NCBI GenBank assembly: GCA_024641705.1
Contig: JAHECO010000003.1
Coordinates: 139,826 to 203,825 of the forward strand
Reading direction: 5' to 3'
DNA length: 64,000 nucleotides
Origin: Candidatus Kryptoniota bacterium
GTDB lineage: Bacteria; Bacteroidota; Ignavibacteria; Kryptoniales; JAKASW01
Part shown: piece after piece, positions 1-64,000 of the stretch
Numbering within the stretch: the stretch's first letter is position 1
Layout of the letters: each line of letters starts with the position of its first letter
Position numbers and translations under genes: made by a program
The notes under the pieces: generated by a model
Database searches by the model: none
Told to the model about the DNA's origin: nothing
What the model saw: the letters and a program-made list of their open reading frames with translations, nothing else

Positions 1-202
1 CTCTGCCCCGGCTCCCAATGCCGACCCATATGTCCAGATCGGCTCAAGCGTTCAGGAAGGCTCGGTCCTCTGTATCGTGGAGGCGATGAAGCTCATGAAC
101 GAAATCGAGTCGGACGTCGCCGGTAAAGTGGTCCGGGTTCTTGTGCAGAACGGACAGCCGGTCGAGTACAACCAGCCGCTGTTCCTGATCGAACCCGCTT
201 AA
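1..202 (+). CDS. accB: Biotin carboxyl carrier protein of acetyl-CoA carboxylase (3' end only)
   Basis: Only the C-terminal 66 residues are inside the window; the reading frame enters at base 2 and ends at the TAA at 200-202. The fragment is a biotinyl/lipoyl domain with the canonical biotinylation motif EAMKLMNEI, whose lysine carries biotin. AccB shuttles CO2 from biotin carboxylase to the carboxyltransferase that makes malonyl-CoA. A proline/alanine-rich linker (SAPAPNADP) directly precedes the domain, as is usual for AccB. The accC gene follows after about 80 bases on the same strand, the standard accB-accC order, so co-transcription is likely. The identification is secure; the start is outside the window. 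Confidence 0.93.
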
Positions 203-218
203 TGAATCATCCGTTAGT

Positions 219-270
219 ATTTCGAATTGCGAATTTGAAATTGAGAATTCGCGATCCGAAATCCGAAATT
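219..270. repeat. AT-rich word repeat before accC
   Basis: The spacer between accB and accC is built from variants of the words gaattgcgaattt, gaaattgagaattc and atccgaaat. The same type of sequence (gagaatttaaaattc) lies before gatB at about 62960-63020. It ends just upstream of the accC ribosome-binding site (AGAGGAG at 271-277). No coding potential is seen. Confidence 0.6.
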
Positions 271-281
271 AGAGGAGTTGG

Positions 282-1622
282 TTGTTTAATAAGATACTGA
301 TTGCGAACAGAGGCGAAATCGCGCTGCGTGTCATCCGGACTTGCAAGGAGCTCGGCGTCAAGACTGTTGCCGTTTACTCGGAAGCCGACCGCGATTCGCT
401 CCACGTGCGGTTCGCGGACGAAGCGGTCTGCATCGGTCCTCCTCCCAGCCGGGAGAGCTACCTCAATATACCGCGTATCATAGCCGCCGCCGAGATCACG
501 AATGCGGATGCGGTCCATCCCGGTTACGGTTTCCTCTCCGAGAACGCCAGGTTCTCGGAAATCTGCGAGAGCAGCGGCATAAAGTTTATCGGCCCCAAGC
601 CTGATATGATCACCATGATGGGCGATAAGGCCTCCGCAAAGGATACGATGCGGAAGGCCGGGGTGCCTGTTGTTCCCGGCAGCGACGGGGTCATAGATGA
701 CGTGAAGACTGCAAGGGAAGCGGCCGAAACGGTAGGTTATCCCGTCATCATCAAGGCGACTGCCGGCGGAGGCGGGAAAGGGATGAGGCTCGCCTGGAAC
801 GCAGATGAGTTTGAAAGACAGTTCCAGATGGCCCGCACGGAAGCGGAAGCTGCCTTCGGCAATGCAGGTGTATATATCGAGAAATATGTCGAACAGCCGC
901 GCCACGTGGAGATCCAGGTCCTCGGCGACCGGCACGGCGACGTGATCCACCTCGGCGAACGCGAATGCTCGATCCAGAGAAGACACCAGAAGCTTATCGA
1001 GGAATCACCCTCTCCCATAGTCGACGCCGAACTTCGCGAGATGATGGGCGCGGCCGCCGTGAAGGGGGCGAAGAGCGTCAGATACGAAGGCGCAGGCACG
1101 GTCGAGTTCCTCGTCGACAAGTACAGGAATTTCTATTTCATGGAGATGAACACCCGGATCCAGGTCGAGCACCCGGTTACCGAGCAGGTGACAGGGTACG
1201 ATCTCGTCAAGGAACAGATCACCGTGGCGGCGGGTTCGAGGGTCAGCAAGAAAAAGCTGAAGCAGACGGGACACGCGATCGAGTGCCGCATCAACGCGGA
1301 GGATCCGTACAAGGATTTTCGTCCGAACCCCGGCACGATTACCGGCTTTCACGTTCCCGGCGGCTACGGCGTAAGGACCGACTCGCACGTCTACGTCGGC
1401 TACAAGGTTCCCCCTTATTATGATTCGCTTCTCGCGAAGCTCATCGCTTTCGGCTCGTCGCGCGAGGAAGCGATCGACAGGATGTACCGCGCGCTCGAAG
1501 AGTTTGTGGTGGAGGGAATCGCTACCACGATACCTTTCCACATGAAAGTGATGAAGGATGAACAGTTCAGGAAAGGGGAGTTCGACACTCACTTCCTGGA
1601 CTCTTTCAATTTTGCGGACTAA
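282..1622 (+). CDS. accC: Acetyl-CoA carboxylase, biotin carboxylase subunit
   Basis: The protein has 446 residues, the normal AccC length (about 450). It carboxylates the biotin of AccB using ATP and bicarbonate. The N-terminal domain begins [18 protein letters not shown]. The ATP-grasp domain contains a glycine-rich loop ([11 protein letters not shown], lysine near residue 158) and the active-site segment [14 protein letters not shown] near residues 288-301, with the catalytic arginine near 292. The C-terminal biotin-carboxylase domain contains ECRINAEDP. The start is TTG at 282, with AGAGGAG at 271-277; no ATG fits the conserved N-terminus. It sits directly after accB, and a shared transcript is inferred. 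Confidence 0.97.
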
Positions 1623-1688
1623 AGGAGAAGAGACGGCGGTTCGGTTGTTCCGGCACCGTCCTCAAGCTTGCAGAAAGGATTTAAACCG

Positions 1689-2069
1689 ATGGATTTCCCG
1701 GCAGAGTTAAAGTACACTAAAGATCACGAATGGGTGCGTGTCGACGGCGGCACCGGCGTTGTCGGCATCACTGAATACGCGCAGGGGGAACTGGGCGACG
1801 TGGTTTTCGTCGAACTCCCCGCGGTCGGAACGAAGCTCCAGCAGGGGAAGCAATTCGGTACAATTGAAGCCGTGAAGACGGTCTCCGATCTCTTCGCCCC
1901 GATGAGCGGAGAAATCGTCGAGATCAACGAGGCGCTCAAAGACTCGCCGGAAGTCGTCAACAAGGAGCCTTACGGCGCCGGATGGATGGTGAAGGTGAAG
2001 ATCGCCGACGCGTCCGAGCTCGGCAGCCTACTCGATGCGGCGAAGTACCGGGAGATGGTCGGAAAATAG
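1689..2069 (+). CDS. gcvH: Glycine cleavage system H protein
   Basis: This 126-residue protein is the lipoyl carrier of the glycine cleavage system, moving the aminomethyl group between the P, T and L proteins. The family signature is clear: [11 protein letters not shown] at the N-terminus, then [19 protein letters not shown], and the lipoylated lysine in IEAVKTVSD (K63). I chose ATG 1689, which follows an AGAAAGGA ribosome-binding site at 1672-1679. An in-frame TTG at 1668 would add seven unconserved residues. It lies 66 bases after accC and about 100 bases before gcvPA. The gcvT and gcvPB genes are not in the window. Confidence 0.96.
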
Positions 2070-2100
2070 TATGTAGTAGGTAGAAGGTAGTAGGTAGCGG
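2069..2100. repeat. tagtaggtag word repeat after gcvH
   Basis: Directly after the gcvH stop, the word gtagtaggtag is repeated with small changes (tatgtagtaggtagaaggtag). It belongs to the class of short word repeats that fill many spacers in this window. Partly complementary words (ctacttattatcc, cctacttataa) follow at about 2115-2150, so the spacer could fold back weakly. Confidence 0.55.
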
Positions 2101-2165
2101 GCAGGAGGCGACCGGCTACTTATTATCCACTGGTTATTGCCTACTTATAAAACGGAGTATCAAAA

Positions 2166-3506
2166 TTGGCTTATTATCCGAATACCGATGACGACCGCCG
2201 GGAAATGCTGGCGGCGATCGGGGTCAAGGATTTCGACGAACTGATAAAAGACATCCCGCAGGAAATCAGGCTGAAGGGCGACCTAAAGATCCCGCCGGCG
2301 ATGAGCGAGTTCGAGGTGACGAAGCACGTCGCTTCGCTCGCGCGGAAGAATGTCAACACTCAGGATGCGGTCTCATTTCTGGGTGCCGGAGCTTACGACC
2401 ATTTCATCCCTTCGGCCATCGGTGCGCTGTTGGGGAGGTCGGAATTCTATACGGCGTACACTCCGTATCAGGCTGAGGTGAGCCAGGGAACGCTGCAGTC
2501 TATCTACGAATACCAGACCATGATCTGCCGCCTGACGGGGATGGATGTTTCGAATGCGTCGCTGTACGACGCGGGGAGCGGTCTTGCCGAGGCGGCGCTG
2601 ATGGCGGTCGCCCACACAGGCCGGAAGAAAATAGTGGCGGTGCACCCCGTCCACCCGTTCTATTTACAGGTGGTGAGGACGTACGTCCACGGACAGAGTT
2701 TTGAGATTTTGGAAATTCCCGCGCGCGACGGCGCCGCAGACCTCGACGCGGTAAGGAAAGCCGTCGACGCCAACACGGCCGCGGTCATCGTGCAGCAGCC
2801 GTCGTTCCTCGGCACACTGAGCGATGTCTTCGCTTTGGGTGAGATAGCGCATGCGGCGGGGGCGCTCTATGTCGTCGACGCATCCCCGATCTCACTCGGC
2901 CTCCTCGCCCCTCCCGGCGAATACGGAGCCGATGTCGTTGTGGGAGAAGGACAACCTTTGGGTATACCGCAGAGTCTCGGCGGTCCTTTCCTGGGGATAT
3001 TTGCCGTGAAGGAAGCGTTGACACGCAAGCTCCCGGGCAGACTGGCCGGCGTAACTGTCGACACCGAAGGCACGCGAGGTTTCGTCCTCACGCTTCAAAC
3101 CCGTGAACAGCAGATCAGGCGCGAGAAAGCTACCTCGAACATCTGCACGAACGAAGGCCTCATGATGCTTGCCTCCACGATATATATGTCGCTGATGGGC
3201 AAGCAGGGAATAATGGAGGTTGCCGCGCAATCGAGTGCCAAGGCGCATTACCTCGCAGACCGAATCGCCAGGCTTCCCGGCTTCAGCCTCAAGTACAGGC
3301 AGCCTTTCTTCAACGAGTTTCTCCTATCGGCACCGGTCCCGGCGAAGAATATTATAGATGCAGGTCTGAAGAAGAACCTGCTCGCGGGCGTCGATGTAGA
3401 GACCTTGTATCCGTCCGAGAAGGGGCTCCTTGTAGCGGTGACCGAGAAGCGCACGCGCGCGGAGCTTGACGAGTACGTCGATTTGCTGAAGACGTTTGCG
3501 AAGTAA
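2166..3506 (+). CDS. gcvPA: Glycine dehydrogenase (decarboxylating) subunit 1
   Basis: The 446-residue protein matches the N-terminal half of P protein, which exists as a separate subunit in many bacteria. With GcvPB it decarboxylates glycine using pyridoxal phosphate and loads the aminomethyl group onto GcvH. Family landmarks include SFLGAGAYDHFIPSAIGAL near residue 68, YTPYQAEVSQGTLQSIYEYQ near 96, and the C-terminal region TSNICTNEGL. The PLP lysine belongs to the other subunit, so its absence is expected. The start is TTG at 2166 after a GGAG motif at 2154-2157. It follows gcvH, but the next gene is guaA and gcvPB is not adjacent, which is unusual because the two subunits are normally neighbours. 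Confidence 0.96.
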   Translation: MAYYPNTDDDRREMLAAIGVKDFDELIKDIPQEIRLKGDLKIPPAMSEFEVTKHVASLARKNVNTQDAVSFLGAGAYDHFIPSAIGALLGRSEFYTAYTPYQAEVSQGTLQSIYEYQTMICRLTGMDVSNASLYDAGSGLAEAALMAVAHTGRKKIVAVHPVHPFYLQVVRTYVHGQSFEILEIPARDGAADLDAVRKAVDANTAAVIVQQPSFLGTLSDVFALGEIAHAAGALYVVDASPISLGLLAPPGEYGADVVVGEGQPLGIPQSLGGPFLGIFAVKEALTRKLPGRLAGVTVDTEGTRGFVLTLQTREQQIRREKATSNICTNEGLMMLASTIYMSLMGKQGIMEVAAQSSAKAHYLADRIARLPGFSLKYRQPFFNEFLLSAPVPAKNIIDAGLKKNLLAGVDVETLYPSEKGLLVAVTEKRTRAELDEYVDLLKTFAK

Positions 3507-3612
3507 CCCGGCGTTACGCCGTCGCAGTGAGAGTGTTGTACTCCTGAGTCACCCCCGGCTCCCGGGTTGCAGGATTGGAAAACGTAGCTTGACCTTAGGA
3601 TTCTGATTCCCC

Positions 3613-5145
3613 ATGGATAAAATACTCATCCTCGATTTTGGCGCGCAGTACACGCAGCTTATTGCGCGCCGGGTCCGCGAGCTGAGCGTCCTCAGCCTCG
3701 TGGAAAACTTCGATTTCCCATACGAAAAGATCGCCGAGCTGGCACCCAAGGGCATCATACTTTCCGGCGGTCCTTCAAGCGTATACCAGGTAGGCGCTCC
3801 GCTCCCGGATAAAAGGATCTTCGAGTCGGGGATCCCGATACTGGGGATATGCTACGGCCTGCAGGTGATCGCCCACCTTCTCGGGGGAGAAGTGGACAGG
3901 TCGGCGCACCAGGAGTTCGGCAAGGCGATCCTGGTTGTGGACGATGCGAAGGATCTGATGCGCGATATAGGCGACGTGTCGAAAGTCTGGATGAGTCACG
4001 CCGATAAGGTCACCAAGCTGCCTCAGGGCTTCGCGCCGATCGCCCACACGGACAACTCTCCTATAGCTGCCGTTAAATCGGAGCAGAGGAAAATCTTCGG
4101 AGTGCAGTTCCATCCGGAGGTCGTTCATACATCCAAGGGGAAAGAGATACTCGGCAATTTCGTCTTCAGGATATGCGGCTGCGCCGGGGACTGGAAGCCG
4201 GGGAATTTCATCGAAGAGACGGCGCGAGACATAAAGGCCAGAGTCGGCAACGAAACGGTGATATGCGCCATGAGCGGCGGCGTCGACTCCGCAGTTGCAG
4301 CCGTCCTGATACAGCGCGCAATCGGAAACCAGCTGCATGCAGTCCATATCGACAACGGCGTGATGAGGAAGGACGAGAGCAGGAACGTCGTGGAGTATTT
4401 CAAAAAGAATTTCGATATGAATCTCCATCACGTCGATGCGTCCGAACAATTTCTGAAGAAACTTCACGGCGTGACAGACCCGGAGAAGAAACGGAAGATC
4501 ATAGGCAACACTTTTATCGAAGTGTTCGAGAAAGTCGCTCACGACATAAAAGGAGCCCGCTTCCTCGCGCAGGGAACTCTTTACCCGGATGTCATAGAAT
4601 CGCAGTCTCATAAAGGCCCGTCCGCGAAGATAAAGACCCACCACAATGTAGGCGGGCTGCCGGAGGTAATGAAGCTTGAACTGATAGAGCCCTTCCGGTT
4701 GCTGTTCAAGGACGAGGTCAGGCAGGTCGGACGTGCGCTCGGCATCTCCGACGACATCATAGACCGGCATCCGTTCCCGGGACCAGGCCTCGCGGTGAGG
4801 ATCCTCAGCGACGTGACGCCCGAAAAGCTGGAAATTCTGCGCCACGCCGACGACATCTTCATAGAAGAAATCAAAAGGCACGGGATATACACCGACATCT
4901 GGCAGGCGTTCGCGGTCCTCCTCCCGGTCCAGTCGGTCGGGGTGATGGGTGACGAGAGGACATACGAGTATACGATCGCCCTCCGTGCCGTGACCAGCGA
5001 GGACGGCATGACCGCAGACTGGGCCCAGGTCCCGTACGATATCCTGGCCAGGGTCTCCGGGAGAATCATCAACGAGGTCCGGGGCGTCAATAGGGTAGTT
5101 TACGACATAAGCAGCAAACCTCCGTCGACCATCGAATGGGAGTGA
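3613..5145 (+). CDS. guaA: GMP synthase (glutamine-hydrolysing)
   Basis: The protein has 510 residues, the usual length. It converts XMP to GMP with glutamine and ATP. The N-terminal class I amidotransferase domain has the nucleophile in GICYGLQ (C80) and the partner residues in QFHPEVVH (H167, E169). The ATP-pyrophosphatase domain has the P-loop SGGVDS at 221-226. The C-terminal dimerisation domain ends in the conserved [13 protein letters not shown]. The start ATG at 3613 gives the expected [20 protein letters not shown]. It is probably transcribed with the TPR gene that begins 49 bases after its stop. The 106-base spacer upstream holds no recognisable riboswitch. Confidence 0.98.
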
Positions 5146-5194
5146 TTCTTTGCCTGCAAGGAATTATTTTCCCCTGAGGACAAGAATTTAGAAG

Positions 5195-6097
5195 ATGGGA
5201 CTGTCGGAAACATTCAGCGAATCGGCGAAGATTCTGATCGACGAGGCGGTCGCTTTCCTCGGCGAGGATAAGCCGCTCCACGCGATGCAGATCCTCAGGC
5301 GGGTCATCGCCAGGGACCCGGAATACACCGATGCATACCTGAAGCTTGCCGAGATCTACATCGGCCTCCACAATTACGCTGCAGCCGAGGAGCTCCTGTC
5401 GGGCGCTCTGGAAAACAGGCCGGACGAATACAAGCTCGTGTACGCGCTCGGAAGCCTTTACTTCAACCTCGGCGAGATGGAACGGGCCTTGCCTTTGCTG
5501 AGAAGGCTCGACTCCTGGCGCAACCCCAGCGTGCACCTTGCGCTGGCGACGATCTTTCTGGAGGAGAACGATTTTCAGGAGGCGGCCTCCGAAGCCAAGC
5601 TCGTCCTGAAGGCCGACGCCAAGTATCCCGATGCGAACGGCATTCTCGGACGGATTTATCTCAAGCAGAACAACTTCCCGAATGCCATCAAGTATCTGAA
5701 GCGCGAGCTCGGCCTTAATGAATCGTCGGTCGAGTTCCGGCTCGATCTCGCGACAGCGTTCTACCTCCTCGGAGACCTGAAAGAGGCCCTGGAGGAGTTC
5801 ACGCTTCTCATCGACACGGATCCCGATTTCTTCCCCGGCTGGCTCATGTGCGGGAAGATCCTCCTCGAACTCGGCCAGCCCGGCGAATCGGAGTATTATC
5901 TCACCAGGGCGCTTAGCATCAACCCGAGGAGCGCGGAAGTCCTCCAGGTCCTTGCCAACCTCTACAGTACACTCGGGGAGGTAGAGAAGGCGCGGACGAT
6001 CTTCGACGAACTTGCCGAGGCCGATGCGATAAGTGAGGACGACGCCGAGACTCTCGAGCGCATATCGAGAATCAGCAGGAAGCGGAAAAGGCACTAA
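5195..6097 (+). CDS. Tetratricopeptide repeat protein
   Basis: This 300-residue protein consists almost entirely of TPR-type helical repeats, with units such as DAYLKLAEIYIGLHNYAAAE and KLVYALGSLYFNLGEMERAL and recurring A/G-x-Y-x-L patterns. It has no signal peptide or membrane segment, so a cytoplasmic scaffold role is inferred. The C-terminus is basic (RISRKRKRH). Its stop is one base from the start of the next gene, which also begins with TPR-like repeats after a signal peptide, so the two are very likely co-transcribed and possibly functionally linked. The specific partner is not identifiable from sequence. Confidence 0.8.
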   Translation: MGLSETFSESAKILIDEAVAFLGEDKPLHAMQILRRVIARDPEYTDAYLKLAEIYIGLHNYAAAEELLSGALENRPDEYKLVYALGSLYFNLGEMERALPLLRRLDSWRNPSVHLALATIFLEENDFQEAASEAKLVLKADAKYPDANGILGRIYLKQNNFPNAIKYLKRELGLNESSVEFRLDLATAFYLLGDLKEALEEFTLLIDTDPDFFPGWLMCGKILLELGQPGESEYYLTRALSINPRSAEVLQVLANLYSTLGEVEKARTIFDELAEADAISEDDAETLERISRISRKRKRH

Positions 6098-6098
6098 A

Positions 6099-8033
6099 AT
6101 GAGGACCCTCTCCGCATTCCTGGTGCTGATCCTCGCATCGTCCGTATTCGCCCAGGTCACATTCAACCAGACCGACGAAACCAATTACAAACTCGGGCTG
6201 CAGAGTTTCCGGCAGGGGGACTACTCTACAGCCTACCAGTATTTTCACCAGGTCATGGATGACTCGCTGAACCAGCGGTCAGCGGAGTCATTCTACTACG
6301 GGGCGAGGAGCCTGTTCAACCTGAGGAGGTACAAGGAATCCGTCAGCGTGATCGACACCTTCCTTGTCCGTTTCCCCTCGGACGAACACAGGTTCGACAT
6401 GGTGTATATCAAAGGGGCGAACTACTACGAACTCGGGAATTACCCGAAAGCGGCGGCGCAGTTCGTCGAAGCGATCGATTCTTCGGGGAACCAGGTCGTG
6501 AGGGACCAGGCCGTCGCAAGCCTGCGTACTCTTGTCGCGTTCAACCTCGGTTTCGGCGATATCACCAGCCTCTTCGAAACCTGCCGGTCTCGACTTTCGA
6601 CGGTCACCGTTGCTATAGGCTTTGCCAGGAGAGCATATTTCTCGGACAAGCTCGGGGACGCGGAACGTGTGCTGATGGAATTCAGGCAGCGATACCCTCA
6701 GACCGGAATCGGGAGCGGTGAAGTCGGCAGGTGGCTTGGCAGGATAGCAGCCGACAGCTCGCTGAGTCAGGCACAGGTGAAAATCGGGGCGATCCTCCCG
6801 CTCGAATACGGCAGCGGCGTGGGCGACAGGCTTCTGCTGGGAATACAGCTCGCACTTGACGACTATAACGCAACCGCCTCCACCAAGGTTGGCCTGGTCC
6901 TGAGGAACTACGCCGGGTCGGTGCCGAATCTTTTCTCCGACATGATGTCGCTGACGGAGGACCAGTCTGTCAAGGCTGTGATCGGACCAGTTTACAGCAG
7001 CGAAGTCTCTGCGCTGGCCAAGGTCGCGAACCAGAACAAGATCCCCATGATTTCCCCGACGGCCACGCAGGTTGGGCTCACTAAGGGGAACCCGTACGTT
7101 TTCCAGGCTAATCCCGATTTCAGGGCAAGGGCTGCGGCCATGGCCTACTACACCGTCGATGTCCTGCATGCGAAGCGGATCGCCATACTCTCGCCGTCGG
7201 ACACGTATGGTAAGACCATATCGGAGTACTTTGCCGAAATCCTCGACTCGCTCCGCGTCCCTCCGCTTGCGACGGCATACTTCGAGAGCGGGTCGACCGA
7301 TCTCGGCGATCCTATCGGCGAGATCAAAACGGCGGCCGCGAAGCTGGGCGAACCTTACGTTAACATCGGGACACTGAACCCCGACCAGCAGGAAAAGATC
7401 AAACCGTTTGTGCCTCAAGCATTCACCGACTCCATAGGCCACTCCAACGTCAGTATAGATGCCTACGACCTGTTCGGTCGCAACGCAATCCAGATGGCTG
7501 ATTCGCTCGGCATGCCGGATACCCTGAGGGATTCACTCGGGGTCTTCGATGCGCTGAGATCGCTTGACGCGATCTTTATCCCGCTCACTTCGGCAAAGGA
7601 TATCGGCATCGTGGGGGCGCAGCTGGCGTACTACAACGTCAAGGCCCAGCTTCTCGGGACCGACGACTGGTACGACCTCAACGCCCTCTTGGGCAACGAC
7701 CTCTACGTCGACGGAGTCATTTTCTGCAGCGATACGTACTTCAACATCAACCAGCCGGCCTACATTGCGGCAACGGATTCGCTCTCGCAAATATCCGACG
7801 TGGATTTCAACAGGACGGTCTCCTACGGATACGATCTGACGAACGCACTTCTGAACGCGATCAAGTCGGGGAGTACGACGAGGGCTTCGCTGGAAAATGC
7901 TCTCAGGTCGCAGACTTACCAGGGGCTGCACTCGGCCATGTCGTTCGAAAATGACAACTCGAATCATTACCTGCATATCCTGCAGTTCAAAGACGGAAAC
8001 GTTATTGATCTCGGTCAGGTGAACGCGAAATAG
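6099..8033 (+). CDS. Secreted TPR plus periplasmic-binding-protein fusion (LpoA-like architecture)
   Basis: The 644-residue protein begins with a signal peptide (MRTLSAFLVLILASSVFAQ). I chose ATG 6099, one base after the upstream stop, over an extended frame from 6033. Residues 25-200 form TPR-like repeats (FRQGDYSTAYQYF, ELGNYPKAAAQFVEAI). From about residue 225 comes a type I periplasmic-binding domain of the branched-chain amino-acid receptor family, with KIGAILPLEYGSG, VKAVIGPVYSSE, IPMISPTAT and KRIAILSPSDTYG. This order resembles LpoA, the outer-membrane activator of penicillin-binding proteins, but no lipobox is present. A role as a sensor of small molecules or a cell-wall regulator is inference. 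No ABC transporter permease genes are near, which argues against uptake. Confidence 0.75.
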   Translation: MRTLSAFLVLILASSVFAQVTFNQTDETNYKLGLQSFRQGDYSTAYQYFHQVMDDSLNQRSAESFYYGARSLFNLRRYKESVSVIDTFLVRFPSDEHRFDMVYIKGANYYELGNYPKAAAQFVEAIDSSGNQVVRDQAVASLRTLVAFNLGFGDITSLFETCRSRLSTVTVAIGFARRAYFSDKLGDAERVLMEFRQRYPQTGIGSGEVGRWLGRIAADSSLSQAQVKIGAILPLEYGSGVGDRLLLGIQLALDDYNATASTKVGLVLRNYAGSVPNLFSDMMSLTEDQSVKAVIGPVYSSEVSALAKVANQNKIPMISPTATQVGLTKGNPYVFQANPDFRARAAAMAYYTVDVLHAKRIAILSPSDTYGKTISEYFAEILDSLRVPPLATAYFESGSTDLGDPIGEIKTAAAKLGEPYVNIGTLNPDQQEKIKPFVPQAFTDSIGHSNVSIDAYDLFGRNAIQMADSLGMPDTLRDSLGVFDALRSLDAIFIPLTSAKDIGIVGAQLAYYNVKAQLLGTDDWYDLNALLGNDLYVDGVIFCSDTYFNINQPAYIAATDSLSQISDVDFNRTVSYGYDLTNALLNAIKSGSTTRASLENALRSQTYQGLHSAMSFENDNSNHYLHILQFKDGNVIDLGQVNAK

Positions 8034-8075
8034 AGCCGAAACGGTCTTGGGTTTCAACAAAAGCAGGGGGCTGCT

Positions 8076-8801
8076 ATGTCGGAGAAGTCCAAACCACCCA
8101 AAGCAGGCACGCGCACGCTGCGCGAGTGGCCTGAAAGCGAAAAGCCGCGCGAGAAGCTTCTCTCACACGGCTCGACAAAACTCACAGATGTCGAACTCCT
8201 CGCCATACTCCTTAGGACGGGGACGAAGACGAAATCCAGTTCGCGGACGGCGATCGACCTCGCCAGAGAGCTCCTTATGTCGTTCGACAATTCCATGTCG
8301 CTCCTCTCAATGAGAGACGCTCTCGAGCTGTCGAATGTTGCGGGGATCGGTTCGGTCAAGGCGATAACACTTTCTGCGGCGTTCGAGATAGGGAGACGCA
8401 TGCAGAGCGCTCCCGCGAGCGATGCGGCCCTTCTCAATAACCCGGAGGCGGTTCACAAATTCATCATGAGGGATTTTGCCGGCGAGAAGAGGGAAGTGTT
8501 CAAGGTCATCGCGCTGAGCACTTCTGGGAGGGTGAAGCGAGTGAAGACGATGACGGAAGGAACTTTGAGCGCAAGCCTCGTCGATGCGCGTGCCGTCTTC
8601 AAGTTTGCGATACTCGAGGATGCGGCGAGCATAGTCGTGGTGCATAACCATCCCAGCGGCAAGCTCGATCCCAGCAAGGAGGATATCCAGATTACCAAGG
8701 ATCTCGTTTACTCCGGTGAGTTTCTGGACATACCTGTCCATGATCACCTGATCGTCGGGCCGACCGGATATTTGAGCATGAAGAACGCGGGGTATGTGTG
8801 A
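8076..8801 (+). CDS. radC: RadC-family JAB-domain protein
   Basis: The 241-residue protein has the RadC/YicR layout. The N-terminal UPF0758 region includes a helix-hairpin-helix-like segment (LSNVAGIGSVKA, near 85-96). A JAB/MPN metalloprotease-like domain follows, with the metal-binding motif HNHPSG at 190-195 and S200 and D203 completing the HxH-x7-S-x2-D pattern. Despite the historic name, the biochemical role of RadC is unresolved; it is often linked to DNA repair or mobile elements. The start ATG 8076 lies 42 bases after the preceding stop on the same strand. No odd features are seen. Confidence 0.93.
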   Translation: MSEKSKPPKAGTRTLREWPESEKPREKLLSHGSTKLTDVELLAILLRTGTKTKSSSRTAIDLARELLMSFDNSMSLLSMRDALELSNVAGIGSVKAITLSAAFEIGRRMQSAPASDAALLNNPEAVHKFIMRDFAGEKREVFKVIALSTSGRVKRVKTMTEGTLSASLVDARAVFKFAILEDAASIVVVHNHPSGKLDPSKEDIQITKDLVYSGEFLDIPVHDHLIVGPTGYLSMKNAGYV

Positions 8802-8806
8802 TGGGA

Positions 8807-8864
8807 AGTCAAAGGGCAAAAGTCAAAGGTCAAAGGTCAAAAGACAAAAGGTAAAAGGCAAAAG
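8807..8864. repeat. gtcaaaggtcaaaag word repeat after radC
   Basis: The bases after radC consist of imperfect copies of gtcaaaggtc, ggcaaaagtc and ggtaaaaggc (about seven units). No secondary structure or coding capacity is apparent. A related cacaaaggg tract occurs inside the 3' end of the endonuclease III gene near 59960-60035. Confidence 0.65.
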
Positions 8865-8996
8865 TGTGGTGGGAAACGGTAACGGATTTCCGAATCACCA
8901 TTTCCAGTGACCTGCCCCCGATGTTCAACTGCAGCGCAACGGTCAAGCGAAAGTTGATGGCTGTCGAGAGCGGCGATTTGTGTTGCGGAGAGTCAG

Positions 8997-9198
8997 TTAC
9001 AGGTTGACTCCCATCCAGAAGCTCACCGCCCTCTTGCGAACGGCTATGATTCCGTTGTTAAACGAGTGGACGAAATCGAGGTCGAGCCGCAGTTCCGCGA
9101 TGAAGGGAACTGGAAGGATCAAGCCCGTTTCCCAAAACATGGGTTCGGCAATCGCTTTGCCAAAACAATCGGTGGAGATTTTCTTTTCAGTTATCCCT
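8997..9198 (-). pseudogene. Remnant of an outer-membrane beta-barrel protein C-terminus
   Basis: On the minus strand an open frame of about 65 codons ends at the TAA at 8997-8999. Its last residues read FNNGIIAVRKRAVSFWMGVNL. The alternating pattern and final aromatic/hydrophobic strand resemble the last strand of an outer-membrane beta-barrel. There is no plausible start codon with a ribosome-binding site, and a stop lies just upstream (about 9200). I therefore read it as the decayed 3' end of a lost gene. The rest of the 8802-9489 spacer shows no convincing gene on either strand. Identity is tentative. Confidence 0.3.
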
Positions 9199-9439
9199 TT
9201 TCAGTTCAGCAAACCGCGCCCCCTAGCGGCAGAAGATCATATGTTGTCAAGATTGGCTTGTCAAGTCGTTCTGTAATATGACCGACGGCGGCCCTCTTTA
9301 AATTCCTATCAGGAAATAATCAGCAGGTAGGTTTTCGAGAGTCAGCGGAGAGTAAGTAAACGGGCGGAGCTGCGCGGGTCTGAGAATTTCGGCCCGCTCA
9401 TCGGCATATGCCTCGCGATCGTTTTGCTTATTCATGAAG

Positions 9440-9463
9440 AAGGCGGCACACTGATGCCGCCTT
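9440..9463 (-). terminator. Hairpin terminator after the fatty acid hydroxylase-like gene
   Basis: A perfect 9-bp stem AAGGCGGCA/TGCCGCCTT with a 6-base loop lies 27 bases past the stop of the minus-strand gene ending at 9490. On the minus strand it is followed by a short pyrimidine stretch (CTTCTTC) rather than a clean U-tract, so an intrinsic terminator is probable but not classical. Confidence 0.5.
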
Positions 9464-9489
9464 TCAGACATTGTCTTGCAAATTCTTCT

Positions 9490-10131
9490 CTATCTCTGGA
9501 CGGTAACGCTTTCCTGCTTCTGTCTCTTCAGGTAAGTGCCGAACACGAAATCCCACAGCGGTGAGCTGACACCGTAGTTATTGTCGGGATCGAAGTAATG
9601 GTGACGCATGTGCTGCTGCTTCAAGTACAATCCCACTTTTCCGCGCAGGCCGAAGTGGTGAACCGCGTAATGTGTCAGGTCGTAGGAGAGATAGCCGGCG
9701 ATGAAGCCTGCGAAGAAGGGCGGGAGGTAATACGCGCCGAGGATCTTCATGAATAGGAAATAGAAGAGCAGTGCCAGCGGGATGCTGACGATCGGCGGCA
9801 TCACCAGGCGTGTAGAGTCGTTAGGGTAGTCGTGGTGAACACCATGGAACATGAAATGAATTTGCTTCCCCCATCCGCTCTTGGGCACAAAATGGAAAAT
9901 GAACCTGTGGAGAGTGTATTCTGTGAAACTCCAGATGAAGATGCCCAGTACGAACAGGGCGAAAATGTAGTACAGGCTGATGCCGGTCACGACCGACGTG
10001 TAGAACATGTAGGTCACGACAGGAAGGTAAAGTATTGCCGGCACCGATGGGTGCACGTGTGAGAAGAATTCGAGGAAATCGTTCTTGAACATCCGGACGG
10101 ATTCGTCGCTATTCGAGACGTACAGCTTCAT
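9490..10131 (-). CDS. Fatty acid hydroxylase / sterol desaturase superfamily membrane protein
   Basis: I chose the ATG at 10129-10131, which follows AAGGAG by 7 bases and gives 213 residues. The protein has four to five hydrophobic segments and the di-iron histidine clusters of the superfamily: EYTLHRFIFH (H75, H80), HFMFHGVHHDYPND (H92, H96, H99, H100), HYAVHH (154-159) and HMRHHYF (174-178). The closest pattern known to me is fatty acid 2-hydroxylase (Scs7/FA2H without the cytochrome b5 domain), which hydroxylates the alpha carbon of acyl chains, for example for sphingolipids. The substrate is inferred. It appears to be a single-gene transcript with a terminator at 9440-9463. Confidence 0.85.
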   Translation of the reverse strand: MKLYVSNSDESVRMFKNDFLEFFSHVHPSVPAILYLPVVTYMFYTSVVTGISLYYIFALFVLGIFIWSFTEYTLHRFIFHFVPKSGWGKQIHFMFHGVHHDYPNDSTRLVMPPIVSIPLALLFYFLFMKILGAYYLPPFFAGFIAGYLSYDLTHYAVHHFGLRGKVGLYLKQQHMRHHYFDPDNNYGVSSPLWDFVFGTYLKRQKQESVTVQR

Positions 10132-10313
10132 GGCTAAACTCCTTCTTTCAACGGGATTCTTACACAACTAATCGAAGGTCGCCTAACTAAGCCACACGGC
10201 GGCTTTCGCACAATTCTCAGAACCGAATTGTATTCAAGAAAATTCCCGATAACGCCGGCGATTTGAAAAAGAGTTGATTTTTTCCGGGGTGGGACCCCGG
10301 AGGCCGCAACATT

Positions 10314-10601
10314 CTACTCTTTTTCAGCCTTGGCGTTGTAAACGATCTTCCGGATTGTGTCGAATCGCAGGTACGGGTATTCGTCCTGGATCTTTTCGAT
10401 AGCGTCCCCGACGCTCATGTAATTCCGCAGATCCTTAAAACGCCTCTTGATCTGGTAATCTCTGACGGCCTTGTAGTCTAGAAGGCTGTTTTCGATCAGC
10501 TTTTCATAGACATCGTCGCTGAGTAGGTCACTCAGAGGGTTTTCGATCTGCTTCTTTTGAACCCGCTTCTTCTCAGAGGGGATTCCGCTTAGCTTCTCCA
10601 T
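10314..10601 (-). CDS. Small charged protein of unknown function, possible helix-turn-helix
   Basis: The frame extends upstream to a TTG at 10679, but the ATG at 10599-10601 has a good ribosome-binding site (GAGGA, 4 bases upstream) and gives 95 residues. The protein is rich in K, E and D. Its C-terminal part (SVGDAIEKIQDEYPYLRFDT then IRKIVYNAKAEKE) resembles a two-helix DNA-binding arrangement in which an xDTIRKIVY helix would recognise DNA. I know no family with certainty. It lies between the fatty acid hydroxylase-like gene and the tRNA-Val locus, a typical place for remnants of integrated elements, but no integrase is present. Confidence 0.55.
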   Translation of the reverse strand: MEKLSGIPSEKKRVQKKQIENPLSDLLSDDVYEKLIENSLLDYKAVRDYQIKRRFKDLRNYMSVGDAIEKIQDEYPYLRFDTIRKIVYNAKAEKE

Positions 10602-10801
10602 TTGGTCCTCGCTTTCTAGTGAGACTTTTGTCTTGCATTCGATATCAAAGTCTCGCTTTCCCCTCCGTTTGTCTCGCAACTTTGTTCTTCATAATTGTAA
10701 GTATTACCTCAAAACTACAACTATTGACAGAATGGCAACCGAATTCCCGTCGTGGACTCCATCCCGCTAATCGGGAGGAGCTTTGAACCGGCATTGGTCC
10801 G

Positions 10802-10876
10802 TGGGCCCTACTGGACTTGAACCAGTGACCTTCCCGATTCAACGTATTGAATCGGGACGCTCTGAACCAGCGGCCC
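10802..10876 (-). pseudogene. Damaged tandem copy of tRNA-Val with a palindrome in place of the anticodon arm
   Basis: On the minus strand the 3' half (variable loop, T arm and 3' acceptor strand, ending AGTAGGGCCCA) is nearly identical to the intact tRNA-Val at 10921-10995. The run tgggccctactggact continues past the T loop with one change. The 5' part has lost most of the D stem (GGGCCGCTGGTTCAGAGC). The anticodon arm is replaced by a perfect 10-bp stem, CCCGATTCAA/TTGAATCGGG, with a 4-base loop TACG. It cannot act as an ordinary tRNA. A palindromic repeat inserted into a duplicated tRNA is the simplest reading. Confidence 0.75.
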
Positions 10877-10920
10877 AAGCCTCTCCTGGAGTCTTGCAGA
10901 ATCCATTTACATGAATTCCG

Positions 10921-10995
10921 TGGGCCCTACTGGACTCGAACCAGTGACCTCTTGCGTGTGAAGCAAGCGCTCTGAACCGACTGAGCTAAGAGCCC
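10921..10995 (-). tRNA. tRNA-Val (anticodon CAC)
   Basis: The 75-base minus-strand sequence folds as a tRNA. The acceptor stem GGGCTCT pairs with AGGGCCC (one G-U pair), the anticodon stem CTTGC/GCAAG closes the loop TTCACAC (anticodon CAC, reading GUG), and the T arm is CTGGTTCGAGTCCAG. The discriminator is A and CCA is not encoded. A degenerate tandem copy lies 45 bases downstream at 10802-10876. Confidence 0.93.
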
Positions 10996-11190
10996 AAAGT
11001 AGCTCCCAAAACCAAGTTTTTCGAAAGAACCCGGCGTTTCCACGACTCTTGTTGCTGAATAATCTAACCAATTTGACGCTGGTAATCAAGAAAAGGTACG
11101 CTCGGAGTCCCCGTCCTCCAAGATTTCCACCCAAAAGCTCGTTTTTGAGCGCAGGAGGCTGAATTTATTAGAGTTAAAAAAATTTAACCC

Positions 11191-13014
11191 TCAGACACCC
11201 GCCATTTCGAGCACTCTGAAGGCAACTTCGTATTTCTTGAACGGCGGCAGCAAGTACGCGCCAGCCACCGCCGATCTGACTTCACGCAGGACCTCCGCAG
11301 ATGTCGCAATGCCGACCTCGGCTCCTCCCGGGCCGGCGCGGAACAGTTTCTCGCGGATACTCTCGGGTATGCTGATCCCCGGGATCTCGTGGTGGAGAAA
11401 CTCGGCATGCTTGTGACCCCTCAGAGGGAGGATGCCTATCACGACCGGCACCTTCAGCGGCTCGATGGCCTTCATGAATTTGGTGAAGGTCTTGAGCTCG
11501 TAGATCGGCTGTGTGAATATCACCTCGGCCCCCGACTCTACTTTCCTGGCGAGTTTCTCGATCTCATAATCGAATCTCTCGGCGGAGGGGTTCGCCGCAC
11601 AGGCGATTGAAAACGAGGTCGCTTGCCCGATCGGGTTGCCCATGGAGTCGAGGCCCCCGTTCATGCTCTTTGCTATCCTGACAAGGCCGACGGAATCGAT
11701 GTCGAAGACGGACTGTGCCTGGGGAAGGTCCCCGATCTTCGCAGGATCGCCGGTTATGAGCAGAATATTCCGCAGGCCGAGCGCGTGAGCGCCAAGGAGC
11801 TCCGCCTGGAGACCGATCATGTTCCTGTCCCGGGTCGTCAGGTGTGTGATCGCCTCTATGCCGACTTCCTTCTGGATCAAGTGGGAGATGGCGATTGAGC
11901 TCATCCTGATCCTCGCCCTCGCGCCGTCCGTAATGTTCACTGCGTCGATACCGTTTTCTTTGCAGGACCTCGCTCCTTCGAGCACCGACGAAATATCCAG
12001 GCCTCTCGGAATGTCGAGCTCGACTGTGGTCACGAACTTCCGGCCGAGCTTCTTTGCGAATTCAGACCGCTCCGGCGGCTCCGGCCGGGGAGTTTCCTCC
12101 TCGACGGTCGTCTTTCTCTTCACCACCAGCGGCTTCGGTTCTATTTTCACGCGGCGGACGGCCTCGGCGATCGCCCGTATGTGGGAAGGAGTCGAGCCGC
12201 AGCACGCGCCCACGACAGTAACGCCGGCTTCCACGAGCTGACTCGCATAAGTGGCCAAGTACTCGGGTGTCGCATGGTAGATTGACCTCCCGTCGACCAG
12301 CGTCGGAATCCCTGCAGCCGGTTGAGCGGAAAGAACGACGTCTTCCGAATAAACCGACTTGATGATCCCGTACATTCTCTGCGGGCCGACGGTGCAGTTG
12401 GACCCGACTACATCGACTCCCTTCGACTTTATGTGCCTGACGACTTCGACCGGGAAGTCGCTCGCGAGTATGGCGCCGTCCTCGGAGAATGTCTTCTGAG
12501 CGATTATGGGTATGTCCTTCGACAGCTCCTTCGCCGCGTCGATAGCGGCGTCGAGTTCGTTCAGGTCGAGGAATGTCTCGAGTATGAGAAGATCTACGCC
12601 CCCTTTGAGGAGGTACCCGATCTGTTCCTTGAACGCGGCCTTCACGTCTGAGAGTTTCGTTTTGCCGAGCGGCTGGAGGAGCCTTCCGCTCGGGCCGACC
12701 GCCCCCGCGACATACACCTTGTCCTCGGCAGCCTTCCTTGCGATTTGCACCGCCGCTTCGTTTATCTCCCGGGTTTGGTCGTCGAGGCGGTAGGCCTCGA
12801 GCCGCATCCTGTTCCCGGAGAAAGTGTTTGTCTCGATTATCTCCGCGCCCGCCTGTATGTACTCGCGGTGGGCGCGCTCGATTATATCGGGGTTTTTTAT
12901 GTTATGAATTTCCGGCGGCTTCTCGCCGTACTCGTAGAGTTCGAGTAGGGTTCCCATCGCCCCGTCGCATACGATCACGCCCTCTTTCAGTCTCTCGCGG
13001 AAAGGTTTCTTCAT
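11191..13014 (-). CDS. Bifunctional homocysteine S-methyltransferase / methylenetetrahydrofolate reductase
   Basis: The 607-residue protein is a fusion of the YitJ type. Residues 1-285 form a homocysteine S-methyltransferase barrel (VCDGAMGTLLE near 15) with the zinc cysteines in GSNCTVGPQ (C207) and GACCGSTP (C271, C272). Residues 325-600 form a MetF domain (TTVELDIPRGLD, NITDGARARIRMSS, ITHLTTRDRN, LLITGDPAKIGD, VIFTQPIYE). It would reduce methylene-THF to methyl-THF and use a methyl donor to make methionine. The start ATG 13012-13014 gives MKKPFRERLKEGVIVCDGAM. It seems to be transcribed alone. No cobalamin or SAM riboswitch is recognisable upstream. Confidence 0.93.
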   Translation of the reverse strand: MKKPFRERLKEGVIVCDGAMGTLLELYEYGEKPPEIHNIKNPDIIERAHREYIQAGAEIIETNTFSGNRMRLEAYRLDDQTREINEAAVQIARKAAEDKVYVAGAVGPSGRLLQPLGKTKLSDVKAAFKEQIGYLLKGGVDLLILETFLDLNELDAAIDAAKELSKDIPIIAQKTFSEDGAILASDFPVEVVRHIKSKGVDVVGSNCTVGPQRMYGIIKSVYSEDVVLSAQPAAGIPTLVDGRSIYHATPEYLATYASQLVEAGVTVVGACCGSTPSHIRAIAEAVRRVKIEPKPLVVKRKTTVEEETPRPEPPERSEFAKKLGRKFVTTVELDIPRGLDISSVLEGARSCKENGIDAVNITDGARARIRMSSIAISHLIQKEVGIEAITHLTTRDRNMIGLQAELLGAHALGLRNILLITGDPAKIGDLPQAQSVFDIDSVGLVRIAKSMNGGLDSMGNPIGQATSFSIACAANPSAERFDYEIEKLARKVESGAEVIFTQPIYELKTFTKFMKAIEPLKVPVVIGILPLRGHKHAEFLHHEIPGISIPESIREKLFRAGPGGAEVGIATSAEVLREVRSAVAGAYLLPPFKKYEVAFRVLEMAGV

Positions 13015-13422
13015 CCCTGCAAATCGTTGTTTTACGGATAATTAATCGAGGTAGAAGTTATCAATTTTCGGATGGAATTCAAAAACGGGGGAATGTCGAG
13101 TAATGGGCTACTTTGCCGGGGGAAGGAGAAATCGAACATGAATCACACGAATAGAAATCGATGGGCTATGGTTTTCCCCCATCGAATGACACGAGTAAAG
13201 AGATCTGCTTTCTTTTATTCGTGCCATTTCCCGCTTTGCGGGATCCCGCGTATCATATTCAAACATTAATGTGCGGGACACGAAGAGTCTTTCCATCGCC
13301 CACGTCATATTATTGGTTCAATTCGTGTTAATCCCCTTTCTAAACAGCCCATCATTGCATATCGGCATGAAATGGAACCGCATAGAAAACATAATGCCCG
13401 GTTCACCTCCAATATGAATGCG
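13015..13422. other. Intergenic spacer with attcgtg-type repeat
   Basis: No convincing gene is seen between the divergent metF fusion and the DUF5686 gene. The stretch includes acacgaatag, ttattcgtgccatttcccgc and a small perfect hairpin CCCGC-TTT-GCGGG at 13230-13242. The words attcgtg and catttcccgc recur in inverted form at about 56590-56680, so this is probably a dispersed spacer repeat. It must also hold the metF promoter, which I cannot place. Confidence 0.4.
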
Positions 13423-13451
13423 TAACATTTGCTGATATTTCTCAGTATAAT
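13423..13451 (+). promoter_or_regulatory. Possible promoter of the DUF5686 gene
   Basis: A perfect TATAAT at 13446-13451 is preceded 17 bases upstream by TAACAT, a weak -35. The start codon is at 13466, so the leader would be under 10 bases. Pattern only; there is no experimental support. Confidence 0.3.
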
Positions 13452-13465
13452 ATGAATAACATTCG

Positions 13466-15835
13466 ATGATAACCCGGGTATATACCGCACTTGCATTTCT
13501 GACGTCGATCTTCCTATCTGCCGCATCGGCCCAGACGAGTTACACGCTAAGCGGCAGGGTGTCCGACGCGAAGACAGGCGCGCCGCTCGCCGCCGCGAAC
13601 GTGAGAGTCGCTTCAACCTCCAGAGGAACTATCACGAATCTGGATGGCTCATACATGATATCGCTCCCACGCGGAACATACACGTTGGTCTACAGCTACG
13701 TCGGTTACCGGACGGATTCGGTCAGCTTCGATCTAGCGAGGGATCTTTCGCGGAATGTCGCGCTTGAACCGGCCGATATTGTCCTGCCCGAAGTCATCTC
13801 GGTCGCAGAGGACCCGGCTTACGCCATAATCCGGAGAGCAATTGCCAAGAAACACGAATGGGCCAAACTCCTCCATTCCTACCTGTTCAAGGCGTTTACC
13901 CGCCAGACTTTCTACAGGGACACTGCCATCGCGGGGATTACCGAATCCTACACTACCGGCTACTGGAAAGAGGCGGACACTCTAAGAGAGGTCGTCACGC
14001 AAAAAAGGGAGACCCGGAACCTGCCGGGGATGGATATGATCGCCTCGGTCGGGGAAATCGTCAACTTCACCGACGATGTCATTCCGCTCGCCGGCTACAA
14101 GTTCGTCGGGCCGATAGCGGACAATGCGCTCGACTATTACGACTACAAGCTGCTGAGAACTTTCAGGAAAAACGGCGCGAGCGTTTACGAGATACAGGTG
14201 ATCCCGAAGTCGAGGATCGTGCCGTTGTTTATCGGGAAGATATCCATCGCAGATTCTTCGTACGCCGTGATGGGAATCGATCTTCATCCCAACGAGGCGT
14301 TCAACATTCCGTTCATAAGCGAACTCGAATTGAACTACGGCCAGCGATATTCGTTGTACGACGACAAATTCTGGATGCCGACGGACATCACTCTTGACTT
14401 CGGAGCGAAGGTGGGCTTCGCGGGGATATCTATTCCGAAGATTGTATTCGACCAGACATCGGTAATTTACGACTACCGGATAAACGGGGGAGTCCCCGAT
14501 TCTGTCTTTGCGAAGCCGGTAGTCGTGGTCGATTCCTCCGCCTCGAAGTACGACTCCACGTTCTGGAAAGAACATGAAGTGCTGCCGCTCACCGGCATTG
14601 AGGCGAAGGCTTACAGCACACTCGACAGCTCGGAGACTCTTGAGAAGCAGTTCAAGCCGACCGGCGCGACGGCGTCTCTTCTCGAAGGCGGGGATGTAAT
14701 ATCGGCGTTGAGGTATATCGATATAAGATTTGACCGGGTTGAGGGGTTGTTTCTCGGCGGAACCTACACTTACACAGCCGGGGCGGTGAAGCATACGCTG
14801 ACCATTTCCTCGACGGGCGCATCCACGTCTTCATCGGCGACGCGGTGGCATGTCAGCGCGGCAGCGGGGTACGGAATATCGGACAGACTCTTGAAGTGGC
14901 GTCTCGGAGGAGAGTACCCGCTCGATACACACGAGAGGTTCAAGCTGGGTGCAGAGGCATACAGAGATATCGCGCATTTCCCGGACGGCGATTTCTATCC
15001 TACGATCATTACGTCGATCTTTTCGCTCTTCGGACGGAACGACTACCGCGATTACTATCTGACTTACGGCTGGCGTGCATATTTGAGCGCGAAACCGGTC
15101 AGTAGACTTACAGCAGAGATCAGCTATCTATCAGAGAAGGAAAGCACCGCGCTTCAGCATACGAATTTCAATATCCTTTCGTTCGGACACGTGTACCGAC
15201 CGAATCCTCCGATAGCAGACGGACAGATGCGAAGCGTGCAGCTCGACCTGAGATACGGAGAGGCAAAGATCCCGCTCGGGCTCGTGCCGGTAAATGCGGT
15301 GGAATTGTCGGCGGAATACTCCTCGCCATCGATATTGAAAAGCGATTATGATTTCAGCCGCTACTATCTCACGGCATCGTATCACTTTCCCACATTTCTC
15401 ACGAGTTACCTCTTCCCGCCGCAGATGAACATCAAGTTCGCGGGGGGAATCTCGACGGGGACGCTCCCTCCGCAGAAAGACTTTGTGCTTGATTCACAGC
15501 TCGGACGATTCGCGCCTTTTGGGGTTTTGAGAACGGCTTATCCGCGCGAGTTTATCGGCGACAGGTTTGTTATGGTGGCGGTCGAACACAACTTCCGCAA
15601 CGTCCCCTTCCTGGCGCTGGACGTACCTTTCCTTTACAGGAGCGGGATAGAATTGCTGGTGGACGGCGCTGCGGGGCAGTCGTGGATGAACGGCGTCTCA
15701 ACGACGAACGGTTGGTATTACGAAGCGGGGATAGGCATCGGAAAGATCTTCGGCCTCATCAGGGCGGACCTCACATACAGGCTCAGCAAGCCGAACAATC
15801 TGTTCTTCTCGGTGGGGATCAGTAGTATTCTCTGA
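13466..15835 (+). CDS. DUF5686 outer-membrane protein with carboxypeptidase-regulatory-like domain
   Basis: The 789-residue protein starts with a signal peptide (cleavage likely after AASAQ, residue 23). A carboxypeptidase-regulatory-like beta-sandwich follows (residues 25-110: SGRVSDAKTGAPLAAANVRV, TNLDGSYMI, YVGYRTDSV), of the kind placed in front of many Bacteroidota outer-membrane proteins. The remainder matches the DUF5686 pattern (YAIIRRAIAKK near residue 113) and ends in a predicted beta-barrel whose last residues are NNLFFSVGISSIL. Function is unknown; an outer-membrane location is inferred. It stands alone on the plus strand. Confidence 0.85.
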   Translation: MITRVYTALAFLTSIFLSAASAQTSYTLSGRVSDAKTGAPLAAANVRVASTSRGTITNLDGSYMISLPRGTYTLVYSYVGYRTDSVSFDLARDLSRNVALEPADIVLPEVISVAEDPAYAIIRRAIAKKHEWAKLLHSYLFKAFTRQTFYRDTAIAGITESYTTGYWKEADTLREVVTQKRETRNLPGMDMIASVGEIVNFTDDVIPLAGYKFVGPIADNALDYYDYKLLRTFRKNGASVYEIQVIPKSRIVPLFIGKISIADSSYAVMGIDLHPNEAFNIPFISELELNYGQRYSLYDDKFWMPTDITLDFGAKVGFAGISIPKIVFDQTSVIYDYRINGGVPDSVFAKPVVVVDSSASKYDSTFWKEHEVLPLTGIEAKAYSTLDSSETLEKQFKPTGATASLLEGGDVISALRYIDIRFDRVEGLFLGGTYTYTAGAVKHTLTISSTGASTSSSATRWHVSAAAGYGISDRLLKWRLGGEYPLDTHERFKLGAEAYRDIAHFPDGDFYPTIITSIFSLFGRNDYRDYYLTYGWRAYLSAKPVSRLTAEISYLSEKESTALQHTNFNILSFGHVYRPNPPIADGQMRSVQLDLRYGEAKIPLGLVPVNAVELSAEYSSPSILKSDYDFSRYYLTASYHFPTFLTSYLFPPQMNIKFAGGISTGTLPPQKDFVLDSQLGRFAPFGVLRTAYPREFIGDRFVMVAVEHNFRNVPFLALDVPFLYRSGIELLVDGAAGQSWMNGVSTTNGWYYEAGIGIGKIFGLIRADLTYRLSKPNNLFFSVGISSIL

Positions 15836-15901
15836 GCAGTTCTTCCGGTTCGGATGGGGTAAGGGATTGATGGAATATTGGAATGATGCCTGCCCGACGG
15901 A

Positions 15902-16030
15902 GTGGCTGTCCAGAAAGTCTTGTCTGTCATGCTGAACGAAGTGAAGCATCCATTTTTCAGAACGAATAAGTGGATTCTTCAGTCGCTCCGCTCCTTCAGA
16001 ATGACATTTTCCTTGTTTTGGGACAACCTC
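15902..16030 (+). repeat. 129-bp dispersed imperfect-hairpin repeat, copy A
   Basis: This is one of four copies with identical 129-base length. The ends are gtggctgtcc and ggacaacctc, partly inverted. The two halves (tgtcatgctgaacgaagtg near the left, and a half whose complement reads tgtcattctgaaggagcgg) are imperfect inverted copies, so the whole can fold into one long hairpin. Flanking bases extend the pairing (cccgac left, gtcggg right, 15891-16040). The spacer 15836-16248 holds no gene, and open frames within the repeat are by-products of it. Word repeats (tggaatattggaatgatg) border it on both sides. Confidence 0.9.
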
Positions 16031-16248
16031 GTAGTCGGGGAAAGATGGAATAATGGAATCATGGGAAGGTGGATTAGTGCGTTAACGGATCATTTGGGGT
16101 GATCCGATTCTCGGAATCTAAATCAGCACAGTTGTGGGTGGATGTTCGTGGCGCCTCAAATGGCCCGTGTTGAGATTCGGGATCATGACGGGTAAATTCC
16201 AACGATAATCACATAGATTGCAACGGGGTAAACTTCGGAAGTCTAACG

Positions 16249-16638
16249 ATGCGCGTACCATGGATTAACAGGAAATATGTTGAGAAGCGAGCTGCGAAGA
16301 TCACGGAAGCGGAGGTCAAGAAAGCGGTTGAGGAATCCGATTCCATCCGGCAGAAGTTCGAGCATGTCGGTCCGCTCGGCAGGTACATCGAGGACGTTAA
16401 GCTCCTGATCTCTATAGTGAAGGATTACTGGGACGGCGAATACCGCGCAATCCCCTGGTGGGCCATCTCGGCTATCGTGTTCACACTTCTCTACGTCGTC
16501 AGCCCCATCGATCTGATTCCGGATTTCATACCGGTGATCGGGTATCTCGACGATGCTGCGGTTGTGTCGGTGTGCCTTATGCTCGTGGAGCAGGAGTTGC
16601 AGACCTACAAGAAGTGGAAAATGGAACGGCCGGAGTAA
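16249..16638 (+). CDS. YkvA/DUF1232 family small membrane protein
   Basis: The 129-residue protein has an N-terminal charged helix and one C-terminal DUF1232 domain with the family signature: AIPWWAISAIVFTLLYVVSP followed by IDLIPDFIPVIGYLDDAAVV. The motif SPIDLIPDFIPxxGYLDD defines the YkvA family, whose function is unknown. One to two membrane-associated segments are predicted at residues 66-110. The ATG at 16249 has no clear ribosome-binding site. It is bordered by repeats on both sides and is not obviously part of an operon. Confidence 0.85.
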   Translation: MRVPWINRKYVEKRAAKITEAEVKKAVEESDSIRQKFEHVGPLGRYIEDVKLLISIVKDYWDGEYRAIPWWAISAIVFTLLYVVSPIDLIPDFIPVIGYLDDAAVVSVCLMLVEQELQTYKKWKMERPE

Positions 16639-16675
16639 GGGCGATAGTAGTGCAACAGTAATCAGTTTCATGGTT

Positions 16676-16812
16676 GGGATTGCCACGTCGTCCGTCCGTT
16701 CGTATCGATCGGACGGGCTCCTCGCAATGACGAGTTTGTGTGAGGGGGGCCAAGCAGTGCTCCTGCCATCGCGAGTCCGTCCCGACAAAGGAGGGACGGA
16801 CGTGGCGATCCC
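16676..16812. repeat. Second dispersed-type repeat with inverted ends (gattgccacgtc)
   Basis: The stretch begins gggattgccacgtc and ends gacgtggcgatccc, an imperfect inverted pair 137 bases apart. Inside are cctcgcaatgacg and two more gtccgtcc/ggacgg inverted segments. The combination of cgtcattgcgaggagc and gacgtggcaatccc is a well-known dispersed intergenic motif in many environmental bacteria. Only one copy is seen in this window. It separates the YkvA-like gene from aroC. Confidence 0.7.
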
Positions 16813-16914
16813 CCACATTGTGGATTGGTATGTGAGATTCTTTCGTGGTGCTGCCCGAACTCTCAGGACCGCAAAGATACGCCGTGCCTCTTAGCACTCA
16901 TTCCCGACTTTCCT

Positions 16915-16920
16915 TATATT
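16915..16920 (+). promoter_or_regulatory. Possible -10 element before aroC
   Basis: TATATT lies 10 bases before the aroC start in the context gactttccttatattaa. Nearly the same string (gctttcctatatt) lies upstream of sucC at 61639-61650. A shared promoter element is possible, but no -35 is clear, and an aroC transcript would be almost leaderless. Confidence 0.25.
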
Positions 16921-16929
16921 AAATCCGCC

Positions 16930-18114
16930 ATGTTGAGACTACTTACAGCTGGAGAATCGCACGGGAGAGGACTCGTCGGAATTATCGAGGGAGTCCCCGC
17001 AAATCTTGAACTGAGCGCGGAATATATAAACCGTCAGCTCTACCGCAGGCAGCAGGGATACGGCCGCGGCGGGAGGATGAAAATCGAGACGGACAGGGTC
17101 GAAATACTGACCGGCGTGAGGCACGGCAGGACGCTCGGCTCTCCGATCTCGCTTGTGATCTGGAACCGCGACTTTGCAAACTGGGGCGAGAAGATGGCCG
17201 CCGAACCGGTCGGCAAGGAGATAGAGAAGATAACGATCGCCCGCCCTGGACATGCCGACATGGTCGGCAAATACAAGTATTCATTCGACGATATCAGGAA
17301 CGTCATAGAGAGGTCGAGCGCGCGGGAGACCGCGATGCGTGTCGCGCTGAGCGCCGTCGCGAGGAAGCTCCTGGCCGAACTCGGTATAATGATCGGCGGC
17401 CACGTCTATTCGATCGGGGGCGCCGCTTTCAAGGACAGGGAAAAACTCGATGCGGTCCTGATGAAGCTGATGAGACGTAAGAAGGGCGCCGAAGAAATAT
17501 CCGACGCGACCGACGGGTCGGAAGTCAGGTGTCTGGACGCCGGCATAGCGGACAGGATGGTCCGGCAAATCAGGCGCGCGAAGAAATTTGGCGATACACT
17601 CGGCGGCGTCGTCGAGGTCTACGTCACTGGACTGCCGATCGGGCTCGGGAGCTACGTGGAGTTCGACAGGAAACTCGACGGCCAGCTGGCGCAGGCGATT
17701 ATGTCGATCCATGCCATAAAGGGGGTCGAAATCGGCGAGGGTTTCAGGAACGCGGGACTCTTCGGTTCGGAGGTGCACGACGAGATGCTCCTGAAGAACA
17801 AGATGATCGTGAGGCCGACGAACCGGGCCGGCGGCCTCGAGGGCGGAGTGACAAACGGGCAGCCGCTCTGGATCCGCGCGGTGATGAAGCCGATATCCAC
17901 ACTCATGAAACCCCTTAGGAGCATCGACCTTTCGAAGATGAAGGCTGTGGAGGCGAGGCGCGAGCGGTCCGATTTCTGCGCGGTGCCCGCGGCCGCGGTC
18001 GTTGCCGAGAATGTGGTCGCGCCGGTCCTCGCCAACGCTGTCCTCGAGAAGTTCGGCGGAGACAGCATCGGCGAACTCAAGAGTCGTTATACAAAGGAGG
18101 CATTCTTCGGTTAA
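16930..18114 (+). CDS. aroC: Chorismate synthase
   Basis: I chose ATG 16930, giving 394 residues starting MLRLLTAGESHGRGLVGIIE, the conserved AroC N-terminus. The longer frame from 16825 adds 35 unconserved residues. AroC removes phosphate from EPSP to form chorismate and needs reduced FMN. Other signatures are RQQGYGRGGRMKIE near 40, GHADMVGKYKY near 112, and IERSSARETAMRVA with the conserved SSARET. Family length is 360-400. The stop overlaps the start of the following membrane protein gene by one base (TAATG), so the two are translationally coupled. No other shikimate genes are near. Confidence 0.97.
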   Translation: MLRLLTAGESHGRGLVGIIEGVPANLELSAEYINRQLYRRQQGYGRGGRMKIETDRVEILTGVRHGRTLGSPISLVIWNRDFANWGEKMAAEPVGKEIEKITIARPGHADMVGKYKYSFDDIRNVIERSSARETAMRVALSAVARKLLAELGIMIGGHVYSIGGAAFKDREKLDAVLMKLMRRKKGAEEISDATDGSEVRCLDAGIADRMVRQIRRAKKFGDTLGGVVEVYVTGLPIGLGSYVEFDRKLDGQLAQAIMSIHAIKGVEIGEGFRNAGLFGSEVHDEMLLKNKMIVRPTNRAGGLEGGVTNGQPLWIRAVMKPISTLMKPLRSIDLSKMKAVEARRERSDFCAVPAAAVVAENVVAPVLANAVLEKFGGDSIGELKSRYTKEAFFG

Positions 18115-19265
18115 TGTCGCAACGCAGACTGGGTTACATCGACCAGTTCAGGGGGCTCGCGACGTTGTTCATGATCGAAACGCACGTGATGAACGCGCTC
18201 TTGCTGGGCTCCGTACTTGCCGGTGCCGCGTTCAAGTACGTTGATTTCGTAAACGGCCTCGTCGCGCCGTCATTTCTTTTCGTGGCCGGATTCTCTTTCA
18301 CCCTCGCGTTGAGCAGGAAAGGTCTCGCGTACAGAAGATTCTCTCCCGAGCTGTTGAAGCACCTGAGAAGGCTCCTTTTCATATGGGCAACCGGCTACTT
18401 CCTGCATCTCCCGTTTTTCTCGCTTCGTAAGTCACTTTACCAATCACCTCAGGGCAGCATCCTCGCTTTCACGGCTGTCGATATTCTCCAATGCATTGCA
18501 GCGACCCTTTTTCTTCTCCATATCCTCCGCGTCCTGATCAAGGACGACAGGAAGTTCAACGTCGTCCTCTATTCGCTCTTTCTCCTGTTCGTCCTGGCGG
18601 CGCCTCTCGCGGGCTCAGTCGACTTTACGAGTCATCTCCCACTCCTCGTCGTGCAGTACTTCAACCGGTTGCACGGCTCACTCTTTCCGCTTTTTCCGTG
18701 GGCAAGCTTCCTTGTCGGGGGGACTATTGCTTCGCAATTCATCATGAATCACTCGGACACCGCGGATACCGGGAGAGTAGAGAAGAGCGCCCTAAAGAAG
18801 ATCCTGTTTACAGGGGGCGGTGCAGCAGTCGTCGGGCTGTTGTTTTCAGTGCTCGAGAAGAGTCTTTTCACCGAGCCGCACTTTGCGGACTATTCGCCTT
18901 CGTGGTTCCTGCTGAGGTTCGGTTTGCTCCTCCTCATACTCTGGGGAATTGCCGTCTATGAAGAGAGAAGAAGTTCGGAGTTTTCGGCACTTAAACTTTT
19001 CGGCAGGGAGTCTTTCTTCATTTATGTGTTTCATCTCGTCGTCGTCTACGGTTCCAGCGTGAAGCTCCCCTCGCTGGCGGAGATTATCGGGCCGAGTCTC
19101 GGCTATGCGGGATGTCTGGGCATCTTCATCTTGCTCGCGATCGCCATGTATTTCGTCGCACTATTCTGGAATTATCTCAAGCGTAATTATTACGACGTCT
19201 CGAAGCAGGTGCAGTACGGCTTCATTGCGATTGTCCTGTACTTCTTCATAAGCCGGCCGTATTGA
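18114..19265 (+). CDS. DUF1624 / heparan-alpha-glucosaminide acetyltransferase-like membrane protein
   Basis: The 383-residue protein has about ten hydrophobic segments. The N-terminus RLGYIDQFRGLATLFMIETH resembles the conserved start of DUF1624/HGSNAT-type acyltransferases (xxDxxRGLAxxxMIxxH), with a candidate catalytic histidine at the end of the first helix. Further matches include PSFLFVAGFSFTLAL and ESFFIYVFHLVVVYG, the latter typical of membrane acyltransferases. It would transfer acyl groups across the membrane to an unidentified sugar or lipid. The ATG overlaps the aroC stop by one base, and an AAAGGAGG sequence lies 14 bases upstream. The link to chorismate synthesis is only positional. 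Confidence 0.75.
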   Translation: MSQRRLGYIDQFRGLATLFMIETHVMNALLLGSVLAGAAFKYVDFVNGLVAPSFLFVAGFSFTLALSRKGLAYRRFSPELLKHLRRLLFIWATGYFLHLPFFSLRKSLYQSPQGSILAFTAVDILQCIAATLFLLHILRVLIKDDRKFNVVLYSLFLLFVLAAPLAGSVDFTSHLPLLVVQYFNRLHGSLFPLFPWASFLVGGTIASQFIMNHSDTADTGRVEKSALKKILFTGGGAAVVGLLFSVLEKSLFTEPHFADYSPSWFLLRFGLLLLILWGIAVYEERRSSEFSALKLFGRESFFIYVFHLVVVYGSSVKLPSLAEIIGPSLGYAGCLGIFILLAIAMYFVALFWNYLKRNYYDVSKQVQYGFIAIVLYFFISRPY

Positions 19266-19272
19266 AAAATTA

Positions 19273-19309
19273 GCCGGCAAGAGAGACGCCGTCTCGCGCC
19301 CGGGCCGGC
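19273..19309. terminator. Hairpin between convergent genes
   Basis: GCCGGC at the left pairs with GCCGGC at the right, with an inner GAGAC/GTCTC stem. It fills the gap between the plus-strand gene ending at 19265 and the minus-strand gene ending at 19312. No U-tract follows, so use as a bidirectional terminator is inferred from position. Confidence 0.35.
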
Positions 19310-19311
19310 GT

Positions 19312-20112
19312 TCAGAGATTGTTTGCCGCCATAAAGTTTTTGAGCGCCGAGTTGAACTGAGCGGCATTCTCGAGATTTGAAAGGTGCCCGGCGCCTTCAA
19401 TGACCTGCAGCGCAGAGTTCCTGATCTTCCGCTGCATGAATTCGCTGTCCGTCACGGGAGTTACTTTATCCTTCTCTCCTACGATTATGAGCGTGGGTAC
19501 GGCTATGTTTGCGAGGCTGTCGGTCATATCCATTCTTGCGGCGAGTGCGATCAATGCTCCTATCAGTGCGGCATCGGGGGTCGACTCGATGATCTTTTTT
19601 ATCCGCTCCACCGAGTCCTTGTTGCGGTCGAAGCTCTCGGGTGCGAAGAGGGCCTTCACCTGTGCTTCCGCGAACTCTTTTTTCTTCCCGGCGAGAATGG
19701 TCTTTATCTGGTTGGCGCGGTTGAGCTTGGCCGCGTTCGTGTCGGTCGTACTCTTTGTGTCGCAGAGTACCAATCCGGAGAACCTCGCCGGCTCCCGCTC
19801 CATCGCGCGGAGCGCGGTGTAGCCGCCCATCGATAAACCGCAGAGGCATGATGTCGAGAGGCCAAGGTGATCCATGAGGGCGATGAGGTCGTCCACGAAG
19901 AACTCTATCAGGTATTGTCCGCTGCCCCCGTCGCTTCCGCCGTGCCCGCGGATATCGAATGCGACGACGAAGTGGTCCGCGGAGAGCAACGCTGCCTGTT
20001 CCTCCCACATCGATTTATCGAAGGGGAAGCCGTGGATGAGAATGACCGATTTGTTCTTCTCGTTTCCTCTCGTCTCGAATGAGATACTTCCCGAACCTGT
20101 CTGCAGGAACAT
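19312..20112 (-). CDS. Alpha/beta-fold hydrolase
   Basis: The 266-residue protein has the alpha/beta-hydrolase pattern: oxyanion-region HGFPFDKSMWEEQ near residue 25, FDIRGHGGSDGG near 53, nucleophile elbow GLSMGGYTALR (serine near 93), acidic residue in IVGEKDKVTPV near 213, and histidine in EGAGHLSNLENA near 243. It resembles 3-oxoadipate enol-lactonase or esterase-type proteins, but the substrate cannot be assigned. The ATG at 20110-20112 is preceded by GGGAGAAC. It is transcribed alone, convergent with the preceding gene. Confidence 0.88.
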   Translation of the reverse strand: MFLQTGSGSISFETRGNEKNKSVILIHGFPFDKSMWEEQAALLSADHFVVAFDIRGHGGSDGGSGQYLIEFFVDDLIALMDHLGLSTSCLCGLSMGGYTALRAMEREPARFSGLVLCDTKSTTDTNAAKLNRANQIKTILAGKKKEFAEAQVKALFAPESFDRNKDSVERIKKIIESTPDAALIGALIALAARMDMTDSLANIAVPTLIIVGEKDKVTPVTDSEFMQRKIRNSALQVIEGAGHLSNLENAAQFNSALKNFMAANNL

Positions 20113-20269
20113 TTTGTTCTCCCTGATTTAAATCGGTGAGCGGTTTCTTTCTATGAATTTAAAAGATTGGTTACTTTTGAAAAAGCGTTGTATTTTAGTC
20201 CGAAGGCAAGAATGGCTGGCTACTTTTTTGTGACATTGCGGCTGGAATGTTTCTGAGACCGGATGACGT

Positions 20270-21616
20270 ATGACTAATCCTGTGCTCAGGTTCTGGCAGA
20301 ACAGTATGAGGGCGATTCCCTCATCTGAAAGATTCCCCTTCTTTCAGGAAGCCTATTTTACGAATTACTACCGGGCGAGAGTTTTCGCGATAGCTCTCTT
20401 CACCATCCATCTCTTCGTGATGTACATCGACTTCCAGCACCGTGCCGCCGGGCTGTGGGATGCGATGCCCGGGTACAGGTATCTCTTCTATCTTCACGTG
20501 GTGCTTCAGGCGGTCCTGCTCCTCTTCATCGTTTTGATGACTCTTGCACGGCCCGCCAACCCGGCTTCTGTCCGCGTCTCTCATATTGTCACCGTCCTTC
20601 TCTTTATTTTCTTCATTCTTGTATGGGCGGCTTCCGTCTCTTCCGTCGACCAGATGATACACAATCTGATAACGGTCTACATAATTGCGCTCTTCGGCGT
20701 GGCGGTCGCGTTCTATGTAAGCGGCGCGGCGAGCTTTCTTATGTACATCCTGGCACACGCGTACTTCATGGTGGGCATAACTCATATGCAGTCGAACCAG
20801 AACATCCTGCTCGGGCATTACCTCAACGGGACCGCGCTGGTCGTCGTCGCCTGGGTCCTGTCGCGCCTGGTGTTCTCATCGAGGGTGAAGGAGTTTCTCG
20901 ACACGAAGACCATTGAACGGCAGAAGGTCGAGATCGAAGAGGCGAAGGAAAAAACGGAATCCATCCTGAAGAACATCCTTCCCGAGAACATAGTCAAACA
21001 GATCAACGGGTCCGGCTACCCGCCGCCGCAGTACAATCCTTCCACGACGATAGTGTTTGCGGACTTCGTGTCTTTCTACAAAATCGCCGAGACGTCTGAC
21101 GCACGCGAAGTACTGAAGATACTCGAGGAAATGTTCACCGCCTTCGACGGATGCGTGAGGGAGCACAACCTGGAGAAACTGAAAACGATCGGTGATTGCT
21201 ATATGTTCGCGGGCGGCCTGTTCGCGGACGACAACCAGCTCGGGGAGGCGGTGGAAGCGGCGCTCGAAATCAGAGAGGTTGTACGCCGGTATTCGGACGA
21301 CCTGCGGTCGAGGACCGGGCATGACTGGGCCCTGAGGATCGGCATCCATACCGGACCCGCCATCACCGGGATCATCGGTACGTGGAGGTTCATTTACGAC
21401 GTGTGGGGACCGACCGTCAATATCGCCTCACGCCTTGAGGCAGCATCGCTTCCGCACAAGATAAACGTTTCGCAGCAAGTCTATGAAATCCTGAGAAGAA
21501 CCGATAAGTACACCCTCGAGCCGCGCGGCGCCCTTGCCATAAAGAACATGCAGGCCGTCGAGATGTATTTCGTGGAGCGCAAGAAGGAGAAAGTGACCGC
21601 CGAGAAGGCGGTGTGA
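20270..21616 (+). CDS. Membrane-bound class III adenylate cyclase
   Basis: The 448-residue protein has about six membrane segments (residues 35-205), then a coiled-coil linker (ERQKVEIEEAKEKTESILKN) ending in the conserved LPENIVKQI, then a cyclase homology domain. Catalytic residues are complete: metal-binding D265 (FADFVSF) and D309 (KTIGDCY), transition-state N384 and R388 (VNIASRLE). Adenine-selecting residues are K305 and D377 (YDVWG), so ATP rather than GTP is the expected substrate. One polypeptide supplies all residues, so it should work as a homodimer. No cAMP receptor gene is in the window. The next plus-strand gene lies far away, so it is probably monocistronic. Confidence 0.88.
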   Translation: MTNPVLRFWQNSMRAIPSSERFPFFQEAYFTNYYRARVFAIALFTIHLFVMYIDFQHRAAGLWDAMPGYRYLFYLHVVLQAVLLLFIVLMTLARPANPASVRVSHIVTVLLFIFFILVWAASVSSVDQMIHNLITVYIIALFGVAVAFYVSGAASFLMYILAHAYFMVGITHMQSNQNILLGHYLNGTALVVVAWVLSRLVFSSRVKEFLDTKTIERQKVEIEEAKEKTESILKNILPENIVKQINGSGYPPPQYNPSTTIVFADFVSFYKIAETSDAREVLKILEEMFTAFDGCVREHNLEKLKTIGDCYMFAGGLFADDNQLGEAVEAALEIREVVRRYSDDLRSRTGHDWALRIGIHTGPAITGIIGTWRFIYDVWGPTVNIASRLEAASLPHKINVSQQVYEILRRTDKYTLEPRGALAIKNMQAVEMYFVERKKEKVTAEKAV

Positions 21617-21668
21617 ATCTTCCGTCGGCACTTTCGGATGCCGCGGGCCGCGCCCGTTCCGTTCTAAT

Positions 21669-22124
21669 TCAATCCCTCTTCCCGGCGAAAAACTCTTTCA
21701 GCAGGAAACGTGATTCGTCTTCCATCACGCCTGCGATCACTTCAACCCTGTGGTTTAGCCTGTCGTCCTGCACGATGTTGTACAGCGTCGAGCAGGCGCC
21801 CATCTTCGGGTCGTAACTGCCGAAGACGACGCGGTCCATGCGCGACAGCACTATCGCTCCCGCGCACATGGGGCACGGTTCGAGCGTTACGTAGAGAGTG
21901 CACCCCTTCAGTCTCCAGCTTCCGACGTGGTTGCTCGCGGCGCCGATCGCGATTATCTCCGCGTGGGCGGTCGGGTCCGCCAGCATCTCGACCTGGTTGT
22001 GTGCCCTCGCGATAACGACGCCGTCCTTGACTATTATCGCCCCGACCGGTATCTCTTTCTGCTCGAACGCCGTTTCTGCCTCCTTCAGCGCGAGCGCCAT
22101 GAAACGCCTGTGATCGTTTTCCAT
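21669..22124 (-). CDS. tadA: tRNA-specific adenosine deaminase
   Basis: The 151-residue protein converts A34 to inosine in tRNA-Arg(ACG). The zinc-binding deaminase motifs are intact: TAHAEIIAI (H54, catalytic E56) and EPCPMCAGA (C84, C87). Length and N-terminus (HRRFMALALKEAETAFEQKE, then IPVGAIIV) match TadA. The start is 10 bases downstream of the sprA stop on the same strand, so it may be the last gene of the sprA transcript. Confidence 0.93.
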   Translation of the reverse strand: MENDHRRFMALALKEAETAFEQKEIPVGAIIVKDGVVIARAHNQVEMLADPTAHAEIIAIGAASNHVGSWRLKGCTLYVTLEPCPMCAGAIVLSRMDRVVFGSYDPKMGACSTLYNIVQDDRLNHRVEVIAGVMEDESRFLLKEFFAGKRD

Positions 22125-22134
22125 CTGTCGTCTC

Positions 22135-25100
22135 CTATCCGGCTATCGACACGTGTACGTCGACGCCGGCTTCGTTCGTCGTGGTGCCGGGTATGGGGGA
22201 GCCCGGCACGGTCGGGACGACACGCGTGTTCTTGTAGTAAATCGATGCGGTAACCCGCTGGCTCACGTCATACTTGAACCTGAGCTCTATCGATATCTGG
22301 TTCGTACCGTCTATCGGTGTCCCCCCGGACGCGATCGTATCGAATGTGTATGACAACCTGCTCGTTTGTGAAGTGGAATAGCTCGCGCTGATGTCGATGT
22401 CGTTCTTGAGGTTCAACCCGAACAGCGGGAGCGAGAAGCCTCTCTTTGCGTAATCCGCCGTGATCGAGAGTTGCCCGGTGTACGATTGCGCGATAGTTCC
22501 TGCGGACGGGCTGAGGGCGTACTGCGTGCTGGTATTGTAGAGGATTGACGCCGATATGTTGGCGTCGCCGAAGCTCTTGAACGCGATGTTCAACCCTATC
22601 AGCGGCTGGAAACCGTATGATATCGTCTGTGCATCGTTGATCTGTCCGCCGGTGATCGAATTGTGCCAGTTCTGGGTATATGCAGACTGGTACGCATTGT
22701 TCAGGCTGACCTGCGAAGCGAAACTTTTGAACATAGGCAGTTTTTCGAGGCCGCTCCAGGAAAAGGAATAGTTCATTCTGGGCATGTAGTTTCCGAAAAA
22801 CTTGTCGAGCAGGGGCAGCGTTTCGAATCCTTGCAGGAATGCCTTTGAAGCTTTCTCGTTGTCGCTCGACTCGAGGTTTTGGGGGTCGCCCGCCTTGAGG
22901 TTCTGGTAGATGGAGGCTACCTGGTTTATCCCGCTCTTGAACATAGAGAAAATGAAAACCGGCGGGAGCGTAAAGAAACTTCTGGACACCTGCCCGCTTA
23001 TCTGCTCGCTGACGGTGCTCGGGATGGCATCGCCGCGGGAGTCGGTTTGGAACTGGGTGTTGCGGTTGTACGACCAGCCCACATGCCACGAGAGGTCCAG
23101 GCGCGCGCCGGTCCACAGGTTCCTCGAGGTCTTGATATCCAGCGTGTTGTTGTTCGAGAAGTTGTCGGGGATGTTCACTCCGTCGATCGCTATCCGGTGC
23201 GTCGGGCCGAGCGAGAAGCCGAAGAAGGGGAAAGTCTTCCTCGGGGAGAAGTTCAGGGTACTGTACGGGTCGGAAACGAGACCGAGCTGGTACAGCTGTG
23301 ACGGGCCGAGCTCCGGGTTGCTCGCCTGTATGAACGGGACCCTGAAGAAGTTGCCCATACCGGGCCTGAGGCTCGGGAGTCCGCTGTTCGTGGCCGTGTT
23401 CGTCGATGAAAAATTCAGGCTTACGTTCTCGTAGTCGAGGAACGGGATCTTGATAAGGACATTAAAGATCTTTCCCAGCTGGCCGCCGGTGCCTCCCGAC
23501 GAAGTGGTGTCCTCGGCCGGCGTCTCAAATTCCTCCCGTCCTCGTCCGCGGCCTCTCCCGCGTTCGCCCCTCTCCGGCGTCTGAGCAGGCTGCTGCGCCG
23601 ACGTCTCCGCGAACAGAATGTCCGCCAACGACTTCAGACGAATAATTGTGCCGAGCTGGACGGAAGAGTTAACCCCGGATCCTCTTCCAATGGCGCCCCT
23701 CTGAATGTTGTAATTCCACTGGTAGCCGGAGTTGTAGCTCGACTGTAAATCGGCGTACTTTTGAATCCCGAACGGCAGCTTTGGCTGGGTCGTCAGGGCA
23801 AACTGCTCGGAGAAGTTGTAGTCGTCCCCGAAATTGATCAGTCCTCCGTTGAGGAATATTTGCCGGAAGACGTACGAGTTCGGAAGCAACACAAGAGCAC
23901 CCGTCGAGGTTGTGTCGGTTTCCAGGGCCAGAAGGGAGCTGCTGATGTTGAACCTGTAATCGATGGTTGGGTTGAGGATGCCGTTGTTCGTGAGCTTCCA
24001 GTTTATTCCTCCCCCTCGCTGCGCCGTGAAGTTTGGCGTTACGATCGGGTTCGTCTGCGTCCAAAGCTTGTTGACGGTCAGAGATCGCGTCGCATTCAGC
24101 GAAAGGCTCAGGCTGCTCGGCAAGTACCTTATCTGGAAGTCCCCCTGGACTCCGGGTGCGCTCTTCGTGTCCGAAGGGAAGGGAGTGAAATACGCCATCG
24201 GATCGAACTGAACGGAATAGCCGGCATTATACTGCCACGACCACTGAGTCCCCGTTTTCGTCTGAGGGTTCCGGAACCTCGAGCCGTTCCAGTTGAAACC
24301 CATCGTGATGTTGTCGACGATGTCGCGGATGTACCACTTGTTCGACGGGAACTTGATCCTCACACCCGAGAACGACCACTGGTCGCTCACGGCAAGCGTC
24401 TGGGAGCTCGTCAGGAGACTGTCGGCAAGCGTCGCCGCGGAATCGGGCGACACGTGGTTTTGCTCGATCAGATAGGTTCTCCTTCTCTGCACGGCCTCCG
24501 TGACCAGAATGTCGCTGTTCGGCAGATAGAGCGGATTCGCAAAAGACTCCGTGTGGCTGTATGAGAACGGCACCGCGGTCCCGATCCACTCGCGGGGGAG
24601 GAGCCTTTCGAGGCTGAGACTCCCCGTGATTCCCCAGTTGCGCTGCGTGTTTCTCGAACCGAACTGCGTCGTCAGGGTATGGAAGTAGGGATCGACGCGG
24701 GTGAAGTTGAATGATACCGAACCGAAGTCGGCCAGTTGGACGCTGCTCGTGAACTGGTATGCAAGGCCGGGCGTGTTGTCGACATTCGTCAGACGCAGCT
24801 CGTCGACCCATATCTCTCCGATGAGTGGCAGGTCGGTGCCGCAATGGGGCGGGTTTGTCACGCCTATCTGGAAGTAAGTCACGTTCTGCAGCGACGGGTT
24901 TCCCTGTATCCAGTATGTCGCGCCGGGGACGCCGTTGTCGGCCGGTTGTCTGGGCAAGGTCTGGTTTATCGAGTCTCGCTTTTGCTTAATAGATGTCAGG
25001 CTCGCGAAATCGACCGTCAGGTCCTGCCATCCCTCCTTTCCCCGACTGAGAGGCTGCCTGTACTCGTAGAAGTTGTTTGCGTCGCTTCCGAATCTGAGGT

Positions 25101-28100
25101 AGACCTCCGCGTCATAGTTCGTCGAATCGATGTAGTTGAACCGCAGGTCGTTGTGAACGAACACCTTCATAGTATGGTAATTGAAGAAATTCTGAGGTTG
25201 AGGGAAAGTCTTATAAGCGTAGCGAGAGCTGTCGTCCTGCAAACCGTTGAGGATGAGAGCCAGCGATTGTTCGTTAAGTTTGATATTCGCGGTCGGGTTC
25301 GTGTGATCTATCGGCTGCAGTCCTGCGACGGGCGGTTTGTAGCCGGGGTTGTCCTCGACGCTTACGACCGAGACCTGCATCGTGCTGTCGCTCTGGTTGG
25401 GCGTCCTCCAATAGTTGCCGACGAGGTTCATCTCCGCGATTCTGACCGTCATCGGTCCTGTCATGCCGTTGAACCACACCCTGATGTACTGGACATTGGA
25501 AAGGCTCGGGCTCCCCACGGCGCGCTGGTAATCCTGCAGGGGAATGATGTACTGGTACCATCCCTTCGAGCCGCCTCCGGTAATGAACGGGTTCTTCGTT
25601 GTGTCGAGCTTCACGGCGTACTCGAAGTAGCTGTTCAGCGCGTCGAGATTTCCGTTGTGGTTCAAATCCTCCGTGTCCGGAAGTCTTCCCGACTCGATCA
25701 CCCTGTTTCCATCGGTGCCGTTGACCCGGGCGTAGCTTGTATCGGCGGTCGCGCCGAGCGCGTACGAGTAGTCGTCACCGTCGGGATCGTAGCCGTGCGG
25801 GTCCCACGGCCTGCCCGAATTCGCGACAATCCATGGATAGTCTTGGCGCTCTGCCGCATCGTTCATCCCGTCGATTCCATAGTCCAGTGAATCGTTCGCG
25901 AGGGTGTTGTATCCGTAGGGATCTTCGGTGTGCAGGACCTTATCTCCGACGACATCTTCGCTTATCTGGCCCAGGTCCACGTGCATCGTTCCGTCGCCGG
26001 GGGCATTATCTATCCGCATCCATATTTCGATATAGTTTATATTCTGCGATACGAGGTCGCTGGCGTTGGAGGAGAGAAGCGTCATCATGCCTCCCCACGC
26101 CTGCCGTGGATCCGCCTTCAATGTCGAATTGAGATCCTTCGCCCTGTTGAACTGCCCTCTGACGGTGTCGAGCATGCTGACGGTGAGGACGTTCTGGGTC
26201 TGCTGATCCGCCGGAACGTCTTTATTCGGCCATATGTCTCTCACGCTCGTCACCGAAGGTATTCTGTTGTACCAGTATGTCCATGCCCTGTAGTAGTTCT
26301 TCACCGTGTCGGCGATACCGGGATACAGCGAGTCGAGTATCGAGACCGCCGGCGGACTGGCCATCGTCCAGCTCGTGTAAGTAATCGGAAGAGGAATGCT
26401 CTTCTTGGATCCCTCGAAGTCGTCTATGTACGCTATCCCCTGTCCGTTATCGTCAGGGATGATGCTGGTCCTCGTGTTCGGGTTAGGGAGCATGTAGGCC
26501 ATCTCGCCGTGGATCGACAGCCTGGATGGCGCTGCCGTCTGAAGGAGAGGGAGAGCGTCGAGCGCTTTCGTGAGGAAGGGGAGATCGATGGAAGTCCCGG
26601 CATCGGCACCCATGATAAGGTTGCTGATCGGTTCCTCGCCGAGGCGAACCTTGTCGTTCGGCGACTGCTGTGTGTAACTCATGAGCGTGAAACCGATATC
26701 GGTATTGTCGTTTACCTTCAGGTCTGCTCTGGCACCCATGAGGGATTTGGAGGCTATCTGGAAGATGTCGTTCGTTTCGTACTGGATCTGGACATTTGCA
26801 CCCGATGCGAGAGCTGTAGGATTCTTTATATCGACTTCGCCCGTCACATAGTCCACCGTATAATCGACCCCGGCGGTCATTGGATTCCCGTTGAGAAGCA
26901 CTTTCACGCTGCCGTCGACAAGGTTGAACCCTAGGTTGTAATGCGATGTCGTCGAACTTGTGTATGTCCCGGTAATCAGGAACCGGTCACGTGAGGCGAA
27001 CGTCGTGGTTGCGACGTCGTAGGTGGTGTCGTATATGGCCGAATAAGTGAATGAATCGGGCGTCGCAATTTTCTGGCCGCCCGATGAGTAAGCCGCAAAC
27101 GCTTCCTTGAAAGGCTCAAGAAACGGGAGTATGATCTCGCCCGTATTGGGGTTGATGTCCACACCGGGGTTCCAGTCCATCTGTCCGTCCGGCGGTCCCC
27201 CGTTTGCGCCGGTCTTGTCCAACCCGAAGACCTGCAGGAGGTTTATGTTGTCGATGTTGTCCTGCGGGGTCTGCCCGGGAGAGGTGTACGTGATCTGCAC
27301 ATCCTTCAGGGAGTTCTGGTCCAGGTTTAGCCCGCCGGTGGCATAGATGTTCCGGAGCATCAGGCGCCACGCATCTCTCTGGTCGGGAGTCGGATTCTGA
27401 GGGATGATCATGTTGAGAACCAGAGGAAGCTTCGTCGATGTATCCGCGGACGAGAATGTACCGTATGTCGAGCCGCCCTGCGTTGTGAACGCGATTGCGA
27501 CTATCTGGTTCGACTGGAAAGAAGTATTGAGTGTGAGTACTCCCGTCCGCTGGTCTATCGTGAACTGGCCGGGCTCGAGTTTCTGAAATTTTCCCGGTTC
27601 AATTTTCCAATCCGGTGGTGTGTATGATTTTGCGTTGCGCAGGGAATCGTAGAATGCCGGGTCAGCCTGCATCGAGGGAATGTTCATCACGGCATAAGCC
27701 TGGCGCAAATTCGAATTCCCGGCAGTCTGCGGCTGCGAAACATAGACCTCCCAGTCGGTCACGAACATGTTCGGGTCGTACGGGTTGTTTTCCTTTTGGT
27801 AGTAGCCCTCGTATCCGGCAATGTAGAGTGAGTCGATGAAGAAATGGTTGTTCGCAAATTGGTAGGCGTGGAGCGAAAAAGTCTGGCTGGACGACCCGTT
27901 GCTCACGGTAAGCGTCTTGCTCTGAGCCTTCTGCTGACTGGCGAGCGCCGTCAACGTCAACGGGCCGAGCTGCATCTGGGTCTTTATTCCGAAAAGCGCC
28001 TGGTTGCTCCCGATGAATGACGACGGCGTGCTCATTGAGACGTTTCCCGCTTCGACGCTCTTCACGACCTCGTCGTCGTAACCCTTGTACTTTATCTGCA

Positions 28101-29139
28101 GCTGGTTTTCATAATCGAACTGGTTCTGCGTATCCCAGTTGGCACCGATGGTCAGCTTGTCGCCGACCGTGCCGCTCACATTTATCTGCACGTCCTGCTT
28201 GAAGTCGGGCTGGTTCGTGACGTTGCCTAGCGTTGAGAGGGTCTGCGCGTTCAACTTCTGGTTCCTCCACGCTCCGTGTATGTCTACCGCCCCGGATATT
28301 CTCAGGTTGATGCGAGGCGGACCGAAAATGCTCAGCACCGGGTTTGCAGGAATGGGAATATCGATGTTGGTCACTCCCGCCATGAACGAACCGAGTTCGT
28401 TCTGCTGTGTCAGCGTGTATTGATGGGCGAGTGTTTCCCAGGTGCTCCTTACGTAGTTTTCCTGCTCCAGCTTGACGTACTCGTCGAGAGGAATTTGCAG
28501 CGGCATCCTTATGTCGTTGTTGAGCAGGGTCTCCCTGACATTCACGAAATCTCCGGTACTGTCCAGCGTCGTACTGTACTGCACCACCCCGGAATAAAGG
28601 AACAGAGGATACTGGTATTCCCGGAAGATTCTGGCCTGCGGCTGCGAAGGCCTCATTCCTTGGAGCCGCGCCGAAAGCTTCATGCTGTCTAGCGACACGG
28701 TATCCGGCTTCGCCGCCGAAGTATCGATGCCGGCTCTGCGGCCAAGACTGTCCGTCAACGTTACGGCTGTCGTGTCACTGCGACGGGCGGATGAATCGGC
28801 AAGGCCGGGGTTCGGAGTTGCCTGCACGCTCCCGGCATGATCCGGCGGTACGTCCCCTCCGGCTCGACGCGATGTATTCTGCGGGGCCTGCCGTTCACTT
28901 TCCAGAGGTGCGCCGGCAGGGAGATCGAGTACGGGCCTTATGAGGATAGGGTCCAGCGGGGCAGGGGCTTCGGCCCCCCAATGTTTTCTTTCACCGCCAC
29001 GCACGAAGCCATCATCGCGTGGGCTGTAGTCGCGATTGACGTTTGCAAGTTCAAAGAAGGCCCATGCTGATACCCCTATGACAAGTACAAGGAGGCTTGG
29101 AAGGGCGAGGTGTCCTATATGGGTTCTTATGCTTTCCAC
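22135..29139 (-). CDS. sprA: Cell-surface protein SprA, type IX secretion translocon
   Basis: The 2334-residue protein is in the SprA size range (about 2300-2500). SprA is the very large outer-membrane beta-barrel through which type IX secretion cargo leaves the periplasm. The N-terminus has one hydrophobic segment (LALPSLLVLVIGVSAWAFFE). Around residues 290-400 lies an SprA-type barrel region (INVSGTVGDKLTIGANWDTQ, NQFDYENQLQIKYKG). Further conserved segments include YVTGEVDI, IPDDNGQGIAYIDDFEGSKK near 900, WVDELRLTNVD near 1425, and a long C-terminal series of barrel strands. A low-complexity RGERGRGRGRGRE stretch occurs near 1840. The ATG follows GTGGAGTGG. The T9SS sorting-domain proteins at 51.6 and 60.3 kb are candidate cargo. 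Confidence 0.93.
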   Translation of the reverse strand: MESIRTHIGHLALPSLLVLVIGVSAWAFFELANVNRDYSPRDDGFVRGGERKHWGAEAPAPLDPILIRPVLDLPAGAPLESERQAPQNTSRRAGGDVPPDHAGSVQATPNPGLADSSARRSDTTAVTLTDSLGRRAGIDTSAAKPDTVSLDSMKLSARLQGMRPSQPQARIFREYQYPLFLYSGVVQYSTTLDSTGDFVNVRETLLNNDIRMPLQIPLDEYVKLEQENYVRSTWETLAHQYTLTQQNELGSFMAGVTNIDIPIPANPVLSIFGPPRINLRISGAVDIHGAWRNQKLNAQTLSTLGNVTNQPDFKQDVQINVSGTVGDKLTIGANWDTQNQFDYENQLQIKYKGYDDEVVKSVEAGNVSMSTPSSFIGSNQALFGIKTQMQLGPLTLTALASQQKAQSKTLTVSNGSSSQTFSLHAYQFANNHFFIDSLYIAGYEGYYQKENNPYDPNMFVTDWEVYVSQPQTAGNSNLRQAYAVMNIPSMQADPAFYDSLRNAKSYTPPDWKIEPGKFQKLEPGQFTIDQRTGVLTLNTSFQSNQIVAIAFTTQGGSTYGTFSSADTSTKLPLVLNMIIPQNPTPDQRDAWRLMLRNIYATGGLNLDQNSLKDVQITYTSPGQTPQDNIDNINLLQVFGLDKTGANGGPPDGQMDWNPGVDINPNTGEIILPFLEPFKEAFAAYSSGGQKIATPDSFTYSAIYDTTYDVATTTFASRDRFLITGTYTSSTTSHYNLGFNLVDGSVKVLLNGNPMTAGVDYTVDYVTGEVDIKNPTALASGANVQIQYETNDIFQIASKSLMGARADLKVNDNTDIGFTLMSYTQQSPNDKVRLGEEPISNLIMGADAGTSIDLPFLTKALDALPLLQTAAPSRLSIHGEMAYMLPNPNTRTSIIPDDNGQGIAYIDDFEGSKKSIPLPITYTSWTMASPPAVSILDSLYPGIADTVKNYYRAWTYWYNRIPSVTSVRDIWPNKDVPADQQTQNVLTVSMLDTVRGQFNRAKDLNSTLKADPRQAWGGMMTLLSSNASDLVSQNINYIEIWMRIDNAPGDGTMHVDLGQISEDVVGDKVLHTEDPYGYNTLANDSLDYGIDGMNDAAERQDYPWIVANSGRPWDPHGYDPDGDDYSYALGATADTSYARVNGTDGNRVIESGRLPDTEDLNHNGNLDALNSYFEYAVKLDTTKNPFITGGGSKGWYQYIIPLQDYQRAVGSPSLSNVQYIRVWFNGMTGPMTVRIAEMNLVGNYWRTPNQSDSTMQVSVVSVEDNPGYKPPVAGLQPIDHTNPTANIKLNEQSLALILNGLQDDSSRYAYKTFPQPQNFFNYHTMKVFVHNDLRFNYIDSTNYDAEVYLRFGSDANNFYEYRQPLSRGKEGWQDLTVDFASLTSIKQKRDSINQTLPRQPADNGVPGATYWIQGNPSLQNVTYFQIGVTNPPHCGTDLPLIGEIWVDELRLTNVDNTPGLAYQFTSSVQLADFGSVSFNFTRVDPYFHTLTTQFGSRNTQRNWGITGSLSLERLLPREWIGTAVPFSYSHTESFANPLYLPNSDILVTEAVQRRRTYLIEQNHVSPDSAATLADSLLTSSQTLAVSDQWSFSGVRIKFPSNKWYIRDIVDNITMGFNWNGSRFRNPQTKTGTQWSWQYNAGYSVQFDPMAYFTPFPSDTKSAPGVQGDFQIRYLPSSLSLSLNATRSLTVNKLWTQTNPIVTPNFTAQRGGGINWKLTNNGILNPTIDYRFNISSSLLALETDTTSTGALVLLPNSYVFRQIFLNGGLINFGDDYNFSEQFALTTQPKLPFGIQKYADLQSSYNSGYQWNYNIQRGAIGRGSGVNSSVQLGTIIRLKSLADILFAETSAQQPAQTPERGERGRGRGRGREEFETPAEDTTSSGGTGGQLGKIFNVLIKIPFLDYENVSLNFSSTNTATNSGLPSLRPGMGNFFRVPFIQASNPELGPSQLYQLGLVSDPYSTLNFSPRKTFPFFGFSLGPTHRIAIDGVNIPDNFSNNNTLDIKTSRNLWTGARLDLSWHVGWSYNRNTQFQTDSRGDAIPSTVSEQISGQVSRSFFTLPPVFIFSMFKSGINQVASIYQNLKAGDPQNLESSDNEKASKAFLQGFETLPLLDKFFGNYMPRMNYSFSWSGLEKLPMFKSFASQVSLNNAYQSAYTQNWHNSITGGQINDAQTISYGFQPLIGLNIAFKSFGDANISASILYNTSTQYALSPSAGTIAQSYTGQLSITADYAKRGFSLPLFGLNLKNDIDISASYSTSQTSRLSYTFDTIASGGTPIDGTNQISIELRFKYDVSQRVTASIYYKNTRVVPTVPGSPIPGTTTNEAGVDVHVSIAG

Positions 29140-29702
29140 TCCACAGATTGCTTCGGTAAGACCCGGTTAAATGACCTTTTTTTCTAATTCGTTAGCAATC
29201 TGTATAGCGAAAGCTCCACCTTTTTGTATGAGTTTGCTCGAAAAAATATCAAAGCATACAGTAAATATCAAGCAAACGTGACGTGCATCTCTTTAAATCC
29301 GACCCGTTTGCGCTTAAATTTTCGCGAGCGTTTCAATTCGCTACTCCGGCCGGCCGGGCCGGGCAACCAGAAGAAAGCCCCTGAACTGCCGCTTTGGGCA
29401 CGTACCCGGCTCCGCAGATGCCTTTGTCAATGGCCCGGCTTTGGCGCGCGTAACAGGGCTTTTGCGCCATTGACCCCACGAGCAATTCGCCCGCTCATCC
29501 GGCTTCCGTCACAGCAGATGCATTCTCCCTCTCACGGCCGCGTAAATCGGGATGCTCTACGGGAACCGCGCCGAAGGTTTTGGTCGTTATGGGCATTTGC
29601 AGACCATCGGGGGGCTTCACTTGATCGAAAGTGATATGGGGGGTGTACGGCCGCACGATCCCCCACTCGACAATCAGGAAAAATCAGAAGGAGCAACAGC
29701 GC
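29140..29702. other. Long intergenic region upstream of sprA and the response regulator
   Basis: This 563-base stretch lies between divergent genes and must contain both promoters. No reading frame in it has family resemblance or a good ribosome-binding site; a frame at 29224-29634 is rejected for that reason. GC-rich segments with repeated ggccggcc and cccggct words suggest structure, but I cannot match them to a known riboswitch. Confidence 0.4.
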
Positions 29703-30101
29703 ATGGAGGGCAAGGCAGAAGGAGGAATCGCAACGATCCTCGTCGCGGAAGACGAGCCGACAATGAGGGAGCTTGTTGCGGAAATTCTCGAGAGCGGAGG
29801 CTATAAAGTAATTGCCGTCGCAGATGGCGAGGCAGCCGTCAGGACTTATGCAGAAAAGATGAACGAGGTTAGCCTCGTAATACTGGATATGGTTATGCCC
29901 AGGCTGAGCGGAGTCGAGACATTGCGCCGGTTGAAGGCTGTCAGCAACAAGGTGCTTGTGCTGATGTCGAGCGGCTACGGTCAGGGGAATGAAGCGCAGA
30001 CGATCATGGCGGAAGGTGCGGCAGGATTTCTCGGCAAGCCGTATCAGGTCGGGGAACTTCTCGAAAGGGTCGGTGCTGTTCTTAAGGGCGGAAAAGTATA
30101 A
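29703..30101 (+). CDS. Single-domain response regulator (receiver domain only)
   Basis: I chose ATG 29703, with AAGGAG 9 bases upstream, giving 132 residues. It is a CheY-like receiver: acidic pocket VAEDEP (E16, D17), phosphoacceptor D62 in VILDMVMPRLSG, S90 in LMSSGYG, and K112 in GKPY. No output domain is present. Its sequence style (LMSSGYGQG, LGKPYQVGELLERVGAVL) is close to the receiver fused to the hybrid kinase at 35303-40441 (ILSSGYIEP, PKPYNPDEVLRTVRRVL), so it could be a phosphotransfer partner of that kinase. That is inference. Confidence 0.93.
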   Translation: MEGKAEGGIATILVAEDEPTMRELVAEILESGGYKVIAVADGEAAVRTYAEKMNEVSLVILDMVMPRLSGVETLRRLKAVSNKVLVLMSSGYGQGNEAQTIMAEGAAGFLGKPYQVGELLERVGAVLKGGKV

Positions 30102-30176
30102 TGACGGCTGACTTTCCTCCGGCTCCACCGCACTTCGAGACTTGAAAGCAGCCCGGTTTGAACCGGCCCACCCGCC

Positions 30177-30947
30177 CTACTTGTAAGCCACGAAGAAGAT
30201 CCGCCTGAAAGGATAGAGCACCTTCCCGTCCTTCCTCGCCTCGTACAGGTCCTTGCAGCCGGCGAAGACTTCGTCCTCAAACTCTTTTCTCTTCGCATCG
30301 TCGGGTAGTTTCTCGAGAAAGGCGCGCATCGCCGTCCCCTTGTACCATTCTATCACACTCATGTTCGATTCGAGGACATGGTAATAGACCGTTTCCCACA
30401 GGTCGAAGCGGCCCGCAATTCCGGAGAGTATATCGTAATAGTACTCCGCGCTGCGGTAGTTTATCAGTCTCTCGCAGCCGGATGTGTACTTCGACCATTT
30501 CTCGCGGGACGAAACCGACAGCAGCGACCGGCGGACGGGCGAGTCCTGATCTGCCGGCACCTGCACCGCCAGTGCCCCGCCCGACTTCACGATCCTGAAG
30601 AGCCTGGCGAGCAGCTCCTCGTGGTCCTGCATCCATTGAATAGCAGCATTGGAAAAGACGACGTCGTACATTTCGGTGAACTTGTATGTCGACGCATCGC
30701 CGGTTATCCATTCGACATCCGGAAGGGCCGCCCTGGCTTTTCTTATCATCTCTTCCGAACTGTCGAGGCCGGCGAGTCTGGTCTCCGGCCATCTCCTGCG
30801 GACAACCGCGGTACTGTTGCCGGGCCCGCACCCGATGTCGATGACCGAACCCGGTTTCTCGACCATGATTCTCGAGACCAGGTCTACGGAGGCCTGCGTC
30901 CTTTCGCCTGCGAATTTCAGATACTGTTCGGGATTCCAGTTGACCAT
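30177..30947 (-). CDS. tam: Trans-aconitate 2-methyltransferase-like SAM methyltransferase
   Basis: The 256-residue protein matches the Tam pattern throughout: N-terminus NWNPEQYLKFAGERTQ, SAM motif DIGCGPGNSTAVVRRRWPET near residue 36, FSNAAIQWMQDHEEL near 95, and LAVQVP near 124. Tam methylates trans-aconitate, an inhibitor of aconitase. The ATG follows GAGGAG and lies 3 bases after the stop of the upstream hydrolase gene, so the two form an operon. The exact acceptor has not been shown; another small carboxylate is possible. Confidence 0.82.
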   Translation of the reverse strand: MVNWNPEQYLKFAGERTQASVDLVSRIMVEKPGSVIDIGCGPGNSTAVVRRRWPETRLAGLDSSEEMIRKARAALPDVEWITGDASTYKFTEMYDVVFSNAAIQWMQDHEELLARLFRIVKSGGALAVQVPADQDSPVRRSLLSVSSREKWSKYTSGCERLINYRSAEYYYDILSGIAGRFDLWETVYYHVLESNMSVIEWYKGTAMRAFLEKLPDDAKRKEFEDEVFAGCKDLYEARKDGKVLYPFRRIFFVAYK

Positions 30948-30950
30948 GTG

Positions 30951-31775
30951 CTATGCTCCTCTTTCAGAAAGTTCTTTACGAATGATACGAAAGAAATCGT
31001 CCCGCGCGTGTTTCTCCTTCCATGGATAGTGTCCGCATTTGTCGAGGAGCACGAACCTGAAGTCGCGGAGCTTCTGCGCCAGGGGATCGCGGACGCCCGC
31101 AGCGGGGTGGGGATCGTAATCGCCGTGTATCGCCACGACAGGGCACGCGATACTGCTTGCGAGGTCCAGAAGCGATCCATTGTGCCTGAGTCTCTCGGCC
31201 TCGGGCCAGACCGAGCGGTACACGCCGGGCTGGAAATCTATCGGGGCATCGTCGACTTCGAGGCAGTCGTACGAATCGGCCTTGGACATCAGTTCTCCGA
31301 AACTGCGGAACACGGCACGCGTGGAGTCGTCCGGAGTCGTGTCGTTCAAAGCGCTGCCCAGTCGGAGCATTTCCGCTCTCTCTTCGCGGTCGAGGCGATC
31401 GAGCCGGATTCGTCTCACATCGGAATTGTGCTCCTCGTCGAACGAGCCTGCGCCTATGAGAATGAGTTTGGCGACGAGCGACGGGTACTGCGCAGTAAAG
31501 ATGAAAGCCAGCCATGCCCCCCAGGAGTGTCCGACGAGTTTCACGGCTGCCGCGGCGGAAACGGATTGGATTACAGAATGAAGCTCTTCGATCTGTCCGG
31601 CAATCGATCGCGCCGTCTGGAAAGGCTCGACAACCCCGAATTGATCCGACAGCGTTTTTGCCAGGTAGCCCATGCTGCCCGGTGTCCCCGGCCCGCCGTG
31701 CAGAACGGCGACAGAGTACGGTTTTTCGCCGTACAGCCGGTACCGGTTTTTTTCGGCGGTCAGGTTACTCTTCAC
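30951..31775 (-). CDS. Alpha/beta hydrolase, proline iminopeptidase-like
   Basis: The 274-residue protein has the HGGPG oxyanion motif of the proline iminopeptidase group near residue 26, the nucleophile elbow GHSWGAWLA near 89, an acidic segment AIHGDYDPHP near 218, and histidine in DKCGHYPWKEKHA near 248. The substrate is not predictable. The start is GTG at 31773-31775, preceded by a ggagtggtgag word repeat that also supplies a GGAG ribosome-binding sequence. It is co-transcribed with the tam-like gene, with a 3-base gap. Confidence 0.82.
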   Translation of the reverse strand: MKSNLTAEKNRYRLYGEKPYSVAVLHGGPGTPGSMGYLAKTLSDQFGVVEPFQTARSIAGQIEELHSVIQSVSAAAAVKLVGHSWGAWLAFIFTAQYPSLVAKLILIGAGSFDEEHNSDVRRIRLDRLDREERAEMLRLGSALNDTTPDDSTRAVFRSFGELMSKADSYDCLEVDDAPIDFQPGVYRSVWPEAERLRHNGSLLDLASSIACPVVAIHGDYDPHPAAGVRDPLAQKLRDFRFVLLDKCGHYPWKEKHARDDFFRIIRKELSERGA

Positions 31776-31805
31776 CGTCTCACCACTCCACTATTCCCCG
31801 ACTAC

Positions 31806-31934
31806 GAGGTTGTCCCAAAACAAGGAAAATGTCATTCTGAAGGAGCGGAGCGACTGAAGAATCCACTTATTCGTTCTGAAAAATGGATGCTTCACTTCGT
31901 TCAGCATGACAGACAAGACTTTCTGGACAGCCTC
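31806..31934 (-). repeat. 129-bp dispersed imperfect-hairpin repeat, copy B
   Basis: Minus-strand copy of the element also found at 15902, 46993 and 54138, exactly 129 bases. Its plus-strand ends are gaggttgtcc and ggacagcctc. Outside these, ccccgac on the left and gtcggg on the right extend the pairing, as in copy A. It lies just upstream of the hydrolase gene, between it and proA. The rest of the 31776-32081 spacer is tggagtggtgg-type word repeat and holds no gene. Confidence 0.9.
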
Positions 31935-32081
31935 TTCGTCGGGCAGGCAACATTCCATCAATAGCAATTCCCGTCTATGTCGCGTCCCTACGGGGCTGTG
32001 CCAGAAGTAAACAGATCCTTGCAAGTCTCCCCAATCCATCAAGGTCTATTATTCCAACACTCCATTACTCCACCACTCCAT

Positions 32082-33338
32082 CTACTTCCTGACCTGTCCT
32101 CTTCCGTGAATGATATACTTGGTGGTTGTCAGCTCCTCAAGTCCCATCGGGCCGCGGGCGTGGAGTTTCTGTGTGCTGATTCCGATCTCCGCGCCGAGCC
32201 CGAACTCGTAGCCGTCGGTGAACCGCGTCGACGCGTTGACATAGACCGCGGCGGAGTCGACCTCGCGCAGGAACCTCTCGCCGTTCGGCCTGCTCCCCGT
32301 CACGATCGAGTCAGAATGGTGGGAGCCGTAACGGTTGATGTGTTCGATCGCCTCGCCGACATCCCGCACGACCTTCACTGCCATTATGAGGTCGAGGTAT
32401 TCGCGGTACCAGTCGTCCTCGGTGGCCGGGATGGCGTACTTCACCAGCGATCTCGTCCTGGCGTCCCCGCGGAGCTGGACCCCCGCGGATTTCAGCCTCT
32501 CCGCTATTCGCGGCAAGAATTTTCGGGCAACCTTCCCGTGGACGAGGAGCTTCTCGGCGGCGTTGCAGACGGAGGGGCGTTGCACCTTCGCGTTGAAGAC
32601 GATATCCGCTGCCTTCCGCAGGTCGGCAGACCCGTCGACGTACACGTGGCAGTTCCCCTCGCCGTGTGCGATGACCGGCACGCTGGAGTTTTTCTGTATG
32701 TATCTTATCAGCTTCTGGCTTCCCCGGGGGATGATGATATCGAGAAACCGGTCCTGCTTCAGCATTTCTGCTACGGCTTTTCGGTCGGTCGTGTCGATGA
32801 ACTCGACGCACCCCGCGGGAAGATCAACGTCCATCAGCGACTTCTTGATGACTTCGACGAGCTTCGCGTTCGAGCGGATCGCCTCCGACCCCCCGCGAAG
32901 TAGGACTGCGTTGCCCGCCTTCAGGCAGAGCGCCGCCGCGTCGATCGTGACGTTTGGTCTCGCCTCGTAGATTATCCCCACCGCACCGAGCGGCACCCGC
33001 ACCTTTTCGATCACGAGTCCGTTCGGACGTCGTCTCCGACCGACCACTTGGCTGACCGGGTCGGGGAGATTGATGACGTCTTTTACGCCGGCAATCATCT
33101 GGGCAACTCTCTTGTCGTCGAGCGTTAGGCGGTCGAGCAGGACGGGCGAAAGTCCGGCGTGCCTGGCATTCGCGAGGTCTTTTTCGTTGGCCCTTCTTAT
33201 GGCGGCGGATTCGCGGCTGAGATGTGTTGCGATTGCCCTAAGGAGCGCGTTCTTCTTTGCCGTGGAAGCAGTGTACAACACTCCGCTTGCTTTCCCGACC
33301 GCTTCTGCTTTCTTCCCTACTATTTTCAATTCCATCAT
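32082..33338 (-). CDS. proA: Gamma-glutamyl phosphate reductase
   Basis: The 418-residue protein has the standard ProA length and motifs: VRVPLGAVGIIYEARPNVTI near 110, GNAVLLRGGSEAIRSN near 133, the catalytic cysteine in RPSVCNAAEKLLVH near 255, and C-terminal FTDGYEFGLGAEIGISTQKL. It reduces gamma-glutamyl phosphate to the semialdehyde in proline synthesis. It follows proB by 12 bases. Its start codon sits within a tggaatgatggaattg word repeat, giving two consecutive ATG codons; either could be used. Confidence 0.97.
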   Translation of the reverse strand: MMELKIVGKKAEAVGKASGVLYTASTAKKNALLRAIATHLSRESAAIRRANEKDLANARHAGLSPVLLDRLTLDDKRVAQMIAGVKDVINLPDPVSQVVGRRRRPNGLVIEKVRVPLGAVGIIYEARPNVTIDAAALCLKAGNAVLLRGGSEAIRSNAKLVEVIKKSLMDVDLPAGCVEFIDTTDRKAVAEMLKQDRFLDIIIPRGSQKLIRYIQKNSSVPVIAHGEGNCHVYVDGSADLRKAADIVFNAKVQRPSVCNAAEKLLVHGKVARKFLPRIAERLKSAGVQLRGDARTRSLVKYAIPATEDDWYREYLDLIMAVKVVRDVGEAIEHINRYGSHHSDSIVTGSRPNGERFLREVDSAAVYVNASTRFTDGYEFGLGAEIGISTQKLHARGPMGLEELTTTKYIIHGRGQVRK

Positions 33339-33350
33339 TCCACCATTCCA

Positions 33351-34484
33351 TTATTCCCCAAGAAGTGCCAGATCATTCCTGTGGATGACCTCCGCCGGCG
33401 ACTTCCGGTGAAGGAGTGCCTCTATCTCAGTGCTCTTTCTTCCCTTAATCCTCTCCAGCTCTGCAGAGGAATAGCCGGTAATTCCTTTTCCTATCTGCCG
33501 GCCCGCGGGGTCGAGGACAGATACGATGTCGCGCGCTTTGAATTCGCCGCGAACTTCGGTTATCCCGGAGGGGAGGAGGCTTTTATGTTTCTTCAGCAGC
33601 GCGGCCTTCGCACCATCGTCCACGACAATGTTCCCCCTCGTGTGTGAGACGAAGCCGATCCACTGTTTCCGCGTCGAGAGCGTCTTCTCGGCCGGGAGGA
33701 AGACCGTGCCGGAAATATTCCCCGCGAAAATCTCGCCGACGGCATCGGGCCTCGCGCCGTTGGTTATAACGACTGCGATGCCGGCACCGATGCAGCGTTT
33801 AGCCGCCTCTATCTTCGTTGCCATTCCGCCGGTGCTCAGCTCGCCCCGCGTCCGTTTCGCGTAGCGCTCGACCTGCGGCGTAATCCTGTCGACGATGCGC
33901 ACAAGCTCTGCGCCGCCGTCGCGCGAGGGGTCGGCGGTGTAAAGCCCGTCGACGTCCGAGAGTATTATCAGGACCGCCGCCTCGATGAGCGTCGCGACCA
34001 TGGCAGAAAGGTTGTCGTTGTCGCCGAGCTTGATCTCTTCCACCGCAACGGTGTCGTTCTCATTGACGATCGGCACGACCCCTCTCTCGAAAAGCGCCGC
34101 GAAAGTGTTCTTCGCGTTGACGTACCTAGCCCTTTCGGCGAAGTCGTCTTTCGTGAGGAGGAGCTGTGCGATCGGCTGCCTGTGTTTGCGGAAAGCGTTC
34201 TCGTAAGCTTCCATGAGGAGCGGCTGGCCTATCGCGGCGGTTGCCTGCTTCTCCGGTATCGTGCGCGGACGCTCCGACAGCTTCAGCGCTGCGACGCCCG
34301 CACCGATAGCGCCGGAGCTGACTATGACGACGTTCCTCCCGGCGGCGCGCAGGGAAGAGACGCTCTTCGCTATCGAGTCGATCCTCGCGCCGTCGATGCC
34401 TCGCGCCTTGTCGGCAAGAAGGTTCGTCCCGATTTTTATGACGACCGTATTTCTCCTTAGAATCAGACTGCTCAGCTGCTGCAT
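33351..34484 (-). CDS. proB: Glutamate 5-kinase
   Basis: I chose ATG 34482-34484, giving 377 residues (typical with a PUA domain). A GTG at 34553 would add 23 unconserved residues. ProB phosphorylates glutamate as the first committed step of proline synthesis and is usually feedback-inhibited by proline. Motifs are the N-terminal VVIKIGTNLL, VIVSSGAIGAG, the acidic loop in PIVNENDTVAVEEIKLGDND, SDVDGLYTADP, and GGMATKIEAAKRC. The C-terminal PUA domain spans about residues 285-370. The stop is 12 bases before proA. Confidence 0.96.
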   Translation of the reverse strand: MQQLSSLILRRNTVVIKIGTNLLADKARGIDGARIDSIAKSVSSLRAAGRNVVIVSSGAIGAGVAALKLSERPRTIPEKQATAAIGQPLLMEAYENAFRKHRQPIAQLLLTKDDFAERARYVNAKNTFAALFERGVVPIVNENDTVAVEEIKLGDNDNLSAMVATLIEAAVLIILSDVDGLYTADPSRDGGAELVRIVDRITPQVERYAKRTRGELSTGGMATKIEAAKRCIGAGIAVVITNGARPDAVGEIFAGNISGTVFLPAEKTLSTRKQWIGFVSHTRGNIVVDDGAKAALLKKHKSLLPSGITEVRGEFKARDIVSVLDPAGRQIGKGITGYSSAELERIKGRKSTEIEALLHRKSPAEVIHRNDLALLGE

Positions 34485-34625
34485 TTGTCCTTGTGGGTTT
34501 TTTCCAATATATGAGGAAACGCGGGAATAACCACGCCGAAGGCAGGTCTGCACCCGGGCGGATTTGACGGAGGCCGGTGAGGGGGATGTCTCGGAAATCT
34601 CCGTCCCGCTACCGGCGCCGGTTTG

Positions 34626-35186
34626 TCAGTAAATGCCGGGCATCAGTCGCTTCGTCGAAGCGCAGTAGGTTGTGTACTCATCGCCGAAGGCCTCGGTGAG
34701 CGCTCTCTCTTCGACATCGATCCTGTAAAGAAAGGCCGCACAGATCGGGACGAAGACCGTCACCAGGCTGAGGTAGCTCGAGAAGGAGAGTCCGAGCCCC
34801 AGAAAGGACATGAGACTCCCGGTGTACGAAGGGTGGCGCACGATGCTGTAGATACCATTCTTGATGAGGCGGTGGCCTGCCGTGATTGCGACGTCGACGG
34901 TGAACTGCCGCTTCAGCGAAAGTATCGCGACCCATCGAATGACAAGGCCGAGAAAGATGAGCACAGTGCCGGCGATCGGGAACACGGGTGACCCGTTTAC
35001 AAAATGACCGACATTACTAAGACCAAGGAAGACTCCCGCCGTAACTGAGACAGCAATCGTTATCCAGAGAATCCTGAGCGAAGACCTGTCGAGCCTTTTG
35101 TCGGCGGGTCCGGCGAGCTTCACCCTTGAGAGTGCGATTTCGGAAGCCAGCCACAACGCATAAAGTATGATTATGTACTTTCCCAT
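34626..35186 (-). CDS. Isoprenylcysteine carboxyl methyltransferase-family membrane protein
   Basis: The likely start ATG 35184-35186 gives 186 residues (MGKYIIILYALWLASE). The open frame runs up to a TTG at 35306 but that extension has no hydrophobic or conserved character. The protein has four to five membrane helices and the ICMT/PEMT C-terminal motif: IVRHPSYTGSLMSFLGLGLS, then VEERALTEAFGDEYTTYCAST near the end. Family members methylate isoprenylated or small lipid-like substrates with SAM; the substrate here is unknown. It lies 117 bases downstream of the hybrid kinase stop on the same strand, so co-transcription is possible. Confidence 0.8.
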   Translation of the reverse strand: MGKYIIILYALWLASEIALSRVKLAGPADKRLDRSSLRILWITIAVSVTAGVFLGLSNVGHFVNGSPVFPIAGTVLIFLGLVIRWVAILSLKRQFTVDVAITAGHRLIKNGIYSIVRHPSYTGSLMSFLGLGLSFSSYLSLVTVFVPICAAFLYRIDVEERALTEAFGDEYTTYCASTKRLMPGIY

Positions 35187-35302
35187 GTTCAAAGATAACT
35201 CTGCGGCGTCGGCATTACATAGCGCCGGCTGTGCCATTTCAGTACCCGAGGCTGTGGGCCCAACTGCATTCTCCTTTCCTGAGGAACTCTCCCTGTGCGT
35301 TG

Positions 35303-38300
35303 TCAATTCCCGTCGAGTACGCGGCGAACGGTACGGAGTACTTCGTCAGGATTATACGGTTTTGGAATGACATCTTTCACGCCTTCCTCGAGAATCGTTG
35401 CCCTCATCCCCGGTTCGATGTAACCGCTTGACAATATAAGCCGGACATCGGAGTCCGCTTCCTTCAGTCTCCTGTAGAGCTCATCCCCGCCGAACTTTGG
35501 CAACCCGAGATCGGAGATCACAAGGGCGATTTCACTCCGATGTTTCTGATAAGTTGCGAACCCGCACTCCCCATCCTCAGCCGAAAGCACGGTGTATCCT
35601 TTCGACACGAGGATCTGAGTCAGCAGTTCCCTCAATAAATCTTCGTCCTCCACCACGAGGACCGTCTCGTTGCCGGCCGGAATCATTTCCGACCGTTCGG
35701 TTTCGACTTTCGGAATCTGAGGCGCCCCTGCTGGTACCGGGAAATAGCATTGGAATATCGTTCCCTTGCCGGGTTCGGTCCGGAAGGTTATGAAACCGTC
35801 ATGGCTTTGCATGATTCCGAAGACCAAGGAAAGTCCGAGACCGGTTCCCTTGCCGTGCTCTTTGGTGGTGAAAAACGGCTCAAAGATGCGGCGCTGTGTT
35901 TCCTCGTCCATTCCTGTTCCGGTGTCTTCGACGCTTAGGACGACGTAGCTGTCGGCTGTGGCGTTTGGCCGCCTGTCACGCAGTTCTTTGCCCGATTCCC
36001 TACAAGTGGTGATGATCAGCGTCCCTCCGTCGGGCATCGAGTCCCGCGCGTTAACGCACAGGTTGAGCAATACCTGGTGGACCTGTGTGGCGTCGGCGTC
36101 GATCGACGGAAGGTCAGGGGCAAGATCGGCTTCGACCCGGATCGTTCTGGAGAATGTCTCCCGGATGAGCCTGACGATCTCGTTAACGAGGTCGTTGAGC
36201 ATGACCGATTCTATGAGCACGTCCGTCTTCCTGGCAAAAGTAAGCATCTGTTTCACGACGGCCGCTCCTCTTGTCGACGCCCTCAAGATGGCATCTATGT
36301 TCTTCTTGTAGGCAGCCGGGCTGTCGCCGAGGAGCTCCTCCAGTAACGAGGCATTTCCGATAATCACACCGAGAAGATTGTTGAAGTCGTGGGCGATACC
36401 GCTGGCAAGAGTGCCCAGGCTCTCCAACTTCTGCGCCTGGATGAGCTCAAGCTCAAGCTCGTGCCGCTTGGTCTCGTTCTGTTTGAGCTGTTCCTCGGCC
36501 TGTTTCCGCTCCGTGATATTCCGGACGAAGCCCTCAAATCGAAGTGTCTTCCCGTTTGCATCCCTGATGGCACGAGAGTTTAGTTGTATCCAAACGGGAG
36601 CGCCGTCTTTCTTCTTCCAGCGAATCTCCAGGTCCGCCGCGGAGCCATGCGGCTTGAACCGCGCAATCAGGGCGGCGCGCTCTTCCTTTTCGTAGTAAAT
36701 GTCGGTTGCCATATCGAGGTCGGTTAAATCCTCGGGGGAGTCGTAGCCGAGAATTTTTGCCAGTTCGCTATTGCAGGTGATGAACCTCCCGTCGAGCGTG
36801 GACTGGTAGATCCCTAGAGGAGCCGACTCGAAGATGTCCTTATACTTGCGTTCGGAAAGGACCAGCGCTTCTTCCGCCTGTTTGCGGTCGGTGATGTCCT
36901 GGCCAACCCCGATGAGTTCCCGGTTGACTCCCATCGAGTCCTGCCAGAGGATCCAGTGAATCTCGCCGTTCTTCGACAGAACTTTTGTTTCGTAAGCAGC
37001 CTCAGTAACCGGGATATCTCCCCTGGCCGCAGCTGCCACATCTTTCCTGGTATCTATCCGGTCCGGATCGTCCTGGTGTGTAAGCCGCCACCAGCCGTCT
37101 CCCAGTACCTCCTCCTGCTCGTAGCCGAGGATCGACTTTATGGAAGGACTTGCGTACGTAATCCGTCCGTGTGCGTCGGCAATAAGGATGAGCGAGTTTA
37201 CCCTTTTGATGATCTCGTCCGACAGTCGAAGCCGTTCTTCGGCTTCCTTACGCCCGGTGATGTCGAGCGCAGCGCCGACAGTACGCACCGGGTGTCGCGC
37301 GCGCCCCTCCCCCTCAAAGAAGGTCTGCGACCGTTCGGCCAACCAGCGCACCGTTCCGTCTCGCCGCACGATCCGGTGCTCGATATCCCAGAGGCCGTCG
37401 CCCGACGGATCGTGAGCGCGCTGTACGCTGGACACGACCCGGTCTGTGTCCTCAGGATAGATCTGCGCGAGAAAAGTCTGTAGCGTGACGGGGTCATCCG
37501 GCCCCAGGCCGTAGATCTCCCGTTGCCGCGGAGACCAGAAGATAGTATCGTTCAGCCGGTCGTGCTCGAAAATGCCGATATTGGCGACGCGCACGGATGA
37601 TTGCAGCAGTTCTTCGCTCTTCTGGAGCGACTCTTCTGCTTTCTTCCGCTCCGATTCCTCCTGGATAAATTCAATGGCAAAGGAAATATCCATTGCCAGC
37701 TCGTCGAGCAGCTTGATCTCGTCATCGTTGAAGGAACCGGGTTCATCGGAATATAAATTGAAAACGCCCCATACCTTTCCGGAGACTTTTATTGGAAAAG
37801 CGGCCGAAGAGCGGTATCCCATTCTGGCAGCGCCATTCTGCCAGGGAAGCATGCTTTCATCCCGGTCGATACGATTCGAGACGACATAAGTGCCTGATAT
37901 GATCGCCCTGCCCGTCGGGCCTTTCCGCCTGCTTTCGTCTTTCAGGTCGATGTTGATATTGCGGAGGTAGTCGTCGGTGACACCGGACGAAGCCAACACG
38001 TCGACTTTTTGCGTCTCGGGATTAACGGCACCGAGCCACGCCATCACGAACCCTCCCTGCTCAACTGCAATCCTGCAGGTTTCGCTGAACAGCAGCTGCG
38101 TATGATGAATACGCACGATTGCTTGGTTGATATTGCTGAGCACATTGTAAATGCGGTTGAGCTTCCGTATTTCCGCCTCAGCCTTTTTGCGCTCGGTGAT
38201 ATCGCGCGCCATGACCTGTACACCTACAGCTCCCCGCCATTCGATAGCGACTGCACTCACTTCCACGTCGACCGACGTACCGTCCAGACGGACGAATTTC

Positions 38301-40441
38301 TCCTCAAGGATGGGGGCCGTCCGTCCGCTGAAAACAAGAGGCAGACGCCGCCTCACGACTTCATGGAAGTCGGGGTGAAGTATCTCGAAGATGGATTTAC
38401 CAAGAAGCTGCGAAGGATCCTCCGCACCAATCAGCCTGCACATGGCCTCGTTGACAAAGGTGACGCGGCTGTCGACGTGGATGTAAACCGGGTCGGACAA
38501 GAACGTGATCAAACGCCTGTAGCGCTCCTCGCTCTCGCGCAATGCCTCTTCGGCATGCTTGCGCTCGGTGATATCGTGTACAATAGATTCGAGGATTGAT
38601 TTCCCGTTGATTTCAATTTTACTGGTGAATACTTCCACATCTCGTACCGATCCGTCAGCCAGGTGATGGCGAAACTCAAAATGGTCCTGGGCTTTCGATG
38701 CCGCTTTTTCAAGCTCGGTTTTCAATTGCGCGGGCGGCAGGACATTTATTTCCCTAATCGTCATCCTTTTCAGTTCCTCACGGGTCCATCCATAGAAACG
38801 TACGGCCGCCTCATTCGCATCAAGAAGAGCGCCGGTTTCGGGATCGATGATGAACTTTACGGCCGTATGATCTTCAAATAATTTGCGGTAGCGTTCCTGG
38901 CTTTCCCGTAGTTCTCGTTCGGCTTTTTTTCGCTCGGTCGTTTCGCGAACGATCACCTGCGTCCCTCTTGAACCCCTCCACTCAATTCCTGCCGAGACCA
39001 CATCGACATCCACGACGGTCCCATCCAGGCGAATGTATCTTTCCTCGGTGAGTGAGGAGGATCCGCCCGCGAGTGTCACGCGCCGCCGTTCACGCACTCT
39101 ATCATGGTACTCGGGATGGACTATCTCGAATATCGACTTCCCGATCAGTTCCGAGGGATCAGCCGCGCCGAGCAGTCTGCAGCACGTCGGGTTGGCGAGC
39201 ACGATCCGGGCGTCGACATTCACGAAGAGCGCGTCGGGAAGCAGAGTAACAAGTTTTCTGTATTGCTCCTCGCTTTCGTTTAACGCCTCTTCCGCCCGCT
39301 TGCGTTCCGTTATGTCTACGACGGTCCCCAGCAACCTCTCCGGCACCCCTTCCGAATTTCTTAACAGTTGGGCCTGGGCATGGACCCACCGCATTGTGCC
39401 GTCAGGCCTGATGACCCTGTGATCGATGTCGTACGGTTTCGCCCCGCTGATCGCCTGTTCCAGCCCGCTGTTTACCACGCTGAGATCATCGGGGTGAACG
39501 GCCCTCGCGATGAGTTCGGGCGACAGGAGTTCCTCGTGCCGTTCGATGCCGTGGATGCGACAGGCCTCATCGGAAAGGAATATCCTGTTCGTCTTCAGAT
39601 CCCAATCCAGGAAACCCATTCGGGCAACGGACTCCGCCCTGGTCAGTCGCTTTTCGCTGTCGCGCAATGCGTCTTCGACGCGTTTACGTTCGCTGATGTC
39701 GGAAACGACGACCACGCGCGCGGCCCGTCCATCGTAGGTAAATCCATGAGAGTGCGCCTCTATCGTAATGCGTTTCCCGTCTTTCTGCAGATGGTGCCAT
39801 TCTCCTGCGTAAGCGTGTCCCCTCAATGTCCTCACGAGATCAGCGATGGGTTTCTTTTCGAGTTCCGGATACAGATCGGTTAAATGGAGTTTCAAGGCTT
39901 CCGCTCGGCTGTAGCCGTACTTCGCGACAAACTCATCGTTCACCGCGAGTATCTTTAGATCTCTCGTTTCGTAAATGAACATCGGTGTCGGATTCTGCTC
40001 GAATAAATAGCGATATCGTGATTCATTTTCCCTGAGAGCACCGCCGGCTCGCTTTCTTCCCGGCATTCCCGTCGCCATGGCTATGATTACGTCACGCCCA
40101 TCCATGCGCAACCGATGCGACGTGACCTGCACATTGATGATGCTTCCGTCTTTGATCTTGTGGCGTGATCTGTGTGTTTCTTCTCTTCGCGATCCGGCCG
40201 CATCCGTGTGCGAGCCGCGAACACGCCCGGCGAGATAGATGTCCTTGACGGTCATCTTCAAGAATTCTTTTCGCATGTAGCCGTACTTCTCCGAGGCGGC
40301 AGCGTTCACGTCGAGGAAAGCAAGGGTCTTTGGATCGTACAACCACATCGGGATCGGGGTATCGCGGAACAGGAAGCGGAACAGCCCATTCTCGGATCGT
40401 GGGCGGGTTTTCATCTTAATCTTTGGTCTCTTCGATCTCAC
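35303..40441 (-). CDS. Multi-PAS/GAF hybrid sensor histidine kinase with C-terminal receiver
   Basis: The 1712-residue protein has no membrane segment, so it should sense in the cytoplasm. I count nine PAS domains, six before and three after one GAF domain (about 780-940, INQAIVRIHHTQLLFSETCR). PAS units recur about every 125 residues, each followed by an ITERKxAE linker. The kinase core has the H-box GIAHDFNNLLGV (histidine near 1350), N-box VLLNLCVNARDSMP, and G-boxes VEDTGTGMD and HGKGTGLGLSLVFGIM. The receiver has VVEDEDLLREL, aspartate in VISDLGLPKFGG, and KPYN. The start is GTG at 40439-40441, preceded by a GAGGGGG sequence; ATG 40414 is an alternative. Substrates and output genes are unknown. 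Confidence 0.93.
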   Translation of the reverse strand: MRSKRPKIKMKTRPRSENGLFRFLFRDTPIPMWLYDPKTLAFLDVNAAASEKYGYMRKEFLKMTVKDIYLAGRVRGSHTDAAGSRREETHRSRHKIKDGSIINVQVTSHRLRMDGRDVIIAMATGMPGRKRAGGALRENESRYRYLFEQNPTPMFIYETRDLKILAVNDEFVAKYGYSRAEALKLHLTDLYPELEKKPIADLVRTLRGHAYAGEWHHLQKDGKRITIEAHSHGFTYDGRAARVVVVSDISERKRVEDALRDSEKRLTRAESVARMGFLDWDLKTNRIFLSDEACRIHGIERHEELLSPELIARAVHPDDLSVVNSGLEQAISGAKPYDIDHRVIRPDGTMRWVHAQAQLLRNSEGVPERLLGTVVDITERKRAEEALNESEEQYRKLVTLLPDALFVNVDARIVLANPTCCRLLGAADPSELIGKSIFEIVHPEYHDRVRERRRVTLAGGSSSLTEERYIRLDGTVVDVDVVSAGIEWRGSRGTQVIVRETTERKKAERELRESQERYRKLFEDHTAVKFIIDPETGALLDANEAAVRFYGWTREELKRMTIREINVLPPAQLKTELEKAASKAQDHFEFRHHLADGSVRDVEVFTSKIEINGKSILESIVHDITERKHAEEALRESEERYRRLITFLSDPVYIHVDSRVTFVNEAMCRLIGAEDPSQLLGKSIFEILHPDFHEVVRRRLPLVFSGRTAPILEEKFVRLDGTSVDVEVSAVAIEWRGAVGVQVMARDITERKKAEAEIRKLNRIYNVLSNINQAIVRIHHTQLLFSETCRIAVEQGGFVMAWLGAVNPETQKVDVLASSGVTDDYLRNINIDLKDESRRKGPTGRAIISGTYVVSNRIDRDESMLPWQNGAARMGYRSSAAFPIKVSGKVWGVFNLYSDEPGSFNDDEIKLLDELAMDISFAIEFIQEESERKKAEESLQKSEELLQSSVRVANIGIFEHDRLNDTIFWSPRQREIYGLGPDDPVTLQTFLAQIYPEDTDRVVSSVQRAHDPSGDGLWDIEHRIVRRDGTVRWLAERSQTFFEGEGRARHPVRTVGAALDITGRKEAEERLRLSDEIIKRVNSLILIADAHGRITYASPSIKSILGYEQEEVLGDGWWRLTHQDDPDRIDTRKDVAAAARGDIPVTEAAYETKVLSKNGEIHWILWQDSMGVNRELIGVGQDITDRKQAEEALVLSERKYKDIFESAPLGIYQSTLDGRFITCNSELAKILGYDSPEDLTDLDMATDIYYEKEERAALIARFKPHGSAADLEIRWKKKDGAPVWIQLNSRAIRDANGKTLRFEGFVRNITERKQAEEQLKQNETKRHELELELIQAQKLESLGTLASGIAHDFNNLLGVIIGNASLLEELLGDSPAAYKKNIDAILRASTRGAAVVKQMLTFARKTDVLIESVMLNDLVNEIVRLIRETFSRTIRVEADLAPDLPSIDADATQVHQVLLNLCVNARDSMPDGGTLIITTCRESGKELRDRRPNATADSYVVLSVEDTGTGMDEETQRRIFEPFFTTKEHGKGTGLGLSLVFGIMQSHDGFITFRTEPGKGTIFQCYFPVPAGAPQIPKVETERSEMIPAGNETVLVVEDEDLLRELLTQILVSKGYTVLSAEDGECGFATYQKHRSEIALVISDLGLPKFGGDELYRRLKEADSDVRLILSSGYIEPGMRATILEEGVKDVIPKPYNPDEVLRTVRRVLDGN

Positions 40442-40840
40442 GGATCACCCCCTCGGTTTTCCTGTTCGAACACGGTTCTTCGCGACACTTTCGGGCCGCC
40501 AGCCTGCCGATCGGGCGACCCCTGGTAGGGAAACCCGGGCCGACTTGGCGTACGCATACCGAATGGTGCAGACTTCATGTCTCCGGCCAGCAAATTCAAG
40601 AATGTGGTCTATCGATCTCCTCTAATTTATGCCACAGTTCTGCGAAAACAAACGGTGATTGCATGTTGCGGAAGCGAAGAAAATGATGTCCCTGAGCGAA
40701 AGTGCGTCCCTCCGTCAGGGGCCGCCCTCTTTGCCGTTTACCGCATTAGACTTGGGCGCGGGCGTCGGACCGCGCCAGTATGATTACGACTGCTGCCGCG
40801 AAAAGCGCCTCCATCATTTTTCCTATGACAATTTCACTTT
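40442..40840. other. Intergenic region upstream of the hybrid kinase
   Basis: About 400 bases without a convincing gene. On the minus strand, GC-rich segments with possible pairing (gggtttccc, cgcccgatcggcagg) precede the kinase start. I looked for the conserved cores of the cyclic-di-GMP (GEMM) and cobalamin riboswitches and did not find them. Confidence 0.35.
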
Positions 40841-41119
40841 TTACACGCGGTTCATGGAATCGGCGGCATCCCGCGGCGCTGACACATCTCCCGGCTTCAG
40901 TCTCCTTATGAGTAAACCGCCGAACACGCCTTCAAGGATCGCACTCACGTGCACCTGCAGTTGGTTGTTCCCCACATATGCACCGTGGATATTCGCGGCG
41001 ATGAGGAGGAGTACGACCAGCAAGACGTTCATCCACCCCGTTGACGCAGGCTTATCGGACCGGCCGAGGAAATAGCCGATCACCCCGAAGACGAGAATTG
41101 TAATCAGGTCCTCTACCAT
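40841..41119 (-). CDS. Small membrane protein of unknown function
   Basis: I chose ATG 41117-41119 (AAAGGGGA upstream), giving 92 residues; the frame itself extends to 41176. It has two to three hydrophobic segments: LITILVFGVIGYFLG, MNVLLVVLLLIAANIHG and VSAILEGVFGGLLI. A charged C-terminus follows. I recognise no family. It lies 50 bases downstream of the cysteine synthase-like gene on the same strand and could be co-transcribed with it. Confidence 0.6.
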   Translation of the reverse strand: MVEDLITILVFGVIGYFLGRSDKPASTGWMNVLLVVLLLIAANIHGAYVGNNQLQVHVSAILEGVFGGLLIRRLKPGDVSAPRDAADSMNRV

Positions 41120-41168
41120 CTTGTTCCCCTTTCGAAGTTCAGGTTTCGACGAACATGGAACAAAGCTG

Positions 41169-42123
41169 TCATGCATTTGCCTTGCCGTATAAGTCGCCGT
41201 CCAGGTACTTCAACCCCGTATCGACCGCGACGGTAACGACCGTGTGTCCAGGTCCAAGTTCCCGCGCGAGCAAACATGCTCCGAGTACGTTCATCCCGCT
41301 CGACGTGCCGGCGAAGATCCCTTCTTCTCTCGCGAGGCGCCAGGCCATTTCACGCGATTCGGCCTCGTCGATCCCGCGTGCTTCATCGTAATAAGCTTTG
41401 TCGAGCAGAGGCGGCACGAAGCCTATGCCGATGCCTTCGACGTGATGCGTCCCGCTGATTCCTTTTGATATGATCGGTGTGGATGCCGGCTCGAGCGCGA
41501 CTATGCGCGGGGAAGGAGTGAGATGACGGATCACGTGCGCGACGCCCATCAGCATGTGCGCCGTGCCGACCGATGCGCAGAAGGCATTAATCGGTCCGCC
41601 GACCTGTTCAATCAGCTCCCGGCCGATCGCTTCATACCCTTTCGCGGCATCCGTATTATTGATCTGGTTGGTGAAGTAGCTCGGTTCCGATTCCGCGATT
41701 TCTTTGGCGCGCTGCATCATCCTGGGCACAAGATCGGGGTCGACCATCCCGCCCTTGCTCGGGACGATCGTTAACTCGGCTCCGAAGGCTCTCATCGTCT
41801 CGAGTTTCTCCTTCGCGAATGCGTCGGACGACACGACGCGGAAGCGGTACCCTTTTACCGCGCAGACGAACGCGAGCGAGGAACCGGTGCTGCCGCCTGT
41901 GTATTCGACGACCGTCATTCCCGGGCGGAGGTCGCCGCGCTTCTCCGCTTCCTCGATCATGGATAGTGCCATGCGGTCTTTATAGGAACCCGTCGGGTTT
42001 GTAGTATTCGAACTTGACCAACACATCGGCAGACTTCGGAGGTACGACTTTGCCGAGGCGAACCAGCGGAGTATTGCCGATCGCCTGAAGGATGGAGGGT
42101 GCTGTTTTCATGACCATCTTCAT
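41169..42123 (-). pseudogene. PLP-dependent cysteine synthase-family gene with a one-base frameshift
   Basis: The N-terminal frame starts at ATG 42121-42123 (or 42117) and reads MKTAPSILQAIGNTPLVRLG, then VLVKFEYY, before going out of frame at the run of three A's (ttt at 41998-42000). Removing one A restores NPTGSYKDRMALSMIEEAEK and an intact protein of about 317 residues. The rest has VEYTGGSTGSSLAFVCAVKG and GIFAGTSSGMNVLGAC. The PLP lysine is in SYKDRM. Family enzymes form cysteine, cystathionine or related amino acids by beta-replacement. The rest of the gene is undamaged, so this is either a recent mutation, a sequencing error or a slippage site. An internal start at 42026 would lack the N-terminal domain. 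Confidence 0.88.
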
Positions 42124-42167
42124 TTCCCTTAAATTTTGCGCGGCTGAAACGTGTCTATTTCACGCAA

Positions 42168-42761
42168 CTACCGCTTCTCTAACGAAGGTGTTTCTTCACT
42201 GCTAATCTCATTCTTAAGATCTTGATAAGCATCCATGAAGCTCTCTTTTTCTCCGGACAGGACAGTGTACATTGCGGCAACAACCGCCAGAATTCCCGCG
42301 CCCAATATTACCGGAGCAACGTATCCGCTCCTCTCAAGTATAACTCTGGCCTCTATCGTTGCCGCACCCAATATGAATGCGATGTAGAATCCGGTCATGC
42401 CGAGCGGCGCCCTTCCTCTGATCACGGCTTTGTCGCCGAGAAAAACGATCTCACCCTTGATCGGCACCGCGCTTTGCATCCTCAGCAGGTGAGACGGCTG
42501 CCATCTTTCCCTGAACAGACAGCTGTTGACCGACACGAACCTGTATTTGCTGCAGCCGGCCGCGCGAGTTCCGGTTGGGGTGGTGTTCTCCGGGCGGCGC
42601 GTAAGAGGTTCGGTCAGATTCACGGACGTCCAACCCGTCCTGTACACCCACTCCTTCATCCGCATCACGGCGGCGAATTCATAGATGCTGTACAGAAAGA
42701 ACACGATTCCTGCCGACAGGGACAGGATAGTCAAATCCGTCAGAAGTTTCACGATCCACAT
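42168..42761 (-). CDS. Membrane protein of unknown function
   Basis: The 197-residue protein has one N-terminal membrane helix (LTILSLSAGIVFFLYSIYEF) and two C-terminal helices (MTGFYIAFILGAATI and YVAPVILGAGILAVVAAMYT). The segment between them is soluble (about residues 40-120), with FRERWQPSHLLRMQSAVPIKG. It ends in an acidic tail. The ATG follows a GAAGGA ribosome-binding site. I recognise no family. Confidence 0.6.
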   Translation of the reverse strand: MWIVKLLTDLTILSLSAGIVFFLYSIYEFAAVMRMKEWVYRTGWTSVNLTEPLTRRPENTTPTGTRAAGCSKYRFVSVNSCLFRERWQPSHLLRMQSAVPIKGEIVFLGDKAVIRGRAPLGMTGFYIAFILGAATIEARVILERSGYVAPVILGAGILAVVAAMYTVLSGEKESFMDAYQDLKNEISSEETPSLEKR

Positions 42762-42949
42762 TGGAATTGTCCTTCACTTGCACCAGTTCTTTGGAAGAAT
42801 GACAGATGTCGTCTGTGTGAACCGGGCCTGCCATGCAGTTGTCGGTTTGCGCTCTTGGATATTTCAGCGGCACCTACGCTGACACTGCCTCCACGCGTTC
42901 CAGCATTACCGGCGTCCCGGTTCGCAGCGTACTTTGAATCCCGGCGACT

Positions 42950-43417
42950 CTATCTGTATGCTTCATCAGGTCGATGATTTCGAATTTGCGCTATGTGTTT
43001 TCTGTTGCCGACCTCTAACGCGAGCCTCATGTACTTTATCACTTCGGAATTGACGTCCGACTTGTTGCGGATTCTGAGATGATGTATGAAGAACCTGTTT
43101 CCCAGGTTGTCGATCCTGCGAAAACATTTTGCCCGGTTATACGGCCGTACAAGCACCAGGTGGGCGTCGATGAAATCTTCGCCGACCTTGTTAATCGCAC
43201 AGAATCGCATCTGGGTCAGGAGGGCTACCCGCGTCTTGACCGGATGCAGGTCGAAGCTGCCGATCTTCCGGTACTCGGAGATGAAATGGTGAAACAAGCC
43301 GATCGCGCGCTTGCTCTTCCCCTCCAGGAATTCAGCGATCGTGTAGTTGCCGCAGGAATGCGCCTGGTTCCTGTTGACAAACCGTTGTTTACATTTTGGA
43401 CAAGTCCACATCTGCAC
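42950..43417 (-). CDS. DUF5655 domain protein with N-terminal zinc ribbon
   Basis: The 155-residue protein begins with a small zinc-binding segment (MWTCPKCKQRF...HSCG: C-x2-C with a later H and C) and continues into a DUF5655-type domain (FHHFISEYRKIGSFDLHPVK, then TRVALLTQMRFCAINKVGED). DUF5655 is of unknown function; many copies are stand-alone proteins that spread between distant bacteria. The GTG at 43417 or the ATG two codons later could start it. It is the gene just downstream of the first attC-like site (43539-43602), so it may be the last cassette of the array or the first resident gene beyond it. Confidence 0.78.
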   Translation of the reverse strand: MQMWTCPKCKQRFVNRNQAHSCGNYTIAEFLEGKSKRAIGLFHHFISEYRKIGSFDLHPVKTRVALLTQMRFCAINKVGEDFIDAHLVLVRPYNRAKCFRRIDNLGNRFFIHHLRIRNKSDVNSEVIKYMRLALEVGNRKHIAQIRNHRPDEAYR

Positions 43418-43538
43418 GTTACTGCCTATCGATATGTTGATGGTATCCGTAGGTCCGCATCATTTGTCGCCGCGCAATAGTACAGACGTACGGCGAAATG
43501 ATGCAATCTCCCTTCATCCGGGCAATCATTTCCCTCAA

Positions 43539-43602
43539 ATCTAACAAGCGGAATTGAAGTCTCAAGGTATACCTATGCGTGTCATTACTTCGTCTGTTAG
43601 CC
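43539..43602 (-). other. attC-like recombination site 1
   Basis: Read on the minus strand this 64-base site starts GGCTAAC and ends GTTAGAT, a match to the RYYYAAC...GTTRRRY frame of integron attC sites except for one position. Inside, GAAGT pairs with ACTTC, and the tip is the perfect palindrome AGGTATACCT. The stop codon of the preceding gene (43597-43599) lies inside the left end. This is the best-formed site of the series. Confidence 0.6.
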
Positions 43603-44085
43603 GCCGTTTTGGGAAGCACGTGTAATTTCCAACTTATAAGCTACGGGTATAGAGTATTCCTGCGTGCGCTCGTGTCCTTGTCCATCCTTGAAGCGGTCCT
43701 CATATGACCGAGAGCGCAGGTAGACAGTGTACCGCCTCGTGCCGACGGTTAGTGAGAAGACTTGGTCCTTTCGGATTTCGGTTAAGCAGGCTGCAAAATC
43801 CCAAACAAGTGCGTGAACCGTATCTCTTATGCCGAATTCCCAGAGACACTTGACGGCAGTATTAGCTGTGCCAAGCCTCCACGGCATGTGGCCATCAGCA
43901 AGTTGGTGAGACCATTCTTCGAACGCTTTGCCGTAATCTTTGAGGACGAAAACGCTGTCATTTACCTGTGTCCACTCCTTAGGTACCGTGAAGTGTACCA
44001 CTACAGAACTTGAGCTAGAATCTTGTGCCCGAGACGGCAAAGTAGCGAAACATGCGATGGTTAGGATTATCGCGAGCGCCCGCAT
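43597..44085 (-). CDS. Secreted protein of unknown function (cassette gene)
   Basis: I chose ATG 44083-44085 (GAGGAAAATACC upstream), giving 162 residues; an ATG at 44103 would add six. It has a signal peptide (MRALAIILTIACFATLPSRAQ) and then a mixed alpha/beta domain of about 140 residues with no motif I recognise (VPKEWTQVNDSVFVLKDYGK). It is presumably periplasmic. It ends ITRASQNGG with its stop inside attC-like site 1. The same ending pattern GG-stop inside GGCTAAC is seen in the HNH gene at 47365. Confidence 0.6.
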   Translation of the reverse strand: MRALAIILTIACFATLPSRAQDSSSSSVVVHFTVPKEWTQVNDSVFVLKDYGKAFEEWSHQLADGHMPWRLGTANTAVKCLWEFGIRDTVHALVWDFAACLTEIRKDQVFSLTVGTRRYTVYLRSRSYEDRFKDGQGHERTQEYSIPVAYKLEITRASQNGG

Positions 44086-44138
44086 GGTATTTTCCTCATC
44101 CACAATGGCGCCGTTGAGTGAACTCGTTTATTCAATAT

Positions 44139-44175
44139 GTTATGCGTGAACGTCATTGTTGCCGCTGTGTTAGAC
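44139..44175 (-). other. Degenerate attC-like site 2
   Basis: Seven bases past the stop of the preceding gene, the minus strand reads GTCTAACACAGCGGCAACAA then TGACGTTCACGCATAAC. The first seven bases fit RYYYAAC, and TAACA...CGGCAA..GACGTT matches the other sites. A proper GTTRRRY right end is missing, so the site is incomplete or diverged. Confidence 0.35.
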
Positions 44176-44182
44176 AACGCCG

Positions 44183-44650
44183 CTAGTTATTCTTGGCACG
44201 TGTTTGTTCCGCCGCTTGGCGCAATGCTTGAATCTCGTAGTCTTGCTCACACGATGTCCAGGCCTCATGGCCTAGATAGGTTAACAACAATGCCAGTGCG
44301 GCCAAACAGCCAAGAAACAAACTTGCGTTGCGTGCTGTCAATCTTAGTGTTGGCATCATTGGACCTGCCACGGCAGCAAAGAGAACAGCCCCTCGGACCA
44401 AAACGTACTGAGTGAGAACAAAAAACCACTTCCCACGAGACCGCCTTGTTGTCCAAGTCTCCAAGTATCGTTTGTGGCTGAAAGATTCAAATCTCCGCCA
44501 GAAAAGAGCAATGAGAATAACCAGACTCGCCGAGATGAACTTTGTGATAACATCGGACAGTCGCTTGTCAAGGGAAACACCGACCAGAAGTCCACACAGA
44601 AGGCCGGAGAGAAAATAGAGAAAGGATGAGGGGTTGCTCATTCTTGTCAT
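44183..44650 (-). CDS. Small membrane protein of unknown function (cassette gene)
   Basis: The open frame extends to 44821, but its first 57 codons lie in attC-like site 3. ATG 44648-44650 (or 44641) is the probable start, giving about 155 residues (MTRMSNPSSFLYFLSGLL). Two N-terminal hydrophobic segments (FLYFLSGLLCGLLVGVSL, ITKFISASLVILIALFW) and two further ones (LVRGAVLFAAVAGPM, LFLGCLAALALLLTYLG) suggest four helices. The C-terminus is a charged helix. No family is recognised. It begins about 30 bases after site 3, typical for a cassette gene. Confidence 0.5.
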   Translation of the reverse strand: MTRMSNPSSFLYFLSGLLCGLLVGVSLDKRLSDVITKFISASLVILIALFWRRFESFSHKRYLETWTTRRSRGKWFFVLTQYVLVRGAVLFAAVAGPMMPTLRLTARNASLFLGCLAALALLLTYLGHEAWTSCEQDYEIQALRQAAEQTRAKNN

Positions 44651-44680
44651 AGTATAATCTGGATCATATATGGCGGTGGC

Positions 44681-44860
44681 GCATAACGTGGCCGCATCAC
44701 GCAGTCCGTCCGGGCGGTTCGCACGGACGGATTGAGCGAGCACGTTGCATGTACAAATGAGAGCCTGCCCCGATGCCGCCCTGCGGCATCCCGACATATA
44801 AATAATTTGGACGGGAAACACGGAACGCGTATTCGGGGAGCGTCTTTTTGCCGCGTCCGT
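44681..44860 (-). other. attC-like site 3 with long hairpin body
   Basis: On the minus strand the body contains GCGGCAAAAAGACGCTCCCC and GAATACGCGTTCCG, shared with site 7, then a strong stem CCGTCCG/CGGACGG, and ends CACGTTATGCGCC (GTTATGC core at 44681-44687). The left TAAC core is not recognisable, so the site is damaged or the boundary has been lost. Confidence 0.4.
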
Positions 44861-44900
44861 GCACGACGGCTAGAGGATCTCATGTCAACTAGGCAACTCA

Positions 44901-45725
44901 TTAAGGTGTCGGTTTTATTCTTGAGAAAACGCAAGTGGAAACCTTTGAGGCGAAGTGTTGGACGTCCAGGGTAGCGGGTGTTGACATGCCTGGGTGAGCA
45001 GCGCTGTTTCTAATGCCTAGGAGGCGTTCCAACTCTTCGAATGTTTGCAGGTCGTAGGACCAAAGCTCCATTCCAACGGCGATCAAATCAAAATCGCGAG
45101 CTCTCTGTAACTCAGGCAAACTGGTAATATGGCCCGATTTTGAAACCCTATTAAAGGGATTCCCTTTTTTCGCAAGGGTGATGTCAAGCGCAGAATTGTA
45201 TGCCTTATATCCCATGATTTCAATCGCGGAATGCATGCGTGCGATAGCTGCTGCCCACAGAAGGATTATTGAGGCTCGGTAGCATTTTGTAGCTAAGCAC
45301 CGAGCGGCTTCGTCAACGTACTTCGCCTCGTCGGGATCAAGAAGACTCTCAAAGGTGGAAACGAGCTGCCTTCCGGCAACCTGACTTGGACTACCTTCGA
45401 ACCTGATCAGCGGAACCACGAATTGATCCAAGAATCCTTCGATTACGGGGGCGAGTTTCCGGCGATAAGTGTTGGCGCGTGACCTTTTGTTCGTACTTGC
45501 AAGCACGTCCTGCATCGTGCCGTTTACAGTATCTATTCCGGCGCCATCAATGAACTCCGCGGAACGGAGACTCTCTGAAAGACGAAGCCATGATTTGGAA
45601 AGCTCAGCTAACTCTTGGATTAAGCCGGGGTCAGTAACCTCCGCTTTTCCAACCTTCCCGAGCTTGTCATCGATTTCTTGGAGTGTGTCGAAATAGGTCT
45701 CAAGAACATCGCTGGATGGAGTCAC
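44901..45725 (-). CDS. HEPN-motif protein, second gene of a two-gene cassette
   Basis: The 274-residue, largely helical protein carries an RNSAAH motif (Rx4H) near residue 240 in LLGIRNSAAHPGM, the signature of HEPN RNase domains. The preceding region (ARCLATKCYRASIILLWAAA then IARMHSAIEIMG) fits the HEPN/ApeA-like helical bundle that precedes such motifs. HEPN proteins are commonly toxins or effectors in toxin-antitoxin and anti-phage systems that cleave RNA; whether this one does is inference. The GTG start at 45723-45725 overlaps the stop of the upstream gene by four bases (GTGA), so the two are translationally coupled and probably work together. Confidence 0.65.
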   Translation of the reverse strand: MTPSSDVLETYFDTLQEIDDKLGKVGKAEVTDPGLIQELAELSKSWLRLSESLRSAEFIDGAGIDTVNGTMQDVLASTNKRSRANTYRRKLAPVIEGFLDQFVVPLIRFEGSPSQVAGRQLVSTFESLLDPDEAKYVDEAARCLATKCYRASIILLWAAAIARMHSAIEIMGYKAYNSALDITLAKKGNPFNRVSKSGHITSLPELQRARDFDLIAVGMELWSYDLQTFEELERLLGIRNSAAHPGMSTPATLDVQHFASKVSTCVFSRIKPTP

Positions 45726-46318
45726 CGCTGTCCGTCCTTAGCCAAAGCGCCGATCAACTTTTCAGCCTCTTTGATCCCGTCGGAAGTCAATTCTAGGTTT
45801 CTGCCGGCCTCCACGGACTTGAAGAAGTTTCCGCCCGATCTGAGAAAGTATGCATGGTTCTTCCGGTCATAACAATTCTGGTCTACAGACATTGCCTGAA
45901 CCTCTTTCCAGTCAGCGATCCAACTGCCAGTTGAGAGATAGGTCTTGAACGCGATAGCCATGGCCACTTTTCGAGCGGTGTCAGCTTTGTTTTCGCCTGG
46001 AACAGCGATAGCATGGAAGCCGAAAGGATCCTTCGTGAAATCAAATAGGGATTCCAATTCGGTCACAGACAGGCCTAGACGTTTTGCTGCGGTCTGTAAG
46101 CGAGGTAAGATTGTCGCTGGTACCAGCGTTGAGGGCAGCTCCGGATCGCCTCGTCGCTGAGGTTGCGTCTGATTGGACTTGGCGGGCGCGCTGGCCCCAA
46201 GTTGGGCATCCACGTATCCCTTCAGTAGCACCTCAAAGCATTTCTCCTTGAATGGGTCGGGACATTTGTCGACGATAGTAAGTATCGAGTTCAGAACTTC
46301 TTCAGCGTTATCGTACAT
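45722..46318 (-). CDS. Protein of unknown function coupled to the HEPN gene
   Basis: The 198-residue protein has no motif I can name. Residues 1-45 are helical (MYDNAEEVLNSILTIVDKCP), followed by a disordered linker (ASAPAKSNQTQPQRRGDPE). The C-terminal part (residues 62-190, VPATILPRLQTAAKRLGLSV to ELTSDGIKEAEKLIGALAK) could be a winged-helix-like domain. It overlaps the HEPN gene by four bases. As the upstream partner of a probable effector it could be an antitoxin, regulator or sensor; this is only a positional argument. It starts about 75 bases after attC-like site 4. Confidence 0.55.
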   Translation of the reverse strand: MYDNAEEVLNSILTIVDKCPDPFKEKCFEVLLKGYVDAQLGASAPAKSNQTQPQRRGDPELPSTLVPATILPRLQTAAKRLGLSVTELESLFDFTKDPFGFHAIAVPGENKADTARKVAMAIAFKTYLSTGSWIADWKEVQAMSVDQNCYDRKNHAYFLRSGGNFFKSVEAGRNLELTSDGIKEAEKLIGALAKDGQR

Positions 46319-46392
46319 TGTGTCCTCCGTGATGAGTTAGAATGTATTGACAGGAAACTTATGTCAGACTGAAACAAGCCGTCGTGCATGAC

Positions 46393-46507
46393 GCCTAACC
46401 GCGCGAACCACGCCCGTGCCGCGCTCCTCTTATGGGGTACTTTACGTGCGCGGCATGAAGCGAGGTCGATATTATATAATCGAGCGTCTTCTTCTTGCTC
46501 GTTATCT
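46393..46507 (-). other. attC-like site 4
   Basis: On the minus strand the site starts AGATAACGAGCAAGAAGAAG then ACGCTC and ends GCGTGGTTCGCGCGGTTAGGC. The right core GTTAGGC fits GTTRRRY. An internal stem GCCGCGC/GCGCGGC gives the expected hairpin. The left end is 29 bases after the stop of the preceding gene. The left core AGATAAC departs from RYYYAAC at one position, as do several other sites here. Confidence 0.5.
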
Positions 46508-46535
46508 GCCGTTTGCGGCCTTGTCCGAGATTCTT

Positions 46536-46943
46536 TCATCGTACAACGGAAGGTGAATAGCCAGCCTTATCAAATAGTTCGTTAATCAAGGAAGATATAT
46601 CCTTCACGGACTTTTCACAGTAAGCAGGCTCGACGACAATAAAGCCTTCATCAATGTCATAATGGCTAACAGAAAGTCCAATACCTTGAGTAGCAATATC
46701 TTGAATTCTCTTCTGGTCTGAGGAGAGAGCAACCTCTCCAAGAGTATGCACGATACAATTCCTCACCTTGGACAGATCTTCAATCACCTCCCAAGCATTG
46801 GGTGATAATTCGGGAATCGCGGCAATCTTGTGCAGGTACGTCCTGCTTCGAGCAATAATATCGCCTTTTAAGTCGTTGGCACGGACTTGGAGGTTCTTTC
46901 GTTTCTTGACAGAGTCCGAAAAGCGAGTGAGAAGGTTCTCCAA
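46536..46943 (-). CDS. HEPN-like protein, probably truncated at its N-terminus
   Basis: The open frame gives 135 residues from a TTG at 46943. It contains VIEDLSKVRNCIVHTLGEVA, an Rx4H HEPN-type motif (RNCIVH) near residue 71. No good ribosome-binding site precedes the TTG. The reading frame stays open upstream to the edge of repeat copy C (46993-47121), which appears to have inserted into or replaced the 5' end of the gene. A soluble RNA-binding or RNase-type protein is likely by motif; activity is unproven, and the gene may be non-functional. Confidence 0.5.
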   Translation of the reverse strand: MENLLTRFSDSVKKRKNLQVRANDLKGDIIARSRTYLHKIAAIPELSPNAWEVIEDLSKVRNCIVHTLGEVALSSDQKRIQDIATQGIGLSVSHYDIDEGFIVVEPAYCEKSVKDISSLINELFDKAGYSPSVVR

Positions 46944-46992
46944 GTTTAGGAAGAGTAGGACGATGAAAGAGTAGCGTTGAGAACGTGGGAAC

Positions 46993-47121
46993 GAGGTTGT
47001 CCCAAAACAAGGAAAATGTCATTCTGAAGGAGCGGAGCGACTGAAGAATCCACTTATTCGTTCTGAAAAATGGATGCTTCACTTCGTTCAGCATGACAGA
47101 CAAGACTTTCTGGACAGCCTC
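46993..47121 (-). repeat. 129-bp dispersed imperfect-hairpin repeat, copy C
   Basis: Minus-strand copy, again exactly 129 bases, with plus-strand ends gaggttgtcc and ggacagcctc. It lies between the HEPN-like fragment and the 62-residue gene, whose stop codon (47120-47122) overlaps its edge. The flanks pair only weakly in this copy. Its presence inside the accessory region shows that the repeat was mobile or recombining after the region had formed. Confidence 0.88.
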
Positions 47122-47308
47122 ACTCATCCCGCAGTATGGATTCCTCAGCATTAAGTTCCTCCTCATCCTGAATATTTTTAAGAAAAGCTTCGTTGCGGTC
47201 TTCCGCCTCCTTCTGCATCCTCACCAACTGAGATTCCATCTCAAGTTGGTAATCTCTCAGCATGTGAAGCACGCTGTCAAATTCCATTCGGAAAGGGTTG
47301 AACTTCAT
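47120..47308 (-). CDS. Small acidic coiled-coil protein (62 residues)
   Basis: The protein is one long charged helix (MRDYQLEMESQLVRMQKEAE-like pattern, FLKNIQDEEELNAEE) with an excellent ribosome-binding site (AAAAAGGAGACCG before ATG). It ends at the edge of repeat copy C, so the native C-terminus may have been lost. I recognise no family. It follows attC-like site 6 within 60 bases, consistent with a cassette gene. Confidence 0.5.
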   Translation of the reverse strand: MKFNPFRMEFDSVLHMLRDYQLEMESQLVRMQKEAEDRNEAFLKNIQDEEELNAEESILRDE

Positions 47309-47342
47309 CGGTCTCCTTTTTCATATGGGTTCCGCAAATGGC

Positions 47343-47370
47343 AAATAACGTCTTTCTTGCGGTGTTAGCC
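47343..47370 (-). other. Short attC-like site 6
   Basis: On the minus strand GGCTAAC overlaps the HNH gene stop and is followed by ACCGCAAGAAAGACGTTATT. CCGCAA can pair with TTGCGG 20 bases further on. The left end matches sites 2, 4 and 7 (TAACnnnnCGCAAnAAAGACG). The body is only 28 bases to GTTATTT, so this is a shortened form. Confidence 0.4.
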
Positions 47371-48354
47371 GCCGTGTCGAGCCCGGCGTTTGGGATTGAG
47401 TACTTCATGTTCAAGGTCATCTGGGAGTTCCGGCAGTTCCGGGACACCGGTAGCCACTTGATCGTGGAAAAGCCGAAGAAGACGGACTGCATTCTGTAGG
47501 CCAGGACGGTTCAAGGTGGAAAAGAGCCTATTATACTTTTCCTCCAAGCTTTCCATCAGCGCCTCCACCTCGTTCACAAATGCAAACTGATGAATTTGCC
47601 ACAAGAGCTTGGCACCTTCAAACACAATTTGGAGATCTGCTAGTTTAACTGCGCCATCGTAAATAAGGTTATCGGCCACCTCGGCACCGACGCGAAATAG
47701 CTGCAACTGAGCCTCACCAATTACAGAATGCTGCTTCTGCCGCAGGGAAGGAATCGGGAGAAAGTCAAATACGAGATCGGCTATTTGGCGCGCTATATCA
47801 CCAGGCATGCTGTATCTTGTGGCCTCAGAGACATGGTGTAGCCCTTCTAAGATCGCAAGACTCGCAGTTGCGCCAGCTATATTGACATAAACATGCAGAG
47901 AAGAAAGAACTTCCTTGGCTGTTTCCCAATCTTCCCAGAAACGGGCTGACAATGCCTTCCGAACTTCTAAGACGATCATGGCATCCATTGTGAGTCGGAG
48001 CCGATCTTCGTCAATCTCAATCGAATCTCCGCCAGGCGCGGAGTATCTGGGGCGTCGCTCAGATTTCACCTTGTCGTACCAATCGTCTCTGAACTTCCTG
48101 AGCAACTCTGGCGTGAGCCTCCGTTGAAGCGATCCTTTGATGGACGCCTCATTGTGATCTTTGTAGCAAAGGAACACCAGATTCTCAAGCTGGTTGTTCG
48201 TCGGGTCGAGATCGATATGATGAATTTGGTCTCCACGATCACCGCAGACGCAACACCGCATTTGTGCGCGGAACATGACTTCTTCAGCAATTGACTGTGG
48301 AATCTTAGGTCGCCGAACAGAGCGGCGGTTTGTATGAGTAGCGTGGTTCTTCAC
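47365..48354 (-). CDS. HNH-domain protein (cassette gene)
   Basis: The 329-residue protein has an N-terminal HNH nuclease-type domain: C-x2-C (RCCVCGDRGD, residues 34-43), the HH pair in IHHIDLDPTNN, and N and H in LENLVFLCYKDHNE. The remaining 230 residues are helical (residues 100-310, ALSARFWEDWETAKEVLSSL) with no known signature. HNH proteins cut DNA in homing, restriction and phage-defence contexts; the target here is unknown. The ATG is at 48352-48354, close to the right end of attC-like site 7. Its stop (47365-47367) is inside the start of site 6, so the gene fits one cassette exactly. Confidence 0.72.
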   Translation of the reverse strand: MKNHATHTNRRSVRRPKIPQSIAEEVMFRAQMRCCVCGDRGDQIHHIDLDPTNNQLENLVFLCYKDHNEASIKGSLQRRLTPELLRKFRDDWYDKVKSERRPRYSAPGGDSIEIDEDRLRLTMDAMIVLEVRKALSARFWEDWETAKEVLSSLHVYVNIAGATASLAILEGLHHVSEATRYSMPGDIARQIADLVFDFLPIPSLRQKQHSVIGEAQLQLFRVGAEVADNLIYDGAVKLADLQIVFEGAKLLWQIHQFAFVNEVEALMESLEEKYNRLFSTLNRPGLQNAVRLLRLFHDQVATGVPELPELPDDLEHEVLNPKRRARHGG

Positions 48355-48394
48355 ATTGCTCCTTTGGTATTCATGCTCTAGGGCAAGACATGGC

Positions 48395-48565
48395 GGCTAA
48401 CGTCCGCCGCAAAAAAGTCCGTCCCGCTTGCCGCATATAAATATTTGCGTAGCATCCAGAATGCGGCAAGCAGGATGAAAAGCGAACTCGATATATATCC
48501 CATGATAGCCTGCCCCGAAACGCGGAACGCGTATTCGGGGAGCGTCTTTTTTGCGGTTGTTAGCT
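48395..48565 (-). other. attC-like site 7, long hairpin
   Basis: On the minus strand the site runs from AGCTAACAACCGCAAAAAAG to CTTTTTTGCGGCGGACGTTAGCC. CCGCAAAAAAG and CTTTTTTGCGG form a perfect 11-bp outer stem about 150 bases apart. A second hairpin (CCCCGAA/TTCGGGG arms) and inner GCTTGCCGCAT/ATGCGGCAAGC arms fill the body. It lies 26 bases after the stop of the zinc-ribbon membrane gene. Confidence 0.55.
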
Positions 48566-48591
48566 GGCGTTTGCGCGGGCAAGGTCATGGC

Positions 48592-49233
48592 TCACCATCC
48601 TCTCCTCTCCCGAATTTGTTGAAGTCGTTCTTCACTTTTCTTTCTTGCTTCTTCATCTTCTTGGAATTGTTGCTTGGCGTCCTCAAGGCTTGCATTGACC
48701 TCATCTGCGTTGAAAGCGTGACCGCAGAACCGACATACCTTAGCTTCAAACTTGACTTCTTCCGCGCATTGAGGGCATTTCTTCATCATCTTTGAAGGGT
48801 CAAAGGTTGGCTTTTCCTTTTTCACCGCGGCCTGCTTTTCTTCTCCCCATATTTCGTCCTCAGTTCTCAACACGGCCGCGGTCGTTACGCATAATATTCC
48901 GAGAACAAAGACACCCCATCCCCATGTTGGCTGTGTGAGTTGTCCAAGAAGGCCGAGTTCACCAACTCTTGATTGCAAACTGACAAACGTGTATATAACA
49001 ACTCCGAGCGATGCAAATCCTGTCAGCCAGAGGAACTTGTACATGCGCATGTTTGTGAGCGCAATAGAAATTCCAGATAAGACCCCTATGATTACGCATT
49101 CAGCAGTACCAGCCACTTGGAAATAGCTCATGTTTTCTCCAAATGGGACACTGAGGACAGGCGCAAAGATTCCGACTGAGAATATTATTGGGCCAATTAT
49201 ACCCAGGACGAGCCTTAATTGTTCTTTTCCCAC
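48592..49233 (-). CDS. Zinc-ribbon membrane protein of unknown function
   Basis: The 213-residue protein has four N-terminal membrane helices (residues 5-125, for example LGIIGPIIFSVGIFAPVLSV), then a linker and a zinc ribbon (CPQCAEEVKFEAKVCRFCGH, residues 154-173, two CxxC pairs), and a C-terminal charged helix. This arrangement is common in small bacterial membrane proteins of unknown role. Its start overlaps the preceding gene by 19 bases, so both are in one transcript and may belong together. Confidence 0.7.
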   Translation of the reverse strand: MGKEQLRLVLGIIGPIIFSVGIFAPVLSVPFGENMSYFQVAGTAECVIIGVLSGISIALTNMRMYKFLWLTGFASLGVVIYTFVSLQSRVGELGLLGQLTQPTWGWGVFVLGILCVTTAAVLRTEDEIWGEEKQAAVKKEKPTFDPSKMMKKCPQCAEEVKFEAKVCRFCGHAFNADEVNASLEDAKQQFQEDEEARKKSEERLQQIRERRGW

Positions 49234-49685
49234 TTATTCCTCCGTTCGGTTATCTCGATTGTTCCATGATACAACTTAAGATTGCTGAAGTCATCTTTGA
49301 AGCCACCACACTTACTGAAGCTCTTGATGTACTCAGAGCCAAGTTTTATTTCGACGCCAATTGAGGCAGGCACGGCGTAGAAACTGTGTGCAAGGTTCGG
49401 GAGAAGAACTGCAATGTCAAACCTACCGCCGTATCCATTGGGATATTCGCCTTTCACAATTGACGACGTGACTGGAGAAGCAATTGATGCCTTGAACTGG
49501 TTGTCAACTGGAAATTCGGAAATTGCGTCAATGGATTTCTCAAGGTCAACCAATAAATGTGCTCTTGCATCCTCCTCGTAAAAAAAGGAGAACGGGTTTT
49601 CAGTGAACTGCGTGAAAAAGATAGAGAGACATTTCGTGAACCGTCCCACTATCTGTTCCCGCGACAATGATTCCAACTCGCTCAT
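49215..49685 (-). CDS. Possible PD-(D/E)XK-fold protein (cassette gene)
   Basis: The 156-residue protein starts with a helical region (MSELESLSREQIVGRFTKCL) and contains RFDIAVLLPN near residue 93 and IGVEIKLGSEYI near 113. Aspartate followed about 20 residues later by E-x-K is the spacing of the PD-(D/E)XK nuclease fold. Evidence stops there; it may be a nuclease or a related non-catalytic domain. The ribosome-binding site is strong (GGAAGGAG). The next gene starts inside its last 19 bases, which suggests a coupled pair. Confidence 0.5.
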   Translation of the reverse strand: MSELESLSREQIVGRFTKCLSIFFTQFTENPFSFFYEEDARAHLLVDLEKSIDAISEFPVDNQFKASIASPVTSSIVKGEYPNGYGGRFDIAVLLPNLAHSFYAVPASIGVEIKLGSEYIKSFSKCGGFKDDFSNLKLYHGTIEITERRNKWEKNN

Positions 49686-49956
49686 CGAACGTAAATCTCC
49701 TTCCTTTAGTGGTATTTACTGGCGCAAATGCCAGCTACCTGAATCCCGTCATATGGCGTTTTTCCCGCCGGCTATGCATGAAAGCTGCCATATGGCATTT
49801 ATTTCCCTTATATCCAATCTGCGTACTTTCACCGAATTTACCCGCCGTCCGACTACCTTAAAATCTCGGGCCGGCGCCGGCAGGAAATTGTCAAAACTGC
49901 CGTTCTATTGACAAGACTTATCCGCGCAAATCCGTCCAATCCGCGTCATCTGTGTT
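49686..49956. other. Spacer at the right edge of the accessory region
   Basis: No gene is visible. Two related segments, cgtcatatggcgtttttccc and ctgccatatggcatttattt, lie about 50 bases apart; the second has a 12-bp palindrome TGCCATATGGCA. An attC core (GTTA) is not seen here, so the outer end of the array is unclear. The sequence tagtcggacggcggg near 49850 marks the change back to ordinary genes. Confidence 0.4.
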
Positions 49957-50403
49957 CTATCCTTGCGTGTCCAGCTCCTCGATTATCTCCGCCGCGTCAC
50001 GCACGCACCTCGCGCAGACGGTGGACAGGAGATTTTTCTCCCATAACTCCTGCTGGCCCTCCTCCGTGTTGAGGTCGATGCCGAGCAAGTCCCTGCAGAG
50101 TATGGTGCCATGCCGCTCCCGGAAGCGAGTGTTGAAAGCCTTGATCTGCGCGTAGGTGTCCTCCTTCGCCGGAGTGTTATCGAGGTCGGCGCTGCCGTTC
50201 TGCGCACCGATCACCATGAACGCCCCGGTCACTGCACCGCACACTTCCTGCAGCCGGCCCATGCCGCTGCCGAATCCCTGTGAGATCTTCAACGCCTTGG
50301 CTTCATCTATTCCGAACGACGGCGCATATGTCGAGAAAACCGCCTGCGCGCAATTGTAACCCCTCGAAAAGGTATCGATCGCTTTTTCAATCTTCGATAT
50401 CAT
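49957..50403 (-). CDS. C_GCAxxG_C_C family redox-type protein
   Basis: The 148-residue protein has the family pattern: GYNCAQAV near residue 16, GFGSGMGRLQEVCGAVTGAF near 43-62, and paired cysteines near the C-terminus (CARCVRDAAEII). The family is of unknown function; conserved cysteines suggest metal or redox binding. The ATG follows GAAGAAGGGG. It lies just downstream of a predicted membrane protein gene (18 bases), so the two are probably co-transcribed. Confidence 0.85.
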   Translation of the reverse strand: MISKIEKAIDTFSRGYNCAQAVFSTYAPSFGIDEAKALKISQGFGSGMGRLQEVCGAVTGAFMVIGAQNGSADLDNTPAKEDTYAQIKAFNTRFRERHGTILCRDLLGIDLNTEEGQQELWEKNLLSTVCARCVRDAAEIIEELDTQG

Positions 50404-50421
50404 TTCAAACCCCTTCTTCCG

Positions 50422-51246
50422 TTAGACTTCCTTCTTCTTCAGGTGTCTGAGAAAGCCGATCAGGACTGCAAGGCCGATCGCCGCGAATATAACGAACACC
50501 CAGGCCACCGCTCCGCCGCCGCCGATCCCTCTCACTTTCATCACAACCACAATTGCCGCGATTGTTATGTCCATCAACACCCCGAACACCAGCAGCACCG
50601 GTGCGAAAAGATATCCGACTGCTTGTCTTCTGAGGAGAAGTATCGACGTAATGATGAAACCCGGGAGTATCAGCGAGAGATCGAGCACGTGTACCGGGTT
50701 GCTCATCAGTCCCGTCGCCTGCAGGCCTGCCGGTGTCTGGTCGCTTATCATCGCGGGAAGATCTTCCTTCAACCACATCAGATAGAACAAGACGCCCGCA
50801 ACCAGGACGAACGCCGAGGTGATGTGCTCGTGTTCCGTCTCTCCGAACCAGCTTTTGACTGTCGCCGGCCCCACCTGGACCGGAAGCGTGATGAGCGCGT
50901 ACGCCGAGAACCCGAGGGCCCAGCAGTAAACCAGAAACAGCGCATTGAAATGGACGCTGAACGAGTAGATTACGAAGGTGTAGAAAGTGTACAGCATGGC
51001 GCCCAGCCATACGAACCATGCGGATCTCTTTCCCCTCATGACAAGGAATGCGGCAACCGCAAGCGTCGGGACTATCAGCACCAGGTCCACGAAATCCTGA
51101 GCGATCGCCTGCGCCAGCCATTCGGACGTCTCGCGAGAGTACGTCCCTTCGAGCAGCAGCCCGCCGAGGCTCGTCGCTATGATCAGCAGGACGGTTGGTA
51201 TGGTAAATCCTAGGATTGTCTTGCCCCGGAGCTCGCTATCTATCAT
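50422..51246 (-). CDS. Polytopic membrane protein of unknown function
   Basis: The 274-residue protein has seven to eight membrane segments (for example TILGFTIPTVLLIIATSLGG, VDLVLIVPTLAVAAFLVM, LSLILPGFIITSILLL, VFVIFAAIGLAVLIGFL) and short loops. Charged residues are few; the basic C-terminus (RHLKKKEV) should be cytoplasmic. No family motif is recognised. Expression with the downstream C_GCAxxG gene is likely (18-base gap). The ribosome-binding site GGAGGAG is strong. Confidence 0.7.
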   Translation of the reverse strand: MIDSELRGKTILGFTIPTVLLIIATSLGGLLLEGTYSRETSEWLAQAIAQDFVDLVLIVPTLAVAAFLVMRGKRSAWFVWLGAMLYTFYTFVIYSFSVHFNALFLVYCWALGFSAYALITLPVQVGPATVKSWFGETEHEHITSAFVLVAGVLFYLMWLKEDLPAMISDQTPAGLQATGLMSNPVHVLDLSLILPGFIITSILLLRRQAVGYLFAPVLLVFGVLMDITIAAIVVVMKVRGIGGGGAVAWVFVIFAAIGLAVLIGFLRHLKKKEV

Positions 51247-51588
51247 GAATCTCCTCCAATTTCAGCATCCCTTACTGGATCACAAAGCGCGCGCGTTCCA
51301 CTCAGGTGATTATCTTAAATTCGCGAGAGATTCTGCCCCTTCTCAGGGTCCCGCCGGACTTCCTTTATGATCTATCTTCAGCCGAAGTATTCACGACCCA
51401 GTCTACAGGGCATATTTTAAGGAAGCTGTCCGAAACAATCAAACTAAGGCCGGATGCGTTGCCTTAACCGGGTATTGCATCTGAAACTGCCCTCCCGCAT
51501 ATTTTGCACGAGAGCCGAAGTCAATGAAACGTTCTGCATCGGGCTCTCCTGCGAGTTGGAGGGGAGACTTAATCACGGGGGTGATGAG
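51247..51588. other. Intergenic region between divergent genes
   Basis: About 340 bases between the polytopic membrane protein and the T9SS cargo gene. An open frame starts at 51454 in phase with the cargo gene, but its 45 extra residues precede a normal signal peptide and have no signal character. Promoters must lie here; I cannot place them. Confidence 0.35.
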
Positions 51589-52665
51589 ATGAAAAAGATA
51601 CTCTTCCTCTCTTGTCTGGTCATATTCACGAACGCCCTGATGGCAAATCCCATACTTCTGCCACAGGCGCTTATTTCGGAATTCAGGTTTCAATCGCCCG
51701 GCAAGTGGGAGCTCGAAATCAACTTTGCAACGCCCAGTAATTTGTTCGTCCGCCAGGATTTCGACAGTATTCTCGTCGGTTCTTCCACCGGATTATCGCG
51801 TCTGCGGCTCGACTATCTGCCCGACAGCACCGCGATACTTGTCGTGACATCGGACAGCCTGGTAATACCGCTGTCCTTCAATCCGGACGGAGACTGCATC
51901 AGGTTGTATTCGTACCAGGCACTATATCCCGTCGTACGTCCCGAGATCGATTCGGTGTCTTTCGGGAATTATCCGGGATCGATGCTCGACACCATTCCGA
52001 ACGGGTACTCGATCTGCAGGATCGGTTTCGGGGTCTTTACTCTGGATAAGGACCCGACTATCGGCGAAGAGAACGACACGTCCGGGACCTGCGGCACGTT
52101 GAAGGGCCTCATCTACAACGGCGACGGGACGAAGATCGAAAGCGGTAATTATACTCTGGGTTATCCCGATTATCATCCGATAACGCTCACCGGCGATGGT
52201 TCCTATTCGGTCAGGGTCTTCGCGCGGAGATTCGAAATGGCGGAGCTTGCCAGGATTACCCCGAACGGAGGTACAACGTATGTGCGAATAGACACCCTGC
52301 GATTCGCGGCTCACGTCGATTCGGTAACCGAGAGCGACATCCATTTTGCGGATGTTGTCGGAGTAAAGAGAAGTCCTTCGGTGAGCAGTCTGCCAGTGAG
52401 TATCCTGAACTATCCGAATCCGTTTAATCCCAGCACAAATTTTGCGGTCACGATTCCGAACGGTGTGACGTACAGGAAGGGGTGGATCGATATCTACAAT
52501 TCGATCGGCCAGAAGGTTTTCACCGTGTTCTTGACCCGGGGATCGCCGCCGAAATGGAACGGCGTGGATATGTGGGGAAGGCCGGTTTCATCCGGAGTGT
52601 ATTACTACAGACTATGCCTTGACGGAGTCGTGTTCAAAACAGGTTCAATGATCCTGTTGAAATGA
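51589..52665 (+). CDS. Secreted protein with T9SS type A C-terminal sorting domain
   Basis: I chose ATG 51589 (GGGGGTGATG before it), giving 358 residues with a signal peptide (MKKILFLSCLVIFTNALMAN). The middle region is beta-rich and of unknown function. The last 85 residues are a type A sorting domain: ILNYPNPFNPSTNF, WIDIYNSIGQKVFTV, WNGVDMWGRPVSSGVYYYRL, and the final GSMILLK. Such domains direct proteins through the SprA translocon to the cell surface. The next gene starts 4 bases after the stop, so they are co-transcribed. Confidence 0.85.
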   Translation: MKKILFLSCLVIFTNALMANPILLPQALISEFRFQSPGKWELEINFATPSNLFVRQDFDSILVGSSTGLSRLRLDYLPDSTAILVVTSDSLVIPLSFNPDGDCIRLYSYQALYPVVRPEIDSVSFGNYPGSMLDTIPNGYSICRIGFGVFTLDKDPTIGEENDTSGTCGTLKGLIYNGDGTKIESGNYTLGYPDYHPITLTGDGSYSVRVFARRFEMAELARITPNGGTTYVRIDTLRFAAHVDSVTESDIHFADVVGVKRSPSVSSLPVSILNYPNPFNPSTNFAVTIPNGVTYRKGWIDIYNSIGQKVFTVFLTRGSPPKWNGVDMWGRPVSSGVYYYRLCLDGVVFKTGSMILLK

Positions 52666-52669
52666 GATC

Positions 52670-53233
52670 GTGAGAATCCTCATCTTAGTCCAGTTGCTCC
52701 TGGCGTCCGTCGCCTCCGGTCAGGCAGTGGATTTCTTTCGGGAGGACATAACATTTCGCCTGAGCAGCCGATCGCTCGTCGTGGACGGCTACTACTGGTT
52801 TTGCAACCACTCCGACCGTAATTTGGAAAGGGTGATTTTCTATCCTCTCAACGGTAAGGCGGGAAGCGTGGATTCGGCCGGGGTCTCTGATGCCGCCGGA
52901 GGAGAAAAGAAAGAAATCTTTGACCGCACAAGCGAAGGATTCGCCTTTGTCCTGAGACTTTCTGCAGACGACACTGCCGTGTATCGCATCACATACAGGC
53001 AAAGAATATCGGGTGACAGCGCCATGTACATACTGCGTTCTACGCGGACCTGGAACAAGCCGCTTGAATGGGCGCAGTACAAGTTGGTGGTGGACTCGTC
53101 TCTCGTGATTACACGATTCTCGTACCAACCGGACAAGGTGTACGCAATAGGGGACAGAACGATCTACTACTGGAAACGTGTCCGGTTCATGCCCGACAGG
53201 GACATGGTGTTTCATTTTCAGCAACGCCGGTGA
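52670..53233 (+). CDS. Secreted protein of unknown function
   Basis: The 187-residue protein starts at GTG 52670 with a signal peptide (MRILILVQLLLASVASGQ) and is otherwise beta-rich. It has one stretch typical of extracytoplasmic domains (FRLSSRSLVVDGYYWFCNHS, FYPLNGKAGSVDSAG). No family is named with confidence; a DUF4424-like fold is possible. It is translationally linked to the T9SS cargo gene (4-base gap), so the two may form a complex. Confidence 0.65.
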   Translation: MRILILVQLLLASVASGQAVDFFREDITFRLSSRSLVVDGYYWFCNHSDRNLERVIFYPLNGKAGSVDSAGVSDAAGGEKKEIFDRTSEGFAFVLRLSADDTAVYRITYRQRISGDSAMYILRSTRTWNKPLEWAQYKLVVDSSLVITRFSYQPDKVYAIGDRTIYYWKRVRFMPDRDMVFHFQQRR

Positions 53234-53251
53234 ACCGCCGCGTCCCGGCTC

Positions 53252-53968
53252 CTATTTCTGTGGAAGTGGAATCACCGGGTGTCCAGCCAACGGCAGCCTG
53301 AAAGTCCCGGCTGCGGCTGCAATTCTCTTTGGCAGTCCTTCACCCCAGCTCTGTCCGTTAACGTATCCCCGCACCATAAGGGCCACCGTCCCGGAACTCG
53401 ATTTCCGTTTCACATCGGAAGGGCCCTTCGCCAGCCAGGACTCGCTCGTGATGACCTGAGGTTCTTCTCCGCCGGAGAGGGTGCTCTCCGTTCTGAAATG
53501 AATGCAAGCGTTGAATGTCCCGCACGGCGCGACCACTGTGCTGCTGTCGACCAGAGTCTGTCCTGTTTTAAGTGTATCGTGCGTTCCAGCGTATGTGAAG
53601 GTCACCGTCGTTGTGTAGGTCTTCCCGAAAGTGAGAGTGTCGGGAAGGGAAGGCATGGGGCTGTCGAAAAGGATAAGACTTCCGCCCGGCGGGATGAATC
53701 CCGCGAATCCGTCCTGACTATAGAAGTATTCGTAACCCGCGTCGTCCACGATCGTGACGTATGTTGCGCCGCCGACAGTCGTTATGCGGCCGAATTCCTC
53801 GCGGGAGCTGTCCGACCAGACCTTGTAGTAAGCCTGCTCGATGGATGAACCGTAATCCTGCAGCGCAATAGTTTTCCCGTTGAGGGAATCCGACGCGTCG
53901 GTCGATCCTCCGCAGCTGTATAAAAGCGAAGCCGAAATGAGAATGAGCAAGGAAGTGACAAACTTCAT
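53252..53968 (-). CDS. Lipoprotein of unknown function
   Basis: I chose ATG 53966-53968 (AGGAGG 4 bases upstream), giving 238 residues. The N-terminus MKFVTSLLILISASLLYSC carries a lipobox (LYSC) with cysteine near residue 19, so the protein is lipid-anchored. The rest is a beta-rich domain with no recognised motif (VTFTYAGTHDTLKTGQTLVD, FNACIHFRTESTLSGGE). Similar proteins are common secreted lipoproteins in this phylum. It converges with the gene ending at 53233; the 18-base gap has no clear terminator. Confidence 0.72.
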   Translation of the reverse strand: MKFVTSLLILISASLLYSCGGSTDASDSLNGKTIALQDYGSSIEQAYYKVWSDSSREEFGRITTVGGATYVTIVDDAGYEYFYSQDGFAGFIPPGGSLILFDSPMPSLPDTLTFGKTYTTTVTFTYAGTHDTLKTGQTLVDSSTVVAPCGTFNACIHFRTESTLSGGEEPQVITSESWLAKGPSDVKRKSSSGTVALMVRGYVNGQSWGEGLPKRIAAAAGTFRLPLAGHPVIPLPQK

Positions 53969-54137
53969 AAAGCCTCCTGACATCTGCCCTTATATCTTCA
54001 TACCCTAATTGCGTACGCGAGAAATTAGCGGATGGATGGTTGAATTCCAACGTCGGGGCTCGGGGAATCTGAACCATACGAATGTAAAGTATTTTTCCCT
54101 GTGTGGCGTGTTTCTTCTCCGAACTCACCCCCCACCT

Positions 54138-54266
54138 GAGGTTGTCCAGAAAGTCTTGTCTGTCATGCTGAACGAAGTGAAGCATCCATTTTTCAGAGCG
54201 AATAAGTGGATTCTTCAGTCGCTCCGCTCCTTCAGAATGACATTTTCCTTGTTTTGGGACAACCTC
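54138..54266 (+). repeat. 129-bp dispersed imperfect-hairpin repeat, copy D
   Basis: Plus-strand copy with perfect 10-base inverted ends (gaggttgtcc and ggacaacctc). An outer pair aactcaccccc/gggggtgagtt (54122-54132 and 54275-54285) extends the hairpin although its sequence differs completely from the arms of copies A and B. It is 129 bases, like the others. The surrounding spacer (53969-54545) has no gene. Confidence 0.9.
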
Positions 54267-54545
54267 GGGACCGAGGGGGTGAGTTTGAAATATTGTCTTG
54301 ATCAAAGTTGAAACTGAGACACCGCCTAAAAAGAGATTGCTTCAATGAAAGGGCCGTGCTATTTTCTGTCGGAGGAGGAGTTCCTGCCGTAATCTGTTCG
54401 CAACCTGTTTGCGCAATTCAAGTTCTCTACCGACTGTAAGAATCATACTTCAACACATTCATTCGTTTGATTCAACGATGGAAGTACGCGGTATTTTCAT
54501 CTTATGGTCGCAAACCATCAACACTCGAGGAGGAGAGGCAGCACG

Positions 54546-54965
54546 ATGAAGAAGTTCTTCAAGGCAGGCGGGTATGTTGCGGGGGCGATTCTGTTGGTCG
54601 CGCTTGCCGCACTCACATATTTCAACATGACCTACCCGAGGGTCAACCCGGCACCCGACATAAAAGTGCAGGTTACCCCTGCAAGGCTCGCGCGCGGCGA
54701 GTATCTCGTGAACCACGTGGTCGGATGCGCCGACTGCCATTCGGAAAGAGACTGGACGAAATACGCAGGACCGCTCGTCCCGGGGACCGAGGGCAAGGGC
54801 GGGGAAAAGTTCGACAGGCAGACAGCCGGCGTCCCCGGTATAGTATACGCGAAGAACATTACACCCGCCGGCATGACCGACCGTGACCTGGGCGCGATGT
54901 ATGCCTATCTCAGGACACTGAAGCCGATACACCACAAGGTGGGGAAGTTCACTCCGGAGAAATGA
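54546..54965 (+). CDS. Membrane-anchored c-type cytochrome, distal part missing
   Basis: I chose ATG 54546, giving 139 residues. One N-terminal membrane helix (YVAGAILLVALAALTYF) is followed by a CADCH heme motif (C61, C64, H65) in the family context DIKVQVTPARLARGEYL and GPLVPGTEGKGGEKFD. Related cytochromes continue after NITPxG with about 40 residues holding the axial methionine (a region like PIMPYPxY) before a xxDxxAIYAYLRTLKP end. Here NITPAG is followed directly by MTDRDLGAMYAYLRTLKPI, so that segment, with the distal ligand, is absent. Either an in-frame deletion has occurred or this is a divergent subtype. Heme attachment may still happen but electron transfer is doubtful. Confidence 0.75.
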   Translation: MKKFFKAGGYVAGAILLVALAALTYFNMTYPRVNPAPDIKVQVTPARLARGEYLVNHVVGCADCHSERDWTKYAGPLVPGTEGKGGEKFDRQTAGVPGIVYAKNITPAGMTDRDLGAMYAYLRTLKPIHHKVGKFTPEK

Positions 54966-54974
54966 AGAGATTCA

Positions 54975-55036
54975 CCGCGGAGACGCAAAGGCGCAAAGAA
55001 ATATGGATTTCGCTCTGCGTCTTTGCGCCTTCGCGG
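54975..55036. terminator. Long inverted repeat between convergent genes
   Basis: CCGCG...GGCGCAAAGA on the left pairs with TCTTTGCGCC..CGCGG on the right, a long imperfect stem between the cytochrome gene (+) and the permease gene (-). The position between two convergent stops suggests a bidirectional terminator, though no U-tract is present. The sequence belongs to the gcgcaaag word type. Confidence 0.5.
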
Positions 55037-55037
55037 T

Positions 55038-56516
55038 TCAGTTCTTTGCCGTCTTCTTCCAGATGAAGTAGACCGGTATTCCCAACAGGACGATGATCAC
55101 TCCCGGCCATGTGTATGCCGGCTTGAACATGAGGAGGTCGACCGCTATCGCCGCGGCCGTGAGAATGTAGAGCCCCGGCAGAATCGGGTATCCGAAAGCC
55201 TTGTACGGCCGCTCGGCATCGGGGCGCTTCTTCCGCAGGACAAAGATGCCGGCTATCGTCAGTATGAAGAACACCAGCACGGCAAATATGACGTAGTCGA
55301 GTAGGTCGCTGTACGTCCCGGAGAGGCAGAGGAGGCTCGCCCATACTCCCTGGACGACCAGGGCGGTTCCGGGAACGGACTTGGCGTTCAGTTTGCCGGT
55401 GCCCTGGAAGAAGAGCCGGTCCTTTGCCATCGCGTAATAGACGCGAGGACCCGACAGTATCAGGCCGTTGTTGCAGCCGAAGGTGGAGATCATGATGAGA
55501 ATGGCCATGATGATCGCCGCCGGAGCGCCGAAGATCATCGCGGCAGCAGCCGTGCCCACCCTGTCGTCCGCGGCAAATTGAATCCCCTGTGCTATGACAC
55601 CGTGGCCGGCCGGTGAACCTGCTAGCGGAAGCGATACGATGTACGCAACGTTGGCGAGGATGTAGAGGAGTGTGACGGTAAGCGTCCCGAACAGCAGGCT
55701 CAGAGGGATCGTCTTCCTGGGGCTTACGACCTCTCCGGCGGCGAAGGTGATGTCGTACCACGCGTCGCTGGAGAAAAGTGAGCCGACCGAGGCGACCCCT
55801 ATCGCCGCCAGCAGCATCGGACCCGACAGGGACTGGATCAGCACGATCTTGCCGTCGGCAACATGAGTCCAGCTCGCATTCCAGAAAGCCGCGAAATTGA
55901 CATGCATCGCGGCGACGTTCCGGCCTATCAATATTCCCAGGATGATGAGTCCGATCAGCGCGAGCGTCTTCGTGATAGTGAAAATGTTCTGGACGAGTTT
56001 CCCCTGGCGTACGCCGCGGGTGTTGATGTACGTCAGGAGTGCGATGCTCGCTATTGCGAGGACCTGCGCCGCGGATATCTTCAGTCCGGCGACCGTGAGC
56101 AGGATGTTTCCCTCGCCGAGCGACGGGATAAGTACCGATGTGAACTTCGCGAATGCGACCGCAACTGCTGCGATAGTGCCGGTCTGGATCACGAGGAACG
56201 ACGTCCAGCCGTAAAGAAAACCGAAGAGCGGGCTGTATGATTCCTTGAGATAGGCGTACAGTCCTCCGACGTGCGGCATCATTCCGGCAAGCTCGCCGTA
56301 ACTCAAAGCTCCGATGACCGTCAGTGCGCCGGTGATGAGCCAGGTCAGCAAGAGATACCCGGGTGAGCCCAGCGTGCGCGACATGTCCGCGCTGACGATG
56401 AATATGCCCGATCCGATCATCGAGCCTATCACGATCATCGTGGAGTCGAGGAGCTTGAGCTCCCGTTTGAACTGTGTCCCTTCCTGCGGTTGTACTGCCT
56501 CAGAAGTTGAGCTCAT
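55038..56516 (-). CDS. Amino acid permease (APC superfamily, LAT-like)
   Basis: The 492-residue protein has about 12 membrane helices. Helix 1 has the APC substrate-binding pattern MIVIGSMIGSGIFIVSADMS near residues 29-48, followed by LLTWLITGALTVIGALSYGE. It probably exchanges or imports amino acids. ATG 56514-56516 follows CGGAGGATGT. No other transport or catabolic genes adjoin it. The next gene upstream on the strand is another permease about 300 bases away, with a terminator between them. Confidence 0.88.
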   Translation of the reverse strand: MSSTSEAVQPQEGTQFKRELKLLDSTMIVIGSMIGSGIFIVSADMSRTLGSPGYLLLTWLITGALTVIGALSYGELAGMMPHVGGLYAYLKESYSPLFGFLYGWTSFLVIQTGTIAAVAVAFAKFTSVLIPSLGEGNILLTVAGLKISAAQVLAIASIALLTYINTRGVRQGKLVQNIFTITKTLALIGLIILGILIGRNVAAMHVNFAAFWNASWTHVADGKIVLIQSLSGPMLLAAIGVASVGSLFSSDAWYDITFAAGEVVSPRKTIPLSLLFGTLTVTLLYILANVAYIVSLPLAGSPAGHGVIAQGIQFAADDRVGTAAAAMIFGAPAAIIMAILIMISTFGCNNGLILSGPRVYYAMAKDRLFFQGTGKLNAKSVPGTALVVQGVWASLLCLSGTYSDLLDYVIFAVLVFFILTIAGIFVLRKKRPDAERPYKAFGYPILPGLYILTAAAIAVDLLMFKPAYTWPGVIIVLLGIPVYFIWKKTAKN

Positions 56517-56762
56517 ACATCCTCCGTATTGGTCCTTGGTCTAAACACGTGAGCACCTTGCGCCATCCCGCATTCTTGACGAATACAAATGAGCGGGAAA
56601 TGACACGAATATGATTGAATAATTCAAATGTCACGAATGTCCGGTCAAATTGTCTATTCACATTCGTGCTATTCGTGAAGAGTGCCGTACTTTTTCGTTA
56701 GTGCAATTCGTGTTCATCTTTTACCTAAAGGACTCCGGCAAAACCGGAAGTCCAAAAACCGA

Positions 56763-56794
56763 ACGGCTCCGCCTCTGGTGTGAAGCGGAGCCGT
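56763..56794 (-). terminator. Intrinsic terminator after the second permease
   Basis: A 10-bp stem ACGGCTCCGC/GCGGAGCCGT lies 28 bases beyond the stop of the gene ending at 56822. Read on the minus strand it is followed by TCGGTTTTTGG, a partial U-tract. The remaining spacer (56517-56760) is built of attcgtg and acacgaat words and has no gene. Confidence 0.75.
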
Positions 56795-56821
56795 CGTGAA
56801 CATCATAAACCGGACAATTGC

Positions 56822-58288
56822 CTATTTATTCGTGCCGGCCGCCAGCCTGACCTTGCTGTGCTTGCGGCTGTACCAGAAATAAATCGCGAACCCGATAGCC
56901 ATCCAGAGGAGAAGCCTGATCCACGTATCGAACGGGAGACTGATCATCTGCGCGAGCGACACGACTACACCGAGAATCGGCACCAGGGGGACAAACGGCG
57001 TCTTGAACGGACGGTGGATGTCGGGTTTTGTGTGTCTCATGACGAGTACGCCGGCGGATACGATCGCGAACGCGAGGAGCGTGCCGATGGAGACGAGCTC
57101 TCCGAGTATCCCGATCGGGAAGAGTCCCGCGACAATCATCGCGACTGTACCGGTGACGATCGTCGTAATATAAGGTGTCCTGAATTTCGGGTGTACCGCC
57201 GCGAATTTCTTCGGCAGGAGGCCGTCGTTCGCCATGCTGTAGAATATCCTGGGTTGGCCGAGGAGCATGACGAGAACAACCGAACTTAACCCGGCGATAG
57301 CGCCGATCTTAACGAGGGGTCTCAACCAGAAGAGCGCAGGACCCGCTGCGTCGACGCCGACCGCGATCGGATCGGGGACAAGAAGCTGCTTGTAGCTGAC
57401 CATCCCGGTCAGGACGAGTGCAACCACTATGTATAAAACGGTTGAAATACCCAGCGAGCCCATGATTCCTATCGGCATATCTCTCTGCGGGTTTTTCGCC
57501 TCCTGCGCCGTAGTCGACACGGCGTCGAATCCTATATATGCGAAAAATATCACCCCGGCACCGCGGAAAATCCCGCTCCAGCCGAATTCGCCGAAGTGTC
57601 CCTGGTTCGGCGGGATGAACGGCACCCAGTTCGAGTGGTGGATGAACGAGAGCCCGAAACCGACGAAGAGGAGGATTACTGCCACCTTGACTATGACGAT
57701 GATATTGTTGAACCCTGCCGACTCTCTGATGCCGATTACCAGGAGCGTCGTCATGATGGCGATGATGAACATCGCGGGGAAATTGATGACTGCGCCCGTC
57801 ATTATCCATCCGCCGTGCGGGTCGAAGTTTATCGGCGCGTTGGCGAGGTAGGCGGGTATGGTGATCCCGAAATCCTTGAAGAAGCTGACGACGTAACCCG
57901 ACCAACCGACGGCGACGGTGGAAGCGCCGAAGAGGTATTCTAGTATCAGGTCCCACCCGATAATCCACGCCAGGAATTCTCCGAGAGTCGCATAGGCGTA
58001 TGTGTAAGCGCTTCCGGCTATCGGGATCATCGAAGCGAACTCGGCGTAGCAGAGTCCTGCAAAAGCGCATCCTAGTCCGGACACGATGAAGGAGAGGACT
58101 ATCGCGGGGCCGGCGTACTGTGCCGCGGCCTGTCCGGTGAGGACGAATATTCCCGCCCCGATGATCGCGCCCACGCCGAGGGTCGTGAGGTTGAGAGGCC
58201 CGAGAGTCCGCTTCAGACCGTGTTCCGTGTCGGAAGCTTCCTTGGTCAGATCCTCCAAAGACTTGGTGGCGAAAAGTGGTTTGGCCAT
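56822..58288 (-). CDS. Cationic-amino-acid-transporter-type permease (APC superfamily)
   Basis: I chose ATG 58286-58288 (GGAGGAATA upstream), giving 488 residues; the frame to 58399 would overlap bioY. It has about 12 helices and the CAT/YfnA-like pattern: [20 protein letters not shown] then [11 protein letters not shown] near 20-50, and [20 protein letters not shown] then [12 protein letters not shown] near 95-125. A cytoplasmic end [18 protein letters not shown] closes it. Substrate prediction is limited to amino acids. It begins 49 bases after the bioY stop on the same strand, so a joint transcript is possible. Confidence 0.9.
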
Positions 58289-58337
58289 TATTCCTCCAGT
58301 TCCGTCCGGGCGGATCCGACGACGAAAAGCCTTTCGC

Positions 58338-58934
58338 TCATCGTGAAAATGCTCCGGACTTATGGTTGGTGTGAATCGAGGGACCGTCTTTGAAAGCACG
58401 GTACACGGCCACGGCCGCGGCGAGCTTGACTAAATCCCAGAAAGAAAAGATCAGAAAACCCTGCGCGATCGAGACGCGCCAGTCGTGTATGAAGAATGCG
58501 TTAAGCCATACCGTGCCGCAGAGGAATATTATCAGGAAGCCTGCGGTCATCGAGAAGACTGTCCACAGGAACGAGTCGCTGAGTTCTATGAGAGTTCCTA
58601 CTGCCGCCGCACTCAATACAAATCCGAAGAGATATCCCGCCGTCACGCCGAACAAAATACTCACCCCTGCCTCCAGCCCCGCGAAGACCGGTAGGCCGGC
58701 CGCGCCGAGGAGGAGATAGAGGAGCATGCCGATTGTTCCGTCGCGCCTGCCGAGAAATGCGCCGGCGAGTACGACGAACAGCGTCTGGAGCGTGAAGGGG
58801 ACGGGCTCGTGAGGTATGTAAACCTTCGAACCGACCGCCGTCAACGCGATGAATATGACGACGTTCCTGATCCTGTCGAGTTCCTCTCCGCGCGAAGAAT
58901 CGATTACGCGTATAGCTCTCGCGTCGTATCTCAT
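58338..58934 (-). CDS. bioY: BioY-type biotin transporter
   Basis: The 198-residue protein has about six membrane helices and BioY features: the N-terminal region [20 protein letters not shown] near 45-64, [18 protein letters not shown] near 69-86, and [20 protein letters not shown] near 90-109. BioY is the S component of biotin uptake and can work alone or with an ECF module, which is not in the window. Supply of biotin fits the accB/accC genes at the start of the window. ATG 58932-58934 follows GAGAGGAACA. I see no clear BirA operator upstream. Confidence 0.9.
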
Positions 58935-59323
58935 TGTTCCTCTCAGATTTTACCCGGCGTTCCCGGGGTGCTGCTCAAAACCAAAATTTTCTTTGTTCGT
59001 GTGCGGGGGATGCTGTGAACAATTCAAAATCAATGGGAAGCTTTTTTCGTGGGATGGCTGATACCGCGGTCTTCCGGTAAGCGATATTTGAAAAATATAT
59101 TGACTGGAATCTGTGTCATCGAATGAAAAAATATCATGTCACCCTGTCAGAATCAAGATTCGGCGGCAAATTCAGCGTGAACATCTATAATGAGTTGCGA
59201 ACACGTCAATCGGACATGCGAGCGGCATCCGTCGCCTGACGACTTTACCTTGCCAAACGCAGGAGATCCAAGTTCAGGAGGCGGGGCTTTGCATCTCTCC
59301 GGGCGCCGCTCTAAGTTCCATCC
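58935..59323. other. Intergenic region between bioY and nth
   Basis: About 390 bases between divergent genes, with no convincing gene. Candidate AT-rich promoter sequence is present (gatatttgaaaaatatattg at 59083-59102) but neither -35 nor -10 is secure. Confidence 0.35.
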
Positions 59324-60061
59324 ATGGCATCGAAGGCGCGGAAGACCGATTGGAACAGGGCGCTGGCGCCGCTTTTTAGAAAGTACGGCAAGAAAAAACA
59401 CCCGCTCGAGTACAGGAGCCTCTATCAACTTGTCGTGATGGTGATACTCTCATCCCGGAGCACGGACGTCTTCATAAACAAGATAGCTCCGGACCTTTTC
59501 ACGGCATTCCCTTCGATGAAGGAGCTTGCGAATGCGCAGCCTGAAGACCTGTTTCCGTATGTCCGCGGCATAACGAACTTCAGGCATAAGTCCGGGTGGC
59601 TCGTTTCTATCGCGGGGACGGTCGGTGACGACGAGCATATCCCGACGACCATGGAAGAGCTTACGAAGCTTCCCGGCATAGGAGGGAAATCTGCAAACGT
59701 GATTATCGGCGAATCGGGTGGGAAAGCCGAAGGGGTGATCGTGGATCTGCATGTGGCCCGGGTCGCACCGAGGCTGGGCATGACAAAGTCCGACGTCCCC
59801 GGCAAAATCGAGAAAGATATAATGGAGAAAGTTGCGCCGGGGTACTGGCACGCCGCCGGGATGGGGATGACCTTTCTCGGGCGGGAAATCTGCAGGCCGA
59901 AGAATCCGAAGTGCGGGGAGTGCGTGGTGAATAGCGCATGCAGGTACTATGAGCAGGCACAGAGGCACAAAGGGACAAAGGCACAAAGCGAGAAGGGGGC
60001 AAAGGCACAGAGGGACAGAGGCACAAAGCGAGAAGATGGAGTAGCAGAGTCAGGGGGATAA
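59324..60061 (+). CDS. nth: Endonuclease III-type DNA glycosylase with repeat-derived C-terminal tail
   Basis: The 245-residue protein is a base-excision-repair glycosylase/AP lyase. Helix-hairpin-helix LPGIGGKSANVIIG carries the catalytic lysine K122, and D141 (VDLHVARVAPR) is the catalytic aspartate. The iron-sulfur cluster cysteines are C190, C197, C200 and C206 (C-x6-C-x2-C-x5-C). Family members end soon after. Here residues 207-245 (YYEQAQRHKGTKAQSEKGAK and on) come from a purine-rich tandem repeat. The tail is basic and probably unstructured; its effect is unknown. The active core is complete. Confidence 0.93.
   Translation: MASKARKTDWNRALAPLFRKYGKKKHPLEYRSLYQLVVMVILSSRSTDVFINKIAPDLFTAFPSMKELANAQPEDLFPYVRGITNFRHKSGWLVSIAGTVGDDEHIPTTMEELTKLPGIGGKSANVIIGESGGKAEGVIVDLHVARVAPRLGMTKSDVPGKIEKDIMEKVAPGYWHAAGMGMTFLGREICRPKNPKCGECVVNSACRYYEQAQRHKGTKAQSEKGAKAQRDRGTKREDGVAESGG
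59955..60035 (+). repeat. Purine-rich tandem repeat inside the nth coding sequence
   Basis: Units such as gcacaaagggacaaag, gcacaaagcgagaag and gcacagagggacagag are repeated with changes over 80 bases. The tract is in frame and replaces or extends the C-terminus of endonuclease III. It is of the same style as the aaaggtc tract after radC. Confidence 0.8.
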
Positions 60062-60250
60062 GGGGTGTCGTCCTGCCGCGGCGATTCCACGCATGTGAAA
60101 GACGTTTGCATTTGAAATTGAGTATGCGTTTGCTAAAATAATTACGGTAGTGACGGCGTAGGGCATTTCGGTTTCTGGATCTCATTCTCGGCACCAATTC
60201 TTCATAAACCGGCGAAGTTTTGTCTATGTAATTCAGGACAAGGAGGATTT

Positions 60251-61558
60251 ATGAAAAAGGGGCTGCTGGTTTCATTTCTGGTCATCTCGGTTTTTGCGTG
60301 GAACGATGAGCTCCATGCGCAGTGGGTTCTGCAGAACAGCGGTGTCGATTCCGTGATTACCGATGTGGTCATGATTGATACGATGACGGCGTACGCAGTA
60401 AGCCACGGACGGATGATTCTCAGGACAACGGACAGAGGTGAGACGTGGGTTGACCTGACCGCCCCGTTGTCGTATGTCATGCCGTGGAATGCCGTCGCTT
60501 TCTATGACTCCGCGAACGGCATGGCGGTCGGAGATCAGGGAGCTGTTTTCACCATCAGGGGCGGTAATATGGCGGGCTGGTGCCGCTACATTACTTATGG
60601 CCCGAGTTGTCTTTCTGTTCTCTACGTCGATCCATCGGATATTTATGTCGGCGCTGACTCGGGGCGGATCTATCATTCGCTCGACAGCGGAAGGACGTGG
60701 TCTTCCGAGAAGATAAGCGAATGGCCGATCCGGGCGCTCGTGACGACCGTGCCGCTTTTCGCTGAGGGACAGAATTATGCGTTGACACCCTACTCTATCT
60801 GTTCGAAGTCCGCTTTCCCGTCGTCCGAATGGAAGGAGAGCGTCATCCCGGCGCTGCAGGGGCTCGGCTCGGCCGCGTACGACCTTGGTTTCAGTTATGG
60901 AGGGACGGGCTTCATTGTTGGTGTGGGAGGAGACTTCTGGGCTTCGCCGCTGATACTCCGGAAGGCTCCGTTGGATACGTCATGGACAATGGTTCCTTCG
61001 AGTGTTCCCGGCAGTGGTCCACTGTTCAGCGTGTCGGTACCGTCCCACGACGTGATCTACGCATGCGGGGTGAGCGGAGGAATCGTCAAGTCCACCGACG
61101 GAGGAGATTCGTGGAGCGGCTACTCGCTGCCCTTCGCCCGAGTACAGATCCCTAACCTGTACTCCGTCTACTTCATCGATGAGAAGCACGGCTTCGCCGT
61201 CGGTGAGTCCGGGACAATCCTTTATACTGGCAACGGCGGGGTTGCGGGTATCGACGATCATGGGCCGGGAATTCCGACCGACTTCGTCCTCGAACAGAAT
61301 TATCCGAACCCGTTTAATCCGGCGACAGCGATTAGCTATCAGCTTTCAGCGGTCAGCAAGGTGAGTTTAGTGGTGTATGATATCCTTGGAAGAAAAGTAG
61401 TAACGCTCGTAAACGGGGAGAGGCAATCAGCAGGGAGACATTTTGCTAACTGGGATGGAACCAATCATTCAGGGGAACGCGTCGGTTCGGGGGTATACTA
61501 TTACAGGCTGACGACGGAGACAGGAACCCGGACGAGGAAGGCCGTTCTCATTAAATGA
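60251..61558 (+). CDS. T9SS-targeted protein with BNR/Ycf48-like repeats
   Basis: The 435-residue protein has a signal peptide (MKKGLLVSFLVISVFAWNDE), a beta-propeller-like region of BNR/Ycf48-type repeats (ILRTTDRGETWVDL, IYHSLDSGRTWSSE, IVKSTDGGDSWSGY) over about residues 25-330, and a type A T9SS sorting domain: EQNYPNPFNPATAISYQLS, VYDILGRKVVTLVNG, GVYYYRLTTETGTRTRKAVL. It is predicted to be surface-exposed or secreted through SprA. The start ATG follows AAGGAGGATTT, a strong ribosome-binding site. Ligand and role are unknown. Confidence 0.9.
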   Translation: MKKGLLVSFLVISVFAWNDELHAQWVLQNSGVDSVITDVVMIDTMTAYAVSHGRMILRTTDRGETWVDLTAPLSYVMPWNAVAFYDSANGMAVGDQGAVFTIRGGNMAGWCRYITYGPSCLSVLYVDPSDIYVGADSGRIYHSLDSGRTWSSEKISEWPIRALVTTVPLFAEGQNYALTPYSICSKSAFPSSEWKESVIPALQGLGSAAYDLGFSYGGTGFIVGVGGDFWASPLILRKAPLDTSWTMVPSSVPGSGPLFSVSVPSHDVIYACGVSGGIVKSTDGGDSWSGYSLPFARVQIPNLYSVYFIDEKHGFAVGESGTILYTGNGGVAGIDDHGPGIPTDFVLEQNYPNPFNPATAISYQLSAVSKVSLVVYDILGRKVVTLVNGERQSAGRHFANWDGTNHSGERVGSGVYYYRLTTETGTRTRKAVLIK

Positions 61559-61644
61559 TGCGGGGATTACTTCCCCCGGATCTGGAAGTCTAACTCCCTC
61601 ACAGCATGGAGATGCCGTTTCTTGAGTTCCAAACCGGGCTTTCC

Positions 61645-61650
61645 TATATT
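61645..61650 (+). promoter_or_regulatory. Possible -10 element before sucC
   Basis: TATATT in the context gctttcctatatt resembles the string upstream of aroC (gactttccttatatt). It lies about 140 bases before the sucC start. Only the resemblance between the two sites supports it. Confidence 0.2.
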
Positions 61651-61791
61651 GCCTAAGACCTTTGAGCCGAATCTAAAGAGGTTTTTGGCCTTTACCAGTT
61701 TGAAAATCATTCGGATGAGCAGACTCCCGGGATGAATTCACCTTTCTAGTGCAGGCTAGCCCAATTTTACAAAATCAAACAGGGTTTCAAA

Positions 61792-62955
61792 ATGAAGATT
61801 CACGAATATCAGGCGAAAGAGATTCTCAAGAAGTTCAACGTGGCTATCCCGAAGGGCAAAGTCGCGTTCAGTGTCGATGAAGCAGTAGAGGCTGCGCGCG
61901 AAGTAGGCGGCAGCGTGTGGGTGGTTAAAGCTCAAATCCATGCGGGTGGACGGGGCAAGGGCGGCGGCGTGAAGATCGCCAGGAGTCTGGACGAAGTAAG
62001 ACAACTCGCGTCGCAGATCCTGGGTATGACTCTTGTGACCCACCAGACCGGTCCCGAAGGGAAGGTCGTCAAACGTCTCCTTATCGAACAGGGAATCAAT
62101 ATCGCGAAGGAACTTTACGCGGGAATAGTGCTCGACAGGTCGACATCAAAGAACGTCTTTATGGTATCGACCGAAGGCGGCGTTGAGATAGAAAAAGTCG
62201 CGGCAGAGTCGCCGGAGAAGATTCTTAAGGAAACCGTCGACCCCGGACTCGGCTTGATGCCGTTCCAGGCGAAGAAGCTCGCGTTCGGGCTCGGGCTGAC
62301 CGGCGAGGCTTATAAGAACGGCGTGAAATTTCTAACGGCCCTCTACAAGGCTTACCTGGCGTCGGATGCCAGCCTCGCGGAGATCAACCCGCTTGTCCTG
62401 ACGACCGAAGGCTACGTCATGGCACTTGACGCGAAGATGAATTTCGATGACAACTCGCTCTTCCGGCATCCCGATATTCTCGAGCTCAGGGACCTCGACG
62501 AAGAGTCTCCGCTCGAAGTCGAGGCATCGAAGTTGCACCTGAACTATATCAAACTCGACGGCAACGTCGGTTGCATGGTCAACGGCGCCGGACTCGCGAT
62601 GGCGACGATGGACATTATAAAACTGACCGGCGGTGAGCCGGCCAACTTCCTCGATGTCGGCGGCGGCGCGAACGTCGAGACGGTGTCGAGCGGCTTCAAG
62701 ATCATTTTATCGGATCCCAACGTTAAGGCGATCCTGATAAACATATTCGGCGGAATAGTCCGCTGCGACCGCGTGGTGCAGGGAGTGATAGATGCAGCAA
62801 AGCGCGTCTCCGTCAATCTCCCCGTCGTGGTCAGGCTCGAAGGGACGAACGCCAAAGAGGGCGCGGAGCTCCTCGAGAAGTCGGGTCTCAATTTTGCCGT
62901 CGCAAACGGTTTGAAGGACGCCGCTGAAAAAGTAGTGTCGGCTCTAAGGAACTAA
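61792..62955 (+). CDS. sucC: Succinate-CoA ligase (ADP-forming) subunit beta
   Basis: The 387-residue protein is the normal SucC length. It makes succinyl-CoA or ATP/GTP in the TCA cycle together with SucD, which is not in the window. The ATP-grasp domain starts [20 protein letters not shown]. Motifs include [18 protein letters not shown] near residue 45, [20 protein letters not shown] near 200, and the C-terminal CoA-ligase-type domain with [20 protein letters not shown] and [17 protein letters not shown] near 320. The ATG has no strong ribosome-binding site. GatB starts about 70 bases after its stop. Confidence 0.97.
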
Positions 62956-63024
62956 CTCAATGAGAATTTTGAATTATTGTCAACTGAGAATTTAAAATTC
63001 ACAATTTAAAATTCTGGTTAAGAG

Positions 63025-64000
63025 TTGGATTGGAATAAATACGAAGCGGTAATCGGACTCGAAGTTCACTCGCAGATGCTGACGGAAACGAAAACGTTCT
63101 GCGGGTGCTCGACGAAGTTCGGCAACCCTCCGAACTCGAACGTCTGCCCGGTCTGTCTCGGCATGCCGGGAGTCCTGCCTGTGCTCAACAAGCAGCTCGT
63201 CGAGTTCGCGATAAAGATGGGGCTCGCCACACATTGCCGCATCACTCCGTATTCCATCTTCGCGAGGAAGAATTATTTCTATCCCGACCTTCCGAAGGGG
63301 TACCAGATCTCGCAGTTTGAAGAACCGATCTGTGTCGACGGTTACGTGGAGATAGAAAAGAAAGACGGGACGCAGAAGAAGATCGGGCTCGTAAGGATCC
63401 ACATGGAAGAGGACGCCGGGAAGTCGATACACGACCAGGGCGCGGACACGCTGGTCGACCTGAACCGCTGCGGCGTGCCGCTTCTCGAGATTGTCAGCAA
63501 GCCCGACATCAGGTCAGGCGAAGAAGCGTATCTGTATTTGCAGCAGATAAGACAGATCGTCACTTACCTCGGCATCTGCGACGGAAACATGGAAGAGGGT
63601 TCGCTCCGCTGCGACGCGAATGTCTCGATCCGCCTCCGCGGCGAAGAGAAGCTCGGTACGAAGGCTGAGATCAAGAACATGAACTCCTTCCGCAACGTCG
63701 AGCGCGCCATCGATGTTGAAATCGAAAGACAGTACCTCCTCCTCGAATCGGGTGGACATGTCAGGCAGGAAACGCTTCTCTACGACGCGGACACGAACGA
63801 GGTAAGGCCCATGCGCTCGAAGGAAGAGGCCAACGACTACAGGTATTTCCCCGATCCGGATCTCGTCCCGGTCGCGATTGACGACGCGTGGATCGAACGT
63901 GTGAAGGCCGCTCAGCCGGAGCTCCCGATGGAGCGGCGGAACAGGTATATGCGGGAATTCTCGCTGCCGAAGTACGACGCGGAGATCCTGACGGGCGAAA
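63025..64000 (+). CDS. gatB: Aspartyl/glutamyl-tRNA amidotransferase subunit B (5' part)
   Basis: The gene starts at TTG 63025 ([20 protein letters not shown]) and runs past the window end; 325 residues are visible out of about 475. It transfers ammonia from GatA to Glu-tRNA-Gln or Asp-tRNA-Asn. Zinc-binding cysteines appear in [10 protein letters not shown] and [11 protein letters not shown]. Motifs [32 protein letters not shown] and [12 protein letters not shown] are all present. No ATG fits the conserved N-terminus, so TTG is the start, and the upstream spacer holds gaatttaaaattc word repeats. Neither gatA nor gatC is in view. Confidence 0.95.

Follow-up and report, generated by a model that had tools for sequence, protein, structure and literature searches.

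Results

The cassette array

The analyzed window is a stretch of 64,000 nucleotides (64 kb) of a Candidatus Kryptoniota bacterium genome (contig JAHECO010000003.1, positions 139,826 to 203,825). It includes an array of genes and attC-like sites that spans about 49738-43481. Six attC-like sites lie on the minus strand between about 43481 and 48568; one of them is intact, one is good, and four are decayed. In reading order along the window the features are as follows (R'' and R' are the left and right cores of a site; L-numbers denote loci, and G-numbers genomes, of the comparison set).

43481..43605, minus strand: site F, the last attC-like site, right core decayed to GTCTG; 79% DNA match to a site of locus L113
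43597..44103, minus strand: gene of cassette C5, 168 aa, no Pfam match; its stop codon lies inside R'' GGCTAAC
44100..44176, minus strand: site E, 5' half only, the 3' half being lost; homologous to the full site L139:7503-7630, 92% over 61 nt
44183..44667, minus strand: gene of cassette C4, a membrane protein, with an in-cassette start within ORF 44183-44821
44678..44864, minus strand: site D, R' core intact (GTTATGC at 44687), R'' core lost by a small deletion; repeats shared with site A
44901..46318, minus strand: cassette C3, two overlapping genes (274 aa, 198 aa) with no family match; by direct reading its start GTTAGGCGTCATGCACGACGGCT mirrors its end
46390..46510, minus strand: site C, a good attC-like site
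46536..47308, minus strand: cassette C2 genes (135 aa, 62 aa), with a 133-bp dispersed repeat at 46990-47122 between them
47340..47373, minus strand: site B, a truncated attC-like site that keeps both cores but has lost its body
47365..48354, minus strand: gene of cassette C1, 329 aa, weak HNH match (Pfam HNH_3, E 0.0011, below the cut-off)
48392..48568, minus strand: site A, an intact attC-like site
48592..49685, minus strand: cassette C0, a membrane/zinc-ribbon gene (213 aa) and a 156-aa gene; the 213-aa protein has a 38% homologue within another array (L107)
49720..49739, minus strand: left boundary of C0, GGTAGCTGGCATTTGCGCC, which by direct reading mirrors the R'' arm of site A with an A/G difference at position 10

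The repeat inside cassette C2 is nearly identical in at least 22 places of the same genome, including about 31804-31934 of the window. The cysteine-synthase-like gene 41169-42026 seems to be frameshifted near its start (about 42000-42030, minus strand), as the preceding bases read on in another frame; this comes from direct reading and was not tested.

To assess the sites we built a covariance model, R1, from 32 related sites in genomes of the same genus. In a search of the whole window on both strands with filters off, the five best hits all lay in this region on the minus strand: 48392-48568 (92.8 bits, a member of the training set), 46390-46510 (42 bits, E 2.6e-7, not a member), 47340-47373 (16.1 bits), 43481-43605 (15.7 bits) and 44678-44787 (15.2 bits). 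The three weakest hits are not significant alone (E 0.15-0.23), but their place in one strand-consistent series and their homology to sites elsewhere support them. A simple rule-based attC scan was too weak for decayed sites: it found only 48395-48565 above background in the region and would not have revealed the array alone. It is the comparative evidence that settles the matter. A search of Rfam gave nothing relevant in the region.

The first-pass annotation had described a minus-strand series of mostly unknown genes, each followed by an attC-like site, and this observation is confirmed in substance. Two of the sites that it singled out, at 48395-48565 and 46393-46507, were placed correctly, and the 11-bp outer stem reported for the former (CCGCAAAAAAG/CTTTTTTGCGG) is real. 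The gene stops at 43597 and 47365 do lie in GGCTAAC, as claimed. Some details required correction. The site at 43602 does not end at the GTTAGAT at 43539; that motif lies in the hairpin loop, as in the homologous site L113:5253-5380. The site at 47373-47340 is truncated, a further site (44864-44678) is present, the site at 44176 has lost its 3' half, and the array begins at about 49738 instead of 49685.

It had been stated in advance that the same genes in the same order in related genomes would speak against a cassette array. The window cassette genes had no DNA matches in the other 12 genomes of the genus, so the region is not a conserved operon. An ordinary operon with a terminator hairpin after each gene would explain why all genes are on one strand and are followed by hairpins. 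However, the hairpins are homologous across many unrelated genes and genomes and have the core motifs and the linkage to a recombinase described below, and we regard this explanation as extremely unlikely. In the flanks of the array, the C_GCAxxG-like gene has orthologues in four relatives but the other flank genes do not follow, and thus no clean empty site was obtained.

The family of sites

A search with the intact site against 13 genomes of the genus gave matches in 11, and the matches were clustered. R1 gave 3-46 sites in 12 of the 13 genomes, counts that should be treated as lower bounds; the family also occurs in other families of the class. The sites are about 115-180 nt long and lie on one strand at spacings of 0.5-3 kb. 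The median cassette length is 856 nt, and in 97 of 106 cassettes the longest ORF is on the site strand.

The sites have the cores R'' (..YAAC) and R' (GTTR..) and the paired L arms of attC. Base pairing is supported by strong covariation over the 32 sites: the score was 0.438 against 0.145 in shuffled alignments (0 of 500 shuffles reached it), with 181 cells changed on both sides against 66. Related sequences can exceed shuffles without any structure, but the slid controls (0.054-0.107) and the size of the excess make that unlikely here. The L arms are 11:11 with no extra base in 141 of 150 sites, so the extrahelical bases of attC were not found in the arms; extra bases elsewhere in the fold were not assessed.

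The cassette as the unit of exchange

For 107 cassettes we compared the start (from the right core of the previous site) with the reverse complement of the end (before the left core of its own site). The two ends of one cassette match at 12.3 of 21 positions, against 7.6 for the two sides of one site and 7.7 for unrelated pairs. The match extends 18 nt from the core and stops. At position 10 the start has A and the mirrored end has G in 70 of 76 clear cases, which would give a T-G pair on the bottom strand and an A-C mismatch on the top strand. In reconstructed circular sites the bottom strand folds more stably in 65 of 70 cases (p 1.4e-11). The window cassettes 48401-47364 (15/21) and 47349-46502 show the same pattern, and cassettes C0 and C3 show it by direct reading. 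As a control, nine canonical cassettes from IntI loci of the same class also show matching of their own ends, over about 12-15 nt and without the difference at position 10. The matching is thus a shared integron-like trait; it is its length and the position-10 difference that set this family apart, on a small control set.

Among homologous blocks of 300 nt or more between loci, 37 of 334 ends lie within 5 nt of a core (11% against 0.66% expected, i.e., 17 times more often than by chance). In one clean case a cassette is shared at 93.5% between genomes G072 (L107:14872-15426) and G112 (L137:5068-5619), with cores at both ends. In another, the first cassette on C37, a contig of the window's own genome, recurs inside an array of genome G057 at 82% and in genome G018 at 75%.

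These comparisons bear on the possibility that the sites are a dispersed palindromic repeat (MITE or REP-like) that spreads by transposition and merely lands between genes. The sites do have inverted ends and many copies, and they share sequence. However, the ends of a cassette match each other and not the other half of their own site, and homologous blocks end at cores, i.e., the cassette and not the site is the unit of homology. The sites also share one strand orientation and have a fixed position after a recombinase. We therefore consider such an element very unlikely.

A recombinase linked to the arrays

Tyrosine recombinases of about 300 aa lie immediately upstream of the arrays on the same strand, and the arrays start 26-108 nt (usually 53-72 nt) after the recombinase stop codon. 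In eight of nine loci of the genus the first cassette begins 53-66 nt after the stop at a G-TTA junction, i.e., is joined to an attI-like site; several other families of the class show the same arrangement. It had been suggested beforehand to look for an integrase beyond the window. No IntI over the cut-off was found in the window's genome, but contig C37 carries the recombinase, an attI-like site, a first cassette and a site, with the array running off the contig end. A second recombinase lies at the edge of contig C1 of the same genome, with a tandem-like repetitive stretch upstream of it (L009:1158-1500). Inverted repeats at the attI-like sites are clear in several loci (L193, L198, L200, L139), but only 10 of 27 exceed the 95% shuffle level, so we do not claim the palindrome as universal.

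Among 19 examined loci with a recombinase of this clade and more than 1 kb of downstream sequence, 18 have an R1 hit within about 2.2 kb downstream on the same strand; eight of these loci are from other families and were not used in training. R1 gave no hits in 19 canonical IntI loci, which carry differently built attC sites. Site and linkage counts include several loci per genome and are not phylogenetically corrected, and the genomes are draft MAGs. Many contigs end within a few hundred bases downstream of the recombinase, as would be expected if that junction is variable or repetitive, although this is suggestive only.

Across 294 genomes of the class, 31 of 36 genomes with a strong homologue of the recombinase also have R1 hits (odds ratio 75, p 8e-19 with the genus excluded). 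The threshold for a strong homologue (E 1e-76) was set after the identity ranges had been seen, and related genomes are not independent. Seventeen genomes have hits without a strong clade recombinase, and five show the reverse. In a sample of 395 genomes of the phylum strong homologues appeared only in this class. Weaker homologues in the class (40-47% identity) showed at most weak signs of arrays and no association with R1 hits. Homologues at under 60% identity were found in 532 plasmid records of many genera (40-45% in the best rows), and a scan of viral contigs gave one weak relative; neither was followed further, and whether any of the plasmid homologues lack the I2 insertion and sit beside cassette arrays was not examined.

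A canonical CALIN (a cluster of attC sites lacking an integrase), with ordinary attC sites moved by an IntI that is now lost or acts in trans, should also be considered. The core motifs are the same, and two of the 13 genomes of the genus, G078 and G118, carry IntI. In G118 a true IntI gene (L048, about 9257-10100) is cut off near model position 275 by a GTTATGCC junction followed by cassette-like genes with a canonical-looking attC site. Among genomes outside the genus without the clade recombinase, IntI presence is weakly associated with hits (7/46 against 7/208, p 0.005), so the use of such sites by IntI in trans is not excluded; in the four genomes checked by coordinates the hits were on other contigs than IntI. 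Nevertheless, this explanation is largely refuted by the position of the arrays right after the other recombinase, by the absence of IntI over the cut-off in the window's genome and by the lack of R1 hits in IntI loci, and we regard it as unlikely.

Relation of the recombinase to IntI

In a tree of 67 sequences the 33 array-type recombinases form one clade (support 0.90) beside 29 IntI (0.999), with Xer-like enzymes outside. The array-type recombinases lack about 40 IntI-only alignment columns covering the I2 region. The tree has only five outgroup sequences and does not decide whether I2 was gained in IntI or lost here. Scores against TIGR02249 were 223-248 bits, below the cut-off of 265, and were split into two stretches around the missing region. 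R150, K175, H240, R243, H266 and Y275 are invariant in the alignment, in agreement with the tyrosine recombinase active site (R-K-H-R-H-Y); their assignment to the catalytic residues is by motif. IntI 2A3V is the best solved match by sequence and by predicted fold (mean pLDDT 79.5), but the global superposition is poor, so we use the prediction only as support.

Discussion

We conclude with high confidence that the region is a partly decayed cassette array of CALIN type that belongs to an integron-like gene-capture system. The system comprises a tyrosine recombinase of about 300 aa that is sister to IntI but lacks the I2 insertion, an attI-like site after its stop codon, cassettes, mostly of one gene each, that are read away from the recombinase, and a hairpin site ending each cassette. 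Sequence comparison demonstrates that the sites are stem-loops under selection, that the cassette is the unit of exchange, that the junction lies at the G-TT core, and that the recombinase is linked to the arrays. The mechanism is our inference, as recombination was not assayed: the recombinase would join an excised circular cassette to attI using the folded bottom strand of the site, new cassettes would thus enter next to the recombinase, and sites in an array would allow excision. In this view the window array, which is ordinary within the system, is a side cluster whose sites have mostly decayed.

The first-pass annotation interpreted the region as a cassette array of an FCB-group chromosome, possibly an orphan cluster or one with its integrase elsewhere, and our analysis supports this interpretation. 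Related MAGs are labelled Bacteroidetes, and the integrase is indeed elsewhere in the genome. What could not be seen from the sequence alone is that this integrase is not IntI but a member of a sister clade, lying upstream of and co-oriented with cassettes, and that the sites form a family of their own with different arm features.

Current accounts treat I2 as the innovation that let a tyrosine recombinase use single-stranded folded sites. Deletion of I2 abolishes IntI1 function, acquisition of I2 is the proposed origin of integrons, and no ancestral sequence is available (PMC7790495; PMC4792948). It is more likely than not, in our opinion, that the system described here is a working one, in which an I2-less sister of IntI recombines folded hairpin sites. 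It would then be either a living representative of the stage before I2 was acquired, or a lineage that lost I2 and rebuilt its sites to do without it. Such a system would make the origin of integrons directly testable, since both lineages can be compared in one assay. It would also mean that integron surveys that recognize integrases by I2 miss such platforms. IntegronFinder relies on IntI and attC models, and its description notes that the extra domain distinguishes IntI (PMC9024848). We found no report of cassette arrays with an I2-less integrase in the open-access literature, although subscription papers and preprints were not searched and the absence of prior work is not thereby proven. 

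Comparison with known systems

Integrons, including sedentary chromosomal integrons, share with this system a recombinase, an attI-like site and a one-strand cassette array, as well as TAAC/GTTA cores, paired L arms, a more stable bottom strand and complementary cassette ends. The differences are the lack of I2 in the recombinase, the L arms without an extra base, the conserved A/G difference at position 10 of the outer arm, and the recombinase being upstream of and co-oriented with the cassettes. In our view the system works like an integron, but because of the missing IntI-specific region and the absence of extrahelical bases in the arms we do not classify it as a canonical one.

The window array resembles a CALIN in that no recombinase was found among the neighboring window genes. 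The absence of attC model hits had been named as an outcome that would contradict a cassette array; we examined this with R1 and not with the public attC model, so the hits leave formal membership among CALINs undecided. The sites belong to the I2-less system and have not been shown to be IntI substrates.

Treponema chromosomal integrons (PMC3607928) are also comparable. Their integrase has the same direction as the cassettes, but it is a true IntI. The clade described here would fall near the “integron-like” subgroup of tyrosine recombinases (PMC8138268). We found no link drawn there between insertion-less members and cassette arrays, and the insertion is called essential for integron function. 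Finally, the single-strand integration of CTXphi by XerCD (PMC4792948) likewise involves a hairpin site without extrahelical bases and a recombinase without an I2-like domain. CTXphi hijacks the host XerCD and has no cassette array, whereas here a dedicated recombinase sits by its array.
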